64,000 nucleotides of DNA, from contig CAITZM010000177.1 in NCBI GenBank assembly GCA_903896925.1, positions 1-64,000 on the forward strand, given 5' to 3'. This document shows positions 1 through 64,000 of the stretch, one piece after another; positions within the stretch are counted from its first letter, which is position 1, and each line of letters begins with the position of its first letter. Source of the stretch: an uncultured Lentisphaerota bacterium. GTDB lineage: Bacteria > Verrucomicrobiota > Kiritimatiellia > CAIQIC01. The notes under the pieces were generated by a model, which did no database searches, was not told the DNA's origin, and was given only the letters and a program-made list of their open reading frames with translations. Position numbers and translations under genes: made by a program.

Positions 1-82
1 CCCTCCGACGAGCTATACGGCCCATTCTCGGGGGGCGGAAAACCGAGCTCCCACAGGGCTCGACACACATCATCACTCACAA

Positions 83-133
83 AAAAAGGGGACATTCTAA
101 TCGAGCGCAAAAAGGGGACATTTTAAACGAGCG
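83..133. repeat. Two tandem 25-bp direct repeats, possible IS end
   Basis: Two copies of a 25-bp word beginning AAAAAGGGGACATT lie at 83-107 and 109-133, a 26-bp period with 23 of 25 bases identical. Tandem repeats of this GGGGACATT type are familiar from the ends of IS21-like elements, where they serve as transposase binding sites. No transposase is present to the right, so any element would extend left of the window. The left 60 bases hold no recognisable reading frame. The IS assignment is tentative. Confidence 0.4.
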
Positions 134-197
134 TTGACATCCTGCACAATCTGCTTGCGGCCGGGCGGCGGCTCGACCAAACTCCCCGCGTTTTGCC

Positions 198-1841
198 ATG
201 TATCGACTGATTTTCCAGAGCGGGCCGCAGCGCGGCCGGCGTGTGGCCATCCGGCAGGGGCCGGTGATCCTCGGTCGCCATCCGGACGCCGTTTTGCGGC
301 TTCCGGAGCCCGAGGTCGCCCTGCAGCATGCGTTGCTTGAGGAGCTGCCGGCTGGCGGTGTGCACCTGCGCCGGCTGACCGCCGAGGCGGCGGTCACCGT
401 CAACCGGCAGGCCGTCGCGGAGGCGGACCTGCATGACGGCGACCTGATCGGGATCGGGCCTCACATCCTGCAATTCCAGCAGGGCCAGGCGCCGGCCGAA
501 CTGGTCGGTGGTCGCCGGATCGGCATCCTGCAGGGCCTGACCCTGCTGGCCGTCGGCCTGCTGCTGGCCGGACAGATGGTCTTCCTGTTCATGGTATCGA
601 TCAAACCGCCGGCGCCGACCGTGGCGGAGATTCCGGCCGCCCAGGCGGAAACTGCGCAAGTCGCCGCTGTCACGCTGGCGACCAACCTGGTCAAGGTGGC
701 CGCGCTGCAGCTGCCGCCGCCGATCGTGAGTGTGCCCACCGCCGCGCCCGTGCGCGTCGCAGTCGCCACGCCGCCGCCGGCCGTCAGCGCCTATTCCAAC
801 GAGATGAACCAAATGCGGACCGACATCGCCCGCCTGCATCGCGATGTGGCGGCGCTGCCGCCGCCCGCGCGGCAGGTCATCACCAACCTGGTGGTGCCGG
901 CCGTCGCGACCGTGACGCCGCCGGCGCCGGTCACGAACATGGCCATCGCCGAGTTCTCGGCGGACGACCTGGTCCTGGCGCAGGCGCGCAAGATGTTTGC
1001 GAAAGCGATGGAGCGCGCCCCGCAGCTCGATCCCGAGGAACTCGATGGCGAACTGGCGACCATCCAGAACATGGCGCCGGATTTTCTCCCGCCCATCATT
1101 GAGCGCGCCCAACTGCTGGCGCGGCGTAACCTGCGGACGGAGGCGCTGACGCAGTGGCAGCAGATCAAGAAGCTGGCGCAGAACGAGGACCTGCGCACCC
1201 GTGCGTTGGAAGAAATCGCCAGGCTCCAGAAAGTCCTGAGCGCGCCGCCGGAGAAGAGCAGCCAGAAGCCGGAGGTCAAAGAGCCGGCGCCCAGAGGGCA
1301 GCGATCAGAGGCCAGAGATCAGAAACCAGAAATCAGCGCGGCGAATACCATGCCCGGTGCGGCCACTTCTTCCATCCACCATGCACCATCCACCATTTCC
1401 CCGGCACCTTCCGCAGTTCGTCGCGCCACGCAGCCGGTCGCGCGGATTGCGGAACTCGAGCCGCAGAAACTGCTCGCGGGCGAGAAGTATGACGAGATGC
1501 GCTTGCTGCGCATCACCGTGTCGGCCCTCGGCGCCGCGCCGTTGGACCCGGCTACGACCGAAGTGTTGGTGACCTTCTTTGACCGCGGCGAAAAGTCCGG
1601 GCATGTCACGCCGTCGCGCGCGGTGGTGCCGGGGGCGGCCCTGCGCCCGGCCGCGCCGACCACTCCGGGTGCACCCTTGGAGTTCAGCGCGAGCTATCTC
1701 GTCCCACGCGAATTCCGGAAGCAGGCCGCGCGGAAGGCGGGCGAAAGCTCGCGCTTTTTCGGCTACCGTGTCGAACTCTTCTGTCATGGCGAACTGCAGG
1801 ACCGGCGCGATCACCCTGCTAACCTGCTGCCCCGCGAGTGA
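198..1841 (+). CDS. FHA-domain single-pass membrane protein
   Basis: This 547-residue protein starts with a forkhead-associated domain (about residues 1-95), recognised from VILGRHPDAV near residue 23 and the closing NRQAV...LHDGDLIGIG strands. FHA domains usually bind phosphothreonine. Here the usual S-R-x-H loop reads ALQH, so the conserved serine and arginine are missing and phosphopeptide binding is doubtful. One membrane helix (about 108-133) follows, so the FHA domain is probably cytoplasmic and the remainder periplasmic. Residues 140-240 are rich in Ala, Pro and Val. A helical segment follows (about 255-350), then a low-complexity stretch that coincides with a DNA repeat tract. A C-terminal beta-rich domain (about 415-540) is not recognised. 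No kinase or secretion gene lies nearby. No clear ribosome binding site precedes the chosen ATG. Confidence 0.8.
   Translation: MYRLIFQSGPQRGRRVAIRQGPVILGRHPDAVLRLPEPEVALQHALLEELPAGGVHLRRLTAEAAVTVNRQAVAEADLHDGDLIGIGPHILQFQQGQAPAELVGGRRIGILQGLTLLAVGLLLAGQMVFLFMVSIKPPAPTVAEIPAAQAETAQVAAVTLATNLVKVAALQLPPPIVSVPTAAPVRVAVATPPPAVSAYSNEMNQMRTDIARLHRDVAALPPPARQVITNLVVPAVATVTPPAPVTNMAIAEFSADDLVLAQARKMFAKAMERAPQLDPEELDGELATIQNMAPDFLPPIIERAQLLARRNLRTEALTQWQQIKKLAQNEDLRTRALEEIARLQKVLSAPPEKSSQKPEVKEPAPRGQRSEARDQKPEISAANTMPGAATSSIHHAPSTISPAPSAVRRATQPVARIAELEPQKLLAGEKYDEMRLLRITVSALGAAPLDPATTEVLVTFFDRGEKSGHVTPSRAVVPGAALRPAAPTTPGAPLEFSASYLVPREFRKQAARKAGESSRFFGYRVELFCHGELQDRRDHPANLLPRE
1290..1402 (+). repeat. 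CAGAGGCCAGAGATCAG and CCATCCACCAT tracts inside the FHA gene
   Basis: Inside the coding sequence, 1290-1338 is a chain of degenerate CAGAxxYCAGA units and 1368-1402 is a chain of CCATnCACCAT units. They translate in frame to low-complexity protein (RGQRSEARDQKPEIS, then SIHHAPSTIS). The CAGAGG/TCAG type recurs in spacers at about 39.78 kb and, inverted, at 42.62 kb. A dispersed repeat therefore appears to have entered the linker without breaking the frame. Confidence 0.6.
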
Positions 1842-2065
1842 GCTTTCCAGTCCTCGGCTTGCGAAAAAGATTTTTTCTTCACCAGCCCGCGTAGTGCGGC
1901 CGTTCGGGAGGGCGAGCGTACTCGCGAGCCGCTAACCGATGGACCGGCGGTAGCGGTCCAATGTCTTCGTTCTGATCGGCTTGGCGTGTTGTTGGCTCAA
2001 AGGCGGCAGATCATCACCACCTCCCGGCTCGCGAGTCCGCTCGCCCTCCCATCGGAGCATGCGCC

Positions 2066-2662
2066 TCACGCGCCGGCGCGTTTTTGGCAGGAGCAGCGGC
2101 CGATGGGGGTGCGGCCGACGTAGTAGAGTTCGAAGTCGGTCTGTTCGGCGGGGGTGGGGACGAAGGGGTCAATCTCCGCGAACCGGGTGTCGGCCTGCAG
2201 CAGGTCGCGGACATCCGCGAAATAGGGCAGATGGTCGGTGGCGAAGTGCAGCACGCCGCCGGGCACGAGCGCGCGGTGGAGCGCATCCATGAAGTGCGGG
2301 TTGAACATCCGGTGCTCGTGGTGCCGCTTCTTCGGCCAGGGATCGGGGAAAAAGATGTAGCAGGTGCGGATGGAGGCCGGCGGCAGCAGGTAGGTGGTGG
2401 CGTAATAGCCTTCCATGCGCAGCAGGCGGATGTTGCCGAGGTCGAGGCGGCGCGCCCGGTTGTCCACCTTGCGGATGCGGCCCAGCATGCGGTCCACGCC
2501 GAGGAAATTCACCCCCGGGTGCGCCGCGGCGCGCGCGAGGAGGAAGCGGCCCTTGCCGCAGCCCAGATCCAGCTCGATGGGCTGCGCGTTGCCGAACAGC
2601 GCGGCGAGCGGCATCGGCTGGGTCCAGTCGGGCTGGACAATCCGCAGGCTCGACTCGATCAT
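2066..2662 (-). CDS. trmB: tRNA (guanine-N7-)-methyltransferase
   Basis: This 198-residue SAM-dependent methyltransferase forms m7G46 in the variable loop of tRNA. The family signatures are all visible: the SAM-binding motif ELDLGCGKGRF (residues 30-40), FPDPWPKKRHHEHRM (about 105-119), which holds the TrmB active-site loop, and a C-terminal TDFELYYVGRTPIGR (about 173-187). The length is normal for the family. It stands alone, divergent from the FHA gene's 3' side, and is one of the few housekeeping genes in the window. A short Cys/Lys-rich end (RCSCQKRAGA) follows the fold. Confidence 0.95.
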   Translation of the reverse strand: MIESSLRIVQPDWTQPMPLAALFGNAQPIELDLGCGKGRFLLARAAAHPGVNFLGVDRMLGRIRKVDNRARRLDLGNIRLLRMEGYYATTYLLPPASIRTCYIFFPDPWPKKRHHEHRMFNPHFMDALHRALVPGGVLHFATDHLPYFADVRDLLQADTRFAEIDPFVPTPAEQTDFELYYVGRTPIGRCSCQKRAGA

Positions 2663-2702
2663 GCTGCTTCCCCCGTGCTGCCGCGCGGCGCTGTTTTCCT
2701 GG

Positions 2703-2852
2703 ATGGGAAATCCGAAATACGAAACCCGAAATCCAAAACAAATCCGAAACGGGAAAATTCAAAATGGAACCTAAACACGTCTGTACCCGATGGTTTTGTG
2801 CTTGGGTTTTTGAATTTATTTAGGCTTCCGCGTTTCGGATTTCGGATTTTCT
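2703..2852. repeat. AAATCCGAAA-type AT-rich inverted repeat element
   Basis: A 150-bp AT-rich block sits between the trmB start and the next gene's stop. Its left arm is built from repeated (A)AATCCGAAA/CGAAACCCGAAAT units (2708-2752). Its right arm ends in GTTTCGGATTTCGGATTTTC (2832-2851), the reverse complement of the same word. The middle (about 2755-2820) contains AATTCAAAA and TTTTTGAATTT, also complementary. The whole could fold into one long imperfect hairpin. Composition is unlike the flanking GC-rich genes, and no coding potential is seen. Confidence 0.6.
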
Positions 2853-2854
2853 TT

Positions 2855-4120
2855 TTACTTCACGTCGAGACAGGCGCCTTCTTTGGTGCTGCGCACATAG
2901 AGACGGCCATCGCTGAAGGCGGGGGTGGACCAGCACTTGCCGGTGACGGCTTTGACGCGGCCTACTTCTTTGTAGGCGGCGGGCTTGGCCTCGACGAGCA
3001 CCACCTGGCCGTCGTCGGACAGCGCGACCACCTTGTCGCCGACGAGGATGACGTTGCCGGCGCCGAAGCCTGGCTTCTCCCATTTGACGTTGCCGGTGGC
3101 GACCTCGACGCACTTGAGCGGGCCAGCGCCGTATTTCTTGAAGCTGAACATGCCGTAGAGGTAGCCGTCCTTGCAGACCGGCGTGCTCCAGTGGTTGGCG
3201 ATGAGCTTGTCGCCCTCGGTCTTATACAGTTCCTGTGCGGAGAATTTATCCCCCTGCTTGGCGATGCGGCAGGCGCCGCCGCCGACGCCGTAGCCGGCGG
3301 AGCAGTAGACGATGTCGCCGCAGACGACCGGCGAGATGGCGGTGGACACCGCGAACTTGAATGGGAAGCGCCAGAGTTCCTGGCCGTCTTTGGCCGAGAC
3401 GGCGACGAGGCCGCTCTTCACGAAGTAGATCACCTGCCGCTCGCCGAGGAGGGTCGCGAGGGTCGGGGTGGCGTGCGTGATGGTTTCGGTGCCGCTCTTC
3501 CAGGCCACCGCGCCGGTCTTCTTGTGGAACGCGATGAAGGCCTGGCCCGCCCCGCCGCCGGCGGTGAAGACGAGATCGCCATCGACGACGGCCGAGGCCG
3601 CATTGTTCCAGTGGATGTTCTTGCCGCTGTGTTCCGCGACCAGGTCGTGCGCCCAGACCGGCTTGCCCGACGCCGCGTCCAGGGCGTGGATTTTCAGCCC
3701 CTGCGTGAAGACAAAGACCAGGCCCTCGTTGACCGTTGGCGTCGAGCGCGGGCCGTCGCCGCCCTTGTTGTCCGGCGTGCCGCTGTCGCCGCCGCCATCG
3801 TACTTGGCGATGTCCACATCGGTGCACCACAGGGCCTTGCCCGTGGCCGCGTCGAGCGCCGTGCAGGCTTCCTTGCCCGCGTGATTGACCAGCGTGTAAG
3901 CCTTGCCGCCCGCGATGGCGAACGAGCTGAAGCCGAGCTGCGTGGGGGCCTTCCAGACGGACTTCGGTCCGTTGGCCGGCCAGTGGAGGGTGGCGCCCGC
4001 CGGCGCGATGCCGTCCTGGTTCGGGCCGCGATATTGCGGCCAGTCAGCGGCCTGCACGCCGCCGCCTTGCAGCAACAGGGAACCGCCGAGAAGAATGACT
4101 GCGCATTGCGTTTGCTTCAT
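2855..4120 (-). CDS. Exported PQQ-like beta-propeller protein
   Basis: This 421-residue protein begins with a Sec signal peptide (MKQTQCAVILLGGSLLLQGG, mature end near AADWPQYRGP). It continues with repeated blades of the PQQ-like (BamB/alcohol-dehydrogenase) propeller, such as AYTLVNHAGKEACTALDAAT, VFVFTQGLKIHALDAAS and YFVKSGLVAVSAKDGQELW. The DWPQYRGPNQDG start is the hallmark of the large exported propeller family abundant in planctomycetes and verrucomicrobia. Quinone-coordinating residues cannot be identified, so enzyme activity is not claimed. The ATG at 4120 was chosen because it opens the signal peptide; in-frame sequence upstream is low quality. A second member lies at 35177-36772. 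Confidence 0.85.
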   Translation of the reverse strand: MKQTQCAVILLGGSLLLQGGGVQAADWPQYRGPNQDGIAPAGATLHWPANGPKSVWKAPTQLGFSSFAIAGGKAYTLVNHAGKEACTALDAATGKALWCTDVDIAKYDGGGDSGTPDNKGGDGPRSTPTVNEGLVFVFTQGLKIHALDAASGKPVWAHDLVAEHSGKNIHWNNAASAVVDGDLVFTAGGGAGQAFIAFHKKTGAVAWKSGTETITHATPTLATLLGERQVIYFVKSGLVAVSAKDGQELWRFPFKFAVSTAISPVVCGDIVYCSAGYGVGGGACRIAKQGDKFSAQELYKTEGDKLIANHWSTPVCKDGYLYGMFSFKKYGAGPLKCVEVATGNVKWEKPGFGAGNVILVGDKVVALSDDGQVVLVEAKPAAYKEVGRVKAVTGKCWSTPAFSDGRLYVRSTKEGACLDVK

Positions 4121-4492
4121 GTTTGCCCTCTGCCGGATCGCTCCGGTCTGATTGTGCACCACCATCATCGCTTGCTGCGCCAGCCCCACCGGGCGGCGCA
4201 TGCGCGCGAGTGTAGCGGAATCAGCAGCAGAAGCACGCCGAATTTGCCAGCATGGGTGAGGATCGCCTGCCGGACGCTCGCGAGCCCCGTATTTTCGTGT
4301 ATGGAGATGTGCGCGTAACCGGGCTGGGTGGGCGTGAGCGGAGGCGGCCAGGGAGGGGGGGGCTGGTGAAGCCGAGGTGGTCGTTGTGGACGTGCAGATC
4401 CATGCGCTGTGGCGAAATGAGTGCAGCCCCGCTGGTATCGGACAGAATTCCACACCTTGCAAGGTGTGGAATCCTGTCGTTTCTATTTTGGC
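4121..4492. other. Spacer without a supported gene
   Basis: This 372-bp stretch separates two minus-strand genes. Short minus-strand frames exist but share no protein-like pattern, and GC-rich composition explains them. Its one distinct feature is the palindrome at 4441-4478, entered separately. Confidence 0.6.
4441..4478. repeat. Palindrome ATTCCACACCTTGCAAGGTGTGGAAT, copy 1
   Basis: Two 18-bp arms (4441-4458 and 4461-4478) with one mismatch surround a 2-base centre, located just 3' of the regulator's stop codon. The same palindrome occurs again inside that regulator's coding sequence at 4792-4825. It could be a terminator-like hairpin, a mobile palindromic repeat, or a binding site of the adjacent regulator. 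Confidence 0.7.
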
Positions 4493-5140
4493 TCACAGAG
4501 CTTTTAGGGCGCGCAAGACGATGTTCAGCATGTTCCGCCGCAGCGCCGGCTCTGCCGGGGTTAAAAGCTGCCACACGTGCGGAGGGGGACCCTCGGCGCA
4601 TACCACTCCGCGCCGCTGCAGTTTCACGAGATGCCTGCTGGTTGCGGCCGCGGACATGTTGATGTGTGCAGCCAGATCGGCGGCCGGGCGGGCGCCTTTG
4701 ACGGCCAGCTGGCGCAGAAGGAGCAGGCGGCGGAGATGGGTATAGGTAGTAAACATTTTCATCAGCTTTTCGTCTTGTTCCTTTTGCGCAGCTGAATTCC
4801 ACACCTCGCAAGGTGTGGAATTCAGACCGCCCAAGGTTCTGTGCAGTAACTCCAGCGTCTCGCGCAGGAAGATATTGGAAAGATGGCACGTTTTCGCGGG
4901 TTGATAGTGCACAAAGCGGCCGTTTGGAATGGCCTGGACAAAATGGAAGTTACCCAGCCGTTTCAGTTCGTATGACGTGATGCTCGGGGTTAGACCCACG
5001 GTCTCGGCCAATTCGTTGACCGTACTGCCCGGCCGGGACTGGAGAGCCTGTAAGAGATGCAGACGGGGTCGGCTGGCAAGCGCCCGGCTGACAGCGACGA
5101 TGAGGTCCATACAGGCACTCCTTTCCATCCTCCTTGGCAC
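4493..5140 (-). CDS. Two-headed ArsR-like winged-helix regulator
   Basis: This 215-residue cytoplasmic protein holds two winged-helix domains. The first (about 8-100) has a GSTVNELAETVGLTPSITSY recognition region. The second (about 130-210) has ARPAADLAAHINMSAAATSR followed by HLVKLQRRGVV. Each resembles an ArsR-type DNA-binding domain, so one chain may act like a built-in dimer. The linker between them includes LNSTPCEVWNSA, encoded exactly by a 34-bp palindrome that also occurs just after the stop codon. Cysteines are few and no metal site is evident. It lies downstream of the minus-strand glycan operon (5196-12189) with a 55-bp gap and may be its last gene or its regulator. Start choice among Met1, Met5 and Met11 is uncertain. 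Confidence 0.75.
   Translation of the reverse strand: MPRRMERSACMDLIVAVSRALASRPRLHLLQALQSRPGSTVNELAETVGLTPSITSYELKRLGNFHFVQAIPNGRFVHYQPAKTCHLSNIFLRETLELLHRTLGGLNSTPCEVWNSAAQKEQDEKLMKMFTTYTHLRRLLLLRQLAVKGARPAADLAAHINMSAAATSRHLVKLQRRGVVCAEGPPPHVWQLLTPAEPALRRNMLNIVLRALKAL
4792..4825. repeat. Same palindrome inside the regulator gene, copy 2
   Basis: Perfect 15-bp arms (4792-4806 and 4811-4825) surround a 4-base loop. The core matches the copy at 4441-4478 apart from one base in the centre and some bases at the outer ends of the arms. On the minus strand it is read in frame as the linker between the two winged-helix domains. Confidence 0.75.
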
Positions 5141-5195
5141 ACCTCTATAAGACAGCCCTCCAGGCTCTCAAGGCAAGCCCAATATGGGCGGCCTT

Positions 5196-6818
5196 CTATG
5201 GGCTCAGTTCCAAGCCGGAGTTGGACAGGATGAAGATAGGACTGCAGCCGATGGGCTGGGGGAGGGTGCGGATGCTGCCGCGGAAGGTGTTGTTCGTCAC
5301 GACGAGGTGGTCGCCGCCGGGGGCGAAGGTGAGGGCATGGGTGGCCTCGGGCCCGCTGACGAAGACGTTGTCGCGGAGGACGACGTTGCCGTAGCGGCCG
5401 CCGGGCTCGTAGGTGGTGAAATACATCTCGGCATAGTGTTCGTAGTCGCCGGTCGCGAAACTGCGCCGGCCGCGGCGCGGGTTGTGCTCGCACTTGGTCG
5501 TGTTGTTGCTGAAGACGTTGCCTTGCATCAGCAGGTTGTGCGGCTGGTTGATCCACGAGCCGCGTCCGCCGTTGCAGAACGTGTTGCCGATGATCGCAAT
5601 GTCGGTGGCCGATTTCTCCACGCTCATCACGCGCGAACCGTTGGAGCCGTCCACCGTGTTGCTGGCGGCGGTGACGCGCTGGCAATATTCGGCGATGAAG
5701 AACGCACCCATGCGCGAGCCGGTGATGTGGTTGTGCGAGACGACCGCGTCTTGGCTGCGCTGGAGGTGCATCGTGTCGCCGAGCGCGCTCAAGGTGCAGC
5801 CGGTGATGGAAACATTCCGGCAGCCGACGACATCCACCGCGCCCTTGCCCGGCCCCGACTCGGTTGGCGCAAAGAGCGCGTAGAAAGCAGCCTGGAGGTT
5901 ATGAAGCAGCTTTGTTTCCGCGCCGCTCGCGCCTGCGAAACGGATGGGCGCGCGGCCGGGCTGCTCCGCCACCTTGATGTGATCGGGGGCGGCGGCGACC
6001 ACGTAGTATTGTTTGCCGCGGACAATGTTCTTCGGCAGCGCAGCGCCAAAGAAACAGAGCGCGTAATGCGGCTGATTCGTGGGGCTGATCTTGATCGGCT
6101 TGTTGCGGTTGTCGAACCGCACGCAGTCATCGCCGTCGGCCATCTGGACGCCGTCGCGGATCAGATCCATGCGGAAGTAGCGCTGGGCGCGCTCGACTTC
6201 CCACGGCGCGTAGTCTTCCGGCCAGACGATTTGCTGCCAGAGGTAGCCGTAGTCCCACATGAACTTGCCGCTGCGCAGGAGCGTGCAATCGCTGACGGTC
6301 ACGTTGCTCGCATAGGTCAGCACCTCGCGCTCGCCGTGCGCCGGCAGCGCGCCGGTGACGTTGATGACCGCGCCGGCGATGTCGTGCGACTGGACGCCGC
6401 GGAAGGTGATGTTGCTGGTCACACCGCCCGGCGTGGTGGCGATGACGAGCATGCGCGTGCTCGCATTCGGCTCCCACGCATTTCCCTGCCGCGCGGAATC
6501 GAAGACATGGCCGATAAATTCGCCGCCGTGCCACGCGAAGTCTGTGACATTCGTGCCCGCGAAGACCACGACGCGCGCCTTGTCGCCGAGCTTCTCCGGC
6601 AGATGGAACCGTGCGCCCTGCGCTTCCACTTTCATGCCTGAAGTGAGTGGCAGCGGCGCGCCGGTGCCGACGAAATAGTCGCCCGGCGGAATCGACACCG
6701 CGCCACCGGCGGCCAGCAGCTGGCGTAGGCGCGCGGTGTCGTCGGGTGGCTGGCCGTCGGCGGCGCGTGCGGCCACGCCCAGGATGAGCGCGGCGAGGAG
6801 GAGTTGGGGGCTGTTCAT
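5196..6818 (-). CDS. Exported right-handed beta-helix protein
   Basis: This 540-residue protein has a signal peptide (MNSPQLLLAALILGVAARAADG) and then a pectate-lyase-like N-terminal segment (LRQLLAAGGAVSIPPGDYFV). Many short parallel beta-helix rungs follow, such as NVTVSDCTLLRSG, NVSITGCTLSALGDTMHLQR, AVVSHNHITGSRMGAFFIAE and NVVLRDNVFVSGPEATHAL. The fold is typical of polysaccharide lyases and GH28-like enzymes, but no catalytic set is recognisable, so substrate is unknown. The start ATG (6818) overlaps the TGA of the preceding gene (ATGA), indicating translational coupling in a three-gene operon with the FAD/epimerase fusion and the TIM-barrel protein. Confidence 0.85.
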   Translation of the reverse strand: MNSPQLLLAALILGVAARAADGQPPDDTARLRQLLAAGGAVSIPPGDYFVGTGAPLPLTSGMKVEAQGARFHLPEKLGDKARVVVFAGTNVTDFAWHGGEFIGHVFDSARQGNAWEPNASTRMLVIATTPGGVTSNITFRGVQSHDIAGAVINVTGALPAHGEREVLTYASNVTVSDCTLLRSGKFMWDYGYLWQQIVWPEDYAPWEVERAQRYFRMDLIRDGVQMADGDDCVRFDNRNKPIKISPTNQPHYALCFFGAALPKNIVRGKQYYVVAAAPDHIKVAEQPGRAPIRFAGASGAETKLLHNLQAAFYALFAPTESGPGKGAVDVVGCRNVSITGCTLSALGDTMHLQRSQDAVVSHNHITGSRMGAFFIAEYCQRVTAASNTVDGSNGSRVMSVEKSATDIAIIGNTFCNGGRGSWINQPHNLLMQGNVFSNNTTKCEHNPRRGRRSFATGDYEHYAEMYFTTYEPGGRYGNVVLRDNVFVSGPEATHALTFAPGGDHLVVTNNTFRGSIRTLPQPIGCSPIFILSNSGLELSP

Positions 6819-8812
6819 GGTGCGATGGCGATGATGTCGTGGATGGCAACCTGCGGAATCGTGAGTTGGAGACGGCCATCGCGGTAGTCTCCGGACAGCG
6901 GCTGGCCGGCGGGCTCGAGCGTGACCTTCGCGGGCTTCTGCGCCAGCCGGATGGTCACGGTCAGCGGGCCGACCGGCGGGATGGAGGCGAGGATCGGCTC
7001 GGTCCGGTGCGGGCCGGCGGTATTGACAAGGTTCACGAGCAGTTTGCCATGGTTGCGCGCGACGCACACATCCACATCGCTGGAACCTGTGACGGTTGCC
7101 AGCGGGGTGGGGAACAACTGGCGTACGAGGTCGTTCAGGAAATTCCTCGCCGGTGCGCTGGGCGCGCTGATATAGGCGGGGCCGAAGGTGAAGTAGGTCG
7201 CGGCGATCTGGCCGCGGCCCAGCTGGGTGATGGACGCCGCCGGCTGCGAAACGTGGGCGGAGATGTTGGTCACACGCAGTTCGCCAAAGGGATGCGCCTG
7301 CGCGCCGAGTTGCACCGCTTGGATATCGGTTTTCAGCGTCACCGCTGTGGTGCCGTGGACAAGACTTCTGGGCGCGCCCGGTTTCACTTCGCCCGTGAGC
7401 TTTACTCCGAGTTCGTCCTGGAAGAGCGCGGCCGTCTTGGGCCCGATGAGCAGCAGGTGGCCGCCGGCCTGCACGTAGGCGACGAGGTCGTTCTTGAATT
7501 GCGGTTCGAGATAGTCCCACTCGGGCACGACGATCAGCGGATAGTCGGCCAGGCGGCCGGCGAGCTGGTGTTCGGCCACAACCTCGACCGACTGCTGGCC
7601 TTCGAGCAGCGCCTGCAGTGCGCCGCCGACATTCCGCTCCTCGCGATTGAAGAGGCCGTTGATCTTCCGGTAGTGTCCCGCCGTCGAGAGCAGCAGGGCG
7701 ATCTGCGGCACCGGTTCGGCGTGGTGGCAAAGCGCCTGCCGCGCGCGGCAGAACTTGGCGACCTCGGCCATCACGGGCATTTGTTCGTCGTAGATGGAGC
7801 CGTCGCGCTTCTGTTTGAAATAGGCCTCGAAGCCGCCGCCCAACGCGAGCACCACCGCGGCCTCGCGCTCCAGCTGCACGGCGGATTTCTGCGTCCGGCC
7901 GCCCTTGCCCTTGCCGGCGAAGCTCCAAGCCATCAGGTCCCACGGTTTGCCCTGTCGCGCCAGGTAGCGCGCCGAGAGACGGGCGGAGTTGACGCTGTTT
8001 TCCGGCGAATAGTCGCCCGAGAGGAAGTCCACGGGCGCGCTGACCGGCTCGGGCATGTGGTCGGTATAAGCCCAGTTGCTGCACAGCTGGAATTCGGGGT
8101 TGGTCTTCTTGACCTCGCTGATGTAATGGCGCAGGTACTGTCGGAACAGCTCCCGATGGAACTGCAGGAACTCAAACCAGTACGGCTGGCCCGGCTTGCG
8201 TGGCACGGCGGCGATGCCGGTCGCGGCACGGAACGCCTTCACCGCTGCCTCGCTATAGTCCGGCACCGCGGCCCAGCATTCGCCATCCACCCAGGCGCCA
8301 TCGACGCCGTAGACACTGGCGAGTTCGCGGAGCTGCGGGATGAGCAGCTGCTCGGAGTAGGGGCCGAAGAACGACGTCGCCTTGTCGTTGGGCTTGCCAT
8401 CGGCATTGAGTGCGGCCCAGCCCGGCGCGCGGATGGCCTGACGCTCGTAGACGCCGGAGTAGTGCATGTAGAGCGCCACGCCGCGCCGGGCGGTGGCCTC
8501 GCGCCAGATGCGCAGCGGATCGCCGACGATGCCGGGCGCCGGGTGGCCAACCTTGGTCGGATAGCTGGAGATGCCGGGATGGCCCTTGCAGTCGATCTGC
8601 AGGTAGTCGGGATGGACGAGGTTGATGATGTTCTCGACCATCGCCGCTGTTGTGTGCGCGCCGACGTTGGTGCAGTCCATGCCGGCGTGGAAGTCGAAGT
8701 GCATGCCGAGGAAGCTGTCGGCGCGCTTGAGCCGCGGTGGGTTTTGCGCCTCCGCCGCTTGGGCCACCAGCGCGGCGCAGAGGAGGACGATCGGGGTCAG
8801 CTTGAGGTTCAT
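6815..8812 (-). CDS. Exported GH-like TIM-barrel protein (fucosidase/GH42-like)
   Basis: This 665-residue protein has a signal peptide (MNLKLTPIVLLCAALVAQAA). Its N-terminal barrel resembles clan members related to alpha-L-fucosidase: MHFDFHAGMD near residue 37, VHPDYLQIDCKGHPG, and FFGPYSEQLLIPQLRELA followed by GVDGAWVDGECWA (about 170-195), where the conserved Asp could be a catalytic or binding residue. A middle domain (LIVVPEWDYLEPQF, then AYVQAGGHLLLIGP) resembles the class I glutamine-amidotransferase-like domain of GH42 beta-galactosidases, and a beta-sandwich ends the protein. The family is not certain from sequence alone. It overlaps its neighbours by ATGA on both sides, so the three products are probably made together. 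Confidence 0.75.
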   Translation of the reverse strand: MNLKLTPIVLLCAALVAQAAEAQNPPRLKRADSFLGMHFDFHAGMDCTNVGAHTTAAMVENIINLVHPDYLQIDCKGHPGISSYPTKVGHPAPGIVGDPLRIWREATARRGVALYMHYSGVYERQAIRAPGWAALNADGKPNDKATSFFGPYSEQLLIPQLRELASVYGVDGAWVDGECWAAVPDYSEAAVKAFRAATGIAAVPRKPGQPYWFEFLQFHRELFRQYLRHYISEVKKTNPEFQLCSNWAYTDHMPEPVSAPVDFLSGDYSPENSVNSARLSARYLARQGKPWDLMAWSFAGKGKGGRTQKSAVQLEREAAVVLALGGGFEAYFKQKRDGSIYDEQMPVMAEVAKFCRARQALCHHAEPVPQIALLLSTAGHYRKINGLFNREERNVGGALQALLEGQQSVEVVAEHQLAGRLADYPLIVVPEWDYLEPQFKNDLVAYVQAGGHLLLIGPKTAALFQDELGVKLTGEVKPGAPRSLVHGTTAVTLKTDIQAVQLGAQAHPFGELRVTNISAHVSQPAASITQLGRGQIAATYFTFGPAYISAPSAPARNFLNDLVRQLFPTPLATVTGSSDVDVCVARNHGKLLVNLVNTAGPHRTEPILASIPPVGPLTVTIRLAQKPAKVTLEPAGQPLSGDYRDGRLQLTIPQVAIHDIIAIAP

Positions 8813-11800
8813 GGTTTCTTTTCCTTTCCTTCAGGTTGCTCGCGTACTTGCATGGTCACCGTACCGCGCCACGGCTTGCCGGGTTCCAGCACGGCGAAGC
8901 CGGTGTCGGATACGCCACGGGCGTGGAGATTGAAAGCATCGGTGACGCAGGTATAGGGCTCGAAGCAGACCACATCGCGCTTGGGCGCGTAGACCACCCA
9001 GTGGGGGAACGCGGCGTCGGCGTGCATCGTCACTTCCCACGGCGAGTCGGGGTCGCGGAGCACGCAAGCGGAGCCGTTCGCATTGGCTTGTGTGGCGGTG
9101 AACACATCGTCGAGCCGCGTGTCGCCAAGCGCGCGGCCAGCGAGCCATTCGGCCGCCGGCAGGCGGCGGCCCGTCGGGAGGCAGTCCGGCGTCAACTCCA
9201 ACCGCTCGCGACAAGGCACCTGAATTTGGCAGCGCGCCCGCGTCCCCGCCGGCGTCAGTGGCAGGGGGTTATACGGGTGTACCCCGATCCCGAACGGCAT
9301 CGGTTCCGTGCCGAGATTCTCAGCCACCGCCGTCATCGTCAGCGCCCGCCCTGCGAGCCGGTACGTCACGGTGAGCCGGCAGGGCCACGGCCAGAATTCT
9401 TTCAGCAGCGGATTCGAGTCGGTGTCTGTAACACCCGTAACCGAAGCGCCGCCAGCGGTGCCCGTCGCGGTAACGCGCCACGGCTGGGTGTTGACGAAGC
9501 CGTGGATGGCGTTGCCCCGGTCCGGGCCGACACGGTAGGTCTTTCCACCGAAGGTGAATTCACTGCGGGCGACGCGGTTCGGGAAGGGGAAAAGGATCGG
9601 CCAGCCGAACCCGCAGCCGCCCTTGGTCAGCGCTGCCAGGTCGGTCGGTGGTGCGAGGAACTCGACAGGACCGACGGCCAAGCGCCAGCAATTGAACCCG
9701 GCCTGCGGGATTACGACAGCCGTGGTGTTGGCCGCGTTGTCGCGCAGGACCACTTCCGGCCCATGCGCCGTCGTGCGTTGCTCGACGGAGTAGGGGGCAG
9801 AGCCTTTGGGCAACTGGCGGACGAGGTTGGCGAGCAGGGCGGCCACGGTGGTGCCGCCGCAGCGCTGGCCAGGCTGGGCATGCTGAACCCAGTAAGCCGG
9901 GGTGCTCATGACGCCGTGCCGCGCCAGTACTTCGATCGGTGGTTGAGCGGTGGCGGCCGGTTCGAGCGCCCGCGCGGCCCGGGCCAGGAGCGTGGCAACC
10001 AGGGCGCCATCGCACTGCTGGCCCGCGACGGCGTGCTCCAGCCAGTAGTCGGCGGAAACAATGATGTTCCGGGCCACCAAGCGCTGCAGGTCGCGCGGCA
10101 GCGTGGAGCCGACATCGATGGCCGGCGTCGGCGTGGTGGGGCGCACGGTATTCCAGACGAGCGGTTGCGCGACACCGGTCATGCGCGCCGTAGCCCGCAG
10201 ATCCAGCAGTTCGGCGAGCACCTGCGCGGCCTCGGACCGGGTGATGGCGCGAACTTGGTCGGCGGCGTTGGCGGTGTAAGCAAGCTGAACCGGTGTGCCC
10301 GCGAGACCGGACTGCAACGCCGCGGCGAACGTGGCGCGCGTCACGGGCTCCGTGCCGGAAGTGACGTTCTTCGCGAACAGGCACTGCATCACCGTGCTCA
10401 GCTGTGCGGCGGAGACCGGTTTCTCGGGGCCGAAACGGCCTTGTTCCGGCAACAGCATGCCATGGACGGTGGCGAGCTGGATGGCCGGCCACTCAGGGCT
10501 TTCGCGCGCCACGTCGCGGAATGGGGTGATGAAGAGGGTGCTGCCGGCCGCGAGCAGCACGCGCTGCACGCAGACCGGGTCGAGCTGGCGGGGTGGGACG
10601 TTGTATTTGAGCGCGAGGGCCGCGATGGCCCCGGCGGCCTGGCCCATGAGCATGGTGCTGGGCTGTAGCCGGGTGGCGCCGTTGGCGAGCCGCGACTGCG
10701 AGATGTTCTTTTCGGCGGCGAGGAAGCCGTCGAGTTTTTCCGGGATGAAACATTCGAACGGAATCGCAAAGGGACCGGTGCCGCGTTTGAACGACTCGCT
10801 GGGCATGTCCTCCGGCCGGTCGAGGTCCGGCTCCAACAGGCGCGGCGTCATCGAGCCGTGCAGGTCGATGCCATAGTCGCCCAAGGCCACGGCGGTGGGG
10901 AACTGCGTGGGCGTGCCGGGGTGGCGCTCGATCTCGCGGGCGGTCAGGGTGTGCAGGCCGAGGAGGCGGCGGCTTTCGCGGGCGTAGGCCATGATGGAAA
11001 AGTGATTCAGCAAGGCCCGATACGGCGTCAGCTCCGGCGCGTCGCGGAGCCAAGCCTCGACCTCGGCGCGGTGGTACGGCGTGTCGAAGCCCTCGTCATC
11101 GGCGACGCTCCAGTCCGTTTTCCCCAAGGTATGCTGGATGTAGTACAGCAACTGCAGCGTCCGCAGCTGTGCAGCGCGGCAGGTCTTCAGCCGGCTCGCC
11201 GGATCCTCCACATCGCGGATGCTCACTTCGTAGTCGTTGTTGAAGTTCATGTGCGTCCGCGTGATCGGGGGCACATCCTGCGCGCTGGCGCTGTCGGGCA
11301 TGCCGCGATACCCGACGAAGGTGGTGAAATTCCACGGCCTGGTTTTCGAGTCGAAGGGCCGCCCCTGAACGGTTTCGCCCGCCTGCAAGGACTTCACGAA
11401 GCGCTCATGGACTTTCGCGGTGTAGCCGGGGGGCGCGTTGGTCAGGAGCAAGGCCGCCGGCACGCCTTGCGGATACTGGCGGATGACGGCGGTCCAGGTC
11501 AGGTCCTGGATCCGGCGCTCGGGCACGATGTTGTCGCTGGTGCAGTTGCCCACGCGGTAGCGCACGCCGGTCAGCGGGAGCACATCGCCCCACTCGGTGG
11601 CGTCGATGAGCAGGCGGCACGCGATGCGGTGCCGCCCGGTGCCGGCCTGCACGACCACCCCGGTGACCGTGTGGCCGCTCCGGAGAACCTCGCTCATCGT
11701 CGTGCGCAACGCGATGTCAAGCGGGGCGGTCTTCCGCGCCTCGGCGAGCATCGCGCCCAGAATCTGTTGCCCCACATGCGGCTCCATGCAGATGTTGTGC

Positions 11801-12189
11801 AGGAAATAGGCCGTCTCCGCGGACTTGCCCAGGGCCCGGTAGTGCGCTTCCACGCGCTCGCAGAATTCGCGGTAGATCCCGCGCTCGCGGACGAGCAGGC
11901 TGCCTTCGTCCATCGACGTCACGGCCGCCGCGTTCATCTGGCCGCCAATCCAGTCCGTCTCCTCCAGCAGCAGCACCGAGCACCCCATCCGTGCCGCCTG
12001 AATGGCGGCGCAGCTGCCGCCCGTGCCCGCGCCGGCGACGATCACGTCGTATTGCGGCTGCATCGGCGCAGCACGCAGCGCCGCTTCCGGCCCGTGGGCA
12101 GGCAGCCGCTGTTCAGCCGCCACGGAACTGCCCCAAGCCGCCGCCACGAGCAGCGGCACGAGGCAGAGCAAGACGAACAGTCGTTTCAT
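8809..12189 (-). CDS. FAD oxidoreductase fused to SLH-like region and aldose 1-epimerase domain
   Basis: This 1126-residue protein carries a signal peptide (MKRLFVLLCLVPLLVAAAWG). A PF12831-type FAD-dependent oxidoreductase domain follows (about 45-560; DVIVAGAGTGGSCAAIQAAR is the dinucleotide fold, RLLIDATEWGDVLP the second FAD contact). Next is a helical region with S-layer-homology-like units (ITPFRDVARESPEWPAIQLA). Two copies of a YWxxHAxxGQxC motif come next. Last is a galactose-mutarotase-like domain (about 845-1115) with the expected histidines in AIHGFVNTQPW and GVHPYNPL and the acidic residue in CFEPYTC. The combination suggests oxidation of a sugar coupled to anomer interconversion at the cell envelope; this is inference. 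The ATG at 12189 opens the signal peptide. It is the first gene of the operon, preceded by a palindrome array. Confidence 0.85.
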   Translation of the reverse strand: MKRLFVLLCLVPLLVAAAWGSSVAAEQRLPAHGPEAALRAAPMQPQYDVIVAGAGTGGSCAAIQAARMGCSVLLLEETDWIGGQMNAAAVTSMDEGSLLVRERGIYREFCERVEAHYRALGKSAETAYFLHNICMEPHVGQQILGAMLAEARKTAPLDIALRTTMSEVLRSGHTVTGVVVQAGTGRHRIACRLLIDATEWGDVLPLTGVRYRVGNCTSDNIVPERRIQDLTWTAVIRQYPQGVPAALLLTNAPPGYTAKVHERFVKSLQAGETVQGRPFDSKTRPWNFTTFVGYRGMPDSASAQDVPPITRTHMNFNNDYEVSIRDVEDPASRLKTCRAAQLRTLQLLYYIQHTLGKTDWSVADDEGFDTPYHRAEVEAWLRDAPELTPYRALLNHFSIMAYARESRRLLGLHTLTAREIERHPGTPTQFPTAVALGDYGIDLHGSMTPRLLEPDLDRPEDMPSESFKRGTGPFAIPFECFIPEKLDGFLAAEKNISQSRLANGATRLQPSTMLMGQAAGAIAALALKYNVPPRQLDPVCVQRVLLAAGSTLFITPFRDVARESPEWPAIQLATVHGMLLPEQGRFGPEKPVSAAQLSTVMQCLFAKNVTSGTEPVTRATFAAALQSGLAGTPVQLAYTANAADQVRAITRSEAAQVLAELLDLRATARMTGVAQPLVWNTVRPTTPTPAIDVGSTLPRDLQRLVARNIIVSADYWLEHAVAGQQCDGALVATLLARAARALEPAATAQPPIEVLARHGVMSTPAYWVQHAQPGQRCGGTTVAALLANLVRQLPKGSAPYSVEQRTTAHGPEVVLRDNAANTTAVVIPQAGFNCWRLAVGPVEFLAPPTDLAALTKGGCGFGWPILFPFPNRVARSEFTFGGKTYRVGPDRGNAIHGFVNTQPWRVTATGTAGGASVTGVTDTDSNPLLKEFWPWPCRLTVTYRLAGRALTMTAVAENLGTEPMPFGIGVHPYNPLPLTPAGTRARCQIQVPCRERLELTPDCLPTGRRLPAAEWLAGRALGDTRLDDVFTATQANANGSACVLRDPDSPWEVTMHADAAFPHWVVYAPKRDVVCFEPYTCVTDAFNLHARGVSDTGFAVLEPGKPWRGTVTMQVREQPEGKEKKP

Positions 12190-12209
12190 GCAGTTCTCCG
12201 TCGGACTTT

Positions 12210-12324
12210 CCAAAGGATTGGCAACCCAAGCCTGCCCGCCGCGCAGGGCTTGCGCTGCAAGCGTCACGGCGGCATTTTCCAAGGATTTAAAGAAAATGAC
12301 AGCCCCGTTTTCAAGATCTTGAGA
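12210..12324 (-). promoter_or_regulatory. Palindrome array A (32-bp spaced TTCCAA-N3-TTGGAA sites)
   Basis: Between the divergent FAD/epimerase and WD40 genes lie a site CCAAAGGATTGG (12210-12221), a site TTTTCCAAGGATTT (centre 12284) and a site TTCAAGATCTTGAG (centre 12316). The last two centres are 32 bp apart, as in five other loci. The stretch AATGACAGCCCCG between them is also shared with loci B and D, and the GCAAGCGTCACGGCGGCAT to the left with B. The nearest fixed-pair centre is 95 bp from the FAD gene's start. The remaining 297-bp spacer shows nothing else. Confidence 0.6.
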
Positions 12325-12486
12325 AACGGAGCGAGGCAGACGCGGCCAAGGCCGACGGCCACCGCCGAAGCAGCCGGTAATCATGGGGGCTATTATGCTC
12401 CTGTGCAGCCTGCATCTATCCCGGGCTTTTCGCCGGCAAAAATAATGATCGCGTGCTCGACTGGTTTTGATATTTTCCCTGTCGTC

Positions 12487-13953
12487 ATGAAACATACCCG
12501 CGCCGATGAGCAGCGTCCGGCAGCGCCAGCAGGCGACCAGGCGCCCGCCATCTTTTCGGTCCGTCATGTCGATGGACAGCCGCTACTGAGCCGGCGATCG
12601 TTTTTCGAACTCGCCGTGGCGCTGGCGGGGACAGCCGCTGTCTCCAGCCGGGGTGTGCAAATACGTACCCTGCAGAGCATGCGTCCTGCACTGGCGCACA
12701 GCGAGCCGGTCACGGCGCTGGCGGTCAACGCTTCCGGGCGGTTGCTGGCTTCCGGCGACAAGGGCGGGACTATCAAGGTGTGGCAGCTGCCCGAGGGCGC
12801 GCTGTTGAAATCTTGGACCGAGTACCAGTCTCCCATCACGGCGCTCGCTTTTCCTCATCTGGACGACACGCTGTGGTCGCTTGACACATCCCGCGCGCTG
12901 AAAGCATGGCGGCTGCCCAGCGGCACGAAGCTGGCTACGGCTGACGGTATCCGTGAGCGCGGAAACCTCGGCGCTTTGTTGGCGGTGCCGAGTGCCGGAG
13001 TCTGGTATGCCATGCAGGCCGACGAGCGCGTGGAACTGCGCAGTCAAGCGGACGGTGAGCTGCTGACCGCGCTCGGTGGTTTGGACGACAAAGCAAGCGC
13101 CTTGGCTGCGACCCCTGACGGCCACGTGTTGATGGTGGGCGGTGAGCACGGAAATTTGGGCCTGTGGGTCGAGTCCCAGGGCAATCGCCTGCAAACGGTC
13201 AAGACAGGTTCCGCGACAGTGTCGGCGCTGGCCTTGGCGCCGAATGGCACGCGGGCTTTGAGCCTGCACGCTGACGGAGTCTTGCGAATCTGGCATCTGC
13301 CCGAACTACGCGCCGGAACCGTGTTTGAGTCCACCCTCGGTAAGCCCTGCTCCGGCGCCATTCGACCGCAACTGGATTATTTCGCGGTAGGCAGCGAAGA
13401 GCCGCGCATCGGTTTGTGGGGTCTGGCTGCTTCAGGCGTCAAGCCTAGGTTGCTGGAGGGGCATGTGGCCGCGGTACGCGCGCTGGCCATCACGCCGGAC
13501 GGGTCGCTGCTGATCTCCGGCAGTGACGACAAGACCATCCGGCTTTGGTCATTGCCGGAGGGCAAGCCGCTGCGAAACCTGGTGGACCTGGCAAGCAACT
13601 ATAAAAGTTTCGATGGCATGAGTTATAAGGGCATGGATGTCTATGGGCGACTGGTTGTCTTCACGTTGCCTTGCGGTTCTCCCCTTCCTCCCGGAGCGGT
13701 ATGCGCCTGCAACTGCGTCCCGGGCTCGCTCGAGATTCCCCGTTCTCATGCGCAGAAGTTCAACACGGAGGGCTACTGCTCCTGCGATCTGGTCTGCACT
13801 TGTAACTTGGTCCCCGCGGGTGCGGAGGAAGGCCGGGGCTTTCTCGGCGGCCGTGGCAACCGCAGGCCCAGCAGTCCGGGCGGCAGCAGCAGCCGGACCT
13901 ATTGTTCCTGTGTCCCGGTCTGTACCTGTCAAAGCGTCGTCCGCAACTACTAG
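12487..13953 (+). CDS. Tat-exported WD40 propeller with 12-cysteine C-terminal tail
   Basis: This 488-residue protein has a twin-arginine signal (SRRSFFELAVALAG, RR at 36-37) after a 34-residue cytoplasmic-type lead. About seven WD40 blades fill residues 65-385, for example VTALAVNASGRLLASGDKGG with IKVWQLP, and LLISGSDDKTIRLWSLPEG. From about 390 the character changes: residues 396-481 hold 12 cysteines arranged as C-x-C pairs (396, 406/408/410, 431/433, 437/439, 473/475, 479/481). The unit YCSCxxVCTCxxV occurs twice, at 430-442 and 472-484. The propeller itself has only one Cys. A radical SAM/SPASM enzyme starts 20 bp downstream, so the tail is probably its substrate. Function is not known; the tail could carry thioether crosslinks or bind metal. 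Confidence 0.85.
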   Translation: MKHTRADEQRPAAPAGDQAPAIFSVRHVDGQPLLSRRSFFELAVALAGTAAVSSRGVQIRTLQSMRPALAHSEPVTALAVNASGRLLASGDKGGTIKVWQLPEGALLKSWTEYQSPITALAFPHLDDTLWSLDTSRALKAWRLPSGTKLATADGIRERGNLGALLAVPSAGVWYAMQADERVELRSQADGELLTALGGLDDKASALAATPDGHVLMVGGEHGNLGLWVESQGNRLQTVKTGSATVSALALAPNGTRALSLHADGVLRIWHLPELRAGTVFESTLGKPCSGAIRPQLDYFAVGSEEPRIGLWGLAASGVKPRLLEGHVAAVRALAITPDGSLLISGSDDKTIRLWSLPEGKPLRNLVDLASNYKSFDGMSYKGMDVYGRLVVFTLPCGSPLPPGAVCACNCVPGSLEIPRSHAQKFNTEGYCSCDLVCTCNLVPAGAEEGRGFLGGRGNRRPSSPGGSSSRTYCSCVPVCTCQSVVRNY

Positions 13954-13973
13954 GCCGTACAGGAAGCCCCGTG

Positions 13974-15266
13974 ATGGATGTTCATTTCATCCCCTTTCAT
14001 GGACGGTATTTAATCTACCGTCCGCTCAGGCACTTGGCTTTCATCGGTAACCAGGCCTTGGTGGACTATCTGCGGGGTCGGGCTGAACAGTCGGCCGGCA
14101 CACCGGTGCAACCGGATATTGAAGCCTTCTTGGATCGGGCAGCGTACTGGGCACCCGATCACGTGCCCGCCCATTCCGCCCAGACGTCAGCCGCGCGTCC
14201 CTCCATGGCTGTGCTGCTGATGACCAACCGCTGTAACCTGGCCTGCACCTACTGCTATGCCGCTGCGGGCAACCAGCCGCCCGTGGACCTGCCGTGGCCT
14301 CTGGCGAAGCAGGTGATTGATGCGGCCGCGGACAACGCGCAATCCAACGGCGACACGCACTTCGGCTTGTCCTTTCACGGGGGTGGTGAACCGACGCTGA
14401 ACTGGTCCATCCTGACCGCCGCCGTGGCCTACGCGCGCGCCAAGGCCTTGCCCTGCAAGGTGTCGCTGGCCAGCAACGGCCTCTGGTCGCAGCGGCTGAG
14501 CGCCTTTGTTTCTAATAACATCGATGCGGTGACGCTCTCTTTTGACGGTGTACAGGCCGTCCAAAATGCGCAGCGCCCCCGCCGATCCCGCCGGGGCTCC
14601 TTCGCCAGCGTCCTCCGGAGCATTCAAGCCCTCGACGCCGCCGGGGTGAATTACGGCGTGCGGATGACCGTGACGCCCGCCGCCCTTGACCAACTTGCAG
14701 AAGGCGTGCGGCTGTTGTGCTCTGAAACCGGCGTGCGCACCATCCAGATCGAGCTTTCGTTTACGGTTGCGCGCGGCGTGTATGCCGACCCCTCCATCGC
14801 GGATGGCGAACGTTTTATCGCGGCCTTTCTGGCAGCGACCCGGGTCGCTGCTGAATATGCTGTCGATGTGTCCTATTCGGGTGCACGCCCCTGGGTGCTG
14901 GCCCATGCGTACTGTCTGGCGCCCACCCAGGCGCTGATTGCCACCCCGGAAGGTCGTCTGGTCGCTTGCTTCGAGGCGGCGGGCACCGACCATCCCTATG
15001 CACGCGAATTCACGATCGGGCATGTCACCGCGAGCGGTGTTGAACGCGACCCCGCCGCGTATGGTGCCTTCCTGCAGCGGCAGGAGACGCGCCGTGCGGT
15101 CTGTACAGGCTGCTTCTGTTTCTGGCATTGCTGCGGAGATTGCGTGTCGCGGGCAATGGTTTCGAGCGCGCCGTCATCCGCACGCTGTCACATCAATCGT
15201 GAGATCACCAAGGCTCTGATCGCTGAGCTTATTGAGCATGGCGGAGGCGTGTGGCAGGGAAACTAG
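13974..15266 (+). CDS. Radical SAM/SPASM-type peptide-modifying enzyme
   Basis: This 430-residue enzyme starts at the ATG at 13974 with a ribosome site AGGAAG at 13961-13966. An N-terminal segment of about 75 residues (VHFIPFHGRYLIYRPLRHLA) resembles the substrate-recognition leader of peptide maturases. The radical SAM core has the cluster motif CNLACTYC (C87, C91, C94) and the GGGEP SAM-binding motif in SFHGGGEPTLNW. The C-terminal part has cysteines for auxiliary clusters: C314, C332, then C377, C380, C382, C386, C387, C390 in CTGCFCFWHCCGDC, and one in ARCHINRE. Such enzymes install thioether or C-C crosslinks on ribosomal peptides. The preceding Cys-rich WD40 protein is the obvious substrate. 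An anaerobic sulfatase-maturase role is less likely. Confidence 0.85.
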   Translation: MDVHFIPFHGRYLIYRPLRHLAFIGNQALVDYLRGRAEQSAGTPVQPDIEAFLDRAAYWAPDHVPAHSAQTSAARPSMAVLLMTNRCNLACTYCYAAAGNQPPVDLPWPLAKQVIDAAADNAQSNGDTHFGLSFHGGGEPTLNWSILTAAVAYARAKALPCKVSLASNGLWSQRLSAFVSNNIDAVTLSFDGVQAVQNAQRPRRSRRGSFASVLRSIQALDAAGVNYGVRMTVTPAALDQLAEGVRLLCSETGVRTIQIELSFTVARGVYADPSIADGERFIAAFLAATRVAAEYAVDVSYSGARPWVLAHAYCLAPTQALIATPEGRLVACFEAAGTDHPYAREFTIGHVTASGVERDPAAYGAFLQRQETRRAVCTGCFCFWHCCGDCVSRAMVSSAPSSARCHINREITKALIAELIEHGGGVWQGN

Positions 15267-16117
15267 GCCAAGCCCGGAATCGTATCCAGGCCCCGTTTAC
15301 GTCTGATCCAGCTGCGCCGGGACGCAGCGCACCCGTCGTGCGCAGCCGCGCCGCACGACTGCCGCCCCTCTCTCCCTCACGAAATTGCGCCCCAATGGAA
15401 GCTTGCTTTTGCGGGGCGCTGCGCAAAAAAAGCGCGTGATTCTCAGCGGCATAGTGCGGGAGAAAAGCGCCCCCTCCAGCGCCAAAGCAATTTCTTATCT
15501 GGCTCTGTCCTCATGCAGCCGACCCCTGGGCCGTTCTCTTGCCGGCCAGCAAGGTGGATGGCGAGCGGAAGCAAAGCCGAGAAATGGTTTCGTGATGCGA
15601 TCAAAATTTCTGCAGTGCGTTTACGGTTCTCAAGAATCCGGAGTTACGCCCCGTAACACTGGAGCGCTTTTGAGGGCGCAGGTGCGCCGTGGGCTGAATC
15701 AACTGAGCAATGGAATCGACCGAGAAGCCCACCTTATGCCCATCACCGTCATGGCTGCTCGTCCAACTCCTTGTGGCCCGTTGCCGCCAGCAATGCCCGA
15801 TGGTCGCGGCCAACAGCCGAAAAATAAATTTCAACGCACGAAAAGGGAAGGTTCAAATGCACGCCGGCATGGGAGCCGGAAAATGGTGCCGGAAATTGAT
15901 TGAGCTATTTTTGAGGCGTGCTACTCTGTGAGAAGTTAGTTTGTGAGAAACCTGGCCGGTTGCCGGTGGTATGTTGGTTTGGCGGGTGGCTTGTTTGCGA
16001 CGCCAAAGTCAAAGTTTATGGAGGGGGGGGCTCGGAACTGCTCGTGGACGCGGTTTTGACGGTGCAGAATATCAAACAGGGGAGACGAGGTATGTTTGGT
16101 GACGTGAAGGATACACG
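15267..16117. other. 850-bp spacer with no supported gene
   Basis: The stretch contains several short open frames on both strands, none with protein-like character or a good start. Composition falls from the GC-rich left side toward a more balanced one. A possible long-range stem pairs GGGGCGCT (15413-15420) with AGCGCCCC (15466-15473), but the loop is 45 nt and nothing supports an RNA gene. It probably marks the junction with the next, compositionally different gene group. Confidence 0.5.
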
Positions 16118-17002
16118 ATGAATTGTCGCCTGCAGGCTGGCGCTGGCATCTGGCTGGTGATGACGTTTGCGAGTCCGGCGTGGGCTGGTGGCTTGACTCT
16201 CGCTGCGGAAGAGTTGGACGTTGATTATAGTTATGCTGGAAAGGCGGCAGTCACCGGTTCAGGGTTGGCGGGCATTGCGTCGGACGAGCACAGTGCGGGC
16301 GTGAAGTACGTGGTGATGCCGCAAGTGACGCAGGATTTTCTGTTGCGGGCCGGCGCTGAGTGGCAGCGGTTTTCCTTTGGCGTGCCGACGGGTGCGCCGG
16401 TGCCAGCCACGCTGCAACAACTCAACGCAGTCATCGGTTGCGACTACCAAGTGGGCGGGCAATGGATCGTGCGCGCCGAAGTGAAGCCCGGCCTTTACAG
16501 CGATTTTGCGGAAGTCACCAGCCGGGACATGGACGCTCGGGTTGTGCTGACCGTCGTATACCTGGCCAACCCGGACTTGCAATGGCTGCTGGGGTTGTAC
16601 GTGGACGTGCGGAGCGAGTACCCGGTCTTGCCGCTTGCGGGCGTCCGCTGGAAATTTGCGGACGCTTGGACGCTGGATTTTATGCTGCCCAAGCCCCGGT
16701 TGGAGTACGACGTGAATGACCGGAATCAGCTTTTTCTTGGGGCCGATATCGTGGCCGGCACCTTTCGAGTCGGCGACCATTTTGGCACGGATAACGGTTT
16801 GGCAAAACTGGATGGGCAAACAGTTGATTACTGGGAAGTGCGTTTTGGTGCTGGATGGGCGTGGACGATCACGCAGACGCTCCAGTTGGAGGCGGAAGCC
16901 GGTTGCCTCGCGTTCCGGGAATTTAATTTCTTCAACGCCGCGACCGATTACCGGTGCCAGGCGGCACCGTATGGTCAGTTTGCCTGTCACGCCCGGTTTT
17001 GA
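16118..17002 (+). CDS. Outer-membrane beta-barrel protein (DUF6268-like)
   Basis: This 294-residue protein has a signal peptide (MNCRLQAGAGIWLVMTFASPAWA). Alternating amphipathic strands typical of an outer-membrane barrel follow (VKYVVMPQVTQDFLLRAGAE, WIVRAEVKPGLYSDF, DARVVLTVVYLANP, WLLGLYVDVRSEYPVLPLAG), ending in a C-terminal phenylalanine (CHARF), the usual signal for barrel insertion. The layout matches the DUF6268 family of unknown function. Ribosome site GAAGG at 16106-16110. It heads a likely three-gene plus-strand group with the carboxylesterase (67-bp gap) and the Ntn amidase, so it may be a channel for their substrate or product. Confidence 0.75.
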   Translation: MNCRLQAGAGIWLVMTFASPAWAGGLTLAAEELDVDYSYAGKAAVTGSGLAGIASDEHSAGVKYVVMPQVTQDFLLRAGAEWQRFSFGVPTGAPVPATLQQLNAVIGCDYQVGGQWIVRAEVKPGLYSDFAEVTSRDMDARVVLTVVYLANPDLQWLLGLYVDVRSEYPVLPLAGVRWKFADAWTLDFMLPKPRLEYDVNDRNQLFLGADIVAGTFRVGDHFGTDNGLAKLDGQTVDYWEVRFGAGWAWTITQTLQLEAEAGCLAFREFNFFNAATDYRCQAAPYGQFACHARF

Positions 17003-17069
17003 GCGTGGCAGCCGACGTTGAGTGAGGCAGCGCGGGCGGTGTGGTTAGGTTCAGAAAGGGCTCTATATT

Positions 17070-18668
17070 ATGACTGCAAGTCGCTTGATGGCCGTAATGA
17101 TCATGATGGGTTTGGTTCCTTCGGCCCGTTCGGCATCCGACCAACTGGGGCTAAAATCCATGATAGACCGGGAGAAAAACAAACCCATCATAGTCACGTC
17201 GAGCGGAAAGGTGGCCGGATTTCTAACCGGAAATGGAGTCTCGGCGTTTCTGGGCATTCCTTTTGCCCAACCGCCCAAAGGGGACCTGCGGTTTGCCGCG
17301 CCGGTGCCGATTGAGCCCTGGCACGGTATCCGTCCGGCCACAAAGTTTGGGTTTTCCTGTCCGCAAGGGAAGGACCCCGCAGAACCCGCTTCGCTGCTGC
17401 CCCAAGACGAAGACTGCTTGACCCTCAATGTATGGACGCCCAAAGCCGATGACCAAAAGCGGCCGGTCATCGTTTATATTCACGGTGGCGGTTTCCTCAA
17501 TGGCGGCACAGGCGATCCCACTTATGATGGCGCTATTTTTTCCAAGCGCGGTAACCTGGTGTTCGCGAGCATCAATTATCGCGTTCATGCTTTTGGGTTC
17601 CTCTATTTGGATGAGTTTGGCGAACAGTTCAAAGGTTCGGGTGCCAACGGCCTACGCGACCAACTCCTGGGCCTGCGTTGGTTAAAGGCAAATGTGGCCA
17701 AGTTCGGCGGCGATCCGGAAAACATCACCCTTATGGGGGAATCGGCCGGAAGCATCAGCGGGATCACGCTGATGAGTCTGCCGCAGGCCAAAGGGCTGTT
17801 CCAGAAGGCGATTGCCGAAAGCGGCAGCAGTAATATCTTGCGGACCAAGGAGCAGGCGGCGCTGCTCACCCAACAGTTCTTGCAACTCGCCGGCATCAAA
17901 GATGTTGCTGGGTTGCGCAAACTGACCACGGCACAGTTCGGTGAGATTAACAAAAAACTGGCTGCGCTTGTAGGGGTCTTTTCCGCGCGCATGTACGCCC
18001 CCGTCGTTGACGGTGAGGTCATCCCCAGGGATCCGCTAACCGCCATCCAAGAGGGTGCGGCCGCCGGGATCCCTCTGCTCAACGGCGTGAATCGTGATGA
18101 ATTCAGCTACTGGATACAGTATTTCCCCGTTTTAAGGACAACGCCCTTACGCCCATTTATTATGGGCACTCCGCAACTGCACGGGAAATTACAGGGACGG
18201 GAGGAAGACATCTTCGCCTTGTATCAGAAAACAAATCCTCCGGATGCCAAAATTGCTGCTGTTCCGGCCTTTATCACCGACCTGATGTTTTTCGTCCCCC
18301 ATGTCCGGGTGTCTGAAGCACAGGCAAAACACGCCAAGGTCTGGATGTATCGCTTTGACTGGCCCTCTCAGGTGCATGATTATTTAGGGGCATGCCATGC
18401 CATCGAACTGGCGTTTGTTTTCAAAACTTTCGATTCTCCGCTGGCGGCCGAAATCGACGGGTCCACCCCGCCCATGGGCCTTTCTGACATGATGCAGGAT
18501 GCTTGGATTTCCTTTGCCCGCACCGGCAACCCCAATCACAAAGGCATGCCTGCCTGGCCGACCTACGATGCCCAGCGCCGGGCCACCATGATATTCAATA
18601 CAGAGAGTAAAGTCATAGAGGACCCGAATCACGAAGTGCGTCAGCTTTTCTCGGGCATTTCTTTCTAA
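17070..18668 (+). CDS. Exported type-B carboxylesterase
   Basis: This 532-residue alpha/beta hydrolase has a short signal peptide (MTASRLMAVMIMMGLVPSARS). Family landmarks are the N-terminal FLGIPFAQPPKGDLRF (about 60-75), the EDCLTLNVW signature (114-122), the oxyanion HGGGF (138-142), the nucleophile elbow GESAG with Ser225, and GACHAIELAFVF near the C-terminus with the catalytic His. It would cleave carboxylic esters, such as acyl or aryl groups on plant polymers, in the periplasm or outside. The next gene, a secreted amidase, begins 48 bp later. Confidence 0.9.
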   Translation: MTASRLMAVMIMMGLVPSARSASDQLGLKSMIDREKNKPIIVTSSGKVAGFLTGNGVSAFLGIPFAQPPKGDLRFAAPVPIEPWHGIRPATKFGFSCPQGKDPAEPASLLPQDEDCLTLNVWTPKADDQKRPVIVYIHGGGFLNGGTGDPTYDGAIFSKRGNLVFASINYRVHAFGFLYLDEFGEQFKGSGANGLRDQLLGLRWLKANVAKFGGDPENITLMGESAGSISGITLMSLPQAKGLFQKAIAESGSSNILRTKEQAALLTQQFLQLAGIKDVAGLRKLTTAQFGEINKKLAALVGVFSARMYAPVVDGEVIPRDPLTAIQEGAAAGIPLLNGVNRDEFSYWIQYFPVLRTTPLRPFIMGTPQLHGKLQGREEDIFALYQKTNPPDAKIAAVPAFITDLMFFVPHVRVSEAQAKHAKVWMYRFDWPSQVHDYLGACHAIELAFVFKTFDSPLAAEIDGSTPPMGLSDMMQDAWISFARTGNPNHKGMPAWPTYDAQRRATMIFNTESKVIEDPNHEVRQLFSGISF

Positions 18669-18716
18669 CATGACCGTGCAACCCTATCCTTGATTTACAA
18701 CAACAGAGGAGAAACA

Positions 18717-19730
18717 ATGAAAGCAATATTCCTGTCCGTTCTATCCGCAGTTTTACCGCTATCACTCGGTCTGCCGGTTCTGGCCTGCTCTGAAATAGCG
18801 ATTGGTTCCGGCACCTATAACATTTCTGCCAGAAATTTTGATTTCCCACTCGTTGCCGCGATGGCCGTGATCAGGCCTCGTGGTTTCCATCAACAAAATG
18901 AGTCCAACACGAATTCCCATGCGTGGACGAGTAAATATGGCAGCGTCAGTTTCTACATCAAACTTCCTGAACCAAAAACCGGGCCTGTCGGTTTGGATTG
19001 GAGCAGGATGGCAGGGGTTGATGGCCTGAACGAAAAAGGCTTAAAAGTCGGCACCTATTTTTTGGCGGAGTCGACCTTTCAGCCGTCCGACAGCCGTAAG
19101 ACAATTCCGGTGAACATGTTGATGCAGTTCTATCTGGACAACTGTCAATCCGTCGACGAGATTGTGGCCGCAGCGCAAGAAGGCAAACAGCGCGTCGTAT
19201 CGATGCTAACGGAGCAGGGTGAACTCAAACTGCATGTGTATGCGCACGACGCTACCGGTGATTCAGTCATCATTGAGTATCTTGCCGGAAAGGTGGTCAT
19301 CCACCGCCGCCCGGTTGTCCGGGTACTGACCAACACGCCGTATGATGAAGCAATTCGCGTACTAAAGAATTACGAGGATTTTGGCGGCAAGGAGGCGATA
19401 CCGGGCGGCACGGAGTCACTCGATCGGTTCGTGCGCGGCGCATATTATCTGAAACACGTGCCAGTGCCATCCGCTCCCAAAGAGGCCGTGGCCTACGGTT
19501 TTGACACGATTCAGACCGTGGCTGTTACCCCGGGCTTTGATGATCGCTTCACGCAATGGTCAGTCGTCACAGATATAACCAGCAAAAAAATGTATTTCCG
19601 CACAGCTTGGAATCCGCAAATCTGCTTTCTCGACCTGAACGAGGTGAATTTTTCCGAGGGGAGACCAATCCGTTGCTTGGATTTCATCACTCGGGATAAC
19701 CTGAGCGGCAATGTGCTTGCGGCCTTTTGA
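18717..19730 (+). CDS. Secreted choloylglycine hydrolase/penicillin V acylase-type Ntn amidase
   Basis: This 337-residue protein starts at 18717 with an excellent ribosome site (AGAGGAG at 18705-18711). The hydrophobic signal ends PVLA-C24, followed by SEIAIGSGTYNISARNFDFP. In this family a Cys exposed at the mature N-terminus is the nucleophile and the Arg-x-(Met/Phe)-Asp-Phe segment follows it; here signal cleavage before Cys24 would expose it, as in periplasmic Gram-negative penicillin V acylases. VDGLNEKGLKVGTYFLAE and VLTNTPYDEAI carry the conserved Asn and substrate-pocket residues. Substrates in the family include bile-salt conjugates, penicillin V and acyl-homoserine lactones; the one here is unknown. 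Because PVLAC also resembles a lipobox, a lipoprotein cannot be excluded. Confidence 0.85.
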   Translation: MKAIFLSVLSAVLPLSLGLPVLACSEIAIGSGTYNISARNFDFPLVAAMAVIRPRGFHQQNESNTNSHAWTSKYGSVSFYIKLPEPKTGPVGLDWSRMAGVDGLNEKGLKVGTYFLAESTFQPSDSRKTIPVNMLMQFYLDNCQSVDEIVAAAQEGKQRVVSMLTEQGELKLHVYAHDATGDSVIIEYLAGKVVIHRRPVVRVLTNTPYDEAIRVLKNYEDFGGKEAIPGGTESLDRFVRGAYYLKHVPVPSAPKEAVAYGFDTIQTVAVTPGFDDRFTQWSVVTDITSKKMYFRTAWNPQICFLDLNEVNFSEGRPIRCLDFITRDNLSGNVLAAF

Positions 19731-19810
19731 AAGTCTGCCGAGGATGTTCGTCCTCCCGCCTGATCTGCTGCAGGTCCGGTCACTGACCCGGCGAGGTAAT
19801 CCCCAAGGTG

Positions 19811-20917
19811 TCAGGTTTTGGCGGGAGTTGCGGGTGCTTTCTTCTCCGCATCCACGCCTAGCTGCTTGAGCAGGAAACCGATGACGTCGCCAGCTCCCTT
19901 GCCCGCTATGGTGGCATCGCGCAGGTAGATCTCGCACTTCACGCCCACCGCGTCGCAGCGTTGCTTGATGGCTTGGGCGTGGCGCGGATGGTGGACGAGT
20001 TCGCCCCGGCTCGTGGGCTCTCCGTCCGGCATCGAGCAGGTCATGATGAGCGGCGGATCGTCCTTGGTGAGCTGGCCGATCATGCTGCAGTCGGCGAGGA
20101 TCTTCCTCCCGGCATCGGTCTTGAAGTCGTCGCGACCTTTGAAGTGGTAGAACTTGATATCTTCGTCCTCGCCCCGGATCCATTCGGGTTTGAACTTGCC
20201 AATGATCTTTTCCCACTCGGTCATGTCGTAGGTGGCCTGGCCGTTCATGCAGCCGGCGGCGGCGAGGCGCGAGGACTGGCGCAGCATGGGATCGCTGTTC
20301 TTCGGGTCGGCGAGGTCGTCGTGGACCGCGAGCCACAGCGAGGCGCCCGCGCCCGCCGAGCTGCCGTGCGCGACGATGCGCTGCGGGTCGAGGTTGTACT
20401 GCGCGGCATGGAGCCGGACGAATTGGAGCGCTAGCGCGGCGTCGCGGAGGATGTCCTGGATCGGGGCGTGTTCCCGGAAGCGGTAATTGATGCTCATGAA
20501 CGACACACCCGCGTCGAGACAGCGCCGGATGGAGTCGGGGCTGGCCTTGGACTTGTCGCCGCCGACGAAACCACCGCCGTGGATGAACACCACCAACGAT
20601 GTGGGCTTGTCCGACTTGGCCAGCCAGAGGTCGAGCACGTTGCGCTCGTGTGGGCCATAGTGTACGTCCGCATGTGTCGGCGCGGGTAGCGCGGTCTTGC
20701 CAGTCTCGGCTTTGCCCCCGCACTTGCCGGTCATCTTCTGCCGGTAGGCGCGCGCCTCGTCCAGCGTGAGCTTCCCGTCCTTGTTCGCGTCGGCGTCGGG
20801 GAACCGTTTGAGCAGCAACTGCAATTGCTCCGGCGTGACCTCGCGCTGGGCCATGACCGTGGCCGCAGATAGGGCGCAAGCGCAGCACAACAGGCGGACG
20901 ATATATTTGATTCGCAT
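19811..20917 (-). CDS. Exported alpha/beta-hydrolase esterase with EF-hand
   Basis: This 368-residue protein has a signal peptide (MRIKYIVRLLCCACALSAAT). One EF-hand calcium loop, DADANKDGKLTLDEA (41-55), precedes an esterase/lipase domain. That domain shows the oxyanion motif HGGG (113-116), the nucleophile motif GSSAG with Ser187, and a late HHPRHAQAIKQR that may supply the catalytic His. It resembles the acetyl-esterase branch found with glycan-degradation genes. It follows the GH5 gene by 11 bp on the same strand, so both are probably one transcript; the esterase may remove acyl groups that block the GH5 enzyme. Confidence 0.85.
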   Translation of the reverse strand: MRIKYIVRLLCCACALSAATVMAQREVTPEQLQLLLKRFPDADANKDGKLTLDEARAYRQKMTGKCGGKAETGKTALPAPTHADVHYGPHERNVLDLWLAKSDKPTSLVVFIHGGGFVGGDKSKASPDSIRRCLDAGVSFMSINYRFREHAPIQDILRDAALALQFVRLHAAQYNLDPQRIVAHGSSAGAGASLWLAVHDDLADPKNSDPMLRQSSRLAAAGCMNGQATYDMTEWEKIIGKFKPEWIRGEDEDIKFYHFKGRDDFKTDAGRKILADCSMIGQLTKDDPPLIMTCSMPDGEPTSRGELVHHPRHAQAIKQRCDAVGVKCEIYLRDATIAGKGAGDVIGFLLKQLGVDAEKKAPATPAKT

Positions 20918-20928
20918 GCGCTCAACTT

Positions 20929-22806
20929 TCAGGGGTGGAAAATTTCCACGCGATCAAGCTCGGCCGCGCCGCGCCAGAGGATCTTGAACTGCGTCTGGCC
21001 GGGTGGCACGGAGGCTTCGTAGGTGACCATGGTGCGGCTCTGGCCGCCGGCGGCGCCGCGGTGTGGCATCGCGAGTTTGCGCTCGGTCCGCTGGGGCTGC
21101 AAATCGGTGAAGGTTGTGCCATCGCGAGAAACCTGCAACGTGAGATCGGCGGTATCCTTCGCGAAAAACACAACGACCTTGACCGACTCCATCGGCGCGG
21201 GCACTTGATAGGTGACGAAGTCGTTGGTGCTGCCCTTGGCGCGGAACAGGTATTCGGCGTAGAGGCAGTTGTACTCGTTGTTCAGCTGCAGCCCGGAGGA
21301 CTTGGCGCTGACGCGGGAGAAATCCTGCAACTCGTCCACGAAGCAGACGCGCTGCACCGCGACCGGGCCGACGACATTCGACGGCTGTGACGAGCCCGAG
21401 GCGTTGCGCGCGACCACGCGATAACAATAGGACGCACCGGTTTTCGCCGTCACGTCGCTGAACAGCGGGCGATAGGCGACATCGCCGTCGCAGACGTTGG
21501 CGGCGATGACGGCCCACGGTCCGGCCGGCTGCGGCGCGCGCTCGACGTCGTAACCGGTCGCGCCGGCGGAGCCGCGCCACGTCAGCAGCGGCACTGCGCC
21601 GATCGGCAGCAGTTCGGGTGCGTCGGGCACAGGCACCGGCGGCACGGGCAGGCCCTGAATCTTGAAGGCGGCCTCGCGCATCGCGGCCATGATCTCGATT
21701 TCGCGTTGCGTGTCGGCGCTCGGGAAGCCGGGGTAGTGATAGGACCAGACCGCGGGATAGGTCATGATCTGGTGCCAGTAGAAGCCGCCCTCCTGGTGGT
21801 GGAAGTACATGCTCCAGATCAGCGCGCCGGAGACCGCCTTGTCCGCGCACACATAGTCGAGGAACTCGCGCAGCTTGACGACGACGTTGTCGTGCGTCAG
21901 CTCCTTGCCATCGATGTAGGGCCCAAACTCGCCGATGTAGAGCGGGCGCGGCTCTTTGAGTGTCGTGATCTCCCGCGCGATGGTCGCCGGCCAGGCACTG
22001 CCGACGCCCTTGTAGTTGCTGTAAAGATGGCGGTTCACAAGGTCGATGTCTTTGCCGGTGTACATCTGCGCCTTGCCGGGGACGTGGCGCGTATCGGAGA
22101 CGAGGTGGTTCTTGTCGAGGCTCTTCATATAGGCCGCCATCTCGGCGAGCCACGCATCAGGCGCGGAATCCATCTCGTTGCCGAACTGCCACGCGAGGAT
22201 CGCCTTGTCGTCGCAGTAGCGCACGCCGGTGATGGTGTTCACGCGGCCGAGCACGAAGCGGAGCGTGGTCTTATAGTCCTCCTTGAGCTGCGGGTCGGTC
22301 CAGAACTCCGCGCGCTTCTTGCCACGGTACGACGCGTAGGTGCCGATGCCGCCGAGGTAGTCGCCGGACTCCGCCGTCAGCGGCAGGATCACGCGCACGC
22401 CGTATTTGTTGCCGAGCGCCAGCATGCTGTCCACGACCTTGAAGGCCGTCTCGTTGAACTGGCCGGGGCCGGTGAGGAAGTGCCACGGTTTGGCTTCCTC
22501 CTGCGCGCCGCGCATCGGCAGGTTCCAGGTGCGCACGACGCGGAGGTTCATCTGGTCGAGCGTCTTGAAGCCGTCCTCCTGCTCCCATGGCGTCGGCAGG
22601 TGCAGCCGCTCCGGCAGCATCAGCGTCCAGTCGTAGGGCAGCACCAGCCCGGGCATGTTGGCGCCGACGAACCGGAACTCCTGGTCGCCATCCATCAGCT
22701 TCGCCCCCTGGCGCGTGATGAAGTTTTGCAGCCGGCTGGGGGCCGGGTTCGGTTCCGCCGCCGCCAGCAGCGGCGCGAGGCACAGCAGGGTGAGGGTTTT
22801 TTTCAT
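20929..22806 (-). CDS. GH5-type glycoside hydrolase with fibronectin-like domain
   Basis: This 625-residue exported enzyme has a signal peptide (MKKTLTLLCLAPLLAAAEP). A clan-A TIM barrel fills about residues 25-390 and resembles GH5 endo-beta-mannanases: ILAWQFGNEMD places the acid/base at Glu211, and LYIGEFGPY the nucleophile at Glu293. A fibronectin-III-like segment (about 405-470; TGYDVERAPQPAGPW, YCYRVVARNASG) and a beta-sandwich ancillary domain (about 480-625) follow. Mannan or another beta-glucan or mannan backbone is a likely substrate, not proven. A palindrome array (B) lies 230 bp upstream. The signal-peptide DNA is nearly identical to that of two other genes here. Confidence 0.85.
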   Translation of the reverse strand: MKKTLTLLCLAPLLAAAEPNPAPSRLQNFITRQGAKLMDGDQEFRFVGANMPGLVLPYDWTLMLPERLHLPTPWEQEDGFKTLDQMNLRVVRTWNLPMRGAQEEAKPWHFLTGPGQFNETAFKVVDSMLALGNKYGVRVILPLTAESGDYLGGIGTYASYRGKKRAEFWTDPQLKEDYKTTLRFVLGRVNTITGVRYCDDKAILAWQFGNEMDSAPDAWLAEMAAYMKSLDKNHLVSDTRHVPGKAQMYTGKDIDLVNRHLYSNYKGVGSAWPATIAREITTLKEPRPLYIGEFGPYIDGKELTHDNVVVKLREFLDYVCADKAVSGALIWSMYFHHQEGGFYWHQIMTYPAVWSYHYPGFPSADTQREIEIMAAMREAAFKIQGLPVPPVPVPDAPELLPIGAVPLLTWRGSAGATGYDVERAPQPAGPWAVIAANVCDGDVAYRPLFSDVTAKTGASYCYRVVARNASGSSQPSNVVGPVAVQRVCFVDELQDFSRVSAKSSGLQLNNEYNCLYAEYLFRAKGSTNDFVTYQVPAPMESVKVVVFFAKDTADLTLQVSRDGTTFTDLQPQRTERKLAMPHRGAAGGQSRTMVTYEASVPPGQTQFKILWRGAAELDRVEIFHP

Positions 22807-22897
22807 TTCATTTCTCCGGTATCAAAACGTTGCGCCTGTAATTTTCGTGCATGTGGGAGGCAACCGTTCCCGCGGCGGCGTGTGGCTGGTTTCATTC

Positions 22898-22938
22898 CGC
22901 GGGTCTGGAAGCCCCGCCCACAAAGCGGTTTTCTGCAG
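22898..22938. repeat. Degenerate GGGGCTGGAAGCCCCGCCCACA hairpin
   Basis: A decayed copy of a hairpin whose cleaner version is at 55155-55190. The right flank CCCGCCCACAAAG and a trailing CTGCAG are kept, while the left arm has mutated. It lies between the GH5 start and palindrome array B. Confidence 0.5.
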
Positions 22939-22997
22939 CGGCTTGCCTGTCCCGGCGAAGTGCTTCGATGAAGCCGGGAGGTCGCTGCCACCGTGTT

Positions 22998-23076
22998 TTC
23001 CATGCCGTGCAAAGGTCACGGCGGCATATTTCCAAGGATTGGATAAAAAGGACAGCCCCATTTCCAAGGCCGGGGA
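22998..23076 (-). promoter_or_regulatory. Palindrome array B
   Basis: Sites are TATTTCCAAGGATTGGATAA (centre 23037) and ATTTCCAAGGCCGGGG (centre 23069), 32 bp apart. A half-site TTCCAT at 22998-23003 falls exactly one more 32-bp step to the left. GGACAGCCCCATTT between the sites matches loci A and D. The array lies between the divergent GH5 gene (start 22806) and Mrp gene (start 23129) and could serve either. Confidence 0.6.
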
Positions 23077-23128
23077 CAAGTGCGCAGCGCCGCTTGCTTC
23101 CCGCGTGGGATGCGCTACGGTTCGCGCC

Positions 23129-24469
23129 ATGAACAAAGAAAATGAAGTTCTCGAAATTCTTAAAGGCATCATCGATCCCGACCTCGGCCGCGACATCGTC
23201 AGCCTCGGGTTTGTGAAGCAGGTGAGGGTGGATGACGCGGGTCAGGTCTCGTTCGTTATCGAGCTTACGACGCCGGCGTGTCCGGTCAAGGAGCAGTTCA
23301 AGCGCACCGCCGAGGCGCTCGTCGGCCAGTTGCCGTGGGCGAAAAAAGTCAGCGTCACGATGTCGGCGCAGACGCGCGCCAGCCGCCCGCTGGGGGCGGT
23401 AGGCGCGGGTCTGAAGCAGGTCGCGACCATCATCGCGGTTTCGAGCTGCAAGGGCGGCGTCGGCAAATCCACGGTCGCGGTGAACCTCGCGTATGCGTTG
23501 CAAACGCTGGGCGCGAAGGTGGGCATCTTCGACGCGGATGTGTATGGGCCGAGCCTGCCGACGATGGTATCGCCGCAGGCCACGCAAGTGTTCCAGGGCG
23601 CCGACGGACTGATCAACCCGCTCGAATTTGAAGGCGTGAAGCTGATGTCGTTCGGCTTCGTCAGCGGCGACGGGGGCCCGGCGATCATGCGCGGCCCGAT
23701 GGTCACGCAGGTCATCAACCAGCTGCTCACGACGACGGCTTGGGGCGCCCTCGATTATCTCGTGCTCGACCTGCCGCCCGGCACCGGCGACATCCAGCTC
23801 ACGCTCACGCAGCTCGTCCCGATCGCCGCCGCCGTCATCGTCACCACGCCGCAGCAGCTCTCCTTCGTGGATGTCGTCAAAGGCATCCAGATGTTCGACC
23901 AGCTCAAGGTCCCGGTGGTCGGCGTCGTCGAGAACATGAGCTACTTCGAGTGCGGCAAATGCCATGAAAAGCACCACCTCTTCGGCCAGGGCGCGCGCAA
24001 GAAGCTCGTCGAACAATTCGGCATCCAGAACTCCTTCGAGATCCCCATTCTCCCCGAAATCTCGCGCCTCAGCGACGCCGGCACCCCCGTCGTTCTGGCC
24101 GGCGGCGCCAGCGCGCAGCACTACACCGCGATCGCCGGCTCCGTCGTGCGTGAGGTCAGCAAAATCCAGCACGGCGGACTCGCCCGGCCCACGGTCGCCT
24201 TCGTGGACGGACGCGGGATCGTCGTCACCACCGGCGACGGGGCGGAACACGTCATCACCGCCGCCGACCTGCGCCGCGCCTGCCGTTGCGCCGTCTGCGT
24301 CGAGGAATTCTCCGGCAAACCGCTGCTCGCCCCGGAAACCGTCGCCGAAAACATCTGCCCGCAAACCATCCAACCGATGGGCAACTACGCCGTCGCCATC
24401 GCCTGGAGCGACGGCCACACCTCGTCCATTTATCCCTACGACGCCATCCTCAAACTCGCCGCGGATTGA
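23129..24469 (+). CDS. mrp: Mrp/ApbC-type Fe-S carrier ATPase with DUF59 and DUF971 domains
   Basis: This 446-residue cytoplasmic protein has three parts. Residues 1-90 form a MIP18/DUF59 domain (EILKGIIDPDLGRDIVSLGF; TTPACPVKEQF has the reactive Cys). Residues 100-350 are the ParA-like Mrp ATPase with Walker A SSCKGGVGKST, DADVYGPSLP, the DLPPGTGD switch and the Fe-S ligand pair in ENMSYFECGKCHEKH. The C-terminal 85 residues form a DUF971 domain (VVTTGDGAEHVITAADLRRA, AIAWSDGHTSSIYPYDAI). Mrp proteins bind and transfer [4Fe-4S] clusters. Such a carrier would be useful to the radical SAM enzyme in the window, but no direct link is shown. ATG at 23129 chosen because DUF59 begins there. Confidence 0.93.
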   Translation: MNKENEVLEILKGIIDPDLGRDIVSLGFVKQVRVDDAGQVSFVIELTTPACPVKEQFKRTAEALVGQLPWAKKVSVTMSAQTRASRPLGAVGAGLKQVATIIAVSSCKGGVGKSTVAVNLAYALQTLGAKVGIFDADVYGPSLPTMVSPQATQVFQGADGLINPLEFEGVKLMSFGFVSGDGGPAIMRGPMVTQVINQLLTTTAWGALDYLVLDLPPGTGDIQLTLTQLVPIAAAVIVTTPQQLSFVDVVKGIQMFDQLKVPVVGVVENMSYFECGKCHEKHHLFGQGARKKLVEQFGIQNSFEIPILPEISRLSDAGTPVVLAGGASAQHYTAIAGSVVREVSKIQHGGLARPTVAFVDGRGIVVTTGDGAEHVITAADLRRACRCAVCVEEFSGKPLLAPETVAENICPQTIQPMGNYAVAIAWSDGHTSSIYPYDAILKLAAD

Positions 24470-24488
24470 AGGGGCCGCGGTGAGCCAG

Positions 24489-26927
24489 TCACCGGATGGG
24501 GCTGCGTTCGGGCGTGTAGGCGTCGTCCTTGCGGAGGCTCATGTCGAGGTTTGTCGTGGCCTGGCCGTGATCCACGAGCGGCTGGGCGACGTCGTAGAGC
24601 GCGGTGCGGAGCAGGAGCGTCTGCGCGGCGCGTTGGCTGATGCCGACCCCGACGCACGCGCCGGAAACCCAGTTGTTGAAGAAAATGTTGCCGATGATGC
24701 GCGCGGGGCCTTCGGCACCGCCGCCCGGTGACTTGCCGAGATCCATCGGAATCACATTGAGGCCGGCCAGCAGGTTGTTCCAGCCGCCGCCCCAGGTCCA
24801 GTTGGCGCCGTATTGTGCGCCGCTGAACGGCACGACGTTTTGCACCTCGTTTTCGACGAAGCGATTGGCGAAGTTGGCCAGCGGTGCATCCCGCTCGGCT
24901 TCCAGCGGCAGCCGTCCGCCTGCGCTGCAGAAGAGGCCGCCGCCCTCGTGAACGCGGCAGTCGAGGATCAGGTTGAAGAAGTCGGGCGCGGTCCGCCGTT
25001 CGGCGGGGTTGGCGTGCTGGCGGTCGTCTTCCGTCATCAAGGTCACGCCCAGCGTGCGGTCGCAGAGCTGGCGGTCCACCACCGAGTTGATCGCGCCGGC
25101 GCCGTAGAGGTAGAGGCCTTTGCCACAATCGATCTCCTGGTTGTTGACGAAGACCGTTTCGATCAGGCCGTTCATCACGACCACCACGCTGGTCGCATCA
25201 GGCGGCACCCGCCATGGTTTATCTACACGCAGTTCGCGGGTGGCAGGCTCGCAGCCGTTGATCCGGCGCCACTGGCCCAGGCCGCGGCCGCGCGCGATGA
25301 CCACGAAACGGCCGATGCAGTCCGCGGCGGCCGCGGCGCGATCGCGCACTTGCGGCCAGCGTTCCGTGCGCAGCGCCATGGCAGACGCGGAAGCGACGCG
25401 GCTCTCGTAGAGGTGGCCGGCGCCTTCGATGAGGTAGGTCTCGCACGCGTTGCCGCCGAGGATGGTGCGCTCGACCGAGTTGCCGGCGATGAAGTTCTGG
25501 TAGTTCACCCCGAAGTGGGTCTGCATGACCAGCCCGCGCGTATCACCGACCATGCGGTTGTCCTCGAAAATAGAGTGCTCCACGCCCCAGAACTTGAAGT
25601 TGTGACCGCGCCAGCGCCGGTCGGTCTGAAACTGATTTTGCGCGAAGAGGCTGTCCTCGACCTTGCGCTCGCAACTGACGCTGCCGGGGCCGTAGGTCTC
25701 GCAGCGCACCATGCAGAACCGGCGGGCCTTGACGATGTTGAGCGGGCGCGCCGCATAGGGGTGCTCGGTGAGGCTGAAATCCTGCTGGGTCTCCAGATGC
25801 ACGCGGTAGAGCGACACATCCTCGGACCACTCCGGGTCCTTGCCGACGCGCAGCGCCGAGCCGTGTGCGGGCATGAAGCGCAGCGTGAGGTCGCGCAAGG
25901 CAAACCGGCTCATGCCGTGCAACAGGTCGCGTCCGGCGAAGGCGGTGCGGGCTTCGGTGAGCGTGCGGGCTTCGATGGTCGGAGCTTGCAGGTTGGCGAT
26001 GACCGTCTGGTGCAGCGCAGCGCCTTGGATGACGACATCGTCCGGGATTTCAACGGTGTGGGCGAGCGCGTAGGCGCCGGGCGGCAGGAGCACGGTGCCG
26101 CCGGGCGCGGCCTGCTTGAGGGCGGCTTCCAGCGCGGCGGTGTCGTCGGTGAGTCCGTCGCCCTTCGCGCCTAGTTCGCGGATATTGACCACACGCCGGA
26201 CGGCTGCGGTTTTGGGTGTCACCGTCAGCTTGAGCGGGTCCGACCAGCCGTAGCCGCCGCCGTGGCGGCCGTGGACAAACAGTTCGTAAGCGCCCGGTGC
26301 GAGATCCGCCGGCAGCCAGGCCGAGAGGCTCCAGCGCTCGGTGTGGCCGTCCTCGTGATGCTGCGAAGCGAGACGCAGGGGGATGCCGTTGGTCGTGCCG
26401 GCCTGACGGATGACCGCCAGCGCGGACGGAAGCTGATGACCCCAAGAAAACGTCCGGCCAAAGACGCGGATCGTCTCGCCCGGTGCCTGCGTCTGCGGAT
26501 AGAGCCATTGGGCCTGCGGGCGGTTGACGAGATAGGGGGCGCTCCAGTGCGTACCGTCGCCGACCCAGACGGCGGAGGTGAGCGGCGCGCGCACCCAAGG
26601 CTGGGCCACGCAGTGGAAATCAACCTGCAGGAAACCTTCGCCGCTCCCGAGGATTTGGCAGTCGCGTGCGCCGGCCGGCGGCAGGGTGGGGAGGTCCGGT
26701 GTATGTCCGAGTGCCTCGAGATGGCGCAACGGATCGTCCGGCTGTTTTGCGTCATAGGCCCCTAGACAGAGGGCCTTCACGACCGTCTTGCCGGGGATAA
26801 AACCCTCGCCGGTTATGATGATCGGTTCGCCGTTGCAGGCCGGTTCGGTAATGAACGCGATCTCCGGGGGCTGCCCGGCCGCCGCCAGCAGCGGCGCGAG
26901 GCACAACAGGGTGCGAATTCTGTTCAT
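24489..26927 (-). CDS. Exported pectate-lyase-like beta-helix protein
   Basis: This 812-residue protein has a signal peptide (MNRIRTLLCLAPLLAAAGQPP). Two IPT/Ig-like domains follow (about 25-240; EPIIITGEGFIPGKTVVKAL and GETIRVFGRTFSWG). Next is a pectate-lyase superfamily start, NIRELGAKGDGLTDDTAALE (about 250), and a long right-handed beta-helix with rungs such as SFALRDLTLRFMPAHGSALR-like segments and SIFEDNRMVGDTRGLVMQT. No lyase or hydrolase catalytic set is clear; GH55/PL-like folds use the same start. It lies 72 bp after the GH28/GH49-like gene on the same strand. Its 3' end faces the mrp gene with a 19-bp gap. Confidence 0.82.
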   Translation of the reverse strand: MNRIRTLLCLAPLLAAAGQPPEIAFITEPACNGEPIIITGEGFIPGKTVVKALCLGAYDAKQPDDPLRHLEALGHTPDLPTLPPAGARDCQILGSGEGFLQVDFHCVAQPWVRAPLTSAVWVGDGTHWSAPYLVNRPQAQWLYPQTQAPGETIRVFGRTFSWGHQLPSALAVIRQAGTTNGIPLRLASQHHEDGHTERWSLSAWLPADLAPGAYELFVHGRHGGGYGWSDPLKLTVTPKTAAVRRVVNIRELGAKGDGLTDDTAALEAALKQAAPGGTVLLPPGAYALAHTVEIPDDVVIQGAALHQTVIANLQAPTIEARTLTEARTAFAGRDLLHGMSRFALRDLTLRFMPAHGSALRVGKDPEWSEDVSLYRVHLETQQDFSLTEHPYAARPLNIVKARRFCMVRCETYGPGSVSCERKVEDSLFAQNQFQTDRRWRGHNFKFWGVEHSIFEDNRMVGDTRGLVMQTHFGVNYQNFIAGNSVERTILGGNACETYLIEGAGHLYESRVASASAMALRTERWPQVRDRAAAAADCIGRFVVIARGRGLGQWRRINGCEPATRELRVDKPWRVPPDATSVVVVMNGLIETVFVNNQEIDCGKGLYLYGAGAINSVVDRQLCDRTLGVTLMTEDDRQHANPAERRTAPDFFNLILDCRVHEGGGLFCSAGGRLPLEAERDAPLANFANRFVENEVQNVVPFSGAQYGANWTWGGGWNNLLAGLNVIPMDLGKSPGGGAEGPARIIGNIFFNNWVSGACVGVGISQRAAQTLLLRTALYDVAQPLVDHGQATTNLDMSLRKDDAYTPERSPIR

Positions 26928-26932
26928 ATTCC

Positions 26933-26951
26933 TTTTCCAAGGCCGGAGAAG
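26933..26951 (-). promoter_or_regulatory. Possible single TTCCAA site (G)
   Basis: TTTTCCAAGGCCGGAGAA (centre 26942) closely matches the distal sites of arrays B and E and lies 15 bp upstream of the beta-helix gene. A weak partner TCAAGTTTGGG sits 31 bp further out. It lacks a clear full partner at 32 bp, so it is a weak member. Confidence 0.3.
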
Positions 26952-26999
26952 GTCATCGTTCCGGCTCTCAAGTTTGGGCGAAAGCGTCAGTCACGCTCA

Positions 27000-28676
27000 T
27001 CATTTGAAATGAAGATCCTCCACATGTTCGTTGGTCACGAAATCCTTGGGGGAGGTTAATTTCTTTCCACCGATGATGACGTTGTCGAACGTCAGGTCGC
27101 GGATTTTGCACTCGGGGCCACCGCGGAAAATATCGCGTTCGCCCAAGACGCTCGGCGCGGCAATCTGGATATTCTGGAAGAGGATGCCGGCGAGGTCGCC
27201 CGGTTCGCGGCCCATCGGTTTCGGCCAGGCGTAGGGTTTCTCGGTGACCATCTGGAGCAGGAAGGTTTGTACGGTGGGCCGCGGATCTTCCACGCGGATG
27301 TTGCGGAAGACGACATCGCGGCCGCCTTCGCCTCTGCCTTCGCCGCGCATGTTGAAGATGCGGCCGCCTTCTCCGCCCGCACCGCGTTTGCGGGCGAAGA
27401 TCACGTCGCAATCCTCCACCACCAAGGGTTGTCCGTTTTGTCTGGATAAACTGGTGAGCAGGAAGACCGAACCGTTGGCGTCATGCCAGCTGACGAGCCG
27501 GCGGATGCCAAGGCCACACGGATAGATGTCATCATCCTGGCAGCGGAGAAAACAATCTTCCACCATCGCATTGCGTGCCGTGCCAAAGCCGTCGGTGTTG
27601 ACCCGCCACGCCAGCACCTTCACCCAGCGCACGCTCGTCGGCCGGGCGGGGTCGCAGTCCGAAGCGGTCCACAGGATGCAGGAGTGCATGGCCGGATTGG
27701 CGATGGTGAGGCCCTCGACGGTGGTGTTGTAGGGCCCGTTGATGATGATGGGACAATACTGCTGGTCGCGATAATGCCCCTCCTTGCCGCCCTTGACCGG
27801 CGGTTTCAAAAAGGCCGGGTGGGTCAGGCGATCTCCCGACAGCGTGCCGCAGCCGAAGATATGGATGTCGTGCCCACCGCCCCGGATGCCGGTTCCGTGG
27901 AAGGTGCCGTAGACCAGCGCATCGCCGGGGATGTAATAATTCCGGTTGGTTTGGAGTGGATAGGCGAGCCCGATATCGTGCACACCGGGCAGGAATGCGA
28001 GCGTTTTCCAGTGGCCGTTGGTGGGCGGCACCTCGCCGGGTTTGAGGGCATAAACGCCCGGATCATCGGGTCGCGGTTTGTTGGCGAAAACAGGATTGGC
28101 GAAGATGGAAAGCGCGTGGATGGGCGGACCGCTATAAGGCTTTCCGCTGGGCGTCATGCCCGTGTCTTGGTCTCGCATGGCCCCGTCAATGTCTACGGCC
28201 ACGAGGCAAGGTTTCTCGAGCGTGAAATAGGCCTTGCCGTCCTTGAGTTGAACGTGGCGACCGAAGCGTTCGGGATGAACGGTGGCTTTGCGGATGGCCG
28301 CGCCATCGGCCTTGGCCACCTCGACCTCGACCGGGCCTGACGTTTCGAAATTCACATAGGAATGGCTCCAGCCGCTGAGTAAACACCAGTAACCTTCCAC
28401 CACCACGCCCGCGCTGTTGCCGCCCACATCTTTGCAGGCGGTCTTGAAGACGAAAGGTTTTTGCCAGGGCGCGTCGACCCCGGCCGGCCGCACGCGCACC
28501 ACGTAGTGATCGGAGCCAGCAAGGCCCGGCACCGGGCCATACACGATAAGCTGGTTCGAAGACGTGCCCGCATCGGCGGCGTGCAGCGCAAGCAACGGGG
28601 CCAGCAGCAGGGCGGCGAGAGCCGAGCAGAGCGAGGCGGCCCGCCGAAAGCGGGCAACTGTGAGGGTGTTTTTCAT
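27000..28676 (-). CDS. GH28/GH49-like beta-helix glycosidase, copy 1
   Basis: This 558-residue exported protein (signal within residues 1-34, ending LLALHAADAG) has an N-terminal beta-sandwich (about 35-190). A right-handed beta-helix follows, of the kind seen in clan GH-N (GH28 polygalacturonases, GH49 dextranases). WRVNTDGFGTARNAMVEDCF followed by LRCQDDDIYPCG (about 355-385) matches the NTDG...DDD catalytic region of that clan. Other rungs are NTTVEGLTIANPAMHSCILW and DVVFRNIRVEDPRP. The exact family is uncertain. A close paralogue lies at 32852-34501. It follows the TIM-barrel gene by 16 bp, so they are co-transcribed. Confidence 0.8.
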   Translation of the reverse strand: MKNTLTVARFRRAASLCSALAALLLAPLLALHAADAGTSSNQLIVYGPVPGLAGSDHYVVRVRPAGVDAPWQKPFVFKTACKDVGGNSAGVVVEGYWCLLSGWSHSYVNFETSGPVEVEVAKADGAAIRKATVHPERFGRHVQLKDGKAYFTLEKPCLVAVDIDGAMRDQDTGMTPSGKPYSGPPIHALSIFANPVFANKPRPDDPGVYALKPGEVPPTNGHWKTLAFLPGVHDIGLAYPLQTNRNYYIPGDALVYGTFHGTGIRGGGHDIHIFGCGTLSGDRLTHPAFLKPPVKGGKEGHYRDQQYCPIIINGPYNTTVEGLTIANPAMHSCILWTASDCDPARPTSVRWVKVLAWRVNTDGFGTARNAMVEDCFLRCQDDDIYPCGLGIRRLVSWHDANGSVFLLTSLSRQNGQPLVVEDCDVIFARKRGAGGEGGRIFNMRGEGRGEGGRDVVFRNIRVEDPRPTVQTFLLQMVTEKPYAWPKPMGREPGDLAGILFQNIQIAAPSVLGERDIFRGGPECKIRDLTFDNVIIGGKKLTSPKDFVTNEHVEDLHFK

Positions 28677-28692
28677 GGTTCAGGGTCCGTTG

Positions 28693-30240
28693 TCAGGGCA
28701 CGATGTGCACACTCAAGGAGGTCAGCGTTGCCGCGCTGCGTGCTTTGAAGGTGAACTCGTTGGCGCCGCACTTGAGAGCCTTGGCCAACCCGGGTGAGGC
28801 GCTGGAGAGAATGATGTTGGTCTGCACGCGCTCCAGCTTCAGGCCCGCGCAAGCGTGGCCATTGATGCTGACGGTGGGCGGCTCGAAAGCACCCTGCCCC
28901 TGCCACACCAGTTCGAGGCGGGCCTCCTTGGCTCGCGCGGGATCGTCGGCCAGAAAGAGGGAAAGGGAAGTTGTCGCGCCAGCCTTCATGCCGACGGGCA
29001 AGGGGCCATTGCTCACGGTGCCGTTGAACGCCGTGCCATGATTCGCATCCAGGAAGTATTCCTTGGCCAGCTGCGCAAGCAGGGTGCGATCTGCGAACTC
29101 ACGGATTAACGGATACTCGCCCGGCAGGTAGTAGTTGAAGAAGTAGAGTCCGTCGGCGCCCTTCTGCCAGAGTGTGGCGACGGCGGCACGCAAGGTCTCC
29201 GGGCTGCCGTAGCGCACAAAGGCTTTGCGTCGGAACTCCATCCGGTCCAAGACGCCATAGACGGGCACTTGGTGGCGATGCGCCAGCGCCACCCACGGTT
29301 CGAGCTCGTTCGCGGAGAACGTGCCGCCATGTCCGGCGATGACAGCATCCAACCAGCCTGCCTTGAGCCACGCTTCCACGTCCAACCCGACGGCACGGGC
29401 TTTGTCCGGCGAATCGGGAACCCGGGTCACCAGTCGCAACGGATGACCCCGGCGCTTCGCCGCTGCATCGAGAATAGCATGGGCTTCACCGACGAAGGCG
29501 GTCAGGGCCGCCGTCTTCACTTCGCCGGCGCGGAACAGCGAGGGATAGCGCAGCCAGTCAAGCTCTGCGCCATCCAGGTCGTAACGTTGGCAGGCCTCGC
29601 GGAACTGCTGGAGAAAGTGAGCACGCACTTCGGGGAGCGCGTAGTCATAGGCCAGTGACTCGGCTTCGAACTTGGGTTGCGGGCCACGGCCTTCAATCCA
29701 AGGCAGGAACCGGGTTTGCCAGTCGTGGTCGGAAGGCGGTTTGAGGAACCAATGCCGATGCGCACGGCGGAAATCGTCCCAGAGATGAGCCCCGTTGGAC
29801 CAGCTGTGGTGATAGTCGTTCATGCGCATGGAGAAGAAGAACGCGCGCCCGTTTCGCCTCCAGAATTGAATGACCGGCAGAAGGGGATCACCCCCGAGCG
29901 CGGTCAGGCGGGCGGGCGGCAGGTCCCAGACCGGCACGCCGAAGTTGCCGCAATACGCGAGACCCTTGACGGGGGTGCCGGCCAGCGGCTCAAGGCGGTA
30001 GCCCAGGCAGTCGCCGACCGTGCGGACGGGTCGGATGAGCGGCCTTTCGCCGGCTGGAACCCACAGGTCGGGCAGGCCGTAGGCGGGGCTTTTCAAGTCG
30101 TCGCCGTCGTCGTTGAAGAGGATGCGCGGCAGCCCACGGCTGACCGGATCCATGCACTCGCCCTGCGCCAGCAGTAAAGCTGGCCACAGCAGCAGGGCGG
30201 CTACTACCATGGAGCATCTGTATGGCACATTTCTTCCCAT
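28693..30240 (-). CDS. Exported GH-like TIM-barrel protein
   Basis: This 515-residue protein has a signal peptide (MVVAALLLWPALLLAQG after a short lead). A barrel resembling the uncharacterised 'glycosyl hydrolase-like 10' group follows: LAYDYALPEVRAHFLQQFRE (about 195-215) with YDLDGAELDWLRYPSLF just after, holding likely active-site acids. The end is a beta-sandwich (about 435-515; LELVWQGQGAFEPPTVSING). The activity is not known. It is first in a minus-strand group continuing into 27000-28676 and perhaps 24489-26927. Palindrome array C is just upstream. Two starts, 30240 and 30210, are possible; the first is used. Confidence 0.72.
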   Translation of the reverse strand: MGRNVPYRCSMVVAALLLWPALLLAQGECMDPVSRGLPRILFNDDGDDLKSPAYGLPDLWVPAGERPLIRPVRTVGDCLGYRLEPLAGTPVKGLAYCGNFGVPVWDLPPARLTALGGDPLLPVIQFWRRNGRAFFFSMRMNDYHHSWSNGAHLWDDFRRAHRHWFLKPPSDHDWQTRFLPWIEGRGPQPKFEAESLAYDYALPEVRAHFLQQFREACQRYDLDGAELDWLRYPSLFRAGEVKTAALTAFVGEAHAILDAAAKRRGHPLRLVTRVPDSPDKARAVGLDVEAWLKAGWLDAVIAGHGGTFSANELEPWVALAHRHQVPVYGVLDRMEFRRKAFVRYGSPETLRAAVATLWQKGADGLYFFNYYLPGEYPLIREFADRTLLAQLAKEYFLDANHGTAFNGTVSNGPLPVGMKAGATTSLSLFLADDPARAKEARLELVWQGQGAFEPPTVSINGHACAGLKLERVQTNIILSSASPGLAKALKCGANEFTFKARSAATLTSLSVHIVP

Positions 30241-30244
30241 GCTT

Positions 30245-30358
30245 ATCCAAGGATTGGCAGCCCAAGGCTGCCCGTCTCGCAAGGCTCGGCTGGAAACGCC
30301 AGCGCGGGAGTTTTCCAAGGATTGGAAAAAATAACCAGTATCTTTTCCAGGGCTTGGG
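30245..30358 (-). promoter_or_regulatory. Palindrome array C
   Basis: Sites are ATCCAAGGATTGGCA (centre 30252), TTTTCCAAGGATTGGAAAA (centre 30320) and TTTTCCAGGGCTTGGGC (centre 30352). The last two are 32 bp apart, and a right half-site CTGGAA (30290-30295) fits the position one 32-bp step to the left. Centre-to-start distance is 80 bp. The stretch GGCTGCCCGTCTCGCAAGGC (30267-30286) recurs in array D. The rest of the divergent spacer to 30607 shows no further feature. Confidence 0.65.
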
Positions 30359-30607
30359 CAATTTGACGGTAGGCTCCTGATCGGCCGGGTTCGTGCCGGC
30401 TCAACGTGTGGCTCCGGCATCGATTGGTCGCGTCACGTTTCCGGACAGCTCTAGGGTGCCGCCGATGGTGAAGCTGAGCGCGGCAGCGCTGACTGCGCCT
30501 TTTGCTCTTGTGACCACCGGGGCTGTAGCTACAATGCGTTTGGCCTTCGATCAAGCTATGCAAAACGACACAATTTCTATCCTTGGCGTCGGAACCGGGA
30601 GCTTCCG

Positions 30608-32779
30608 ATGAAGCGGTTGACGACGTACCTGTCCAAGCTGACGGTCCTGCTGCTTTGGGTTTGTCTGGTCCTGCCTCGGGCGCAGGCGACAAACCTCTAT
30701 CCAAACTCCAGCTTCGAGCAGGGACTGCCGCCCGTTCTTTCCGGGGGAGAAAACCGACTTGTCGAGGGGAAGGCGTTCCAGGGCAAACGATACGCCAGCT
30801 CCCGTCTCGAGCGCATCATGTTCATGCCCGTTCCTGTGCCCACGGGCGTGAGTCAGGTGACGGTGTCGGCCTATCTGCGCTCGGGAAAAGGGAGCGGAAA
30901 AGTGGTTTTTGGAATGCACACATCGAGCCCCTTCAATTGTCTTTGGGCAACGGAGACAACCACCACCCTGAGCCCACGTTGGACGCGCTATACCGCCACG
31001 TTCCCCGTCAACGTCACAACGTCTGCCGAAAAGCCGGCCTTCCTCTCCCCGATCTTGTGGAATAGGGACCGCCAAGAGGTTGAGCTGGATGCCATCCAGC
31101 TCGAATTCGCCGGGTTAACGGACTATGCACCATCGACGGCGATCGAGACGCGGGCTTGGACGGGCAAGTATGGCAATATCTTCGATGCGAGCACCGCGGT
31201 GGATCTGAGGGCCGGCGTGGCTAATGCGACGGCACGAGCACTCTTGGCGCGGTGGGAGATCGCCGTGGTAAACCACAAGGGCGAGCAAGTCTATCGTGAT
31301 GACAACTCCATCACGCTCGCCCCTGGCGCCCAACAGGAGCGCGCCATCTCCCTCGGACAGCTCGCGTTTGGGCACTACACGGTGCAGTGTTCTGTTTCCA
31401 ACGGTTCGGAACGTCTGGCCCAGCAAAGCACCACCTTTGCCCGCGTGGCGGCGCGCCCGGAAGACAAGAAGTTGGACAAGTTCGGCTTTCACGTGAAATA
31501 CGTCAACGAACCGGGGGCCGAAGACCTTTCGGCGGAGCGGTGGGGCGTGCTGAACAAGCTGGGGGCCGGATGGGCGCGCCTCTGGTGCAGTTGGCGGGAG
31601 GTAGAGGCGGTCAAAGGGACGTATAACTGGAGCCTTTACGATGCCGAGATTGGCATCGCCAAGCGCAAAGGCCTGCGTGTCCTCGGGGTGTTTTATAATC
31701 GCACGCCACGTTGGGCGGGCCCGGACGATATGGATGTCGTTGACTTATCGGCCAACACCGCCGGACGGGAAGCGTTCATCCGGGCCTTTGTCGGACGCTA
31801 CAAGGACGTGGTGGATGCCTGGGAAATCTTCAACGAGCCCTATTGGGCCTTCAGCCCGCAGCGCAAAGCGGGGAAGGGCGACAAGTTCATCGCCGACTAC
31901 GCGGTGCTGCATCGCGCCACCTACCGCATCATCAAAGAACTTGATCCTACGGCGACGGCCATCACCAACATCGGAGATTCCGAGTTCAAGTCCGATCGCG
32001 ACTGGGCCTTCTTTCTCGGAATAGCAGAAGCGGGGCTTCTGAACCACACAGACGCGGTTTCCACGCATGAGTATGACTACAAGGTGCCCGCCACCGAACT
32101 GCGCGCGCAATATGAGACTGCCGTCGCGCGCATCAGGCAGGTGCTGGCGAGTCACCAGCGAACCAATCTGCCCATCTGGATGACGGAAGGGGCGATCACG
32201 TCCGACGATCAGCTCGACCCGCGGCACAGGTGGTATGAGCGCCTCGAGCATTTTATGAAGACAGCTTTTGTGGCTGATGAATGGAAAGCCGCCAAGGCCT
32301 TGGCCAAGGGTAAGATCTTGCGGCGGGTGTGCGGCTACCAGAAAGAGTTCTTCTTCAACCTAAGCCAGCCTGGCCCGTCGGAAGGGCTCTATGCGCCCTT
32401 TCGCAACCGGTGGGAAGGGCCGAAGGTGGTCTACCCGGTGCAGGTCGCCGTGGCACGAACGCTGGGTGACACGGATTTCGTCTGCGAAGGTAAATGCGAT
32501 CCGAGCGGCGGGCAGGTCTTTCTTTTCAAGGAGGCCGGTCGCGTGGTGGCGGCCTACTGGACCGAAGGGGCGAAAAGCACGCTGACGGTGACGACTCCGG
32601 CCAATACGTCGCTCACCCTGGTTGATCTGATGGGCAACGCGAAGGACTTGACCGCACATGCCAGCGTGAGTCTGCCCTTGGATTCAGAGCCGCATTTTGT
32701 GGTCGTATCCACCGGCGCTCTCGATCAGACCGTGGAAACGCTGCGTAAGATGCTCTGCCCGCTGCCTCCCCGCCCATAA
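30608..32779 (+). CDS. Clan-A glycoside hydrolase with CBM-like N-terminus
   Basis: This 723-residue exported protein has a signal peptide (MKRLTTYLSKLTVLLLWVCL, cleavage near AQAT). A CBM4/9-like jelly roll follows (about 28-170; NLYPNSSFEQGLPPVL), then an Ig-like domain (about 175-285). A GH39/GH5/GH10-type TIM barrel (about 290-590) shows LGAGWARLWCSWREVE, the acid/base segment AWEIFNEPYWAF and a nucleophile-like IWMTEGAI. A small beta domain ends it (about 640-705). The two catalytic glutamates mark it as a retaining clan GH-A enzyme; substrate unknown. It is divergent from the 28693-30240 operon and convergent with a paralogue of that operon's second gene. Confidence 0.82.
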   Translation: MKRLTTYLSKLTVLLLWVCLVLPRAQATNLYPNSSFEQGLPPVLSGGENRLVEGKAFQGKRYASSRLERIMFMPVPVPTGVSQVTVSAYLRSGKGSGKVVFGMHTSSPFNCLWATETTTTLSPRWTRYTATFPVNVTTSAEKPAFLSPILWNRDRQEVELDAIQLEFAGLTDYAPSTAIETRAWTGKYGNIFDASTAVDLRAGVANATARALLARWEIAVVNHKGEQVYRDDNSITLAPGAQQERAISLGQLAFGHYTVQCSVSNGSERLAQQSTTFARVAARPEDKKLDKFGFHVKYVNEPGAEDLSAERWGVLNKLGAGWARLWCSWREVEAVKGTYNWSLYDAEIGIAKRKGLRVLGVFYNRTPRWAGPDDMDVVDLSANTAGREAFIRAFVGRYKDVVDAWEIFNEPYWAFSPQRKAGKGDKFIADYAVLHRATYRIIKELDPTATAITNIGDSEFKSDRDWAFFLGIAEAGLLNHTDAVSTHEYDYKVPATELRAQYETAVARIRQVLASHQRTNLPIWMTEGAITSDDQLDPRHRWYERLEHFMKTAFVADEWKAAKALAKGKILRRVCGYQKEFFFNLSQPGPSEGLYAPFRNRWEGPKVVYPVQVAVARTLGDTDFVCEGKCDPSGGQVFLFKEAGRVVAAYWTEGAKSTLTVTTPANTSLTLVDLMGNAKDLTAHASVSLPLDSEPHFVVVSTGALDQTVETLRKMLCPLPPRP

Positions 32780-32851
32780 AGCACCGCAGCAGGCCAAACA
32801 AAAAGTGCTGAACCACGCCGGCCCTGCGGCCCGTGCTGTCCGCACGCGGGC

Positions 32852-34501
32852 TCATTTGAAGTGAATGTCCTCCACGTATTCGTTGGTCACAAAATCTTTG
32901 AGTGAGGTCAGCTTCTTCCCGCCAATGGTGACGTTGTCGAAGGTGATGTCGCGGATTTTGCACTCGGGTCCGCCGCGCAGAATGTTGGGTTCGCCCAGGA
33001 TGCTCGGCGCAGCGATCTGGATGTTTTGGAAGAGGACGCCGACGAGATCGCCCGGGCCGCGGCTCACGGGCTTGGGCCAGACATAGGGTTTCTCGGTGAC
33101 CATCTGGAGCAGGAAAGCTTGTTGCGTGGGTCGCGGATCTTCCACGCGGATGTTGCGGAAGATGACGTTGCGTCCGCCTTCGCCTTGGCCCTCGCCGCGC
33201 ATGTTGAAGATCCGGCTGCCACTCGCAAATTGAAATTGCGATTGCCGCGCGAAGATCACATCGCAATCTTCCACCACCAAGGGCCGGCCATTTTGATGGG
33301 ACAAGTTGGTGAGCAGAAAGGCCGAGCCACAGGCGTCATGCCAGATGACGAGGCGGCGGATGCCGAGGCCCGCCGGGTAAATGGTGTCATCCTCGGTGCG
33401 GATGAAACAGTCTTCGATCAGCGAATTGTCCTGCGTGGCGAAGCCGTCGCTGTTGTAGCGCCAGCCGAGCACTTTCACCCAGTGCACGCGCGCCGGCCGC
33501 GTCGCGTCGAAGTATTGCGGACTGATGCCGAGGATGCAGGACCAATAGGCCGGATTCGCCAGCGTGAGGCCTTCGACCTCGCTGTTGTAGGGGGAACGGA
33601 TGGTGATCGGCGAATAGGGATGGGACTGCTTGTAGTGTAGTTTTAATATTCGTTCAGGGTGGGGCAGGCGGTCGCCCGACAGCGTGCCGCAGCCGAACAT
33701 GCGAATGTCATGTCCGCCCTGCTCCTTGAGGAAACTGCCATAGACGAGTGCATCGCCGGGGATGTAATAATTTTTGCTGGCTTGGAGCGGATAGGCGAGT
33801 CCGACGTCGTGCACGCCGGGCAGGAACGCGAGCGTTTTCCAGTTGCCGTTCGTCGGCGGTTTTTCGCCGGGCTTGACGGCGAAGACCGACGGATCATCCG
33901 CCCGCGGTTTATTGGCGAAAATCGGATTGGCGAAAATGGAAAGCCCGTGGAGCGGTGGCCCCGCATACCAGCCGCCGCCGGGCGTGCGCGTCGTATCTTG
34001 ATCGCGCATCTCTCCATCGATATCCACCGCCACCAGACACGGCTGCGCGAGGGTCACATAGGCCTTGCCATCCTTGAGCTGCACCTGTTTGCCGAAGCGC
34101 ACCGGGTGGACGGTGGCCTTGCGGATCGGCGCTCCGTCGGCCTTGGCAATTTCCACTTCCACCGGCCCGGCGGACTCGAAGTTCACGTAGGAATGGCTCC
34201 AGCCGCTCATATGCGGACAGTAGCCTTCCGTGTCGATCTTCCCGAGCTTCTTCGGGTCGAAGCGTCCGAAGTCCTTGCACGCGGTTTTGAAGACGAACGC
34301 CTTTTGCCACGGGGCATCGCCTGCGGCCTTGCGCACCCGCATGGCGTAGTGATCGGACGGCGCCAGCCCGGGCACCGGGCCATAGACGATCAGCTGGTTC
34401 GCGGCCGCATCCGGCGCGGTTGCTGCGGCTGCGCCGAAGAAACTGGGTTCCGCCGCTGCCAGCAGCGGTGCGAGGCACAAGAGGATGATGGTTTTATTCA
34501 T
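32852..34501 (-). CDS. GH28/GH49-like beta-helix glycosidase, copy 2
   Basis: This 549-residue exported protein has a signal peptide (MNKTIILLCLAPLLAAAEP) and is a close paralogue of 27000-28676. It has the same N-terminal sandwich (NQLIVYGPVPGL, WSHSYVNFESAGPVEVEIAK), the same beta-helix and the same C-terminus (VEDIHFK). The likely active-site region reads RYNSDGFATQDNSLIEDCF then IRTEDDTIYPAG. NTDG has thus become NSDG and QDDD has become EDDT, so specificity or mechanism may differ between the copies. The middle substrate-facing loop also differs (LKLHYKQSHPYSPITI here). Its signal-peptide DNA matches the GH5 gene rather than its paralogue's. Confidence 0.82.
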   Translation of the reverse strand: MNKTIILLCLAPLLAAAEPSFFGAAAATAPDAAANQLIVYGPVPGLAPSDHYAMRVRKAAGDAPWQKAFVFKTACKDFGRFDPKKLGKIDTEGYCPHMSGWSHSYVNFESAGPVEVEIAKADGAPIRKATVHPVRFGKQVQLKDGKAYVTLAQPCLVAVDIDGEMRDQDTTRTPGGGWYAGPPLHGLSIFANPIFANKPRADDPSVFAVKPGEKPPTNGNWKTLAFLPGVHDVGLAYPLQASKNYYIPGDALVYGSFLKEQGGHDIRMFGCGTLSGDRLPHPERILKLHYKQSHPYSPITIRSPYNSEVEGLTLANPAYWSCILGISPQYFDATRPARVHWVKVLGWRYNSDGFATQDNSLIEDCFIRTEDDTIYPAGLGIRRLVIWHDACGSAFLLTNLSHQNGRPLVVEDCDVIFARQSQFQFASGSRIFNMRGEGQGEGGRNVIFRNIRVEDPRPTQQAFLLQMVTEKPYVWPKPVSRGPGDLVGVLFQNIQIAAPSILGEPNILRGGPECKIRDITFDNVTIGGKKLTSLKDFVTNEYVEDIHFK

Positions 34502-34542
34502 GTAAAAATTCCGGGATTATAACACGGCCTGCCTTGTTTTCG

Positions 34543-34617
34543 TGTGGGCGGGAGCACCCGCTCCCGCGTTCATTGGCTTGTGTATATATTTCGCGGGAGC
34601 TGGAACTCCCGCCCACA
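34543..34617. repeat. Paired GTGGGCGGGAG hairpins
   Basis: TGTGGGCGGGAGCACCCGCT (34543-34562) opens one hairpin and CGCGGGAGCTGGAACTCCCG (34592-34611), followed by CCCACA, closes another. The outer arms (GTGGGCGGGAG and CTCCCGCCCAC) pair across 50 bp. The second unit has the same flanks as 22898-22938 and 55155-55190 but a different core word. Confidence 0.6.
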
Positions 34618-34721
34618 GTACAGTTTCAGTAGCGGCCGCCTTCCGGCTTCGGCAGGGCACTACGCCGGGACAAGGTGGCCGCCGACGGCGAACCTGCCGC
34701 GGCGGAATCACCGCTGCAGTT

Positions 34722-34834
34722 CCCAAGATGGGCAGCGCAAGACGGCCCGTCTCGCAAAGCTCGGGTGGAAAAGTCACTGCGGCATTTTTCCAAGGATTGG
34801 AGAAAATAGACAGCCTCATTTCCAAGGCTTCTGA
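34722..34834 (-). promoter_or_regulatory. Palindrome array D
   Basis: Sites are CCCAAGATGGGC (about 34722-34733), TTTTTCCAAGGATTGGAGAA (centre 34795) and ATTTCCAAGGCTTCTGAAAG (centre 34827). The last two are 32 bp apart, and a right half-site GTGGAA at 34765-34770 falls one step to the left. It is the closest relative of array C over more than 80 bp. The distance to the gene on the left (start 34501) is nearly 300 bp, with hairpin repeats between. Confidence 0.6.
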
Positions 34835-34945
34835 AAGCTGCAGTTGGGCAGAGCGTGGGCCGGTGGTGGCAGGTCTCTGGTCGAGTAAGCGCCAGGCTTT
34901 TTATCACGGGTGTGGTCGGCACGCGGTGGCACCTTGCGTACCCAG

Positions 34946-35084
34946 CGGACGGTTTCGGAGCGGCGGCACTCCTGCCGCCGTAGCCGGCGCGCCGGGCACG
35001 GGCCTTGCTCTCGCTGCGCGCGTAAGGCCGTGGTGTGTGTTGTGGCTGTATCGGCGGCAGGAGTGCCGCCGCTCCGAAGCAGCC
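34946..35084. repeat. CGGAGCGGCGGCACTCCTGCCGCC inverted pair
   Basis: TTTCGGAGCGGCGGCACTCC (34953-34972) plus TGCCGCCGTAG on the left, and CGGCGGCAGGAGTGCCGCCG (35055-35074) plus CTCCGAAG on the right, are two hairpins of one family lying in opposite orientation in the 675-bp spacer before the PQQ-like gene. Confidence 0.55.
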
Positions 35085-35176
35085 AAGCCAGCAACCCAAC
35101 TGCGATGTTCAGAGACAGGAACGCGGAACGTCAGAGGTGTTGACTCGCGGCACGGAGCCCCTACACTCACGCTCCC

Positions 35177-36772
35177 ATGAAAACATATCTGCTTGGCGGG
35201 GTGGGCTTGGTGGTGCTTTGCGCGCTGCTTTCGGCTTCGGCGGCGAGCGATTGGCCGCAGTGGCGCGGGCCGTCGCGCAACGGCAGCCTGATCGAGAGCT
35301 CGCCGCTGGCCGACCAGTGGCCCGCCTCGGGCTTGAAGAAACTTTGGGACAGCGAGGAGATTCCGTCCGACGACAACGGCGGCTTCAGCAGCCCCGTGGC
35401 GGCGGGCGGGCGGGTCTATGCTTCCATCGTGTGGCACTCCGATGTGCCCACCGAGACGCGCGGGATCGACGACCTGGTGCTGCGGCAGCTGGGCTACCAG
35501 TCGGTCGCCGGCTGGCCCAAGGAAACCGTGGATAACATGGAGAAGACTCGGCGCGAACTTGACTCGAAGCTGATGGGCGCCGAATATGACAAGTTCGTCG
35601 AGGACTGGCTCGCCAAGCATCTCGACGCGAAGAAGCGGCAGACCAGTGGCGGTTATGTGCGCGGCCGGTTCAACCGGCGCGGCGACGCCATCCCGTTGGA
35701 GGTCTACGACAAGCTGCTGACCGTCTCGAAGAAACGTTTCCCCAACCAGGCGGCGATGGAACAGTGGGTTAACGAGCAGAATTTCGGCGAGAAGCTCTCT
35801 AAGGAAATCATCGCCGCGGTGCCGCCGACCATGAAGAAGGCCGAGGACGTGGTGGTCTGCCTTGACCTCGCCACCGGGAAGACGCTGTGGAAATGCGCGG
35901 CGCCCGGCGAAGCCGTGGGCCGCAATGCCTCCAGCACACCGTGCATCGTGGACGGCAAGATCTATGCGCTCGGCAGTCTGAACTGCTACGCCGTGGACGC
36001 CATCACCGGCAAGCAGGTCTGGTCCACGCCGTTGCCGTCGAAAGGTCCCGCGTCATCTCCGATGGTGGTGGATGGCGTGCTCGTCGTCAACGCCGGCAAG
36101 CTCGCGGCGTTCGACGCGGCGACGGGCAAGGCGCTCTGGACCCAGCCGAAGGCCGGCGGCGGCAACGCCTCGCCCGTGGCGTGGAAGTCCGGCGAGAAGA
36201 CCGTCGTCATCTGCAACGGCAAAGCGCTGAGCGGCGTGGACCTCAAAACCGGCGAAGTGCTCTGGACAACGCCGGCCGGCGGCGATTGCACGCCCGCGCT
36301 CGCGGGTGACCTGCTGGCGGTGCAAACCTCCAACTCCAAGATCGGTATACTCGCGGGCAAGCTGACCGCGACCGGTTTCACCAATCTCTGGAATCTGCCC
36401 TATGACCCGCTGCGCTCGCAGTCCAGCCCGCTGATCGTGGATGGCCACGTCTACCTGATGGACGACAACTATCACTGGTGCTTCGAACTCGCCACGGGCA
36501 AGCAGCTCTGGAAAGAAAAAGTCATGTCGTCTGCGATCACCTCGCCGGTCCTGGCCGATGGGAAAGCTTATCTGCTGGTCGGCGGCGGCTCGAAGATCAT
36601 GATGATGAAGCTCTCGCCCGAGAAACGCATCCAGCTGGGGCAGGCCAACGTCCGCGGTGCCCTGGGTGTGCCGTCGCCCGCTATCGCCGACGGCAAGCTC
36701 ATCCTTCGCGGTCGCAAAGGGCTCAGTTGCTTCAGCCTGACCGCGAACGGGCCGGTCGCGGCGAGCCCGTGA
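35177..36772 (+). CDS. Exported PQQ-like beta-propeller protein with helical insert
   Basis: This 531-residue protein has a signal peptide (MKTYLLGGVGLVVLCALLSA). It has the family start ASDWPQWRGPSRNG and propeller blades such as VVCLDLATGKTLWKCAAPGE, NCYAVDAITGKQVWSTPLP, KLAAFDAATGKALWTQPKAG and HWCFELATGKQLWKEKVM. Between the first blade and the rest is a charged helical insert of about 140 residues (about 90-225; ETVDNMEKTRRELDSKLMGA). Binding partner or enzyme role is unknown. It is convergent with the FAD oxidoreductase at 37060-38568. Confidence 0.85.
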   Translation: MKTYLLGGVGLVVLCALLSASAASDWPQWRGPSRNGSLIESSPLADQWPASGLKKLWDSEEIPSDDNGGFSSPVAAGGRVYASIVWHSDVPTETRGIDDLVLRQLGYQSVAGWPKETVDNMEKTRRELDSKLMGAEYDKFVEDWLAKHLDAKKRQTSGGYVRGRFNRRGDAIPLEVYDKLLTVSKKRFPNQAAMEQWVNEQNFGEKLSKEIIAAVPPTMKKAEDVVVCLDLATGKTLWKCAAPGEAVGRNASSTPCIVDGKIYALGSLNCYAVDAITGKQVWSTPLPSKGPASSPMVVDGVLVVNAGKLAAFDAATGKALWTQPKAGGGNASPVAWKSGEKTVVICNGKALSGVDLKTGEVLWTTPAGGDCTPALAGDLLAVQTSNSKIGILAGKLTATGFTNLWNLPYDPLRSQSSPLIVDGHVYLMDDNYHWCFELATGKQLWKEKVMSSAITSPVLADGKAYLLVGGGSKIMMMKLSPEKRIQLGQANVRGALGVPSPAIADGKLILRGRKGLSCFSLTANGPVAASP

Positions 36773-36808
36773 GCGCGCGGACCGCGCCACCGTCAACTGA
36801 AGAAGACT

Positions 36809-37068
36809 TAACCACAGAGGGCGCAGAGGTCTGCTGAGGTCACAGAGTAAAACCTCCGACAGCCGACTGTCAGAAAATACACGCCGGAGGGCTCTTTCGC
36901 TTAAAGCCGCAAATCTAGAATTCGTGCTGCAATGGTTGGAGTTGGTTGGGCTGTCTGGCGGCGCGCTCGGCGGGCGCGCCCTACCTTCCGTGCCAATCCG
37001 CGCTGCTCCGTGTCTGCTATTCCTCTGCGAACCTCCGCCGACCTCCGTGACCTCTGTGGTTACTTCTT
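36809..37068. repeat. ACCACAGAGG inverted tandem repeats and a variable-core hairpin
   Basis: Left arm 36809-36850 is a chain of CACAGAGG/GCAGAGGT units starting TTAACCACAGAGG. Right arm 37021-37062 is the reverse complement type (CTCTGCG...CCTCCGTGACC...CTCTGTGGTTA). Between them, 36951-36988 is a hairpin GGCGGCGCGCTCGGCGGGCG ending CGCCCTACC. The right arm supplies the stop codon of the minus-strand gene 37060-38568. Confidence 0.6.
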
Positions 37069-38568
37069 CTTGGCGGCTTCGGCTCGCTGCACGTACTGGC
37101 GCAGTTCCTCCGGCAGCGGAAACTCTAGCTGGACATGTTGGCTGCGTAGCGCGGCGCGCAGCCGCTCGGGCGGGACGTCCGGCAGATCCACCTTCAGCTC
37201 CTTGGCCAGTGCGGCGGCGGTGCCGGCGGCTTCGCCGAGTTCCAGCATTGTCCGCGAGAGGCGGCAGCTCGAGGCGGCGATGGAGCTGAAGCTGGCGGCG
37301 CGGCAGGCGATCAGCAGGTTGCGCTGGCCTTGCGGGATCAGGCACCGGTAGGGCACACCATAGGGCTCGCGCAGTTCGCGAATGCCGCGGTTGTGACCGC
37401 CGTGCGTATCGGAAGGGTGATCGGCGAGGCAGATGATGTCGGGGTGCTGCTGGCCGCTGACGCCGGCGCGGAGGTCATTTTCCGTCAACACATAGTCACC
37501 GACCACGCGCCGCGACTCGCGGATGCCTAGTGCGGGCGCGATCCAGTCCAACCGGTAGCCGCGGAACTCGGCGTAGCGTGTCTGCAGGTCGTGCCAGTGG
37601 GCGCGCACGCGGCGCTGGCACTCGGCGAGCCCGTCGGCGTAGCCGCGCCGCATGAACTCCGCGCCGTCCATCGTCGGCAGCATGTTCACATTGAGGTCGC
37701 CGTTGGGATAGTGGTTGATCTGCGCGACGGGGAATTGCTTGCCCCACCAGCACCGCGCCGGCACGCCCTCCGGCAGCGGGCCCACGGTGGGCACCGCGGC
37801 TGGCGTGATGCGATAGATCAGGCTCACGCCGTTGACCCGCGGCGTGGCGTTGGTCGGAGCGTTGGGTTCGTTGAAGCGGGACTGCGCTTCCTGCCCGGCC
37901 ATCAGGGTGCAGCCCGCCGCAGCGCAGAGTTCGCCGTCGCCGGTGGCATCCACAAAATAATCGGCGACGAGCGTCGCGCCGCTGGAGAGGGACACGGACT
38001 TGACCCGACCAGCTGCGGTCTGGGCGTCGGTGAACGCGGTGTTGAGCAGGACGCGGCAGTGCCCGGTTTCCGCCAGCAGCGTCGCCAACGCGCGCGCCAT
38101 CGCGTCCGGCTCGAACACGACCCCGTGAATATCCTTGGAGGGCAGATGGTGCCGCTGCAGCGTGTCGAGGTAGGTGCGCGCCGGGTCGATCACCGTTTCG
38201 CCGCCGGGGTAGCGGTAGGCCTCGCGCGCCGGGTCGAAGGTGCCCAGATGGCGGCCCATGGTGTAGATGCCGACCGCGTTGGTCTGCTGCTTGAGCCGCA
38301 GATACAGCTCAAACGGGAGGCCGGTGCCGCCGACCACCGGCTCCCAGATGTTGACGCCGCCGCGGACCGCGTTGCCGCCGAGGCAGTCCGCCCGCTCCAC
38401 CAGCACCACATCCACGCCGCGCCGCGCCGCCGCCAGGGCCGCCCCGCACCCGCCGCTCCCGCCGCCGAGCACCGCCAGCTCGCAACGCAGCTCCTCCGCA
38501 GCGGAGGTGACGCAACCCAGCGCCAGCAGGGCGGCGCCCAGAAATATTCCAAGGCTTGGAACTGTCAT
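37060..38568 (-). CDS. Exported FAD-dependent oxidoreductase (PF12831 type)
   Basis: This 502-residue protein has a signal peptide (MTVPSLGIFLGAALLALGCV). The dinucleotide-binding turn is LAVLGGGSGGCGAALAAARR (about 32-51), with the ADCLGGNAVRGGVNIW stretch that contacts FAD in this family. Later LVADYFVDATGDGELCAAAG marks the second FAD contact, and YGVPYRCLIPQGQRNLLIAC the C-terminal return. The substrate is unknown for the family. The first codons overlap one palindrome of array E. The last residues (AAKKK) and the stop codon are encoded by a spacer repeat. The ATG at 38568 opens the signal peptide. Confidence 0.88.
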   Translation of the reverse strand: MTVPSLGIFLGAALLALGCVTSAAEELRCELAVLGGGSGGCGAALAAARRGVDVVLVERADCLGGNAVRGGVNIWEPVVGGTGLPFELYLRLKQQTNAVGIYTMGRHLGTFDPAREAYRYPGGETVIDPARTYLDTLQRHHLPSKDIHGVVFEPDAMARALATLLAETGHCRVLLNTAFTDAQTAAGRVKSVSLSSGATLVADYFVDATGDGELCAAAGCTLMAGQEAQSRFNEPNAPTNATPRVNGVSLIYRITPAAVPTVGPLPEGVPARCWWGKQFPVAQINHYPNGDLNVNMLPTMDGAEFMRRGYADGLAECQRRVRAHWHDLQTRYAEFRGYRLDWIAPALGIRESRRVVGDYVLTENDLRAGVSGQQHPDIICLADHPSDTHGGHNRGIRELREPYGVPYRCLIPQGQRNLLIACRAASFSSIAASSCRLSRTMLELGEAAGTAAALAKELKVDLPDVPPERLRAALRSQHVQLEFPLPEELRQYVQRAEAAKKK

Positions 38569-38624
38569 GGCCTCATTTTCCCAAGGATTGGAAACTTTGA
38601 ACAGTTTCTTTTCCAAGGTCCGGA
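38547..38624 (-). promoter_or_regulatory. Palindrome array E, triple with 32-bp period
   Basis: Three sites, TTCCAAGGCTTGGAA (38547-38561, centre 38554), TTTCCCAAGGATTGGAAA (centre 38586) and TTTTCCAAGGTCCGGAG (centre 38618), follow each other at exactly 32 bp. The first lies inside the coding sequence (codons 3-8 of the FAD oxidoreductase), the second is 18 bp upstream of the start codon. A protein bound here would cover the start region. Confidence 0.65.
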
Positions 38625-38682
38625 GAATGACTCGTGGGCCTTGGTGTGCGCGGCGGTGAGTGGGCTGGCGTTGGCCGCAGTC

Positions 38683-39025
38683 GAACGACTGCGGCTACAT
38701 CCGCTCCGCAGCCGCGCTCATCAGAACGCGGCAACTTGGCGGGCTTAGCGTCCTTGGCGCGAAACTCTCTGGTAGATTCGCGCCTAGTACGCCAAGTTCG
38801 CGAAGGGCTTATGTTTGGCCGCACACTCAGGGGAAGGACTACGGAGTACTGCAAAATCATGAGAACAAAATCATAGAAGAGCGTTTGTCCAGTGTATGAT
38901 TTTGTAACCATGATTTTGTTGGTCGCTTCTTTCTGAAGTAGCCGCGTTTGCCAGAACGCGGCTAGCCGCAACCGAAACCAACCCATCCGCTGCCTCCTGT
39001 GGGCGGGGCTTACAGCCCCGCGACC
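38683..39025. repeat. Repeat island: GCCGC hairpins and CTTGGCG tandem repeats
   Basis: The spacer 38625-39153 has no gene. It holds CAGTCGAACGACTGCGGCTA (38679-38698), AGCCGCGCTCATCAGAACGC (38711-38730) with GGC after it, a CTTGGCGGGC...CCTTGGCGCGAA chain (38735-38764) facing TTCGCGCCTAGTACGCCAAG (38777-38796), TAGCCGCGTTTGCCAGAACG (38939-38958) with CGGCTA after it, and TGTGGGCGGGGCTTACAGCC (38998-39017) with CCGCGA after it. These belong to families found in other spacers of the window. Confidence 0.55.
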
Positions 39026-39153
39026 CCGACTCCAAACGCCCTTGCCTCACACCACCGGCACAACCGAAGTGCCGGCAGTCGCCGCAACCAAGCAACCAAA
39101 CGGAAAGCCAAGTGCGGTTTTCAGGAGTATTGGGAGAGCCTCACCCGGGCGCT

Positions 39154-39696
39154 TCACCACGGCGGGCCCATGAGGTCGAGTTGGCCCTCTACGAGTTGCG
39201 GCAAAGCCAGCGGGTAGGTCATGATCTTGTTGAACGTGAACTCGGTCGTGGCACCCTGCTGGCGCACCAGTAACTGGCCGTGAAACTCCTCCCAGCCCAG
39301 TTTGGCGTAGAAAGGAAACAGCCGGGGTTCGCAGGCCAGCAGGGCGAAGTCGATGGCGGGCTGGGACTCGAAGAAGGTAATGGCGCGGCGCAGGGCCACC
39401 GTCGCAAACCCTTGCTTGCGCCAACGCGGATGCGTTACGACGCTGCCGATCCCGCCGACCCGTACCGCCTGCCCGTTCCATTGCGCCTCACGTATCAGGA
39501 GTCCTGCATGGCAGGCGAGTTCACCGGTCTCCGTCCACACGAGAATCCGGTCATCGGGCAAGGCCCATTCGAGCTTTCGTCCCGGCCATGCCGCCGATTC
39601 CTCCGGAGAATAAGCCGCCGCGCACAACGCGACAAAGGCTGTGCGTTCGTCCGCCGTAAGTTCGGCCTTCGGGCGGATATCTATGCGGACACTCAT
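39154..39696 (-). CDS. GNAT-family N-acetyltransferase
   Basis: This 180-residue cytoplasmic protein has the GNAT layout: strand-turn GGIGSVVTHPRWRKQGFATV followed by ALRRAITFFE (about 80-110), which carries the acyl-CoA binding R/Q-x-x-G-x-A-like loop (RWRKQGFA), then FALLACEPRLFPFYAKLGWE (about 117-136), typical of motif B. The C-terminal part resembles aminoglycoside 2'-acetyltransferase-like members (QGATTEFTFNKIMTYPL). The acceptor is unknown. The start at 39696 (MSVRIDIRPK) fits the first strand better than an earlier in-frame ATG. Confidence 0.82.
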   Translation of the reverse strand: MSVRIDIRPKAELTADERTAFVALCAAAYSPEESAAWPGRKLEWALPDDRILVWTETGELACHAGLLIREAQWNGQAVRVGGIGSVVTHPRWRKQGFATVALRRAITFFESQPAIDFALLACEPRLFPFYAKLGWEEFHGQLLVRQQGATTEFTFNKIMTYPLALPQLVEGQLDLMGPPW

Positions 39697-39770
39697 GATT
39701 ATATTTTTCCCCAGTACGCCTGCGGCCATGCTCGTGGAAGGGCAGGGTGGCGTCAAGCGCGGAGGCGGAT

Positions 39771-39905
39771 GAGGACAGAGGTCAGAAGTCAGAGGACAGA
39801 GGTCAGCAAGAGTAGGTGTTGGGTTGTTTGGCGGACGCCGCGGCGCGGCGTCCCTACCTCCCTGTGGTTACTTCTTCTTGGCGTGCTTGGCGTCTTGGCG
39901 GTTAA
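39771..39905. repeat. CAGAGGTCAG tandem repeats, variable-core hairpin and CTTGGCG repeats
   Basis: 39771-39810 is a clean chain of CAGAGGTCAG/AAGTCAGAGGA units. 39826-39858 is a hairpin with GTTGTTTGGCGGACGCCGCG on the left and CGGCGTCCCTACC on the right. 39860-39901 continues GTGGTTACTTCTTCTTGGCG then TGCTTGGCGTCTTGGCGG. The last part abuts the 3' end of the FAD oxidoreductase gene. Confidence 0.6.
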
Positions 39906-39907
39906 GC

Positions 39908-41284
39908 TCATCCGGCTTCTTCGAGCTTTACGTCCTGAGGCAGGCGGTTGGTTTTGGCGGCGGTGGCGGCGACCTTGCCGGCAGCCTCGCCCATGGCCAC
40001 GGCATTGCCGGTGACACGATAACTGGAGTGGGCGAGGAAATCGCCGCTGATGCAGCGGCCGGCCATCAGCAGCCCGCCGACGTCCTTGGCGATCAGCGCG
40101 CGGAGCGGGATGTCGTAGGGTTTCGGCCGGAAGCCGGCCTTCTCGATGCCCTTCTCCCGCTTCGGGTTGGTGGCATGGACATCGATGCCGAACGTCGCCC
40201 GGCAGACGGCGTCGGCGTGCCGGCGGCCTTCGCGCAGGTCGTCGGTGGTGAGGGTGTAGAGCCCGTGGATGCGCCGGCCCTCGCGCACGCCGATCTGCTC
40301 GGCGGTGACTACGAGGCGCAGGTTCTTCCAGACGCCACCCAGCCCGCGCAGCCCGTCGATAAGCTGGTTCAGTTCCTTGCGGGCGCGCAGGGTGGCGCGG
40401 GTGATGTCGGCGGCGCTGGTGCCGAGCACTTCGTATTCATGGTTCGCCATCAGCGCGAACAGGTCGCCGCGAATGTGGAACAGCGTCGGCTTGGCATAGG
40501 ATGGCGAATGCCCGCCGCGCTCCATCTCCGCGCGCAGTTTGTCCTTGGTCGCACCCCAGTTCGCGGCCGTCTCTTCGCTGTGGTAATACTCGACGATCTC
40601 GCCGGGCACGAGGCCGGCGACCAGCGCCATCAGGGACATCGGCTGGGTGAGTTTGGTCTCCGGGTGGCCGAGGTCGAAGCCGCAGCCCGCCTGTGCCGCC
40701 AGGTCCCCGTCGCCGGAGCAGTCCACAAAGATCTTCCCGCGCCAGGCTTCGCGGCCGGATTTGGATTCCGTGACGACATACTCCATGCGGCCGGCGGCCG
40801 TCTTCAGCGCCGCGCAGACGCGCGTGTGCAGCCGCACCTCCACTCCGGCGCCGGTGCAAAGGTCTTCCAGCAGCAGCTTCATCGCCTCGGTGTCGTAGGC
40901 GTTGGTGCCTTTGCCCTTGCTCGTCAGGTCGCGCGCGCCGCGCTGTTCGAGTGCCTGCCACAGTTCGGCCATGAGGCCCGTCTTGTTGGCGGAGTCGAGG
41001 ATCCAGCTCAGCGCGCCGGCGGTCCAGACGCCGCCGAGGCAGCCATGGGTTTCGATCAGCAGGGTCTTGGCGCCCTTCCGCGCCGCGCCGAGCGCCGCCG
41101 CCACGCCGGCCGGGCCCGCGCCGCAGACGATCACGTCGGCTTCGCCCGCCAGCGGCAGGTCGCGCGCCGGCTCGCCCACGCAGCCGGTTCTGATGGCCAC
41201 CGCATCCGCCCCGCGCACCAGCGGCGCGCCGAGCGCCGCCGTAGTCCCGAGCCCCGCGAGCTTGAAGAATGTTCTGCGTTGCAT
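39908..41284 (-). CDS. Tat-exported FAD-dependent oxidoreductase (PF12831 type)
   Basis: This 458-residue protein begins with a twin-arginine signal (MQRRTFFKLAGLGTTAALG). The Rossmann turn DVIVCGAGPAGVAAALGAAR (about 50-70) is followed by ETHGCLGGVWTAGALSWI, the FAD-contact stretch of this family. IFVDCSGDGDLAAQAGCGFD (about 210-230) is the second FAD motif, and ALIAKDVGGLLMAGRCIS the C-terminal return. Tat export fits a protein that folds around FAD in the cytoplasm. Substrate unknown. It lacks the extra domains seen in the 8809-12189 and 47067-48962 relatives. Confidence 0.9.
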   Translation of the reverse strand: MQRRTFFKLAGLGTTAALGAPLVRGADAVAIRTGCVGEPARDLPLAGEADVIVCGAGPAGVAAALGAARKGAKTLLIETHGCLGGVWTAGALSWILDSANKTGLMAELWQALEQRGARDLTSKGKGTNAYDTEAMKLLLEDLCTGAGVEVRLHTRVCAALKTAAGRMEYVVTESKSGREAWRGKIFVDCSGDGDLAAQAGCGFDLGHPETKLTQPMSLMALVAGLVPGEIVEYYHSEETAANWGATKDKLRAEMERGGHSPSYAKPTLFHIRGDLFALMANHEYEVLGTSAADITRATLRARKELNQLIDGLRGLGGVWKNLRLVVTAEQIGVREGRRIHGLYTLTTDDLREGRRHADAVCRATFGIDVHATNPKREKGIEKAGFRPKPYDIPLRALIAKDVGGLLMAGRCISGDFLAHSSYRVTGNAVAMGEAAGKVAATAAKTNRLPQDVKLEEAG

Positions 41285-41739
41285 GCGTCACCTGCTTTCC
41301 GTGCGGTATGTTTCCAGAGATCGGAGGCGATTCCCATCATTTTTTACGAACTCTGAAAAAACTGGAAAAGATTGTACCGCCAAGTTGAAAATCCTTCGCT
41401 TCGAAGGGACGCCAAGCTCGCCAAGGCCAAGCAAGAAAAGCAGAGTAACAGAATCGAAGCAGGTAGAAAATGCATCCACAGATTTCGCAGATGACACAGA
41501 TTCTGGAGAAGGGAAGAGGAGAGCAGGGACGGAAATCTCTATCGCGAATTGCGCGAAGCTCGTGCATTTCCGGAGGGGTGTAAGTTTCCAAAATTTGAGA
41601 AGCTAGCAGCTGTGCCCCCCCCCAACGTGCGCCCCCAAGAACAAATCGGCAGGACCAATTTCGAGATCGCCCGCCCTGTGCTTCCCATTGCCCGCCGCTG
41701 GCACGAAGTCGTAGAACAAGGCGAGATTCGCCCCTCTCG
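41285..41739. other. Spacer with CGCCAAG repeats, no gene seen
   Basis: 41376-41440 contains TACCGCCAAGTTGAAAA and GGGACGCCAAGCTCGCCAAG units, the reverse type of the CTTGGCG repeats elsewhere. GTTTCCAGAGATCGGAGG (41310-41327) is a decayed look-alike of the TTCCAA palindrome with no partner at 32 bp. The remainder is lower in GC and shows no protein-like frame. Confidence 0.5.
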
Positions 41740-42117
41740 TCACCAAAACAGACCTATAGCCGCGACCACGAAACCGACCAGGTACCATGCAGGTAGGCCG
41801 ATTGCGAAAAATCCCCATGCGATAATAGGATGCTTGATGGTCTGACGTGCTGTAAGAAAGGCCGCAACCAGAGGGAGAATGCCGAAAGCAACAAGTGCTG
41901 TTGAGATGAGCCATTGAGATTTCAAGAATCCTGCCATTAACCCTGTTGGGCCACTCATGACTACTGTGATGAATCGAGCACGAAGAGCCGGTGTTATGTG
42001 GATGGGCGGCGTTCCAAGCTCAGACGGTCGGCTTAGCCAGAAACATATATTAAAGGCCAGAAGGGACAGGACGATGGACGCTTGGATCAGATTCTGTTTT
42101 TTCTGGCTCCATCTCAT
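41740..42117 (-). CDS. Small membrane protein, hypothetical
   Basis: This 125-residue protein has three to four hydrophobic segments: IQASIVLSLLAFNICFWL (about 11-28), a weak one near VVMSGPTGLMAGF, LISTALVAFGILPLVAAFL (about 70-88) and IIAWGFFAIGLPAWYLVGFV (about 98-117). Charged residues are placed as expected for a short polytopic membrane protein. No family is recognised. Base composition is lower in GC than its neighbours, which may mean it came from elsewhere or is under weak selection. It stands alone between two repeat-rich spacers. Confidence 0.55.
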   Translation of the reverse strand: MRWSQKKQNLIQASIVLSLLAFNICFWLSRPSELGTPPIHITPALRARFITVVMSGPTGLMAGFLKSQWLISTALVAFGILPLVAAFLTARQTIKHPIIAWGFFAIGLPAWYLVGFVVAAIGLFW

Positions 42118-42666
42118 TCTGTTTCTCGGTGCGGATATCTTGTTTCACTGTGGGAGCAGTCATCGCGCTTCGCTCATCGGCGGAGATACTACGGCGAGGC
42201 AGGTAGGGACACAAGCCCGGTGGCAGCTCGCGCTGCTGCCCAAAGTATCCTCCTCTTGGCAATCTTCGCGTCCTTGGCGCGAACCTTCTGCCTCTCTGCT
42301 TCCGTAAAATCTGTACAGCTCTGCGGCTTCTTCTTTTCCTGCCTTGGCGTGCTTGGCGCCTTGGCGGTGTAGCTCCTGCTGCTTTTTCCCCTTTCGGGCT
42401 TCGCTGTGTCCATCCGTGGCCGCTTCCCTGAGTCCTTAGCGGTTGGCCGTTTCCCTCGTTTTGTCGTGCGTGGCGATCTGTCTTAGAAATGTTAGCAAGA
42501 TGGGCTGCTATCTCCCGCGAAGACCGCGTTCTGACGAACGCGGCTACAGGAAGTAGCGTTGTAATTTACAGCCTTGCGATCTGTGCGTTCTTTTGTGGCA
42601 AAGATTTCTTTATCTGCCTGACTTCTGACCGCTGACCTCTGATCTCTTTCACTGCCCTTGGCCTGC
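42118..42666. repeat. Repeat-rich spacer (CTTGGCG, CCGTGGC, CTGACC types)
   Basis: No gene seen. 42247-42372 carries CTTGGCAATCTTCGCGTCCT and TTGGCGTGCTTGGCGCCTTG followed by GCGGT. 42405-42480 has TGTCCATCCGTGGCCGC and TCGTGCGTGGCGATCT units. 42519-42553 is a GACCGCGTTCTGACGAACGC hairpin ending GGCTACAGG. 42582-42600 is TGTGCGTTCTTTTGTGGCA. 42614-42646 is CTGCCTGACTTCTGACCGCT then GACCTCTGATCTC, the inverse of the CAGAGGTCAG type. Confidence 0.55.
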
Positions 42667-44967
42667 TCACGGCGTGTGGCTGCTGCTCGGATCGCGCAGC
42701 TCAACGAACACCACTTCCAGCGGCGCCAGTTCGGTGCTGAACGTCTTGGGCAGCGCCGCCTTTTGCCACAGCGGCTGGAAAGCCTCGCCGGCGGTCGAAC
42801 GGTAAATCGCGGCGTCGTAGGCGGGCGCGGCGGGCGCGTTGCGCGTGTCGAGGGCCACCTGCAGCGGCTGCCGGGTCTCGGCGATGTTGACGAACAGATG
42901 GCCGACCCGGCCGTCGGGCGCCTGCCACGAACTGGTCAGGATGGCCGGGGTGGGGATGTCCTCGCGCACATACTTGTCGCCGCGCTTCGCGGCGATGGGG
43001 ATGGCCAGCTTCGGCACGGCCAGTTCGAACGGATGGAGCATGGTACCGAGCATCAGGAAGCCCCCCGCGCGGGTTTTCAGCAGGCGGCTGTGAGCTCGGA
43101 CGACCGCGACCTGGTCCGGATGCGCCTCGAGCATGTTTGCGTGCGACGACCAGACGGAGCCGCCGGGCGTGCGGCCGGTGACCAGGTTGATGGCGTGGGC
43201 GCGGACGTTGCCGCGGTTGTTGTCCTTGCTCAGCGAGGCGCTGTCGCCGCCGTAGCCGATGGCGTACTCGTGGTAGAGATAGTCGAACAGCGGAATGCCC
43301 ACCGCGCCGGGATAGGCGCGGTACCAGCGCTTCTCGTAGTACTCGCGCACGTGGAACCCGTCGAGGTGCGGGATCAACTGCTCGTGCGCCTCCTCGTGGA
43401 ACAGGACGAAGTCCGCCGTGTTTTGCTTGCCGCGCTGGCGCATCGCATCGAGCAGATCCCAGAACGCGTGGCTCTGGTACAGCCCGGTCCCCGGCGCGTG
43501 GCCGTGTCCGGTTGCGTAGCAGGCATCGCTCCCGCCACCGGTGGTCTGGTCCATCTGCAGCACGTCCACGCCGAGCGCGTGCGCCCGGTCCACCACGGCG
43601 CAGAAGAACGGCTGCGTCTGCGGCGCGCCGACGCAGAACGCGTAGGACTGGCGTTTCCACTCGCTGGACGGGCTGGACTCGTTGAGCACATATTCTTTCG
43701 GCTGCTGCTTTTTCTCGTCGAGGACGTAGGCGGCGGCGTACTGCTGCGCGGCGGGGATCTCGCCGCCGTCGCGGCCCGTGTTGCGAAAGGTGTAGAAGCC
43801 GCCCGAGAGATAGAAGAACGGGCGGATGCCGTCCTGCCGGAGCCGGGCGATCACCGGCTTGGCGTTGGCCTCATCGAAGATCGGAAAATAATCGCCCGCG
43901 GTCCAGCGCCGGTGGTTTTCCCAGCCGCCGAGCATCGCCACGACCGGACCATCGATCTTCGCCTGCCAGGTGTGGAGGTAGTCCACGAGCTGTGGATAAA
44001 AGGAGCCGCTGCAGGACCTTTGGCTGTCATAGGTGCGGACCTCGGAGACGTACACGTCCGGCCCGGCCTTCCACCACGCGGGGATGTCGGCGCGTTCCGC
44101 CAGTGTCTTGGCGCACCAGCTCTGCTTCAAGGCCCAGCGCTTGTATTGGTCCGCCGTGTCGCACCACGTGCCCTGCGTCACGCCCACCGCGACCGGGTAG
44201 GGGCTTTGCCAAACGCTTCCCGCCGCCACCGGCGTGTATTCGTGCCACAGCCGGAACCCGTCCGATTGTTTGAGCACCGTCAGCGCCATCGGATGCCCCG
44301 CCGGGTCCATCCCGGCTAGGTACACGCCCGCTGACCGGTCCTGATAGGCGAGGAACTGCGCCGACAAATTCCCGGGATAGCCCAGCGTCACGCTCTGTCC
44401 GTTCTTCCAGTTCGCTGCCGGGTTCTCGATGAGCGTGCCAGCCATGGCGGGCAGCACCAGCGCATCATCCTGCGCGTCGCCGATAGCCGGCACCGCGAGC
44501 AGCTGCGGGAAGCGGACGGTCTTGAGCGACCGGCCCGTCTTGTTTTCGACGCGGACGGACCAGCGCGTCAGCGGATTCGCCTCCGCGTACGCCACCGTGA
44601 CCTCGACGGACAGGTCCATGCCCGGGAACTTCCCGTATTTCAGCGTGACCTGGCCCGCCGCCGCGCTTGCGCTCGACTCGCCCGCCTGGGTGCTCTCGAC
44701 CGTTGTCGTGCCGCCCTCCGGTTTCGTCAGCGTGAGCGAGAAGAGATTCTTGTGCATCGCACCGGCGATCACGGTCTGTCCGCTCGCCTTGTGGACCAGT
44801 CGCTCGATGAACGGGGCGGGTGTCCGGCCGAGTTCCAGTCGCAGCACGCGGTTCTCCAGCGTGACAGAGTTGGCGGTGTTCACCGGCGCTGCGCCAAGGG
44901 CCGCGGTAAGGAGGAGACAACCGACGCAGGCGGCGAGGACCGGGCTGTTCAGGTGGTGTGATGTCAT
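42667..44967 (-). CDS. DUF6259-like exported glycoside-hydrolase-like protein
   Basis: This 766-residue protein has a signal peptide (MTSHHLNSPVLAACVGCLLL). A galactose-mutarotase-like beta-sandwich (about 30-260; SVTLENRVLRLELGRTPAPF) precedes a TIM-barrel region (about 290-620) with VVAMLGGWENHRRWTAGDYF, HALGVDVLQMDQTTGGGSDA, ADFVLFHEEAHEQLIPHLDG and GIPLFDYLYHEYAIGYGGDS. A C-terminal beta domain follows. This layout matches the DUF6259 group, related to endo-alpha-N-acetylgalactosaminidase-type families. The Asp in LQMDQ and Glu in FHEEAHE are candidate catalytic acids. Substrate unknown. The start at 44967 opens the signal peptide. Confidence 0.75.
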   Translation of the reverse strand: MTSHHLNSPVLAACVGCLLLTAALGAAPVNTANSVTLENRVLRLELGRTPAPFIERLVHKASGQTVIAGAMHKNLFSLTLTKPEGGTTTVESTQAGESSASAAAGQVTLKYGKFPGMDLSVEVTVAYAEANPLTRWSVRVENKTGRSLKTVRFPQLLAVPAIGDAQDDALVLPAMAGTLIENPAANWKNGQSVTLGYPGNLSAQFLAYQDRSAGVYLAGMDPAGHPMALTVLKQSDGFRLWHEYTPVAAGSVWQSPYPVAVGVTQGTWCDTADQYKRWALKQSWCAKTLAERADIPAWWKAGPDVYVSEVRTYDSQRSCSGSFYPQLVDYLHTWQAKIDGPVVAMLGGWENHRRWTAGDYFPIFDEANAKPVIARLRQDGIRPFFYLSGGFYTFRNTGRDGGEIPAAQQYAAAYVLDEKKQQPKEYVLNESSPSSEWKRQSYAFCVGAPQTQPFFCAVVDRAHALGVDVLQMDQTTGGGSDACYATGHGHAPGTGLYQSHAFWDLLDAMRQRGKQNTADFVLFHEEAHEQLIPHLDGFHVREYYEKRWYRAYPGAVGIPLFDYLYHEYAIGYGGDSASLSKDNNRGNVRAHAINLVTGRTPGGSVWSSHANMLEAHPDQVAVVRAHSRLLKTRAGGFLMLGTMLHPFELAVPKLAIPIAAKRGDKYVREDIPTPAILTSSWQAPDGRVGHLFVNIAETRQPLQVALDTRNAPAAPAYDAAIYRSTAGEAFQPLWQKAALPKTFSTELAPLEVVFVELRDPSSSHTP

Positions 44968-45687
44968 GGGCGAGAGTGTAGCGGCCTGCAATGGCTTGGC
45001 AAGCGCGGGGGGAAGACAGAGTTCAGAGGCCACCCTTCGACTTCGCTGGTTCGACTGCGCTCACCACAGGTCAGGGCAGGGCGGACGGAGGTCAGAATGA
45101 AGCAGAAGAGAAAGCTGAACCACTGAGGGCACAGAGGTAAGAGGAGGGCACAGAGGAAAAAGCAGCCACGGAAAGACACGGATCGGCACGGAAGGGAAGC
45201 GAGGCAGCAGAAAATGAACAGCCAAGGCCGGAAAAGAATGAGGATTGAGGGCGGCCGGAGGAGGAAAATATTTTGCCGCAACAGGGCGCAGCGCGGCCTA
45301 CGGCCGCAACCAAACCTCACGCGGAGCGTGAGGGCCACTATGCCGGGCCGCCGCCATAGTAGTCCTCTCGCTCCGCGAGAGGCTTTTGTGAACCGCCCTA
45401 CCGCACTTTGAAATTTTACTAGGAGAACAAAATTCAATCGTTAGTGATGCAAAGAGCCCAAGGAACTCTTTGCGACTCTCTGCGCTCTTTCGTGGCAATT
45501 CCTTCCTCCGTGAAACTCTTCATACCTCCGTGACCACTGTGGTTTCGCTTCCCAGCCGCTGTCCGCCTGCCCCGCTCCGGAAATCTGTGGCCTCTTTTCT
45601 GTGGACTGGTTCTCTTTTTGCGTTGCTGCTGGCGGTGGCCTTTTCCCGCCCTTGGCAAGCCGGGCGGGGGCTTCTATGATGCGCGCC
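44968..45687. repeat. 720-bp repeat-filled spacer
   Basis: No gene seen. Members include a TTCAGAGGCCA remnant (about 45023), AACCACTGAGGGCACAGAGG and GAGGGCACAGAGG (45117-45155) facing ACCTCCGTGACCACTGTGGT (about 45525-45544), AGCCACGGAAAGACACGGAT then CGGCACGGAA (45162-45191), hairpins around CGGCCTACGGCCG, CACGCGGAGCGTGAGG and CTCTCGCTCCGCGAGAGG (45292-45383), and CTCTTTGCGACTCTCTGCGC then TCTTTCGTGG (about 45467-45496). Confidence 0.55.
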
Positions 45688-46899
45688 ATGAAAACATCTA
45701 TCCGTCTCGGTTTGGTGCTGCTGGTGGCCGCGCCGTTCGTCTGGGCGGCGCCGAATCCTGAGGCGCCCGCGCTCGACGCCGCGCGGCTCGCCGAGATCCC
45801 CAAGCAACTCCAGCGTTTCATTGACGACGGCACGATCGCCGGTGCGGTGACGCTCGTCGCGCGGCACGACAAGGTTGTCGAACTCGACGCCATCGGCCTG
45901 GCCGATCTGGCCACCCAGCGGGCGCAGCAGACCGACGACCTGTTCTGGATCGCCTCGATGACCAAGCCGATCACGGCGACGGCGGTGCTGATGCTGCAGG
46001 ACGCGGGCAAGCTGAACGTGAACGATCCGGTTGAAAAATACCTGCCGGAATTCCACGGCCAGTGGCTGATCGCCGAGCGCGGCACCAACTCGCTGAGGCT
46101 GGTCCCGCCGGCGCGCCCGATCACGCTGCGCGACCTGCTGACGCACACCTCCGGTATCAGCGACATGCCGCCGCCGCGCATCGAGACCACGCTCGCGGAA
46201 CTGGTGGTGGGCTACGCCAACAAGCCGCTCCAGTTCGAGCCGGGCAGCAAGTGGACCTACTCGACCGCGGGCATCAATACGCTCGGCCGCATTGTCGAGG
46301 TCGTCAGCGGCCAGCCGTTCGCGGAGTTCCTCGATGAGCGCATCCTGCATCCGCTGGGCATGAAGCACACGACGTTCTGGCCCACACCGCGGCAGGCGCG
46401 GCGGCTCGCGACCGCCTACGCGCCCGGCCCCGACGGCAAGGGCCTCGCGCCTACGGACATCTATTTCATCAAGGGCGGCGTGGCAAATCGCGCGCGCCCG
46501 CCGCTGCCCGGCGGCGGCCTGTTCTCGACCGCGGAGGACCTGGCGAAGTTCTATCAGTTTGTCCTGAACGACGGCGTCGTGGGCGGCAAGCGGCTGCTCT
46601 CGAAGGAGGCCGTCGCGCAGATGACGAGCACGCAGACCGGCGACCTGAAGTGCGGGTTCGTGGACGGCATGTCGTTCGGGCTGGGGTGGGGCGTGGTGAG
46701 GCAACCGCAGGGCGTGACGGAGATGCTGTCGCCCGGCACCTTCGGCCATGGCGGCGCCTACGGCACGCAGGGCTGGGTGGATGCGCAGCATGACCTGATC
46801 ATGGTGCTGATGATCCAGCGCGCGAAGCTGGGCAACGGCGACGCCTCCGACATGCGCCGCGTGTTCCAAGCGACCGCCCTCGGCGCACTGAAGAAATAA
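45688..46899 (+). CDS. Exported class C beta-lactamase-type serine hydrolase
   Basis: This 403-residue protein has a signal peptide (MKTSIRLGLVLLVAAPFVWA) and the serine beta-lactamase/DD-peptidase fold: the S-x-x-K nucleophile in IASMTKPITA (Ser90, Lys93), ITLRDLLTHTSGI, the second motif as YST at Tyr191 (usually Y-x-N; here Thr replaces Asn), and H-x-G as FGHGGAYG (His354). Members of this broad family are esterases, D-amino-acid peptidases or carboxypeptidases more often than antibiotic lactamases. The replaced Asn makes true lactamase activity less likely. No operon partner. Confidence 0.88.
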   Translation: MKTSIRLGLVLLVAAPFVWAAPNPEAPALDAARLAEIPKQLQRFIDDGTIAGAVTLVARHDKVVELDAIGLADLATQRAQQTDDLFWIASMTKPITATAVLMLQDAGKLNVNDPVEKYLPEFHGQWLIAERGTNSLRLVPPARPITLRDLLTHTSGISDMPPPRIETTLAELVVGYANKPLQFEPGSKWTYSTAGINTLGRIVEVVSGQPFAEFLDERILHPLGMKHTTFWPTPRQARRLATAYAPGPDGKGLAPTDIYFIKGGVANRARPPLPGGGLFSTAEDLAKFYQFVLNDGVVGGKRLLSKEAVAQMTSTQTGDLKCGFVDGMSFGLGWGVVRQPQGVTEMLSPGTFGHGGAYGTQGWVDAQHDLIMVLMIQRAKLGNGDASDMRRVFQATALGALKK

Positions 46900-46909
46900 C
46901 AGCTTTTAC

Positions 46910-46990
46910 CACAGAGGTCTCCGAGGCAGGAGGAGGTCACAGAGGTCGGACTCCGTGAACCTCCGCTGACCTCTGTGAACTCGGTGGTTA
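46910..46990. repeat. ACCACAGAGG inverted repeat
   Basis: Left arm TTACCACAGAGGTCTCCGAG (46909-46928), with GAGGTCACAGAGGTC further on, faces right arm CTCCGTGAACCTCCGCTGAC and CTCTGTGAACTCGGTGGTTA. The two arms pair imperfectly over about 40 bp, forming a long hairpin between two plus-strand genes. Confidence 0.6.
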
Positions 46991-47066
46991 ATGCTGCTTA
47001 TCGGTGACTTTCTTCTGCACTAAATGCGGGACCATAACGTTGTTGAATAGAGCACTGGAGCACAAC

Positions 47067-48962
47067 ATGAACAAGATGGCACGGCGGGACTTTTTGCGAT
47101 TGGCCGGGTTGGGCGCGGCGGTGTTTGCCTGCGGCCCGCGGGCGTTCGGCGCCCCGGCGGGGAAGCTGGCGCTGGTCGAGGCGGAGAATTTTGACAAGCT
47201 CGGCGGCTGGGCGGTCGACCAGCAGTTCATGGACCAGATGGGCTCGCCCTATCTGCTCGCGCACGGACTCGGCGAGCCGGTGGCCGACGCGACCACTTCC
47301 GTCACGCTGCCCGCCGCGGGCAAGTACCGCGTCTGGGTGCGCACCTGCGACTGGGTCGCCAAGTGGCAGGCGCCCGGCGCGCCCGGCCGGTTCAACGTCA
47401 TCGTCAACGGTAAAACCCTCGGCCCCCTGTTCGGCACCGAGGGGGCCGACTGGCACTGGCAGGATGGCGGTACGGTCGAGACCGGCGCCAAGGCTGCCCT
47501 TGCGCTCCATGATCAGATGGGCTTTGAAGGCCGCTGCGACGCGGTGCTGTTCAGCCAGGATCTCGACTTCCGTCCGCCCGATGCGGGTAAAGAACTGGCC
47601 GCGCTGCGCCAGCAGCTGCTCGGCCTGCCGGAGCAGCCCGAGGATGGCGGCAGTTTCGAGCTCGTCGTGGTCGGCGGTGGCATCGCCGGCATGTGCGCCG
47701 CGCTCGCCGCCGCGCGCAGCGGCATGAAAACCGCGCTGATCCAGGACCGGCCGGTGCTCGGCGGCAACAACAGCTCCGAGGTCCGCGTCTGGCTCGGCGG
47801 CAACGTCCGGCTCAAGCCCCTGCCGAACATCGGCAATCTCGTCGGCGAGTTCGAGCCGAAGAAGCGCGCGCATGATGGCGCGACGAACACGGCGGAAATC
47901 TATGAGGACGACAAGCGCGAGAAGCTGATGAAGTCGGAAAAAAATCTGACGCTGCTCTTTAACCAGCGTCTGATCTCCGCCAACATGGGCAAGAGCGGCA
48001 TCGCCGCCGTGGTCGCCCAAGACATCCGCACGGGTCGCCGCCTGCGCTATGCGGGCGAGCTGTTCGCCGATTGTACCGGCGACGGCCAGCTCGGCGCGCT
48101 CGCCGGCGCCGAGTTTGAGGTCACGCAGAAGCAGCACATGGGCCCGAGCAACCTCTGGCATGCGATCGAGACCCGGGAGCCGGCGGACTTCCCGCATGTG
48201 AACTGGGCGCTCGACCTCACCGACAAGCCGTTCCCCGGCCGCGCCACCAAGGACAGCAAGACCGGCAAGCTCAAGCCCGCAGACCTCTCCAAGCTCGGCC
48301 AGTGGTTCTGGGAGACCGGCTTCGATCTCGATCCCGTCACCGAGGTCGAGAAGATGCGCGACTGGAATTTGCGCGCCATGTACGGCGCCTGGGACGCGCT
48401 CAAGAACGCCGACAAGCTTTTCCCGAACCACAAGCTGCACTGGGCGGCGTTCATCGCCGGCAAGCGCGAGTCGCGCCGGCTGCTCGGTGACGTGCTCCTG
48501 AACAAGGAAGACGTCGTCGGCGACCGCAAGTTCGATGACGCCTGTTTCCCATGTACCTGGTCGCTCGATCTGCACTATGCCGACAAGCGCTACGGGAAGG
48601 GTTTTGAGGGTCGCGAGTTTATCTCCGAGGCGCATTTCGGCAAATTCAAGCCGCCGTACTGGGCGCCCTACCGCTGCCTGTACAGCCGCAACGTTCCGAA
48701 CCTGTTCATGGCCGGCCGCGACATCAGCGTGACGCACGACGCGCTCGGCACCGTACGCGTCATGCGGACCTGTGGCGCGATGGGCGAGGTCGTCGGCCTG
48801 GCCGCCGCGCTGTGCCGGAAATTCTCCGCCACGCCGCGCGGCCTCTACGAAAGCCATCGCGACGCGCTGACGGCCGCCTTCCAAAAAGGCGCGCCGACAC
48901 TGTACAAGCCGCCGGTGGGTGGGTTGCCGAAGCCCGCGACCGCGCATAAAGCAAAGACCTGA
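47067..48962 (+). CDS. Tat-exported FAD-dependent oxidoreductase with N-terminal beta-sandwich
   Basis: This 631-residue protein starts at 47067 with a twin-arginine signal (MNKMARRDFLRLAGLGAAV). Residues about 30-180 form a carbohydrate-binding-like beta-sandwich (KLALVEAENFDKLGGWAVDQ, AAGKYRVWVRTCDWVAKW). The FAD domain begins with LVVVGGGIAGMCAALAAARS (about 198-217), then PVLGGNNSSEVRVWLGGN, ELFADCTGDGQLGALAGAEF and the C-terminal NVPNLFMAGRDISVTHDALG. The glycine-rich motifs are intact. The sandwich suggests action on a sugar or polysaccharide. Followed at 149 bp by a 1314-aa exported protein and two sulfatases on the same strand. Confidence 0.9.
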   Translation: MNKMARRDFLRLAGLGAAVFACGPRAFGAPAGKLALVEAENFDKLGGWAVDQQFMDQMGSPYLLAHGLGEPVADATTSVTLPAAGKYRVWVRTCDWVAKWQAPGAPGRFNVIVNGKTLGPLFGTEGADWHWQDGGTVETGAKAALALHDQMGFEGRCDAVLFSQDLDFRPPDAGKELAALRQQLLGLPEQPEDGGSFELVVVGGGIAGMCAALAAARSGMKTALIQDRPVLGGNNSSEVRVWLGGNVRLKPLPNIGNLVGEFEPKKRAHDGATNTAEIYEDDKREKLMKSEKNLTLLFNQRLISANMGKSGIAAVVAQDIRTGRRLRYAGELFADCTGDGQLGALAGAEFEVTQKQHMGPSNLWHAIETREPADFPHVNWALDLTDKPFPGRATKDSKTGKLKPADLSKLGQWFWETGFDLDPVTEVEKMRDWNLRAMYGAWDALKNADKLFPNHKLHWAAFIAGKRESRRLLGDVLLNKEDVVGDRKFDDACFPCTWSLDLHYADKRYGKGFEGREFISEAHFGKFKPPYWAPYRCLYSRNVPNLFMAGRDISVTHDALGTVRVMRTCGAMGEVVGLAAALCRKFSATPRGLYESHRDALTAAFQKGAPTLYKPPVGGLPKPATAHKAKT

Positions 48963-48984
48963 CCCGGTGACGCAGGTTCGGAAT

Positions 48985-49056
48985 GCGCTGGCTGGGCCGG
49001 GGTCACCGACCCCGGCTACAGCGGCGGTAAAACTGTAGCCGGCTTCGGTGAAGCCG
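48985..49056. repeat. Two nested CCGGCTACAG hairpins
   Basis: GGCCGGGGTCACCGACCCCG then GCTACAG, and CTGTAGCCGGCTTCGGTGAA then GCCGGCTCGG, are two hairpins of one family (GTAGCCGG and CCGGCTAC arms, different cores) in head-to-head orientation. A further unit runs into the 3' end of the sulfatase at 53406-54998. Confidence 0.6.
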
Positions 49057-49110
49057 GCTCGGAACATGGTATCGAGACGTGGCCGCCGCTTCTGGAGAGA
49101 AAAGGATCTG

Positions 49111-52100
49111 ATGAAATGCCGCGTTATTGGTGACTTGCCCTCGGCCCCTGGGAAGATTTTCCCAGGCGTCCGAATACCGGCCAAGGTCTGGCGCTGGCTG
49201 ACCGTTAGCACTCTCAGTCTGGCGTTGCAGCTTTCGGCAGCGCACGCGGATACCATCGGCGTCCGCCCTTATGAGATGGACTGGGCCGGCCGCACCAACG
49301 ACGACCATGCGCCGCTGGTGGCTTTCGAAAACCTCGACGGCTGGTCCGTCACCGGCAAGCAGGCCGTGGCGACGATCGCACTCTCGCGCGAACAACAGCT
49401 CTGGGGCGTACATGTCGGCAAGCTGACCTATCACGCGACCGCCGCGCGCGGCGAGATCCGCATCTTGCCGCCGGCGCCGATCGAGATCCCGGCGCCGTTC
49501 GACACCGTCACGCTCTGGGCCTACGGCAACAACTGGGGCTATGCGCGCGATCTCTCAACGCCGCCGGTGAATCTGGCCGTCGTCTTCGAGGGTGCGGGTG
49601 GCCGCGAGTTCAACGTGCCTCTCTCGGCGGTGAACTGGAAGGAATGGTTCCTGCTGCATCAACGCCTCACGCCGGAACAAAGCGCCCTCGTAAAGCAGGG
49701 CGCGCGCTTCAAGGCGCTGGCGGTCACTGGCATCAAGAACACGGCCGATCGCGTCCTGTACTTCGACAACCTCGCGTGCTTCACCGAGGCGCTGCCGCCG
49801 CTGAAGTTCGAGCCGCGCCCGGAGCGCGGCGTTGCCCCGTTTCCCGGTCAGTCGCCGGGCCTGAACAACGGACCGGGCAAGCTGCCGTTCCCGACGCGGC
49901 CGGAGTCGATCCTGCCGCCGAATCTTACGCAAGCCTTCACGACGCATGTCGAACGCGACGGCGATGGTTGGAAACTCAGCTATGCGGGCGAAGACGGCGA
50001 GCTGACCTATCGCTACGCGCCGCGCACGGGCCGCTGGGACGACCTGACAGCGGAGTGGACGGCGCGAGGCGGGAAGGAAACGGTTAAGTTCTCGCCGTGT
50101 GTCGGTGGCGGTGTGCAGTGCGCCGCCGATGCCAAGCCGGAGCTTTTGTCGTTGGTTGGCGACAAGGACGCGGTCGCCGCGCGCTGGCGGCTGGGCGGGG
50201 TCGAGGTGACCTACGTCTTCCGGCTCTGGAACAAGTCGCTGGTGCTGGATGTGCTCGCGCCGGGCGGCCAGGTCAGCGAGGTGGCGTTCGGGCGCGCCGT
50301 CGGCTTGGGCGAGGCGCAACTCGTGCCGGTGCCCTATTACCGGCTGCAGGGCGGTGCCAACGCGGTGGTCGTCGCCGGTCCGGGCGAGCGGCCGCTGTTC
50401 CTGATGGGCAACGTGGACTGGTATCGCTCGAACGCTTCGGCCCTGCGCGCCGCGGAGCCGGTGGAGGCCGTGGGCCTCGCCTACAACGGAGGCACGCGGT
50501 ACACGCCGAAGACCGACGGGCAGCGCAACGACTGTTTCGAGCGGTTCTTCCTGACGGTCGCGCCGCGCCTCGAGGAGGTGTTGCCGGTCGTGGACAATCC
50601 CGTCTCGCCGTGGAAGTACGTCACCGGCACGCACGTCTGGCGCGCGCACGGCGCCTCGAACCGCACGAACGACGCGAAGTATTGGGCCGATGTGCACCGG
50701 CACGGCCTGACACAGGTCGTTGTGACCGACCACGAGACCGGCTGGCGCGACGGCGGCGAGAGCTTCACCTTCCGCACGCGGCCCGCCCCCGGCAAGGGTG
50801 GTGACGAAGGGCAGTTCAAGTACGCCCGGCTGATGCAGGACCGGCTTGCCTTCGTCTACGGCCCTTACAACAACTTCACCGACTTCGCGCCGGTCAACGA
50901 GTTCTGGTCGAGCGACCTGATCAGCCGCACGCCGGAGAGCCAGCTTCAGCACGCCTGGATGCGCTGCTACGCGCCGAAGCCCGCGCGTGCCGTCGAGTTC
51001 TGCGCGCGGCTCGCGCCGGAGATCCAGAAGAAGTTCCAGTTCAGCACCGCCTACTGCGACGTCCACACCGCGGTCGCCGCGTGGGACCGGGTGGACTACG
51101 ACGCGCGCGTCCCCGGCGCCGGCACCTGCGCCGCGGTCTTTTATGCGTTCGGCGAGATCATGCTGCACCAGAAGGCCGCGTGGCACGGACCGGTCTATTC
51201 GGAAGGCAACAACCACGCGCTCTACTGCGGGCTGACCGACGGCAACTACGGGCAGGACCAGTCCGCGCGCCTGGCGGAAAACCCCTGGTTCGTGGACTTC
51301 GACCTGCGGCGGCTGCACGACAAGTGCTGCAACTTCGGCATGGGCAATCCGGACATGTTCTACGCCAGCAAACGCACGATGCCCACCGAGCCGGCGGAGC
51401 GCGACGCGTGGCTCGACCGCTTCCTCGCCGCTACCGTCGCGTTCGGCCATCCGGGTTTCCTGGTGATGGAGGGTGGCATGGGCAACGCCCTGCGGAGCTA
51501 TTACCTGCTCCAGCAACTGCACAGCCGCTACTGCCTGACCAATGCCGCGGAAATTCTCTACGCCGACGCCGAGGGCCGACTGCAGGACTCCAGCCATGCG
51601 CTTGCCTCGGGCGCATTTAAGCTGTCGCAGGTCGTCACGCGCTACGCCGACGGCACGGTCACCGCCGTCAACGGTCACCCGGAACAACGCATGAAGGTCA
51701 CCGCCTTCGGTCGCGCGCTCGACCTGCCACCGAACGGCTGGTGCGGTTGGACCGCCGATGACGCCATCGATGTGACGTCGACCGACCGGGGTGGCGCGCG
51801 CTGCGACTACGCCGACACGCCGGCGTATCTTTATGTAGACGGCCGCGGTCGTCTCGCGCGCTTCCCGAGGGCTGCGTCGGTCGGGCAGGCGGCCTGCCGC
51901 ATCCTCGGCCCCGGCGAGTTCGAGATCATTCCGCTGAAGAACGCCGAGTGTGGCTTCGCGCTCCAGGCAACGCGCGCCGTGGCGCTCGACCATGCGGGCA
52001 AGGAACTCGGCCTGGCGCAGCTGCGCTGCGCGCGCGGCCTGACCTGGGTGCAACCGGTCGCCGGTGCGTTCAGTTATCGCGTCACCGGCCGGCTCGGCGC

Positions 52101-53055
52101 GCCCGCGGCGGCGCTGATGAGCGACCGCGCCATCTTGCTGCCGGGCGAGGAGGTCACCGTACGTGGCCGTGAGGCGCACACGTTTCGCGCGCCGCCGACC
52201 GCCAAGGCTGGTCAGCGACTCTGGCAGGAGTTCGAGGGGGCATGGTTGGATTTCACCGTTGGTGAACTTGCCTCTGTCACGTGGCAGCTTGAGGGCCAGC
52301 GCGTGAGTGCGCTCATCACGCCGCGCCTCGACGCGGCGCGCGGGGCCGTCGTGCAGCTTGCCGGTAAGCGCAGCGAAATCCAGCTTGTGCCCGGCGCAGC
52401 GGTCCCGGTGAGCGCCGATCTCGGAGCGCCCCAAAGCGAAGCTAACGATGTGCTGCGGCTTGAACTTGTCGCCGGTGCCGCGCAGATGACGGCGGAAGTC
52501 ACCGTGAAAACTGCGTCGGCCATCCTGCCGTTGTCGCCGCTGCCGAAATGGACGGCGGGGGTTTGCATCCGCGGCCAACCGGAGCGCGCGGCGATGCTGG
52601 AGACCGGCGCGCACGTCAGCAATAGCGATCAGACCAGCGGCGGCGTGACGCATCCAGCCCTCGCGATGCATCCGCCGTACCAAGGCGGCACCGGATACGC
52701 CTTCGCACAATATGTGCCGATCACACTCCCCGCGGACACTCCTGCTGCCTTCCGTGCGCTCGTGGGCAAAGGCGATGGCAGCGATTTGGGCGACGGGATT
52801 CTCTATCGCGTCGCAGTGGTGGAGGCGAGCGGAGTGGAAACCATCGCGGCCGAACTGACGGTGACCAACCATGCGTGGCACGCCATTGTGGCTGACCTCT
52901 CGAAGTGGGCCGGCAAGAACGTACGGCTCAAGCTCGTCGCCGATGTCGGTCCGCGCAACAACTCCAGTGGCGACTGGGCGTGCTGGGCGGAGCAGCGGAT
53001 CGAAAGCCTGCAGCCGGTGCTGCGGCGGAGTATTGAAGCGACGAAGCACAAATGA
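49111..53055 (+). CDS. Large exported protein, glycoside-hydrolase-like, unrecognised family
   Basis: This 1314-residue protein has a signal-like N-terminus (hydrophobic TVSTLSLALQLSAAHA at about 32-47; start chosen at 49111 behind GGAGAG). After it come beta-rich domains (about 50-430) with a jelly-roll and mutarotase-like flavour. A middle region (about 500-850) resembles a TIM barrel of the DUF6259/GH101 kind: LTQVVVTDHETGWRDGG, FQFSTAYCDVHTAVAAWDRV, GPVYSEGNNHALYCGLTDGN and FGHPGFLVMEGGMGNALRS. The acids in TDHE, CDVH and YSEGN are candidates for catalysis. Several beta-sandwich domains form the C-terminal 450 residues. I do not recognise a named family. Its setting between a FAD oxidoreductase and sulfatases suggests a sulfated or complex glycan. 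Confidence 0.7.
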   Translation: MKCRVIGDLPSAPGKIFPGVRIPAKVWRWLTVSTLSLALQLSAAHADTIGVRPYEMDWAGRTNDDHAPLVAFENLDGWSVTGKQAVATIALSREQQLWGVHVGKLTYHATAARGEIRILPPAPIEIPAPFDTVTLWAYGNNWGYARDLSTPPVNLAVVFEGAGGREFNVPLSAVNWKEWFLLHQRLTPEQSALVKQGARFKALAVTGIKNTADRVLYFDNLACFTEALPPLKFEPRPERGVAPFPGQSPGLNNGPGKLPFPTRPESILPPNLTQAFTTHVERDGDGWKLSYAGEDGELTYRYAPRTGRWDDLTAEWTARGGKETVKFSPCVGGGVQCAADAKPELLSLVGDKDAVAARWRLGGVEVTYVFRLWNKSLVLDVLAPGGQVSEVAFGRAVGLGEAQLVPVPYYRLQGGANAVVVAGPGERPLFLMGNVDWYRSNASALRAAEPVEAVGLAYNGGTRYTPKTDGQRNDCFERFFLTVAPRLEEVLPVVDNPVSPWKYVTGTHVWRAHGASNRTNDAKYWADVHRHGLTQVVVTDHETGWRDGGESFTFRTRPAPGKGGDEGQFKYARLMQDRLAFVYGPYNNFTDFAPVNEFWSSDLISRTPESQLQHAWMRCYAPKPARAVEFCARLAPEIQKKFQFSTAYCDVHTAVAAWDRVDYDARVPGAGTCAAVFYAFGEIMLHQKAAWHGPVYSEGNNHALYCGLTDGNYGQDQSARLAENPWFVDFDLRRLHDKCCNFGMGNPDMFYASKRTMPTEPAERDAWLDRFLAATVAFGHPGFLVMEGGMGNALRSYYLLQQLHSRYCLTNAAEILYADAEGRLQDSSHALASGAFKLSQVVTRYADGTVTAVNGHPEQRMKVTAFGRALDLPPNGWCGWTADDAIDVTSTDRGGARCDYADTPAYLYVDGRGRLARFPRAASVGQAACRILGPGEFEIIPLKNAECGFALQATRAVALDHAGKELGLAQLRCARGLTWVQPVAGAFSYRVTGRLGAPAAALMSDRAILLPGEEVTVRGREAHTFRAPPTAKAGQRLWQEFEGAWLDFTVGELASVTWQLEGQRVSALITPRLDAARGAVVQLAGKRSEIQLVPGAAVPVSADLGAPQSEANDVLRLELVAGAAQMTAEVTVKTASAILPLSPLPKWTAGVCIRGQPERAAMLETGAHVSNSDQTSGGVTHPALAMHPPYQGGTGYAFAQYVPITLPADTPAAFRALVGKGDGSDLGDGILYRVAVVEASGVETIAAELTVTNHAWHAIVADLSKWAGKNVRLKLVADVGPRNNSSGDWACWAEQRIESLQPVLRRSIEATKHK

Positions 53056-53129
53056 TGTTGGATGTAGTACGCATCGCGGCACGGAAAGGGCGGACACGTC
53101 CGCGCAGTTCACCCTGTGCGGCAAGGTGG

Positions 53130-53384
53130 GCCCTTGGTTGTGGAGGCACGCGTCCCGCGTGCCGGTGCGGGTGGCGTCCCGCCACCTGTTCGCAAGCCGC
53201 GCCGCGCCGTGGGACGCCGGGCGTGACGCCCGGTACACCGGCAGGCGAGACGCCTGCCTCCACAGCGGCAGCGGCGTCAGGAAGGAGCCGCGCCCCGCGC
53301 GGCGCAAGCATGAGCGCAGAAATGTGTAGGAGCCGCATAACGTTGCGGCGATACTGAGCGCGGCAAGGTTTGCCGCTCCTACAG
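53130..53384. repeat. Cluster of nested variable-core hairpins
   Basis: In 53130-53260, palindromic words follow each other: GGCACGCGTCCCGCGTGCC, GGTGGCGTCCCGCCACC, CGCCGGGCGTGACGCCCGG and GGCAGGCGAGACGCCTGCC, bounded by GTGGAGG on the left and CCTCCAC on the right. In 53325-53383 an outer stem TGTAGGAGC...GCTCCTACA encloses GCCGCATAACGTTGCGGC and GCGGCAAGGTTTGCCGC. Nothing in this 350-bp spacer looks coding. Confidence 0.65.
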
Positions 53385-53405
53385 CGAAAACGGAAATGAG
53401 GCGAG

Positions 53406-54998
53406 ATGCAACGACGTGACTTTTTGAAACGGGCGGCCATGGGCGCGGGCGTGGTGGCGGCGGGGCTGCCCCTTCGGCTTCGCTCAGAACAGGCTGTCCC
53501 CGGTAAGGATGCCGACGGCCGCCGGCTGAATGTGCTCGTCCTGATGACCGACCAGCATCATGCCGCGTGGCTGGGCTGCGCCGGGCACCCGGTGGTGAAG
53601 ACGCCGCACCTGGACGCGCTGGCGCGGCGGGGTGTGCGCTTCACGCAGGCGTTTGTGCCGGTGCCCTATTGCTCGCCGACGCGCGCGGCGCTGGTCACCG
53701 GGCTCTATCCGAGCAGCCTCGGGATCGGCCGCAACATCGACAAGGGCGATGACCCGCTGGCGTTGCGCGAGCCCCGGCAGATTTATCAACACCAGCTTGC
53801 GGCACTCGGCTACCACTGCTATCAACTCGGCAAATGGCATCTCGGCAACACCGACGATCTGAAGTGCCTGGCGGGCAGCAGTGAGGCCGAGAAGCGGGCG
53901 CATGTCCGCCACAACCAGCAGCGGCGCATCAAGGGCGCGGAGCTGTGCGACGCCGGGCCGCGCGCAGGCGAAGCCGAACTGGTCGGCGATATCTGGCTGC
54001 GTACCGGCGTGGCCGAGTCCCATCGCAAGTGGCTGCAGGAGCTCAACACGCCGAAGCAGGACGTGGGCATCATCGGACGCAGCCGCCTCAAACCGGAGTA
54101 CGCTATCGAATCTGAGCTGGCCGGGGAGTGCATCGATCTCCTGCGCAAGCATCGCGACGAGCCGTTCGCCATCACCTATTCCGTCAGTCCGCCGCACGCT
54201 CCGTGGGTCGCGCCCGCGCCCTACTACGATCAGTACGATCCGCAGCAGATGCCGCTGCCCGCCACGTGGACGCAGCCCCAGGCAGAGTCGGCCAAGACGC
54301 CCTCCGCGCGGATGGGGAACATCTACGGCGAGGGGGGCGTACGTGAATATCTCCGCTGCTACGCGGCGCAGATCACGATGATGGATGCCTGCTTCGGCCG
54401 CATCCTCGGCGCCCTCGACGAACTCAAGCTGACCGACCGCACCCTGGTCATCTTCACCAGTGATCACGGGAACCTGCTGGGTCAACACGGCATGATGGAT
54501 AAGAGCGTCCCGGCTTTCTACGACGACTTGATGCGTGTGCCGCTGCTCGCGCGCCTGCCGGGCGCCCTGCCGGCGGGGAAGACCTGCGACGCGTTCGCCG
54601 CGACGGTGGACTTGGCACCGACCATCCTCGACCTGCTCGGCGCGCCGCCGCTGGCGAAGGCGCACGGGCATAGTTTGCGTGGCCTGATGGCGGGCCAGGA
54701 TGCCGGGCCGGAGGCGGTGTTTGGCGAGCGGGCTGATCCGAAATCGCCCGCCGCGGCGCGGATGGTCCGGACACGGCAGTGGAAGCTCAACCTGCAGCCC
54801 AAGGGCGTGCGGGAGCTGTTCGACCTGGAAAAAGATCCGGACGAAACCAAGAATGTGGCTGCGGATCCGGCCCATGCCGGCCTCATCCACCAACTGGAAG
54901 AGCAGCTGCGCAGGCACATGGCAAGCATCGGCGATCCGGCGTTGCGGTTGCTGCGGGAGCCGGGGGCACCGACCCCGGCTACAGAAAAGGCTAAGTAA
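53406..54998 (+). CDS. Cys-type sulfatase, Tat-exported
   Basis: This 530-residue S1-family sulfatase starts with a twin-arginine signal (MQRRDFLKRAAMGAGVVAAG). The active-site motif is PYCSPTRAALVTG with Cys89, which must be converted to formylglycine. Metal ligands are in LVLMTDQHH (about 45-52) and FTSDHGNLLGQHG, and GYHCYQLGKWHLG carries the conserved lysine and histidine of the pocket. It hydrolyses sulfate esters, probably on a polysaccharide; substrate not deducible. No formylglycine-generating enzyme is in the window. The last residues (EPGAPTPATEKAK) are encoded by a spacer-type hairpin repeat. Confidence 0.93.
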   Translation: MQRRDFLKRAAMGAGVVAAGLPLRLRSEQAVPGKDADGRRLNVLVLMTDQHHAAWLGCAGHPVVKTPHLDALARRGVRFTQAFVPVPYCSPTRAALVTGLYPSSLGIGRNIDKGDDPLALREPRQIYQHQLAALGYHCYQLGKWHLGNTDDLKCLAGSSEAEKRAHVRHNQQRRIKGAELCDAGPRAGEAELVGDIWLRTGVAESHRKWLQELNTPKQDVGIIGRSRLKPEYAIESELAGECIDLLRKHRDEPFAITYSVSPPHAPWVAPAPYYDQYDPQQMPLPATWTQPQAESAKTPSARMGNIYGEGGVREYLRCYAAQITMMDACFGRILGALDELKLTDRTLVIFTSDHGNLLGQHGMMDKSVPAFYDDLMRVPLLARLPGALPAGKTCDAFAATVDLAPTILDLLGAPPLAKAHGHSLRGLMAGQDAGPEAVFGERADPKSPAAARMVRTRQWKLNLQPKGVRELFDLEKDPDETKNVAADPAHAGLIHQLEEQLRRHMASIGDPALRLLREPGAPTPATEKAK

Positions 54999-55065
54999 GG
55001 TTTAGCTGTGCGGCGTGACGGATATGATGCAGGAATCTTCTTGGTATTACGAGTGTTCTGACTAG

Positions 55066-55190
55066 CTGGGAGCGGCGGCTTTCCAGCCGCCGTCAAAAGT
55101 TGTACGCTCGTTCGGTGGTTGGTTGGTTGGTTGGTTGGTTGGTTGGGCGCGGCTCGCGGGGCTGGAAGCCCCGCCCACAAAGAGTGCAGC
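55066..55190. repeat. Hairpins and seven GGTT tandem units before sulfatase 2
   Basis: CTGGGAGCGGCGGCTTTCCA (55067-55086) with GCCGCCG is one hairpin. 55117-55144 is seven perfect GGTT units. 55155-55190 contains CGCGGGGCTGGAAGCCCCGC then CCACAAAG. The GGTT run ends 71 bp before the sulfatase start codon, where length changes could alter spacing of an upstream element. Confidence 0.65.
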
Positions 55191-55215
55191 GCCGCGCTTT
55201 CACGGGAGATTAGAT

Positions 55216-56829
55216 ATGCAACGACGCGATTTCTTGCGATGCGCCGCACTCGGCGCGGGGGCGCTGGCGGCGGGGTTTCCACGGCTTGGCAAGAGCGCTG
55301 GCCCGATAGCCCGCCTCGACTCCGCTGGTTCGCCGCCGCTTACCATAGGCGAGGGCAGGCCCAACATTGTGTATGTGCTCTGTGACGATCTCGGCTATGG
55401 CGACGTGCACGCGCTGAATCCCGAACGCGGCAAGATCCCGACGCCAAACATGGACCGGCTGGCCGCCGCCGGCATGGTCTTTACCGATGTGCACAGCAGT
55501 TCCTCGGTTTGCACGCCGACGCGCTACGGCATCATGACCGGCCGCTACAACTGGCGGACGCGGCTGCAGTCGGGCGTGCTCGGCGGGTTCAGCCCGGCCT
55601 TGATCGATGCCGGCCGGCTCACGGTGCCGAAGCTGCTCAAGCAGCAGGGCTATCACACCGCCTGCATCGGCAAGTGGCATCTCGGCATGACCATGCCGAT
55701 CACCAAGAAGAGCGGCAAATATACCGACCAGATCGAGGACGGCAATGACGGCACGTTCAACGCGCAGCAGCGCATCGGCGACGGGCCCACGACGCGCGGC
55801 TTCGACTACTACTACGGCATCAGCGCGTCGCTCGACATGCCGCCATTCGCCTTCATCGAGAACGACCGTTTCACGCAGGCGCCGACCGCCACCAAGAAAT
55901 GGCTGCGTTCCGGGCCGGCCGCGCCGGACTTCGAGGCCATCGATGTGCTGCCGACGCTGGCGCGCAAGGCGTGCGAATATTTCGCTGCACGTGCCGTTGA
56001 TGCCAAGGCAGGCAAGCCGTTCTTCCTTTATCTGCCCTTGGCCTCGCCGCATACGCCGATCGTGCCGACGAAGGACTGGCAGGAAAAGAGCGGGTTGAAC
56101 CCCTATGCGGACTTCGTTATGCAGACCGATGCCGCGCTCGGCGAGATCCTCGCGGCGCTGGAAAAGAACGGCCTGGCGGCAACTACGCTCGTCATCTTCA
56201 CCAGTGACAACGGCTGCTCGCCCGCGGCCAAGATCGATGAACTCGAAGGCAAAGGTCATTTTCCGAGCTGGCAATTGCGCGGCCACAAGGCCGACATCTG
56301 GGACGGCGGCCATCGCGTCCCGTTCATCGCGCGCTGGCCGGGCCGGATCCAAGCCGGCGCGAAGTGCGCACAGGTGGCATGTCTGACCGATCTGATGGCG
56401 ACCTGTGCCGCACTGGTCGGCGCCCAACTGCCCGACAACGCTGGCGAGGATAGCGTCAGCCTGGTGCCGGCCTTGTTGGGCACGGCGACCGCGCCGCTGC
56501 GCGAGGCCGTGGTGCATCACTCGATCGAGGGCCGCTTTGCGATCCGGCAGGGCCCCTGGAAACTGGAGCTTTGCTACGGTTCCGGCGGCTGGAGCCAGCC
56601 CAAGGAAGGCGTGGCGCGCAAACAGAAGCTGCCGCATATGCAACTCTATGACATGACGCAGGACCTCGGGGAACGCAAAAATCTGCAGGCTGAACAACCG
56701 GAACTCGTCGCCCGCCTGACCAGGCTGCTGGAGAAATATGTCGCCGACGGCCGCAGCACGCCGGGTGCGCCGCAGCATAACGACGTGCCCGTGGACATCT
56801 GGAAAGCCAAACCCGCCAAGCCGGAGTAA
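55216..56829 (+). CDS. Cys-type sulfatase, Tat-exported, arylsulfatase-like
   Basis: This 537-residue S1 sulfatase has a twin-arginine signal (MQRRDFLRCAALGAGALAAG). Formylglycine site VCTPTRYGIMTGRYNWRTRL with Cys99; metal ligands in NIVYVLCDDLGYGDVHALN (about 50-68) and VIFTSDNGCSP; HTACIGKWHLGM holds the conserved pocket Lys/His; PLASPHTPIVPTKDW is also typical. The N-RTRL stretch resembles the arylsulfatase A branch, longer than sulfatase 1 around the core. Ribosome site GGAG at 55204-55207. It and the preceding sulfatase are in the same direction, 217 bp apart, and share the first seven residues, but differ in sequence, so probably act on different positions of a glycan. Confidence 0.93.
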   Translation: MQRRDFLRCAALGAGALAAGFPRLGKSAGPIARLDSAGSPPLTIGEGRPNIVYVLCDDLGYGDVHALNPERGKIPTPNMDRLAAAGMVFTDVHSSSSVCTPTRYGIMTGRYNWRTRLQSGVLGGFSPALIDAGRLTVPKLLKQQGYHTACIGKWHLGMTMPITKKSGKYTDQIEDGNDGTFNAQQRIGDGPTTRGFDYYYGISASLDMPPFAFIENDRFTQAPTATKKWLRSGPAAPDFEAIDVLPTLARKACEYFAARAVDAKAGKPFFLYLPLASPHTPIVPTKDWQEKSGLNPYADFVMQTDAALGEILAALEKNGLAATTLVIFTSDNGCSPAAKIDELEGKGHFPSWQLRGHKADIWDGGHRVPFIARWPGRIQAGAKCAQVACLTDLMATCAALVGAQLPDNAGEDSVSLVPALLGTATAPLREAVVHHSIEGRFAIRQGPWKLELCYGSGGWSQPKEGVARKQKLPHMQLYDMTQDLGERKNLQAEQPELVARLTRLLEKYVADGRSTPGAPQHNDVPVDIWKAKPAKPE

Positions 56830-57514
56830 ACCTGCCGGCGCCCTGCAGAAAAGGCTGAGCCGTTCAGAGTGCGAGTTCCATGTGTCGGGGGTACGGACTT
56901 AGCTTTCCGGCGGTGGGCAGTTGGTAGGGTCGCCGCGCCGCGGCGACCGCCAGACCAACCAGCCCGAGCGCAGCGGAGCCTTTGGCCCATCCGGCCCCTG
57001 CAGAAGGTTTGGATCCCGTGCGTTTCAGTTCAAAGCTCTTCACTGGAAGCGTAGCCCTCTGGCCTTCCAGGGTGGGGGTGCGGTGCGGAGGAGCACAGGG
57101 CCGCTACATAAATTTTATAATTTCGCTGTATCGGTATACAGGCCAGAATATTATATAAACAGTCACCCCCGCTGATTGGACATTTGACTTGGTGGGCGTA
57201 ATTTCCAGTGCGGTCTGACGCGTGTAAGTAGTAGTGAGTGCGAAGAATCGGTGGTCGACAGTAAGCAGTCGGTAGCTTGGTTGTTCGATACGCGTCAGGC
57301 CGCAACTTTATCTACCTCCTCCGGTCCCCTCATCTTTCCGCTTCGTGGGTGAATTTCTATGCCTGCGTAAGCTGGAGGAGCAGTGCTGGCGTGGGCGCGC
57401 CAACCTGTAGCCTTTTTCGTCCGGAGCGGTGGTGGAGAGTGGTACTAGCCGAAACAAACCGGCGCGGGTCGGCACCCCTGCCGGGGTACGGCCACTGCCC
57501 AGACCGGCGGATTC
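56830..57514. other. 685-bp spacer, one hairpin, no gene seen
   Basis: 56922-56965 is a hairpin with TTGGTAGGGTCGCCGCGCCG on the left and CGGCGACCGCCAGACCAACC on the right, the same family as 36951-36988 and 39826-39858. The middle (about 57100-57330) is AT-richer, with runs such as AAATTTTATAATTTCGC and AATATTATATAAACAG that could hold promoters. No frame looks coding. Confidence 0.5.
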
Positions 57515-58195
57515 TCAAGGCGCGAGCGGACCCGGGCCGGAGGGCTCGGCGTCGATGAGGTCCTTGCCGCTCTCCCCATAGAGTTTGACGACGCAGCCGG
57601 GACATAAGCCATGTGAAAATTGGACCGCCGTGTGGGTGCGAAGATAATCTTGGACACTCTGCCAGTAGTTGTCGCCCGAGCGGGCTTGGCCGCAACTGGC
57701 GCAGATGGGTATCAGTTGACGCAGTTCGGCCACTTCTGTGACGTCCTCCAGGACGATAAAAAAGAGCTCGGCCTGATTCAGGTTGAACGGGGCGACGGAA
57801 ATGAGGAAGCAAACGCGCCGCCGGTGGCCCTCCCTGATCAGGTACATCTCGGACCAGCGCCGTGTGGTCTGCGTGCCGGTCAAGGCCGCGCCCACCGACT
57901 GCCGGATGACGCAGTCGCGGCAAAAGCGGGTCTGCCCGCAATCCTCAGCGCATTCGTGCACGTTGGCACAGTGCAGCACGTCGCCGCACAGGCGCTGGCC
58001 CCAGATGGGGGCGGGACTTTGGAAGTAGCTGTTCGCCGCGGCGTTCATGTCCACCACGCGCACGTCCCGGTCCACAATGAACACGGGTGCCGGGAAGGCA
58101 TTGATGATGATCTGGGCGGTGGCGTTGTTGGCGAGAAGGGCTTCTTTCATGGTGGTACCTGTGGCTGTTTGATCGGTTCGTTCTGCGGTCATCAT
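57515..58195 (-). CDS. PAS-domain protein with Cys-rich insert and CxxC/SHGxCPxC module
   Basis: This 226-residue cytoplasmic protein starts with a PAS domain (about 20-130; AQIIINAFPAPVFIVDRDVR, VVDMNAAANSYF). In it is a Cys-rich insert, LCGDVLHCANVHECAEDCGQ then TRFCRDCVIRQSVG, a pattern seen in redox- or metal-sensing PAS proteins. The C-terminal part, IPICASCGQARSGDNYWQSV plus VQFSHGLCPGCVVKLYG, is the accessory module usually attached to histidine kinases or response regulators, here without a kinase or effector domain. It is probably a sensor that passes its signal to a partner. GGAG precedes the ATG pair at 58195/58192; an upstream ATG at 58204 is possible. It neighbours an AraC regulator. 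Confidence 0.75.
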   Translation of the reverse strand: MMTAERTDQTATGTTMKEALLANNATAQIIINAFPAPVFIVDRDVRVVDMNAAANSYFQSPAPIWGQRLCGDVLHCANVHECAEDCGQTRFCRDCVIRQSVGAALTGTQTTRRWSEMYLIREGHRRRVCFLISVAPFNLNQAELFFIVLEDVTEVAELRQLIPICASCGQARSGDNYWQSVQDYLRTHTAVQFSHGLCPGCVVKLYGESGKDLIDAEPSGPGPLAP

Positions 58196-58307
58196 GCGCT
58201 CCATGTGGACTATCGGTAAAAAAATAAGCGTGTCAAATTCAAAATAGCGGTTGCAGAAAAAAGCCGCGAGCCTGCCGCCGGTTTTCAGGCGTGCCGGCCT
58301 TCCGGGT

Positions 58308-59213
58308 TCAGCGCTCGCGCTGGGCGCGGTAGAGGCGCGGGCTGACGCCGGTTTCGCGGCGAAAGACGCGCGAGAAGTGGTAGGGGTCGTCGTAGCCGCA
58401 GGCGTGGGCGGCCTCGGCGATGGTGAGCGTGGTGCTTTCGAGCAGGTGGCAGGCGCGGCGGATGCGCAGGTGCGTGTGGTAGGCCACCGGCGGCAGGCCC
58501 ATCTGTTCGCGGAACAGGCTGGAGAGGTGCGTGGGCGAGAGCCGGGCGGCGCGCGCCAGGTCGGCCAGCCCGACCGGTTGCGCGAGGCGTTGCTGCATGT
58601 AGTCCAGCAGCGGCGCGAAATCCTTCGTGGCGGAGGCGCGGCGCTCGGGCACATAGCTGGCATTCTGGAACAGCAGCACGCCGAGCAGGTGCCGCAGCCA
58701 GAGCGAGAGGTGGACCAGCGGCCGCTCCAGATGGCCGCCCGCGACGGTCGCGTAGGCCTCGCCGAAGAGTCCCGTGAGCGTTGCGGCGGCGCCCGGCGCC
58801 ACGGGGATGAGCGGCCGCCCGGCGGGGAAGTGGCGCAGGAACAGCGGCGCGTCGTCGCCGTTGAAGTGGAGCCAGTGGATGGTCCAGGGCTGCGCGGCGT
58901 CGGCGCCGTAGGCATGCGGTTCGCCGCGGGGGAGGAGCAGGGCCTCGCCGGTCTGGATAGCCAGCCGCGCGCCGCGCCACTCGCACCAGCCCGCGCCGCC
59001 TGCGCAAAAGATCAGGATGTGCTGCGGCGCCCCCTTGGGCCGGCGGCGGAAGTGGTGGCCGGCCTCCGGGAAACAGCCAAGATGCGTCACGTGCAGGCCG
59101 CGGGTCAGCGGATGTCGCTCCAGCGCGGCGATGCGGGCATGGGGAAAGACGTGGAAAATCTGGCGGGCGAATCCGCTCGCGATCCGAATATTGTCCAGTT
59201 TCCCGGGTTTCAT
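58308..59213 (-). CDS. AraC-family transcriptional regulator
   Basis: This 301-residue regulator has an N-terminal cupin-like sugar-binding domain (about 30-160; ILIFCAGGAGWCEWRGARLA, LLPRGEPHAYGAD, HWLHFNGDDAPLFL) and a C-terminal double helix-turn-helix (about 200-298; LADLARAARLSPTHLSSLFR, LTIAEAAHACGYDDPYHFSR, RRETGVSPRLYR), all standard for the family. It is divergent from a sugar-porter MFS gene with a 123-bp spacer, so it most likely controls that transporter in response to its sugar. Confidence 0.92.
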   Translation of the reverse strand: MKPGKLDNIRIASGFARQIFHVFPHARIAALERHPLTRGLHVTHLGCFPEAGHHFRRRPKGAPQHILIFCAGGAGWCEWRGARLAIQTGEALLLPRGEPHAYGADAAQPWTIHWLHFNGDDAPLFLRHFPAGRPLIPVAPGAAATLTGLFGEAYATVAGGHLERPLVHLSLWLRHLLGVLLFQNASYVPERRASATKDFAPLLDYMQQRLAQPVGLADLARAARLSPTHLSSLFREQMGLPPVAYHTHLRIRRACHLLESTTLTIAEAAHACGYDDPYHFSRVFRRETGVSPRLYRAQRER

Positions 59214-59336
59214 TCAATACCTGCAAGGCCGCGCGCGTTTCCGGCACCGGAAGATCGTCCATCATTTTCCGATTTTCGTCCATTCCAAAATCGCGGGGCC
59301 GCTTTTAGTCTGCGCGGAAATGTCGGAGGAACAGAC

Positions 59337-60752
59337 ATGACGGGACCCTTGACGGCGGGCGGCGGAGCGGGACGCTTCAACCTGGGCTACGTGTGGATGA
59401 TCTCGCTGGTGGCGGCGATGGGCGGGCTGCTCTTCGGCTACGACTGGGTGGTCATCGGCGGCGCCAAGCCGTTCTTCGAGAAATTCTTCAACCTGAGCAG
59501 TGGCGAGTTGAGCGGTTGGGCGAACAGCTGCGCGCTGCTCGGCTGCCTCATCGGCTCGATCATCACCGGCGGCCTGAGCGACCGGTTCGGACGCAAGAAG
59601 CTGCTGATCCTCTCCGCGCTGCTGTTCGCGGTGTCCTCGGTGCTGACCGGCTGGGCGGGCACCTTCACCTGGTTCGTCGTCTGGCGCATCGTCGGCGGCG
59701 TGGCGATCGGCATGGCCTCGAACCTCTCCCCGATGTACATCGCGGAGGTCGCGCCGGCGCACCTGCGCGGGCGGCTGGTGGCGATCAACCAGCTCACCAT
59801 CGTCATCGGCATCCTCGCGGCGCAGATGATCAACCTGAAGATCGCCCAGCCCGTGCCGGCCGATGCGTCGGTCGAGTTCATCCGCCAGTCGTGGAACGGG
59901 CAGTACGCGTGGCGCTGGATGTTCACCGCGGTGGCGGTGCCCTCGCTGGTGTTCCTGCTCGGGGCGCTGCTGGTGCCGGAAAGCCCGCGCTGGCTGGTGA
60001 AGAACGGCGCGACCGACGCGGCGCGGCGCATCCTCGCCAGGATCGGCGGCGACACCTACGCCGCCATCGAGGTCGCCGACGTGCAGCAGACGCTGGTGGG
60101 TGGCGAGGTCCAGCACGTCCGCTTTAAAGATTTGCTTGCGCCGAAGGTGCTGAAAATCCTGGGCGTGGGCGTTGTGCTGGCGGTGCTGCAGCAGTGGTGC
60201 GGCATCAACGTGATCTTCAATTATGCCGAGGAAATCTTCCACGCGGCCGGCTACGACATCTCCGACACGCTCAAGAACATCGCCTGGACCGGTTCGGTGA
60301 ACCTAGTCTTCACGTTCGTCGCGCTCGGCGTGGTGGACCGCGGCGGGCGGCGGGTGCTGATGCTCTGGGGAGCGGCCGGGCTGGCCGTGATCTACGTCGC
60401 GATGGGCTTTTGCTATCACGGCGGCGTGAAGGGCCTGCCGATGCTGCTGCTCGTGCTGGCGGCGATCAGCTGCTATGCGATGTCGCTGGCGCCGGTGACG
60501 TGGGTGCTGATCTCCGAGATCTTCCCGAACCGCATCCGCGGCGCGGCGGTCTCGGTGGCCGTCAGCGCGCTCTGGATCGCGTGCTTCATCCTGACCTTCA
60601 CCTTCCCGATCCTGAACAAGGCGCTCGGTCCGGCGGCGACCTTCTGGACCTACGCCGGCATCTGCGCCGCCGGCTTCGTCTTCATCCTGCTGCGCGTGCC
60701 GGAGACCAAGGGGAAGACGCTGGAGCAGATCGAGCGCGAGCTGACGGATTGA
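59337..60752 (+). CDS. Sugar-porter family MFS transporter
   Basis: This 471-residue inner-membrane protein has 12 predicted helices and all sugar-porter signatures: GGLLFGYDWVVIGGAKPFFE (about 24-43), DRFGRKKL after helix 2, PMYIAEVAPAHLRGRLVAIN (about 140), PESPRWLVKNG before the central loop, QQWCGINVIFNYAEEIF in helix 7, and VPETKGKTLEQIERE at the end. It is a proton- or Na-coupled importer of a monosaccharide such as xylose, galactose or glucose. Strong ribosome site GGAGGA at 59325-59330. Divergent AraC gene suggests substrate-induced expression. Confidence 0.95.
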   Translation: MTGPLTAGGGAGRFNLGYVWMISLVAAMGGLLFGYDWVVIGGAKPFFEKFFNLSSGELSGWANSCALLGCLIGSIITGGLSDRFGRKKLLILSALLFAVSSVLTGWAGTFTWFVVWRIVGGVAIGMASNLSPMYIAEVAPAHLRGRLVAINQLTIVIGILAAQMINLKIAQPVPADASVEFIRQSWNGQYAWRWMFTAVAVPSLVFLLGALLVPESPRWLVKNGATDAARRILARIGGDTYAAIEVADVQQTLVGGEVQHVRFKDLLAPKVLKILGVGVVLAVLQQWCGINVIFNYAEEIFHAAGYDISDTLKNIAWTGSVNLVFTFVALGVVDRGGRRVLMLWGAAGLAVIYVAMGFCYHGGVKGLPMLLLVLAAISCYAMSLAPVTWVLISEIFPNRIRGAAVSVAVSALWIACFILTFTFPILNKALGPAATFWTYAGICAAGFVFILLRVPETKGKTLEQIERELTD

Positions 60753-60863
60753 GGAAGGGACGAGGGACGCGCGGCAGAAGAATTCTGATTTGCGATTTAT
60801 GATGGATGATTTGTGCCGCTAAGATCTTTTCTGACGCGAGACACGAGACCAGAGACCTTGAAG

Positions 60864-61571
60864 ATGAAAACACATTGGCTGGGTTTGTTTGTGGCGGCAC
60901 TTTACGTGGCGCAGGCGGCGCCGCAGGAAACCGATCCGCGGCTGCACGCCGACGGGAAGGGCTGGCGGATCGAACGGGCCAAGATCGTTGACCCGGCGCT
61001 GCCGCGCGTATTGCTGATCGGCGACTCGATCCTGGGCGGCTACCGCGGTGAGGTCACCAAGGCGCTCGCAGGCAAGGCCAACGTGGATGCGTGGATCAAT
61101 CCCTATTGCCAGTCGGAGCACCTGAACAAGCTGCTCGCCGAGGTGCTCGCGCAGGCGCCCTACGATGTGATCCATTTTAACATGGGCCTGCACGGCTGGC
61201 CGGTGGGACGCATCAAGGAGGGCACGTTCGAGCCGCTGACGAAGGCCTATGTGCAGGTCATCAAAGATAAATTGCCCAAGGCGAAGATCATCTGGGCCAG
61301 CAGCACGCCGGTCACCGTCAAAGGCAAGCCCACCGAACTCGATCCCGTGATCAACGTGAACATCATCGGGCAAAACCGGATGGCCGCGCAGGTGATGGCG
61401 GGGATGAATGTGCCGGTGAACGACCTCTACGCGCTGCTTGTCGGCAAGCTCGAGCTTGCACGCGGCGACCAGTTCCACTGGACCTCACCCGCCTACAAAA
61501 TTCTGTCCGACGCCATCGTGAAAAGAATCCAAACGGCGCTGCCCGCGGAGAAGAAAGCGGCGGCGCCGTAG
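60864..61571 (+). CDS. Exported SGNH/GDSL hydrolase
   Basis: This 235-residue protein has a signal peptide ([19 protein letters not shown]) and the SGNH fold: block [14 protein letters not shown] (Ser nucleophile, about residue 53), a block III stretch [10 protein letters not shown] (N/H oxyanion region), and a C-terminal D-x-x-H in [11 protein letters not shown]. Carbohydrate acetyl-esterases of this fold often accompany lyases and hydrolases. It precedes a beta-helix gene on the same strand with palindrome array F between them. The earlier in-frame ATG at 60813 lacks a signal peptide and is not used. Confidence 0.85.
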
Positions 61572-61576
61572 CTGGA

Positions 61577-61626
61577 TTTTCCAAGCATTGGAAAAGTTAA
61601 GGCGGGAAGTTTCCAAGGCTTGGAAA
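61577..61626 (+). promoter_or_regulatory. Palindrome array F
   Basis: TTTTCCAAGCATTGGAAAA (61577-61595, centre 61586) and TTTCCAAGGCTTGGAAA (61610-61626, centre 61618) are both near-perfect and 32 bp apart. The second ends 17 bp before the start codon at 61644. This is the cleanest pair and the only one serving a plus-strand gene. Confidence 0.7.
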
Positions 61627-61643
61627 TGTAATAAAGACTGGGG

Positions 61644-63695
61644 ATGAAAAAGAAAATATCACCGCGGTTCGCCGCCCTGCTGCTGGCGTCGCTGGTTGCG
61701 CGGGCCGGCGAATTTTATGTCGGGCCCACCGGACGCGATACGAATCCCGGCACACGGGCGTTGCCGTTTGCCTCGCTCGAAACCGCCCGTGAAGCGGCGC
61801 GCCAGGCCGTCGGCTCGACCGTGTGGCTCGCGCCGGGAACGTACCGGCTCACGAACACGTTCACGCTCGAGGGACGCGATGCGCACACGACGTACCGGGG
61901 CGTCAACGCCAGCATCAGCGGCGGCATCACCATCCCCGCGGCCGCGGTGAAACCGGTGCCGGATGCCGCGGTGCTTCAGCGACTGCTGCCGGAAGTCCGG
62001 GGACGCGTTTTTGAAATTGATGTGCGCAGTTTGGGCGTCACCGACTTTGGCGGTATCGGACCGCGCGGCTTCGGACATCCGTATTTGCCGGCGCCGGTCG
62101 AGTTGTTTGTGGATGACGAACCGCTCGCGCTGGCGCAATGGCCAAAGCGTGGCCAGCGGGGCGAGCCGATCGGCCAGGTGCTCGACGAGGGCACCAACCA
62201 TCTCGCGCGCGGCGAACGCCCCCACGGCGGAACCTTCAAGTATGCCACGGCGCGTCCGGCGCGTTGGACGCAAGCGGAGGAGGTTTGGATCACCGGATTT
62301 TTCTGTAACGGATATGCCGACGATACGCTGAAGGTGAAAGCGTTCGACGTGACGAACAAGACGCTGACGACGGTGCAGCGGCACTGGTATGGCTTCAATT
62401 CGGGCAAACCGTGGAATCGCTGGTTCGCGTTGAACCTGCTCGAGGAAATCGCGGAGCCCGGCGAGTACGCTGCCGATCCGAAAACAGGCAAGCTCTACTT
62501 CCTGCCGCCCGTCGGCAAAGACCCCGCGCAGTGCCGGCTGGAAATTTCGGCGCTGCAAGTGCCGCTGGTTGCGATCCGGGGCGCGACGAACGTGGTGTTC
62601 GACGGCATTGATTTTGAATGCTCACGCGGCATGGGCGTGTACATCGAGGGCGGCGCGAGCAACCGGATTCAGAACGCGAAGCTGCACAATCTCGGGGAAC
62701 TGGCGGTGTGCATGGGGCTGGCCGTTGATCTTGACCGTAAAACAATGGCACCCGCCGGCGGCCCGTGGCGCACCTCCGGCGATCCGCTGTTCAATCGCAA
62801 TGCCGGAACAAGTCACGGCATCGTGCATTGCCAGATCTTCAATACCGGCGCGGGCGGCATTTCTCTCGGCGGCGGCGACCGGCGGAGCCTGACGGCAGCC
62901 GGGAACTTCGTCGAACATTGCGAGCTCCATCATTTCAACCGCTGGGATCGGACCTATCGCGGTGCCGTCAACATGGATGGCGTCGGCAATATCGTCCGGC
63001 ATTGCCTCATTCACGATTGTCCCGGCGTCGCGATTTATCTGCACGGCAACGAACACCTCATCGAGTACAATGAAATCCATCACGCGATCATGGAAGGCGA
63101 CGACATGGGCGCGTTTTACATGGGCCGCGACCCGACCGAGCGCGGCACCATCATCCGCTACAACTACTGGCACGACCTCGCGCCGGCCCACGCGACGCAT
63201 TGCTTGTACTTTGACGACTCCGGCGGTGACAGCGCGCAGGTTTACGGAAACATCTTCCGCAAGGCCGGCAGTCTTTCGACCGTGAACATCAACGGCGGCA
63301 GCGACATCGTGGTGACGAATAATGTCTTTATCGAGTGCAAGAAACCGATCCGCATGGGCCACGGCGGCAACGAGTGGCGGACAAAACAGGGGCGCTTCGA
63401 GGCGTTGATCAAAAATACCAGTTGCGACAAAACGCCGTGGCGGGAACGTTATCCTGAACTGTTGACGTATCTCGCGGACCGTCCGCAGATGCCCCGCGGC
63501 AATCTGTTCGCAAAAAATGTGCTCGCCAACTGCGCCGCCACACCGGCAGCTGGGTTTGAACTGCGCGACAACATGAGCGTCAGCAACGAGCCCAGCCTGC
63601 AGGGCGCGGGCATCGCGGGGTTTGCGCCGATTCCGTTCGAGCGGATTGGCGTGCAGCAAAACAGGGAAGACGGCACGCTCCGAGCGAAACCATGA
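61644..63695 (+). CDS. Exported right-handed beta-helix protein
   Basis: This 683-residue protein has a signal peptide (MKKKISPRFAALLLASLVAR). Its mature start EFYVGPTGRDTNPGTRALPF is the one used by a large group of beta-helix polysaccharide-degrading enzymes such as GH141/PL-like members. Two small beta inserts are visible (about 75-290), then helix rungs: NVVFDGIDFECSRGMGVYIE, HGIVHCQIFNTGAGGISLGG, NIVRHCLIHDCPGVAIYLHG, HLIEYNEIHHAIMEGDDMGA and AQVYGNIFRKAGS. A conserved acidic/His cluster lies in EGDDMGAFYMGRDPTERG. Family not certain. Overlaps the next gene's region by a few bases. Confidence 0.83.
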   Translation: MKKKISPRFAALLLASLVARAGEFYVGPTGRDTNPGTRALPFASLETAREAARQAVGSTVWLAPGTYRLTNTFTLEGRDAHTTYRGVNASISGGITIPAAAVKPVPDAAVLQRLLPEVRGRVFEIDVRSLGVTDFGGIGPRGFGHPYLPAPVELFVDDEPLALAQWPKRGQRGEPIGQVLDEGTNHLARGERPHGGTFKYATARPARWTQAEEVWITGFFCNGYADDTLKVKAFDVTNKTLTTVQRHWYGFNSGKPWNRWFALNLLEEIAEPGEYAADPKTGKLYFLPPVGKDPAQCRLEISALQVPLVAIRGATNVVFDGIDFECSRGMGVYIEGGASNRIQNAKLHNLGELAVCMGLAVDLDRKTMAPAGGPWRTSGDPLFNRNAGTSHGIVHCQIFNTGAGGISLGGGDRRSLTAAGNFVEHCELHHFNRWDRTYRGAVNMDGVGNIVRHCLIHDCPGVAIYLHGNEHLIEYNEIHHAIMEGDDMGAFYMGRDPTERGTIIRYNYWHDLAPAHATHCLYFDDSGGDSAQVYGNIFRKAGSLSTVNINGGSDIVVTNNVFIECKKPIRMGHGGNEWRTKQGRFEALIKNTSCDKTPWRERYPELLTYLADRPQMPRGNLFAKNVLANCAATPAAGFELRDNMSVSNEPSLQGAGIAGFAPIPFERIGVQQNREDGTLRAKP

Positions 63696-63718
63696 TGAAA
63701 GCCACGGAAAAGGTTCTT

Positions 63719-64000
63719 ATGAAAGCGAACAACTGCGTAAAGCTCCTCGCGACGATGGTCCTCGCATCATGTGGAAATCTGTGGGCGCAGCCATCCGATC
63801 TGCCCAAGGTGAAGACGATTCGCCTCGAGAAGCAGGGCGGCGTTCTATCCATAGCCGAGGTCAGCGTCTTTGCCGGTGGAAAAAACATCGCGCCAACCGG
63901 CCAGGCGGGGCAATCGAGCACAGCTTACGGTGCTGGTGCCGGGCGCGCGGTGGATGGCAATACCGATGGTAATTATAACCATAAATCGGTGACACACTCG
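63719..64000 (+). CDS. Lipoprotein-like discoidin-domain protein, cut by window end
   Basis: An open frame runs from the ATG at 63719 to the end of the window with no stop. The start MKANNCVKLLATMVLASCGN carries a lipobox-like LASC. The next part shows TIRLEKQGGVLSIAEVSVFA and RAVDGNTDGNYN, typical of an F5/8 type C (discoidin, fucolectin-like) galactose-binding domain. Two ATGs upstream in frame (63692 in another frame, 63695 in this frame) are possible but less good. It follows the beta-helix gene closely and may bind the same glycan. Only the N-terminal 94 residues are visible. Confidence 0.75.
   Translation, partial: MKANNCVKLLATMVLASCGNLWAQPSDLPKVKTIRLEKQGGVLSIAEVSVFAGGKNIAPTGQAGQSSTAYGAGAGRAVDGNTDGNYNHKSVTHS

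Follow-up and report, generated by a model that had tools for sequence, protein, structure and literature searches.

Cysteine-rich tails on Tat-exported proteins and their partner radical SAM/SPASM enzyme: a candidate RiPP-like maturation system

The window (a 64,000-nt stretch from an uncultured Lentisphaerota bacterium) carries a pair of adjacent genes on the forward strand; all features below lie on this strand. The first (positions 12487-13953; start ATG at 12487, stop TAG at 13951-13953) encodes a Tat-exported WD40 protein of 488 aa with a C-terminal Cys tail, the proposed substrate, as judged by sequence, Pfam and AlphaFold2 (AF2). It has a twin-arginine motif (SRRSFF, R36-R37) and, after it, a hydrophobic stretch; these two features define a Tat substrate. 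The signal RRSFFELAVALAGTAAVSSR is encoded at 12592-12651; the RR and the following F/L are kept in full-length relatives, in which the Pfam TAT_signal match is weak. Ahead of it lies a leader-like n-region, DQAPAIFSVRHVDGQPLLS (12535-12591), with P20 located 16 residues before R36. The WD40 beta-propeller body (12682-13596, supported by Pfam at E 7e-27 and by AF2) is the variable part of the family and is replaced by other domains in relatives. The tail begins with a core, TLPCGSPLPPGAVCACNCV (13663-13719, four Cys), that is conserved across the motif-scan loci. It continues with repeat 1, YCSCDLVCTCNLV (13774-13812, residues 430-442), near-identical in the tails of loci L134 and L139, and repeat 2, YCSCVPVCTCQSV (13900-13938, residues 472-484), both of which match the pattern YCSCxxVCTCxxV. 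There are 12 Cys in the tail (C396 to Y488) and a single further Cys in the propeller (GKPCSG). In the AF2 model the propeller (residues ~66-370) has high pLDDT, and the N-terminus and tail fall below 50; the n-region and tail are thus predicted by the model to be disordered.

The second gene (13974-15266, 430 aa) encodes a radical SAM/SPASM enzyme, the proposed tail maturase, supported by profiles, AF2 model and fold match and placed in clade A by the gene tree. Its ATG (13974) lies 20 bp past the WD40 stop codon and is preceded by an AGGAAG ribosome site at 13961-13966. The radical SAM cluster motif CNLACTYC (14232-14255, residues 87-94; Pfam Radical_SAM 55.2 bits) contains a CxxxCxxC that is invariant in 26 aligned members, and the same alignment shows seven invariant Cys in the SPASM region (14913-15188; C314, C332, C377, C380, C386, C390 and C405). 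The enzyme therefore has the CX3CX2C motif and 7-Cys SPASM region of thioether maturases such as PapB, SCIFF maturase and QhpD. These gene-pair features (the Tat/WD40 protein of 488 residues, the 12 tail Cys with two repeat units, the one propeller Cys, and the downstream enzyme gene with its own ribosome site and auxiliary-cluster Cys) had been described previously from sequence alone, and all of them held. The genome of the window encodes one such tail and one clade A enzyme, adjoining each other.

Among NCBIfam profiles the best match of the window enzyme is PapB (105.6 bits, cut-off 340); other top profiles are the nif11, SCIFF, DynA, CefB and QhpD maturases, and YhhB scores as well. Membership in a curated maturase family was ruled out, with best scores of 105.6-154.6 bits against cut-offs of at least 340. 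The AF2 model of the enzyme is of high quality (pLDDT 90.7, pTM 0.90), and its top fold match in the PDB is CteB (5wgg/5why; TM 0.70-0.74, E 1e-17, whole-length alignment). The fold expected of a thioether maturase is thus present, with CteB ranking first; anSME, TigE and SuiB are also among the matches. The N-terminal region (13974-14141) has a bbb-aa secondary structure in the AF2 model, the shape expected of a recognition domain, and we tentatively consider it a candidate leader-binding (RRE-like) domain. A profile-profile comparison of this domain with PqqD-like proteins gave no match. In one related locus (L218) a PqqD-domain gene adjoins the pair (Pfam 50.7 bits). Small proteins are also encoded beside some other clade A enzymes (L210:7282-7749, L216:7191-7724, L211:5714-6202 and L261:7349-7822, in addition to L218:6871-7539); only the L218 protein is PqqD by Pfam, the remaining four are merely similar-looking, and several of the five carry RR-x-F motifs.

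In a set of 56 related genomes, the closest enzyme (30% identity) adjoins a 199-aa Tat protein that lacks WD40 and ends in TLPCGSTIPDGWICTCNCV plus CxC units. In Ereboglobus sp. PH5-10, from another part of the phylum, two genes for Tat-WD40 proteins, both with this tail, come after the enzyme gene. Based on these tails we derived a core motif, CG-x(3)-P-x-G-x2-C-x-C-N-C, for a single scan of about 85,000 species genomes, which returned 85 stretches in 12 named phyla. All are of this tail type except L096, a chance motif match in a 45-codon frame that was rejected as a tail locus. The core consensus is TLPCGSPIPxGAVCTCNCV, followed by C[TS]C repeats. Some invariant core residues are imposed by the search pattern itself; T393, P399, A404 and V411, although left free in the pattern, are conserved at 90% or more. 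The number of Cys per tail ranges from 4 to 22 and is even in 80 of 93; CxC pairs hold 776 of the 895 tail Cys. Beyond the core, the middle residue of CxC is Thr or Ser in 207/250 pairs (83%). A reversed-pattern control gave zero matches in 388 genomes. A low-complexity or frameshift artefact is ruled out by conservation of the core across phyla. Viral contigs yielded just generic radical SAM matches, nearly all at 22-32% identity, and phage records yielded none at 1e-25. One scan stretch (L163:3571-3615) belongs to a tail remnant of 62 codons with no Tat signal or body, in an Opitutaceae genome (G423) where a clade A enzyme was not found; it looks as if it may have decayed once the enzyme was lost.

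A clade A radical SAM gene is found on the same strand within 2.5 kb of the tail gene in 57 of 84 loci (counted inside an 8-kb stretch), usually directly adjacent and often overlapping or less than 100 bp away. This confirms the proposal in the preliminary description that tail homologues would have such a gene nearby. Most of the remaining tail loci have a clade A enzyme elsewhere on the contig or in the genome, and tail proteins are sometimes distant from the sole enzyme of their genome (L123/L124/L131/L133 and L108/L130/L155). No clade A enzyme was found in the genomes of five tail loci (L109, L138, L159, L163 and L166); most tail genomes without the enzyme are incomplete bins, short contigs or contig ends. 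The L138 genome, a Prevotellaceae bin, encodes a Cys-tail WD40 protein and six tandem radical SAM genes (L193:113-7537), none of which is clearly clade A.

The reverse search, by enzyme profile, covered 1,035 genomes (400 Chloroflexota, 388 of the window's phylum and 247 Acidobacteriota) and gave enzyme matches in 20, so that the enzyme is rare (about 1-4% of sampled genomes). Matches reached 380 bits in 18 genomes, and a Cys-tail protein is encoded in 17 of these, beside the enzyme or elsewhere; in the sole exception (G738) the sequence ends at the enzyme gene. The 17 include G260 with a minimal tail of one CxC followed by an S74 domain. Variant tails lacking the CGSP core were seen in G167, G885, G215, G839 and G860. 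The two matches at 335-341 bits have no Cys-tail protein and possibly belong to a sister family. Orthologous enzymes beside unrelated peptides, which would have counted against the pairing, were not seen: the Cys-tail proteins are adjacent or in the same genome. The pairing data meet the RiPP definition of a gene-encoded precursor with a dedicated modifying enzyme. On this genomic evidence the tail protein is very likely the substrate of the clade A enzyme; the modification itself is inferred.

The n-regions of these proteins share an element ahead of the Tat RR. The motif P-x-[IVL]-[YFVHL]-x-[VLIP] occurs in 72 of 87 distinct n-regions, with a Pro-to-RR spacing of 16 residues in 63 and 17 in 7; in shuffled n-regions the mean was 1.5 and the maximum 8. 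Its short form is P-x-[VI]-[YF]-x-V (P20-A-I-F-S-V25 in the window protein), and it is common to WD40 and non-WD40 tail proteins. A leader-only search of 11 genomes with a 25-residue profile of the element gave 32 strong matches and one marginal match, and it recovered tail proteins. At the inspected loci every intact complete ORF with the element ends in the Cys tail; where no tail was seen, the ORF was truncated by the end of the locus, the gene was a frame-shifted copy of a tail gene, or the wrong ORF had been picked. Taken together, the forward, reverse and leader-only searches rule out chance pairing. RiPP maturases generally use leader elements of this kind. From its conservation and fixed spacing alone, we infer that the n-region element may act as a RiPP-like leader recognised by the enzyme. 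The preliminary description had missed this conserved element and had taken the propeller to stand in place of a leader, a view corrected by the leader-like element in the Tat n-region.

A WD40 match is found in 62 of 86 tail ORFs. The other bodies include SH3_3, GH43_C2/LamG-like and NBR1-type Ig domains, and one tail protein of 109 aa (L114) has almost no body at all. Since these different or near-absent bodies occur, the propeller is considered just one of a set of interchangeable bodies. WD40 was rejected as the feature that defines the family, and the propeller is not its essential part, which corrects the earlier view. Three parts stay constant: the tail, the Tat signal, and the leader-like element in front of the twin arginines. 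In several substrates (L097, L098, L139, L150 and L151 among them) a lipobox-like Gly-Cys follows the Tat signal; it is absent from the window protein, and these substrates could be membrane-anchored forms. In some relatives (L209:9432-11204, L191:9718-12798 and L122:3623-6685) a peptidase S74 (endosialidase chaperone-like) domain comes after the tail, identified by a Pfam match in L209 and recognised by sequence in the other two. Its self-cleavage would possibly leave the tail as the mature C-terminus. In Caballeronia NK8 a related enzyme adjoins a Tat protein with CSC/CAC/CVC units. On a Methylocystis iwaonis plasmid a 28%-identical enzyme (L262:5860-7314) adjoins a free 128-aa peptide (L262:7347-7733) with 19 Cys, many of them in CxC pairs, and without Tat signal or body. 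This free-peptide form may be ancestral.

The gene tree of the radical SAM proteins has three clades, A (including the window enzyme), B and C; the nearest clade A relative of the window enzyme is at L128 (45% identity). Tails with a YW[YH]PN-like end occur together with B/C enzymes: 36 loci have both, 32 neither, 7 the YWxP end only (several of these are cut stretches) and none B/C enzymes only. The Fisher p value of 2e-14 for tail end versus enzyme set is uncorrected for descent. On the tree there are about four changes, and the independent pairs are concordant in 3/3. The covariation is consistent; with about three independent changes it is not independently significant. The window tail has no YWxP and the window genome no B/C enzymes (best other match 72 bits); YWxP ends are present in the nearest tail relatives (L134 and L139) and at the locus of the nearest enzyme relative. 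A third, shorter radical SAM protein (~345-390 aa) recurs in Chloroflexota clusters (L091:3763-4830, L103:2114-3286 and L261:2435-3466), and the L091 protein has MoaA/viperin-like profile matches.

We favour the reading, with a probability of about 0.6, that the two genes are part of a RiPP-like system in which Tat-exported folded proteins have their Cys tail modified. A substrate/enzyme pair resembling a ribosomally made and post-translationally modified peptide had been suggested in the preliminary description; genomics supports it, while the modification remains inferred and metal binding is not excluded. The architecture, the pairing across phyla and the covariation of tail type with enzyme set are shown; leader binding, thioether chemistry and the order of events are inferred. 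In the proposed pathway the precursor would start with a long Tat n-region that contains a conserved strand-like element; the Tat signal and a folded body would follow, and the Cys-x-Cys tail at the end would be unstructured. The cytoplasmic clade A enzyme would bind the n-region element, probably via its N-terminal domain, and would modify the tail, most likely by forming thioethers that join Cys thiols to nearby carbon atoms. The folded and tailored protein would then be exported by the Tat pathway. Two points favour thioethers. The enzymes closest by profile and fold are mainly thioether makers, and what is conserved in the tail is Cys, with Thr/Ser between the pairs; in the absence of chemistry data this is an inference towards which we lean only modestly. 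No dedicated protease or transporter was seen beside the pairs in the loci read. A surface anchor, an adhesive, or a metal/redox tail are possible final roles.

Several known systems resemble this one in part. QhpD belongs to the same broad group of radical SAM/SPASM enzymes, and its target is a subunit of a protein, not a short peptide: it introduces Cys cross-links into QhpC, the gamma subunit of quinohemoprotein amine dehydrogenase (PMC8172795). Its profile, however, gives only 60-140 bits against a cut-off of 453. The substrates proposed here do not resemble QhpC, being Tat proteins that carry CxC repeats on a variety of bodies, and the loci read showed neither amine dehydrogenase genes nor a qhp operon. 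The SCIFF maturase CteB, which links Cys to Thr (PMC10352776), shares the best fold match, the 7-Cys SPASM region and a Cys-rich substrate, but the SCIFF profile scores 83-135 bits against a cut-off of 425, and its substrate is a short six-Cys peptide (ranthipeptide) rather than a large exported protein. The ranthipeptide maturase PapB makes Cys-Asp/Glu thioethers (PMC9413430) and supplies the best profile for the window enzyme, but its cut-off is missed, and its precursor and motif are unlike those found here. Sortase-type C-terminal tails are likewise short conserved tags on unrelated bodies; here no sortase-like gene or transmembrane tail was seen, and the partner is a radical SAM enzyme. 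The motif strings CTCNCVPG and CGSPIP were absent from the open-access literature searched (subscription and unpublished work were outside the scope), and no paper on radical SAM enzymes with WD40, Tat or propeller found there bears on the system. No curated family or paper describing the system was found in NCBIfam and the literature searched; it is possibly a new form of RiPP-like maturation by radical SAM enzymes and stands a fair chance of deserving a class of its own.

Four alternatives were considered. The best surviving one is that the tail is modified by another chemistry without thioethers, such as C-C or C-O cyclophanes, epimerisation, or oxidation of Thr/Ser/Asn. This is possible: SPASM enzymes of similar fold (anSME, TigE, SuiB) catalyse varied reactions, the DynA and YhhB profiles score too, and the YWxP end looks fit for aromatic cross-links by B/C enzymes. 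Against it, the closest profiles are mostly of thioether makers and the dominant conserved tail residue is Cys. The second alternative is a metal-binding tail (metallothionein-like or cluster-binding), with the enzyme acting on something other than the tail Cys. CxC, CTC and CSC are typical thiolate ligand patterns, and most tail Cys (the 776 of 895 given above) lie within CxC. This reading cannot be excluded but is unlikely: it leaves unexplained the near-obligate radical SAM partner, the leader-like element and the way in which the tail end covaries with the presence of additional radical SAM enzymes. A bare metallothionein would need no radical SAM enzyme, and metallothioneins are small, cytosolic, Cys-rich proteins, in contrast to the 488-aa Tat protein of the window. 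The third holds that the body is only a carrier from which the modified tail is released after export, to act as a free antimicrobial or signal peptide. The self-cleaving S74 domain directly after the tail in some relatives and the free CxC peptide of Methylocystis speak for it. We regard it as improbable: cleavage by S74 would set free the C-terminal side while the tail stayed on the body, the pairs have no protease beside them in the loci read, and the bodies are real domains. Finally, neighbourhood hitch-hiking without a functional link could account for a lone pair in one genome, but the pair recurs in 12 phyla, keeping its strand and spacing, and the enzyme is present in so few of the sampled genomes that this alternative is all but excluded.

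Returning to tail tailoring as the preferred reading, a bolder version of it, on which we would not quite bet, is a hitherto undescribed, portable modification system in which the Tat n-region doubles as a RiPP leader. One clade A enzyme, joined optionally by B/C enzymes that handle the YWxP end, could then tailor the Cys-x-Cys tail of any folded exported body, and many phyla would have envelope proteins with a cross-linked C-terminal tail. Most of what is known of radical SAM maturases concerns short peptides. The proposed target in this system is the tail of an exported, folded protein whose body can be swapped, and the element for recognition appears to lie within the secretion signal. If true, this would provide a general tag by which radical chemistry could be placed on folded proteins before secretion, and at least 12 phyla would possess a new class of envelope proteins. 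Directly testable enzyme-substrate pairs include those of strain Ereboglobus sp. PH5-10 and of the enrichment-cultured Candidatus Chlorohelix allophototropha. RefSeq names the members of the latter cluster merely "radical SAM protein", "WD40 repeat domain-containing protein" and "hypothetical protein".
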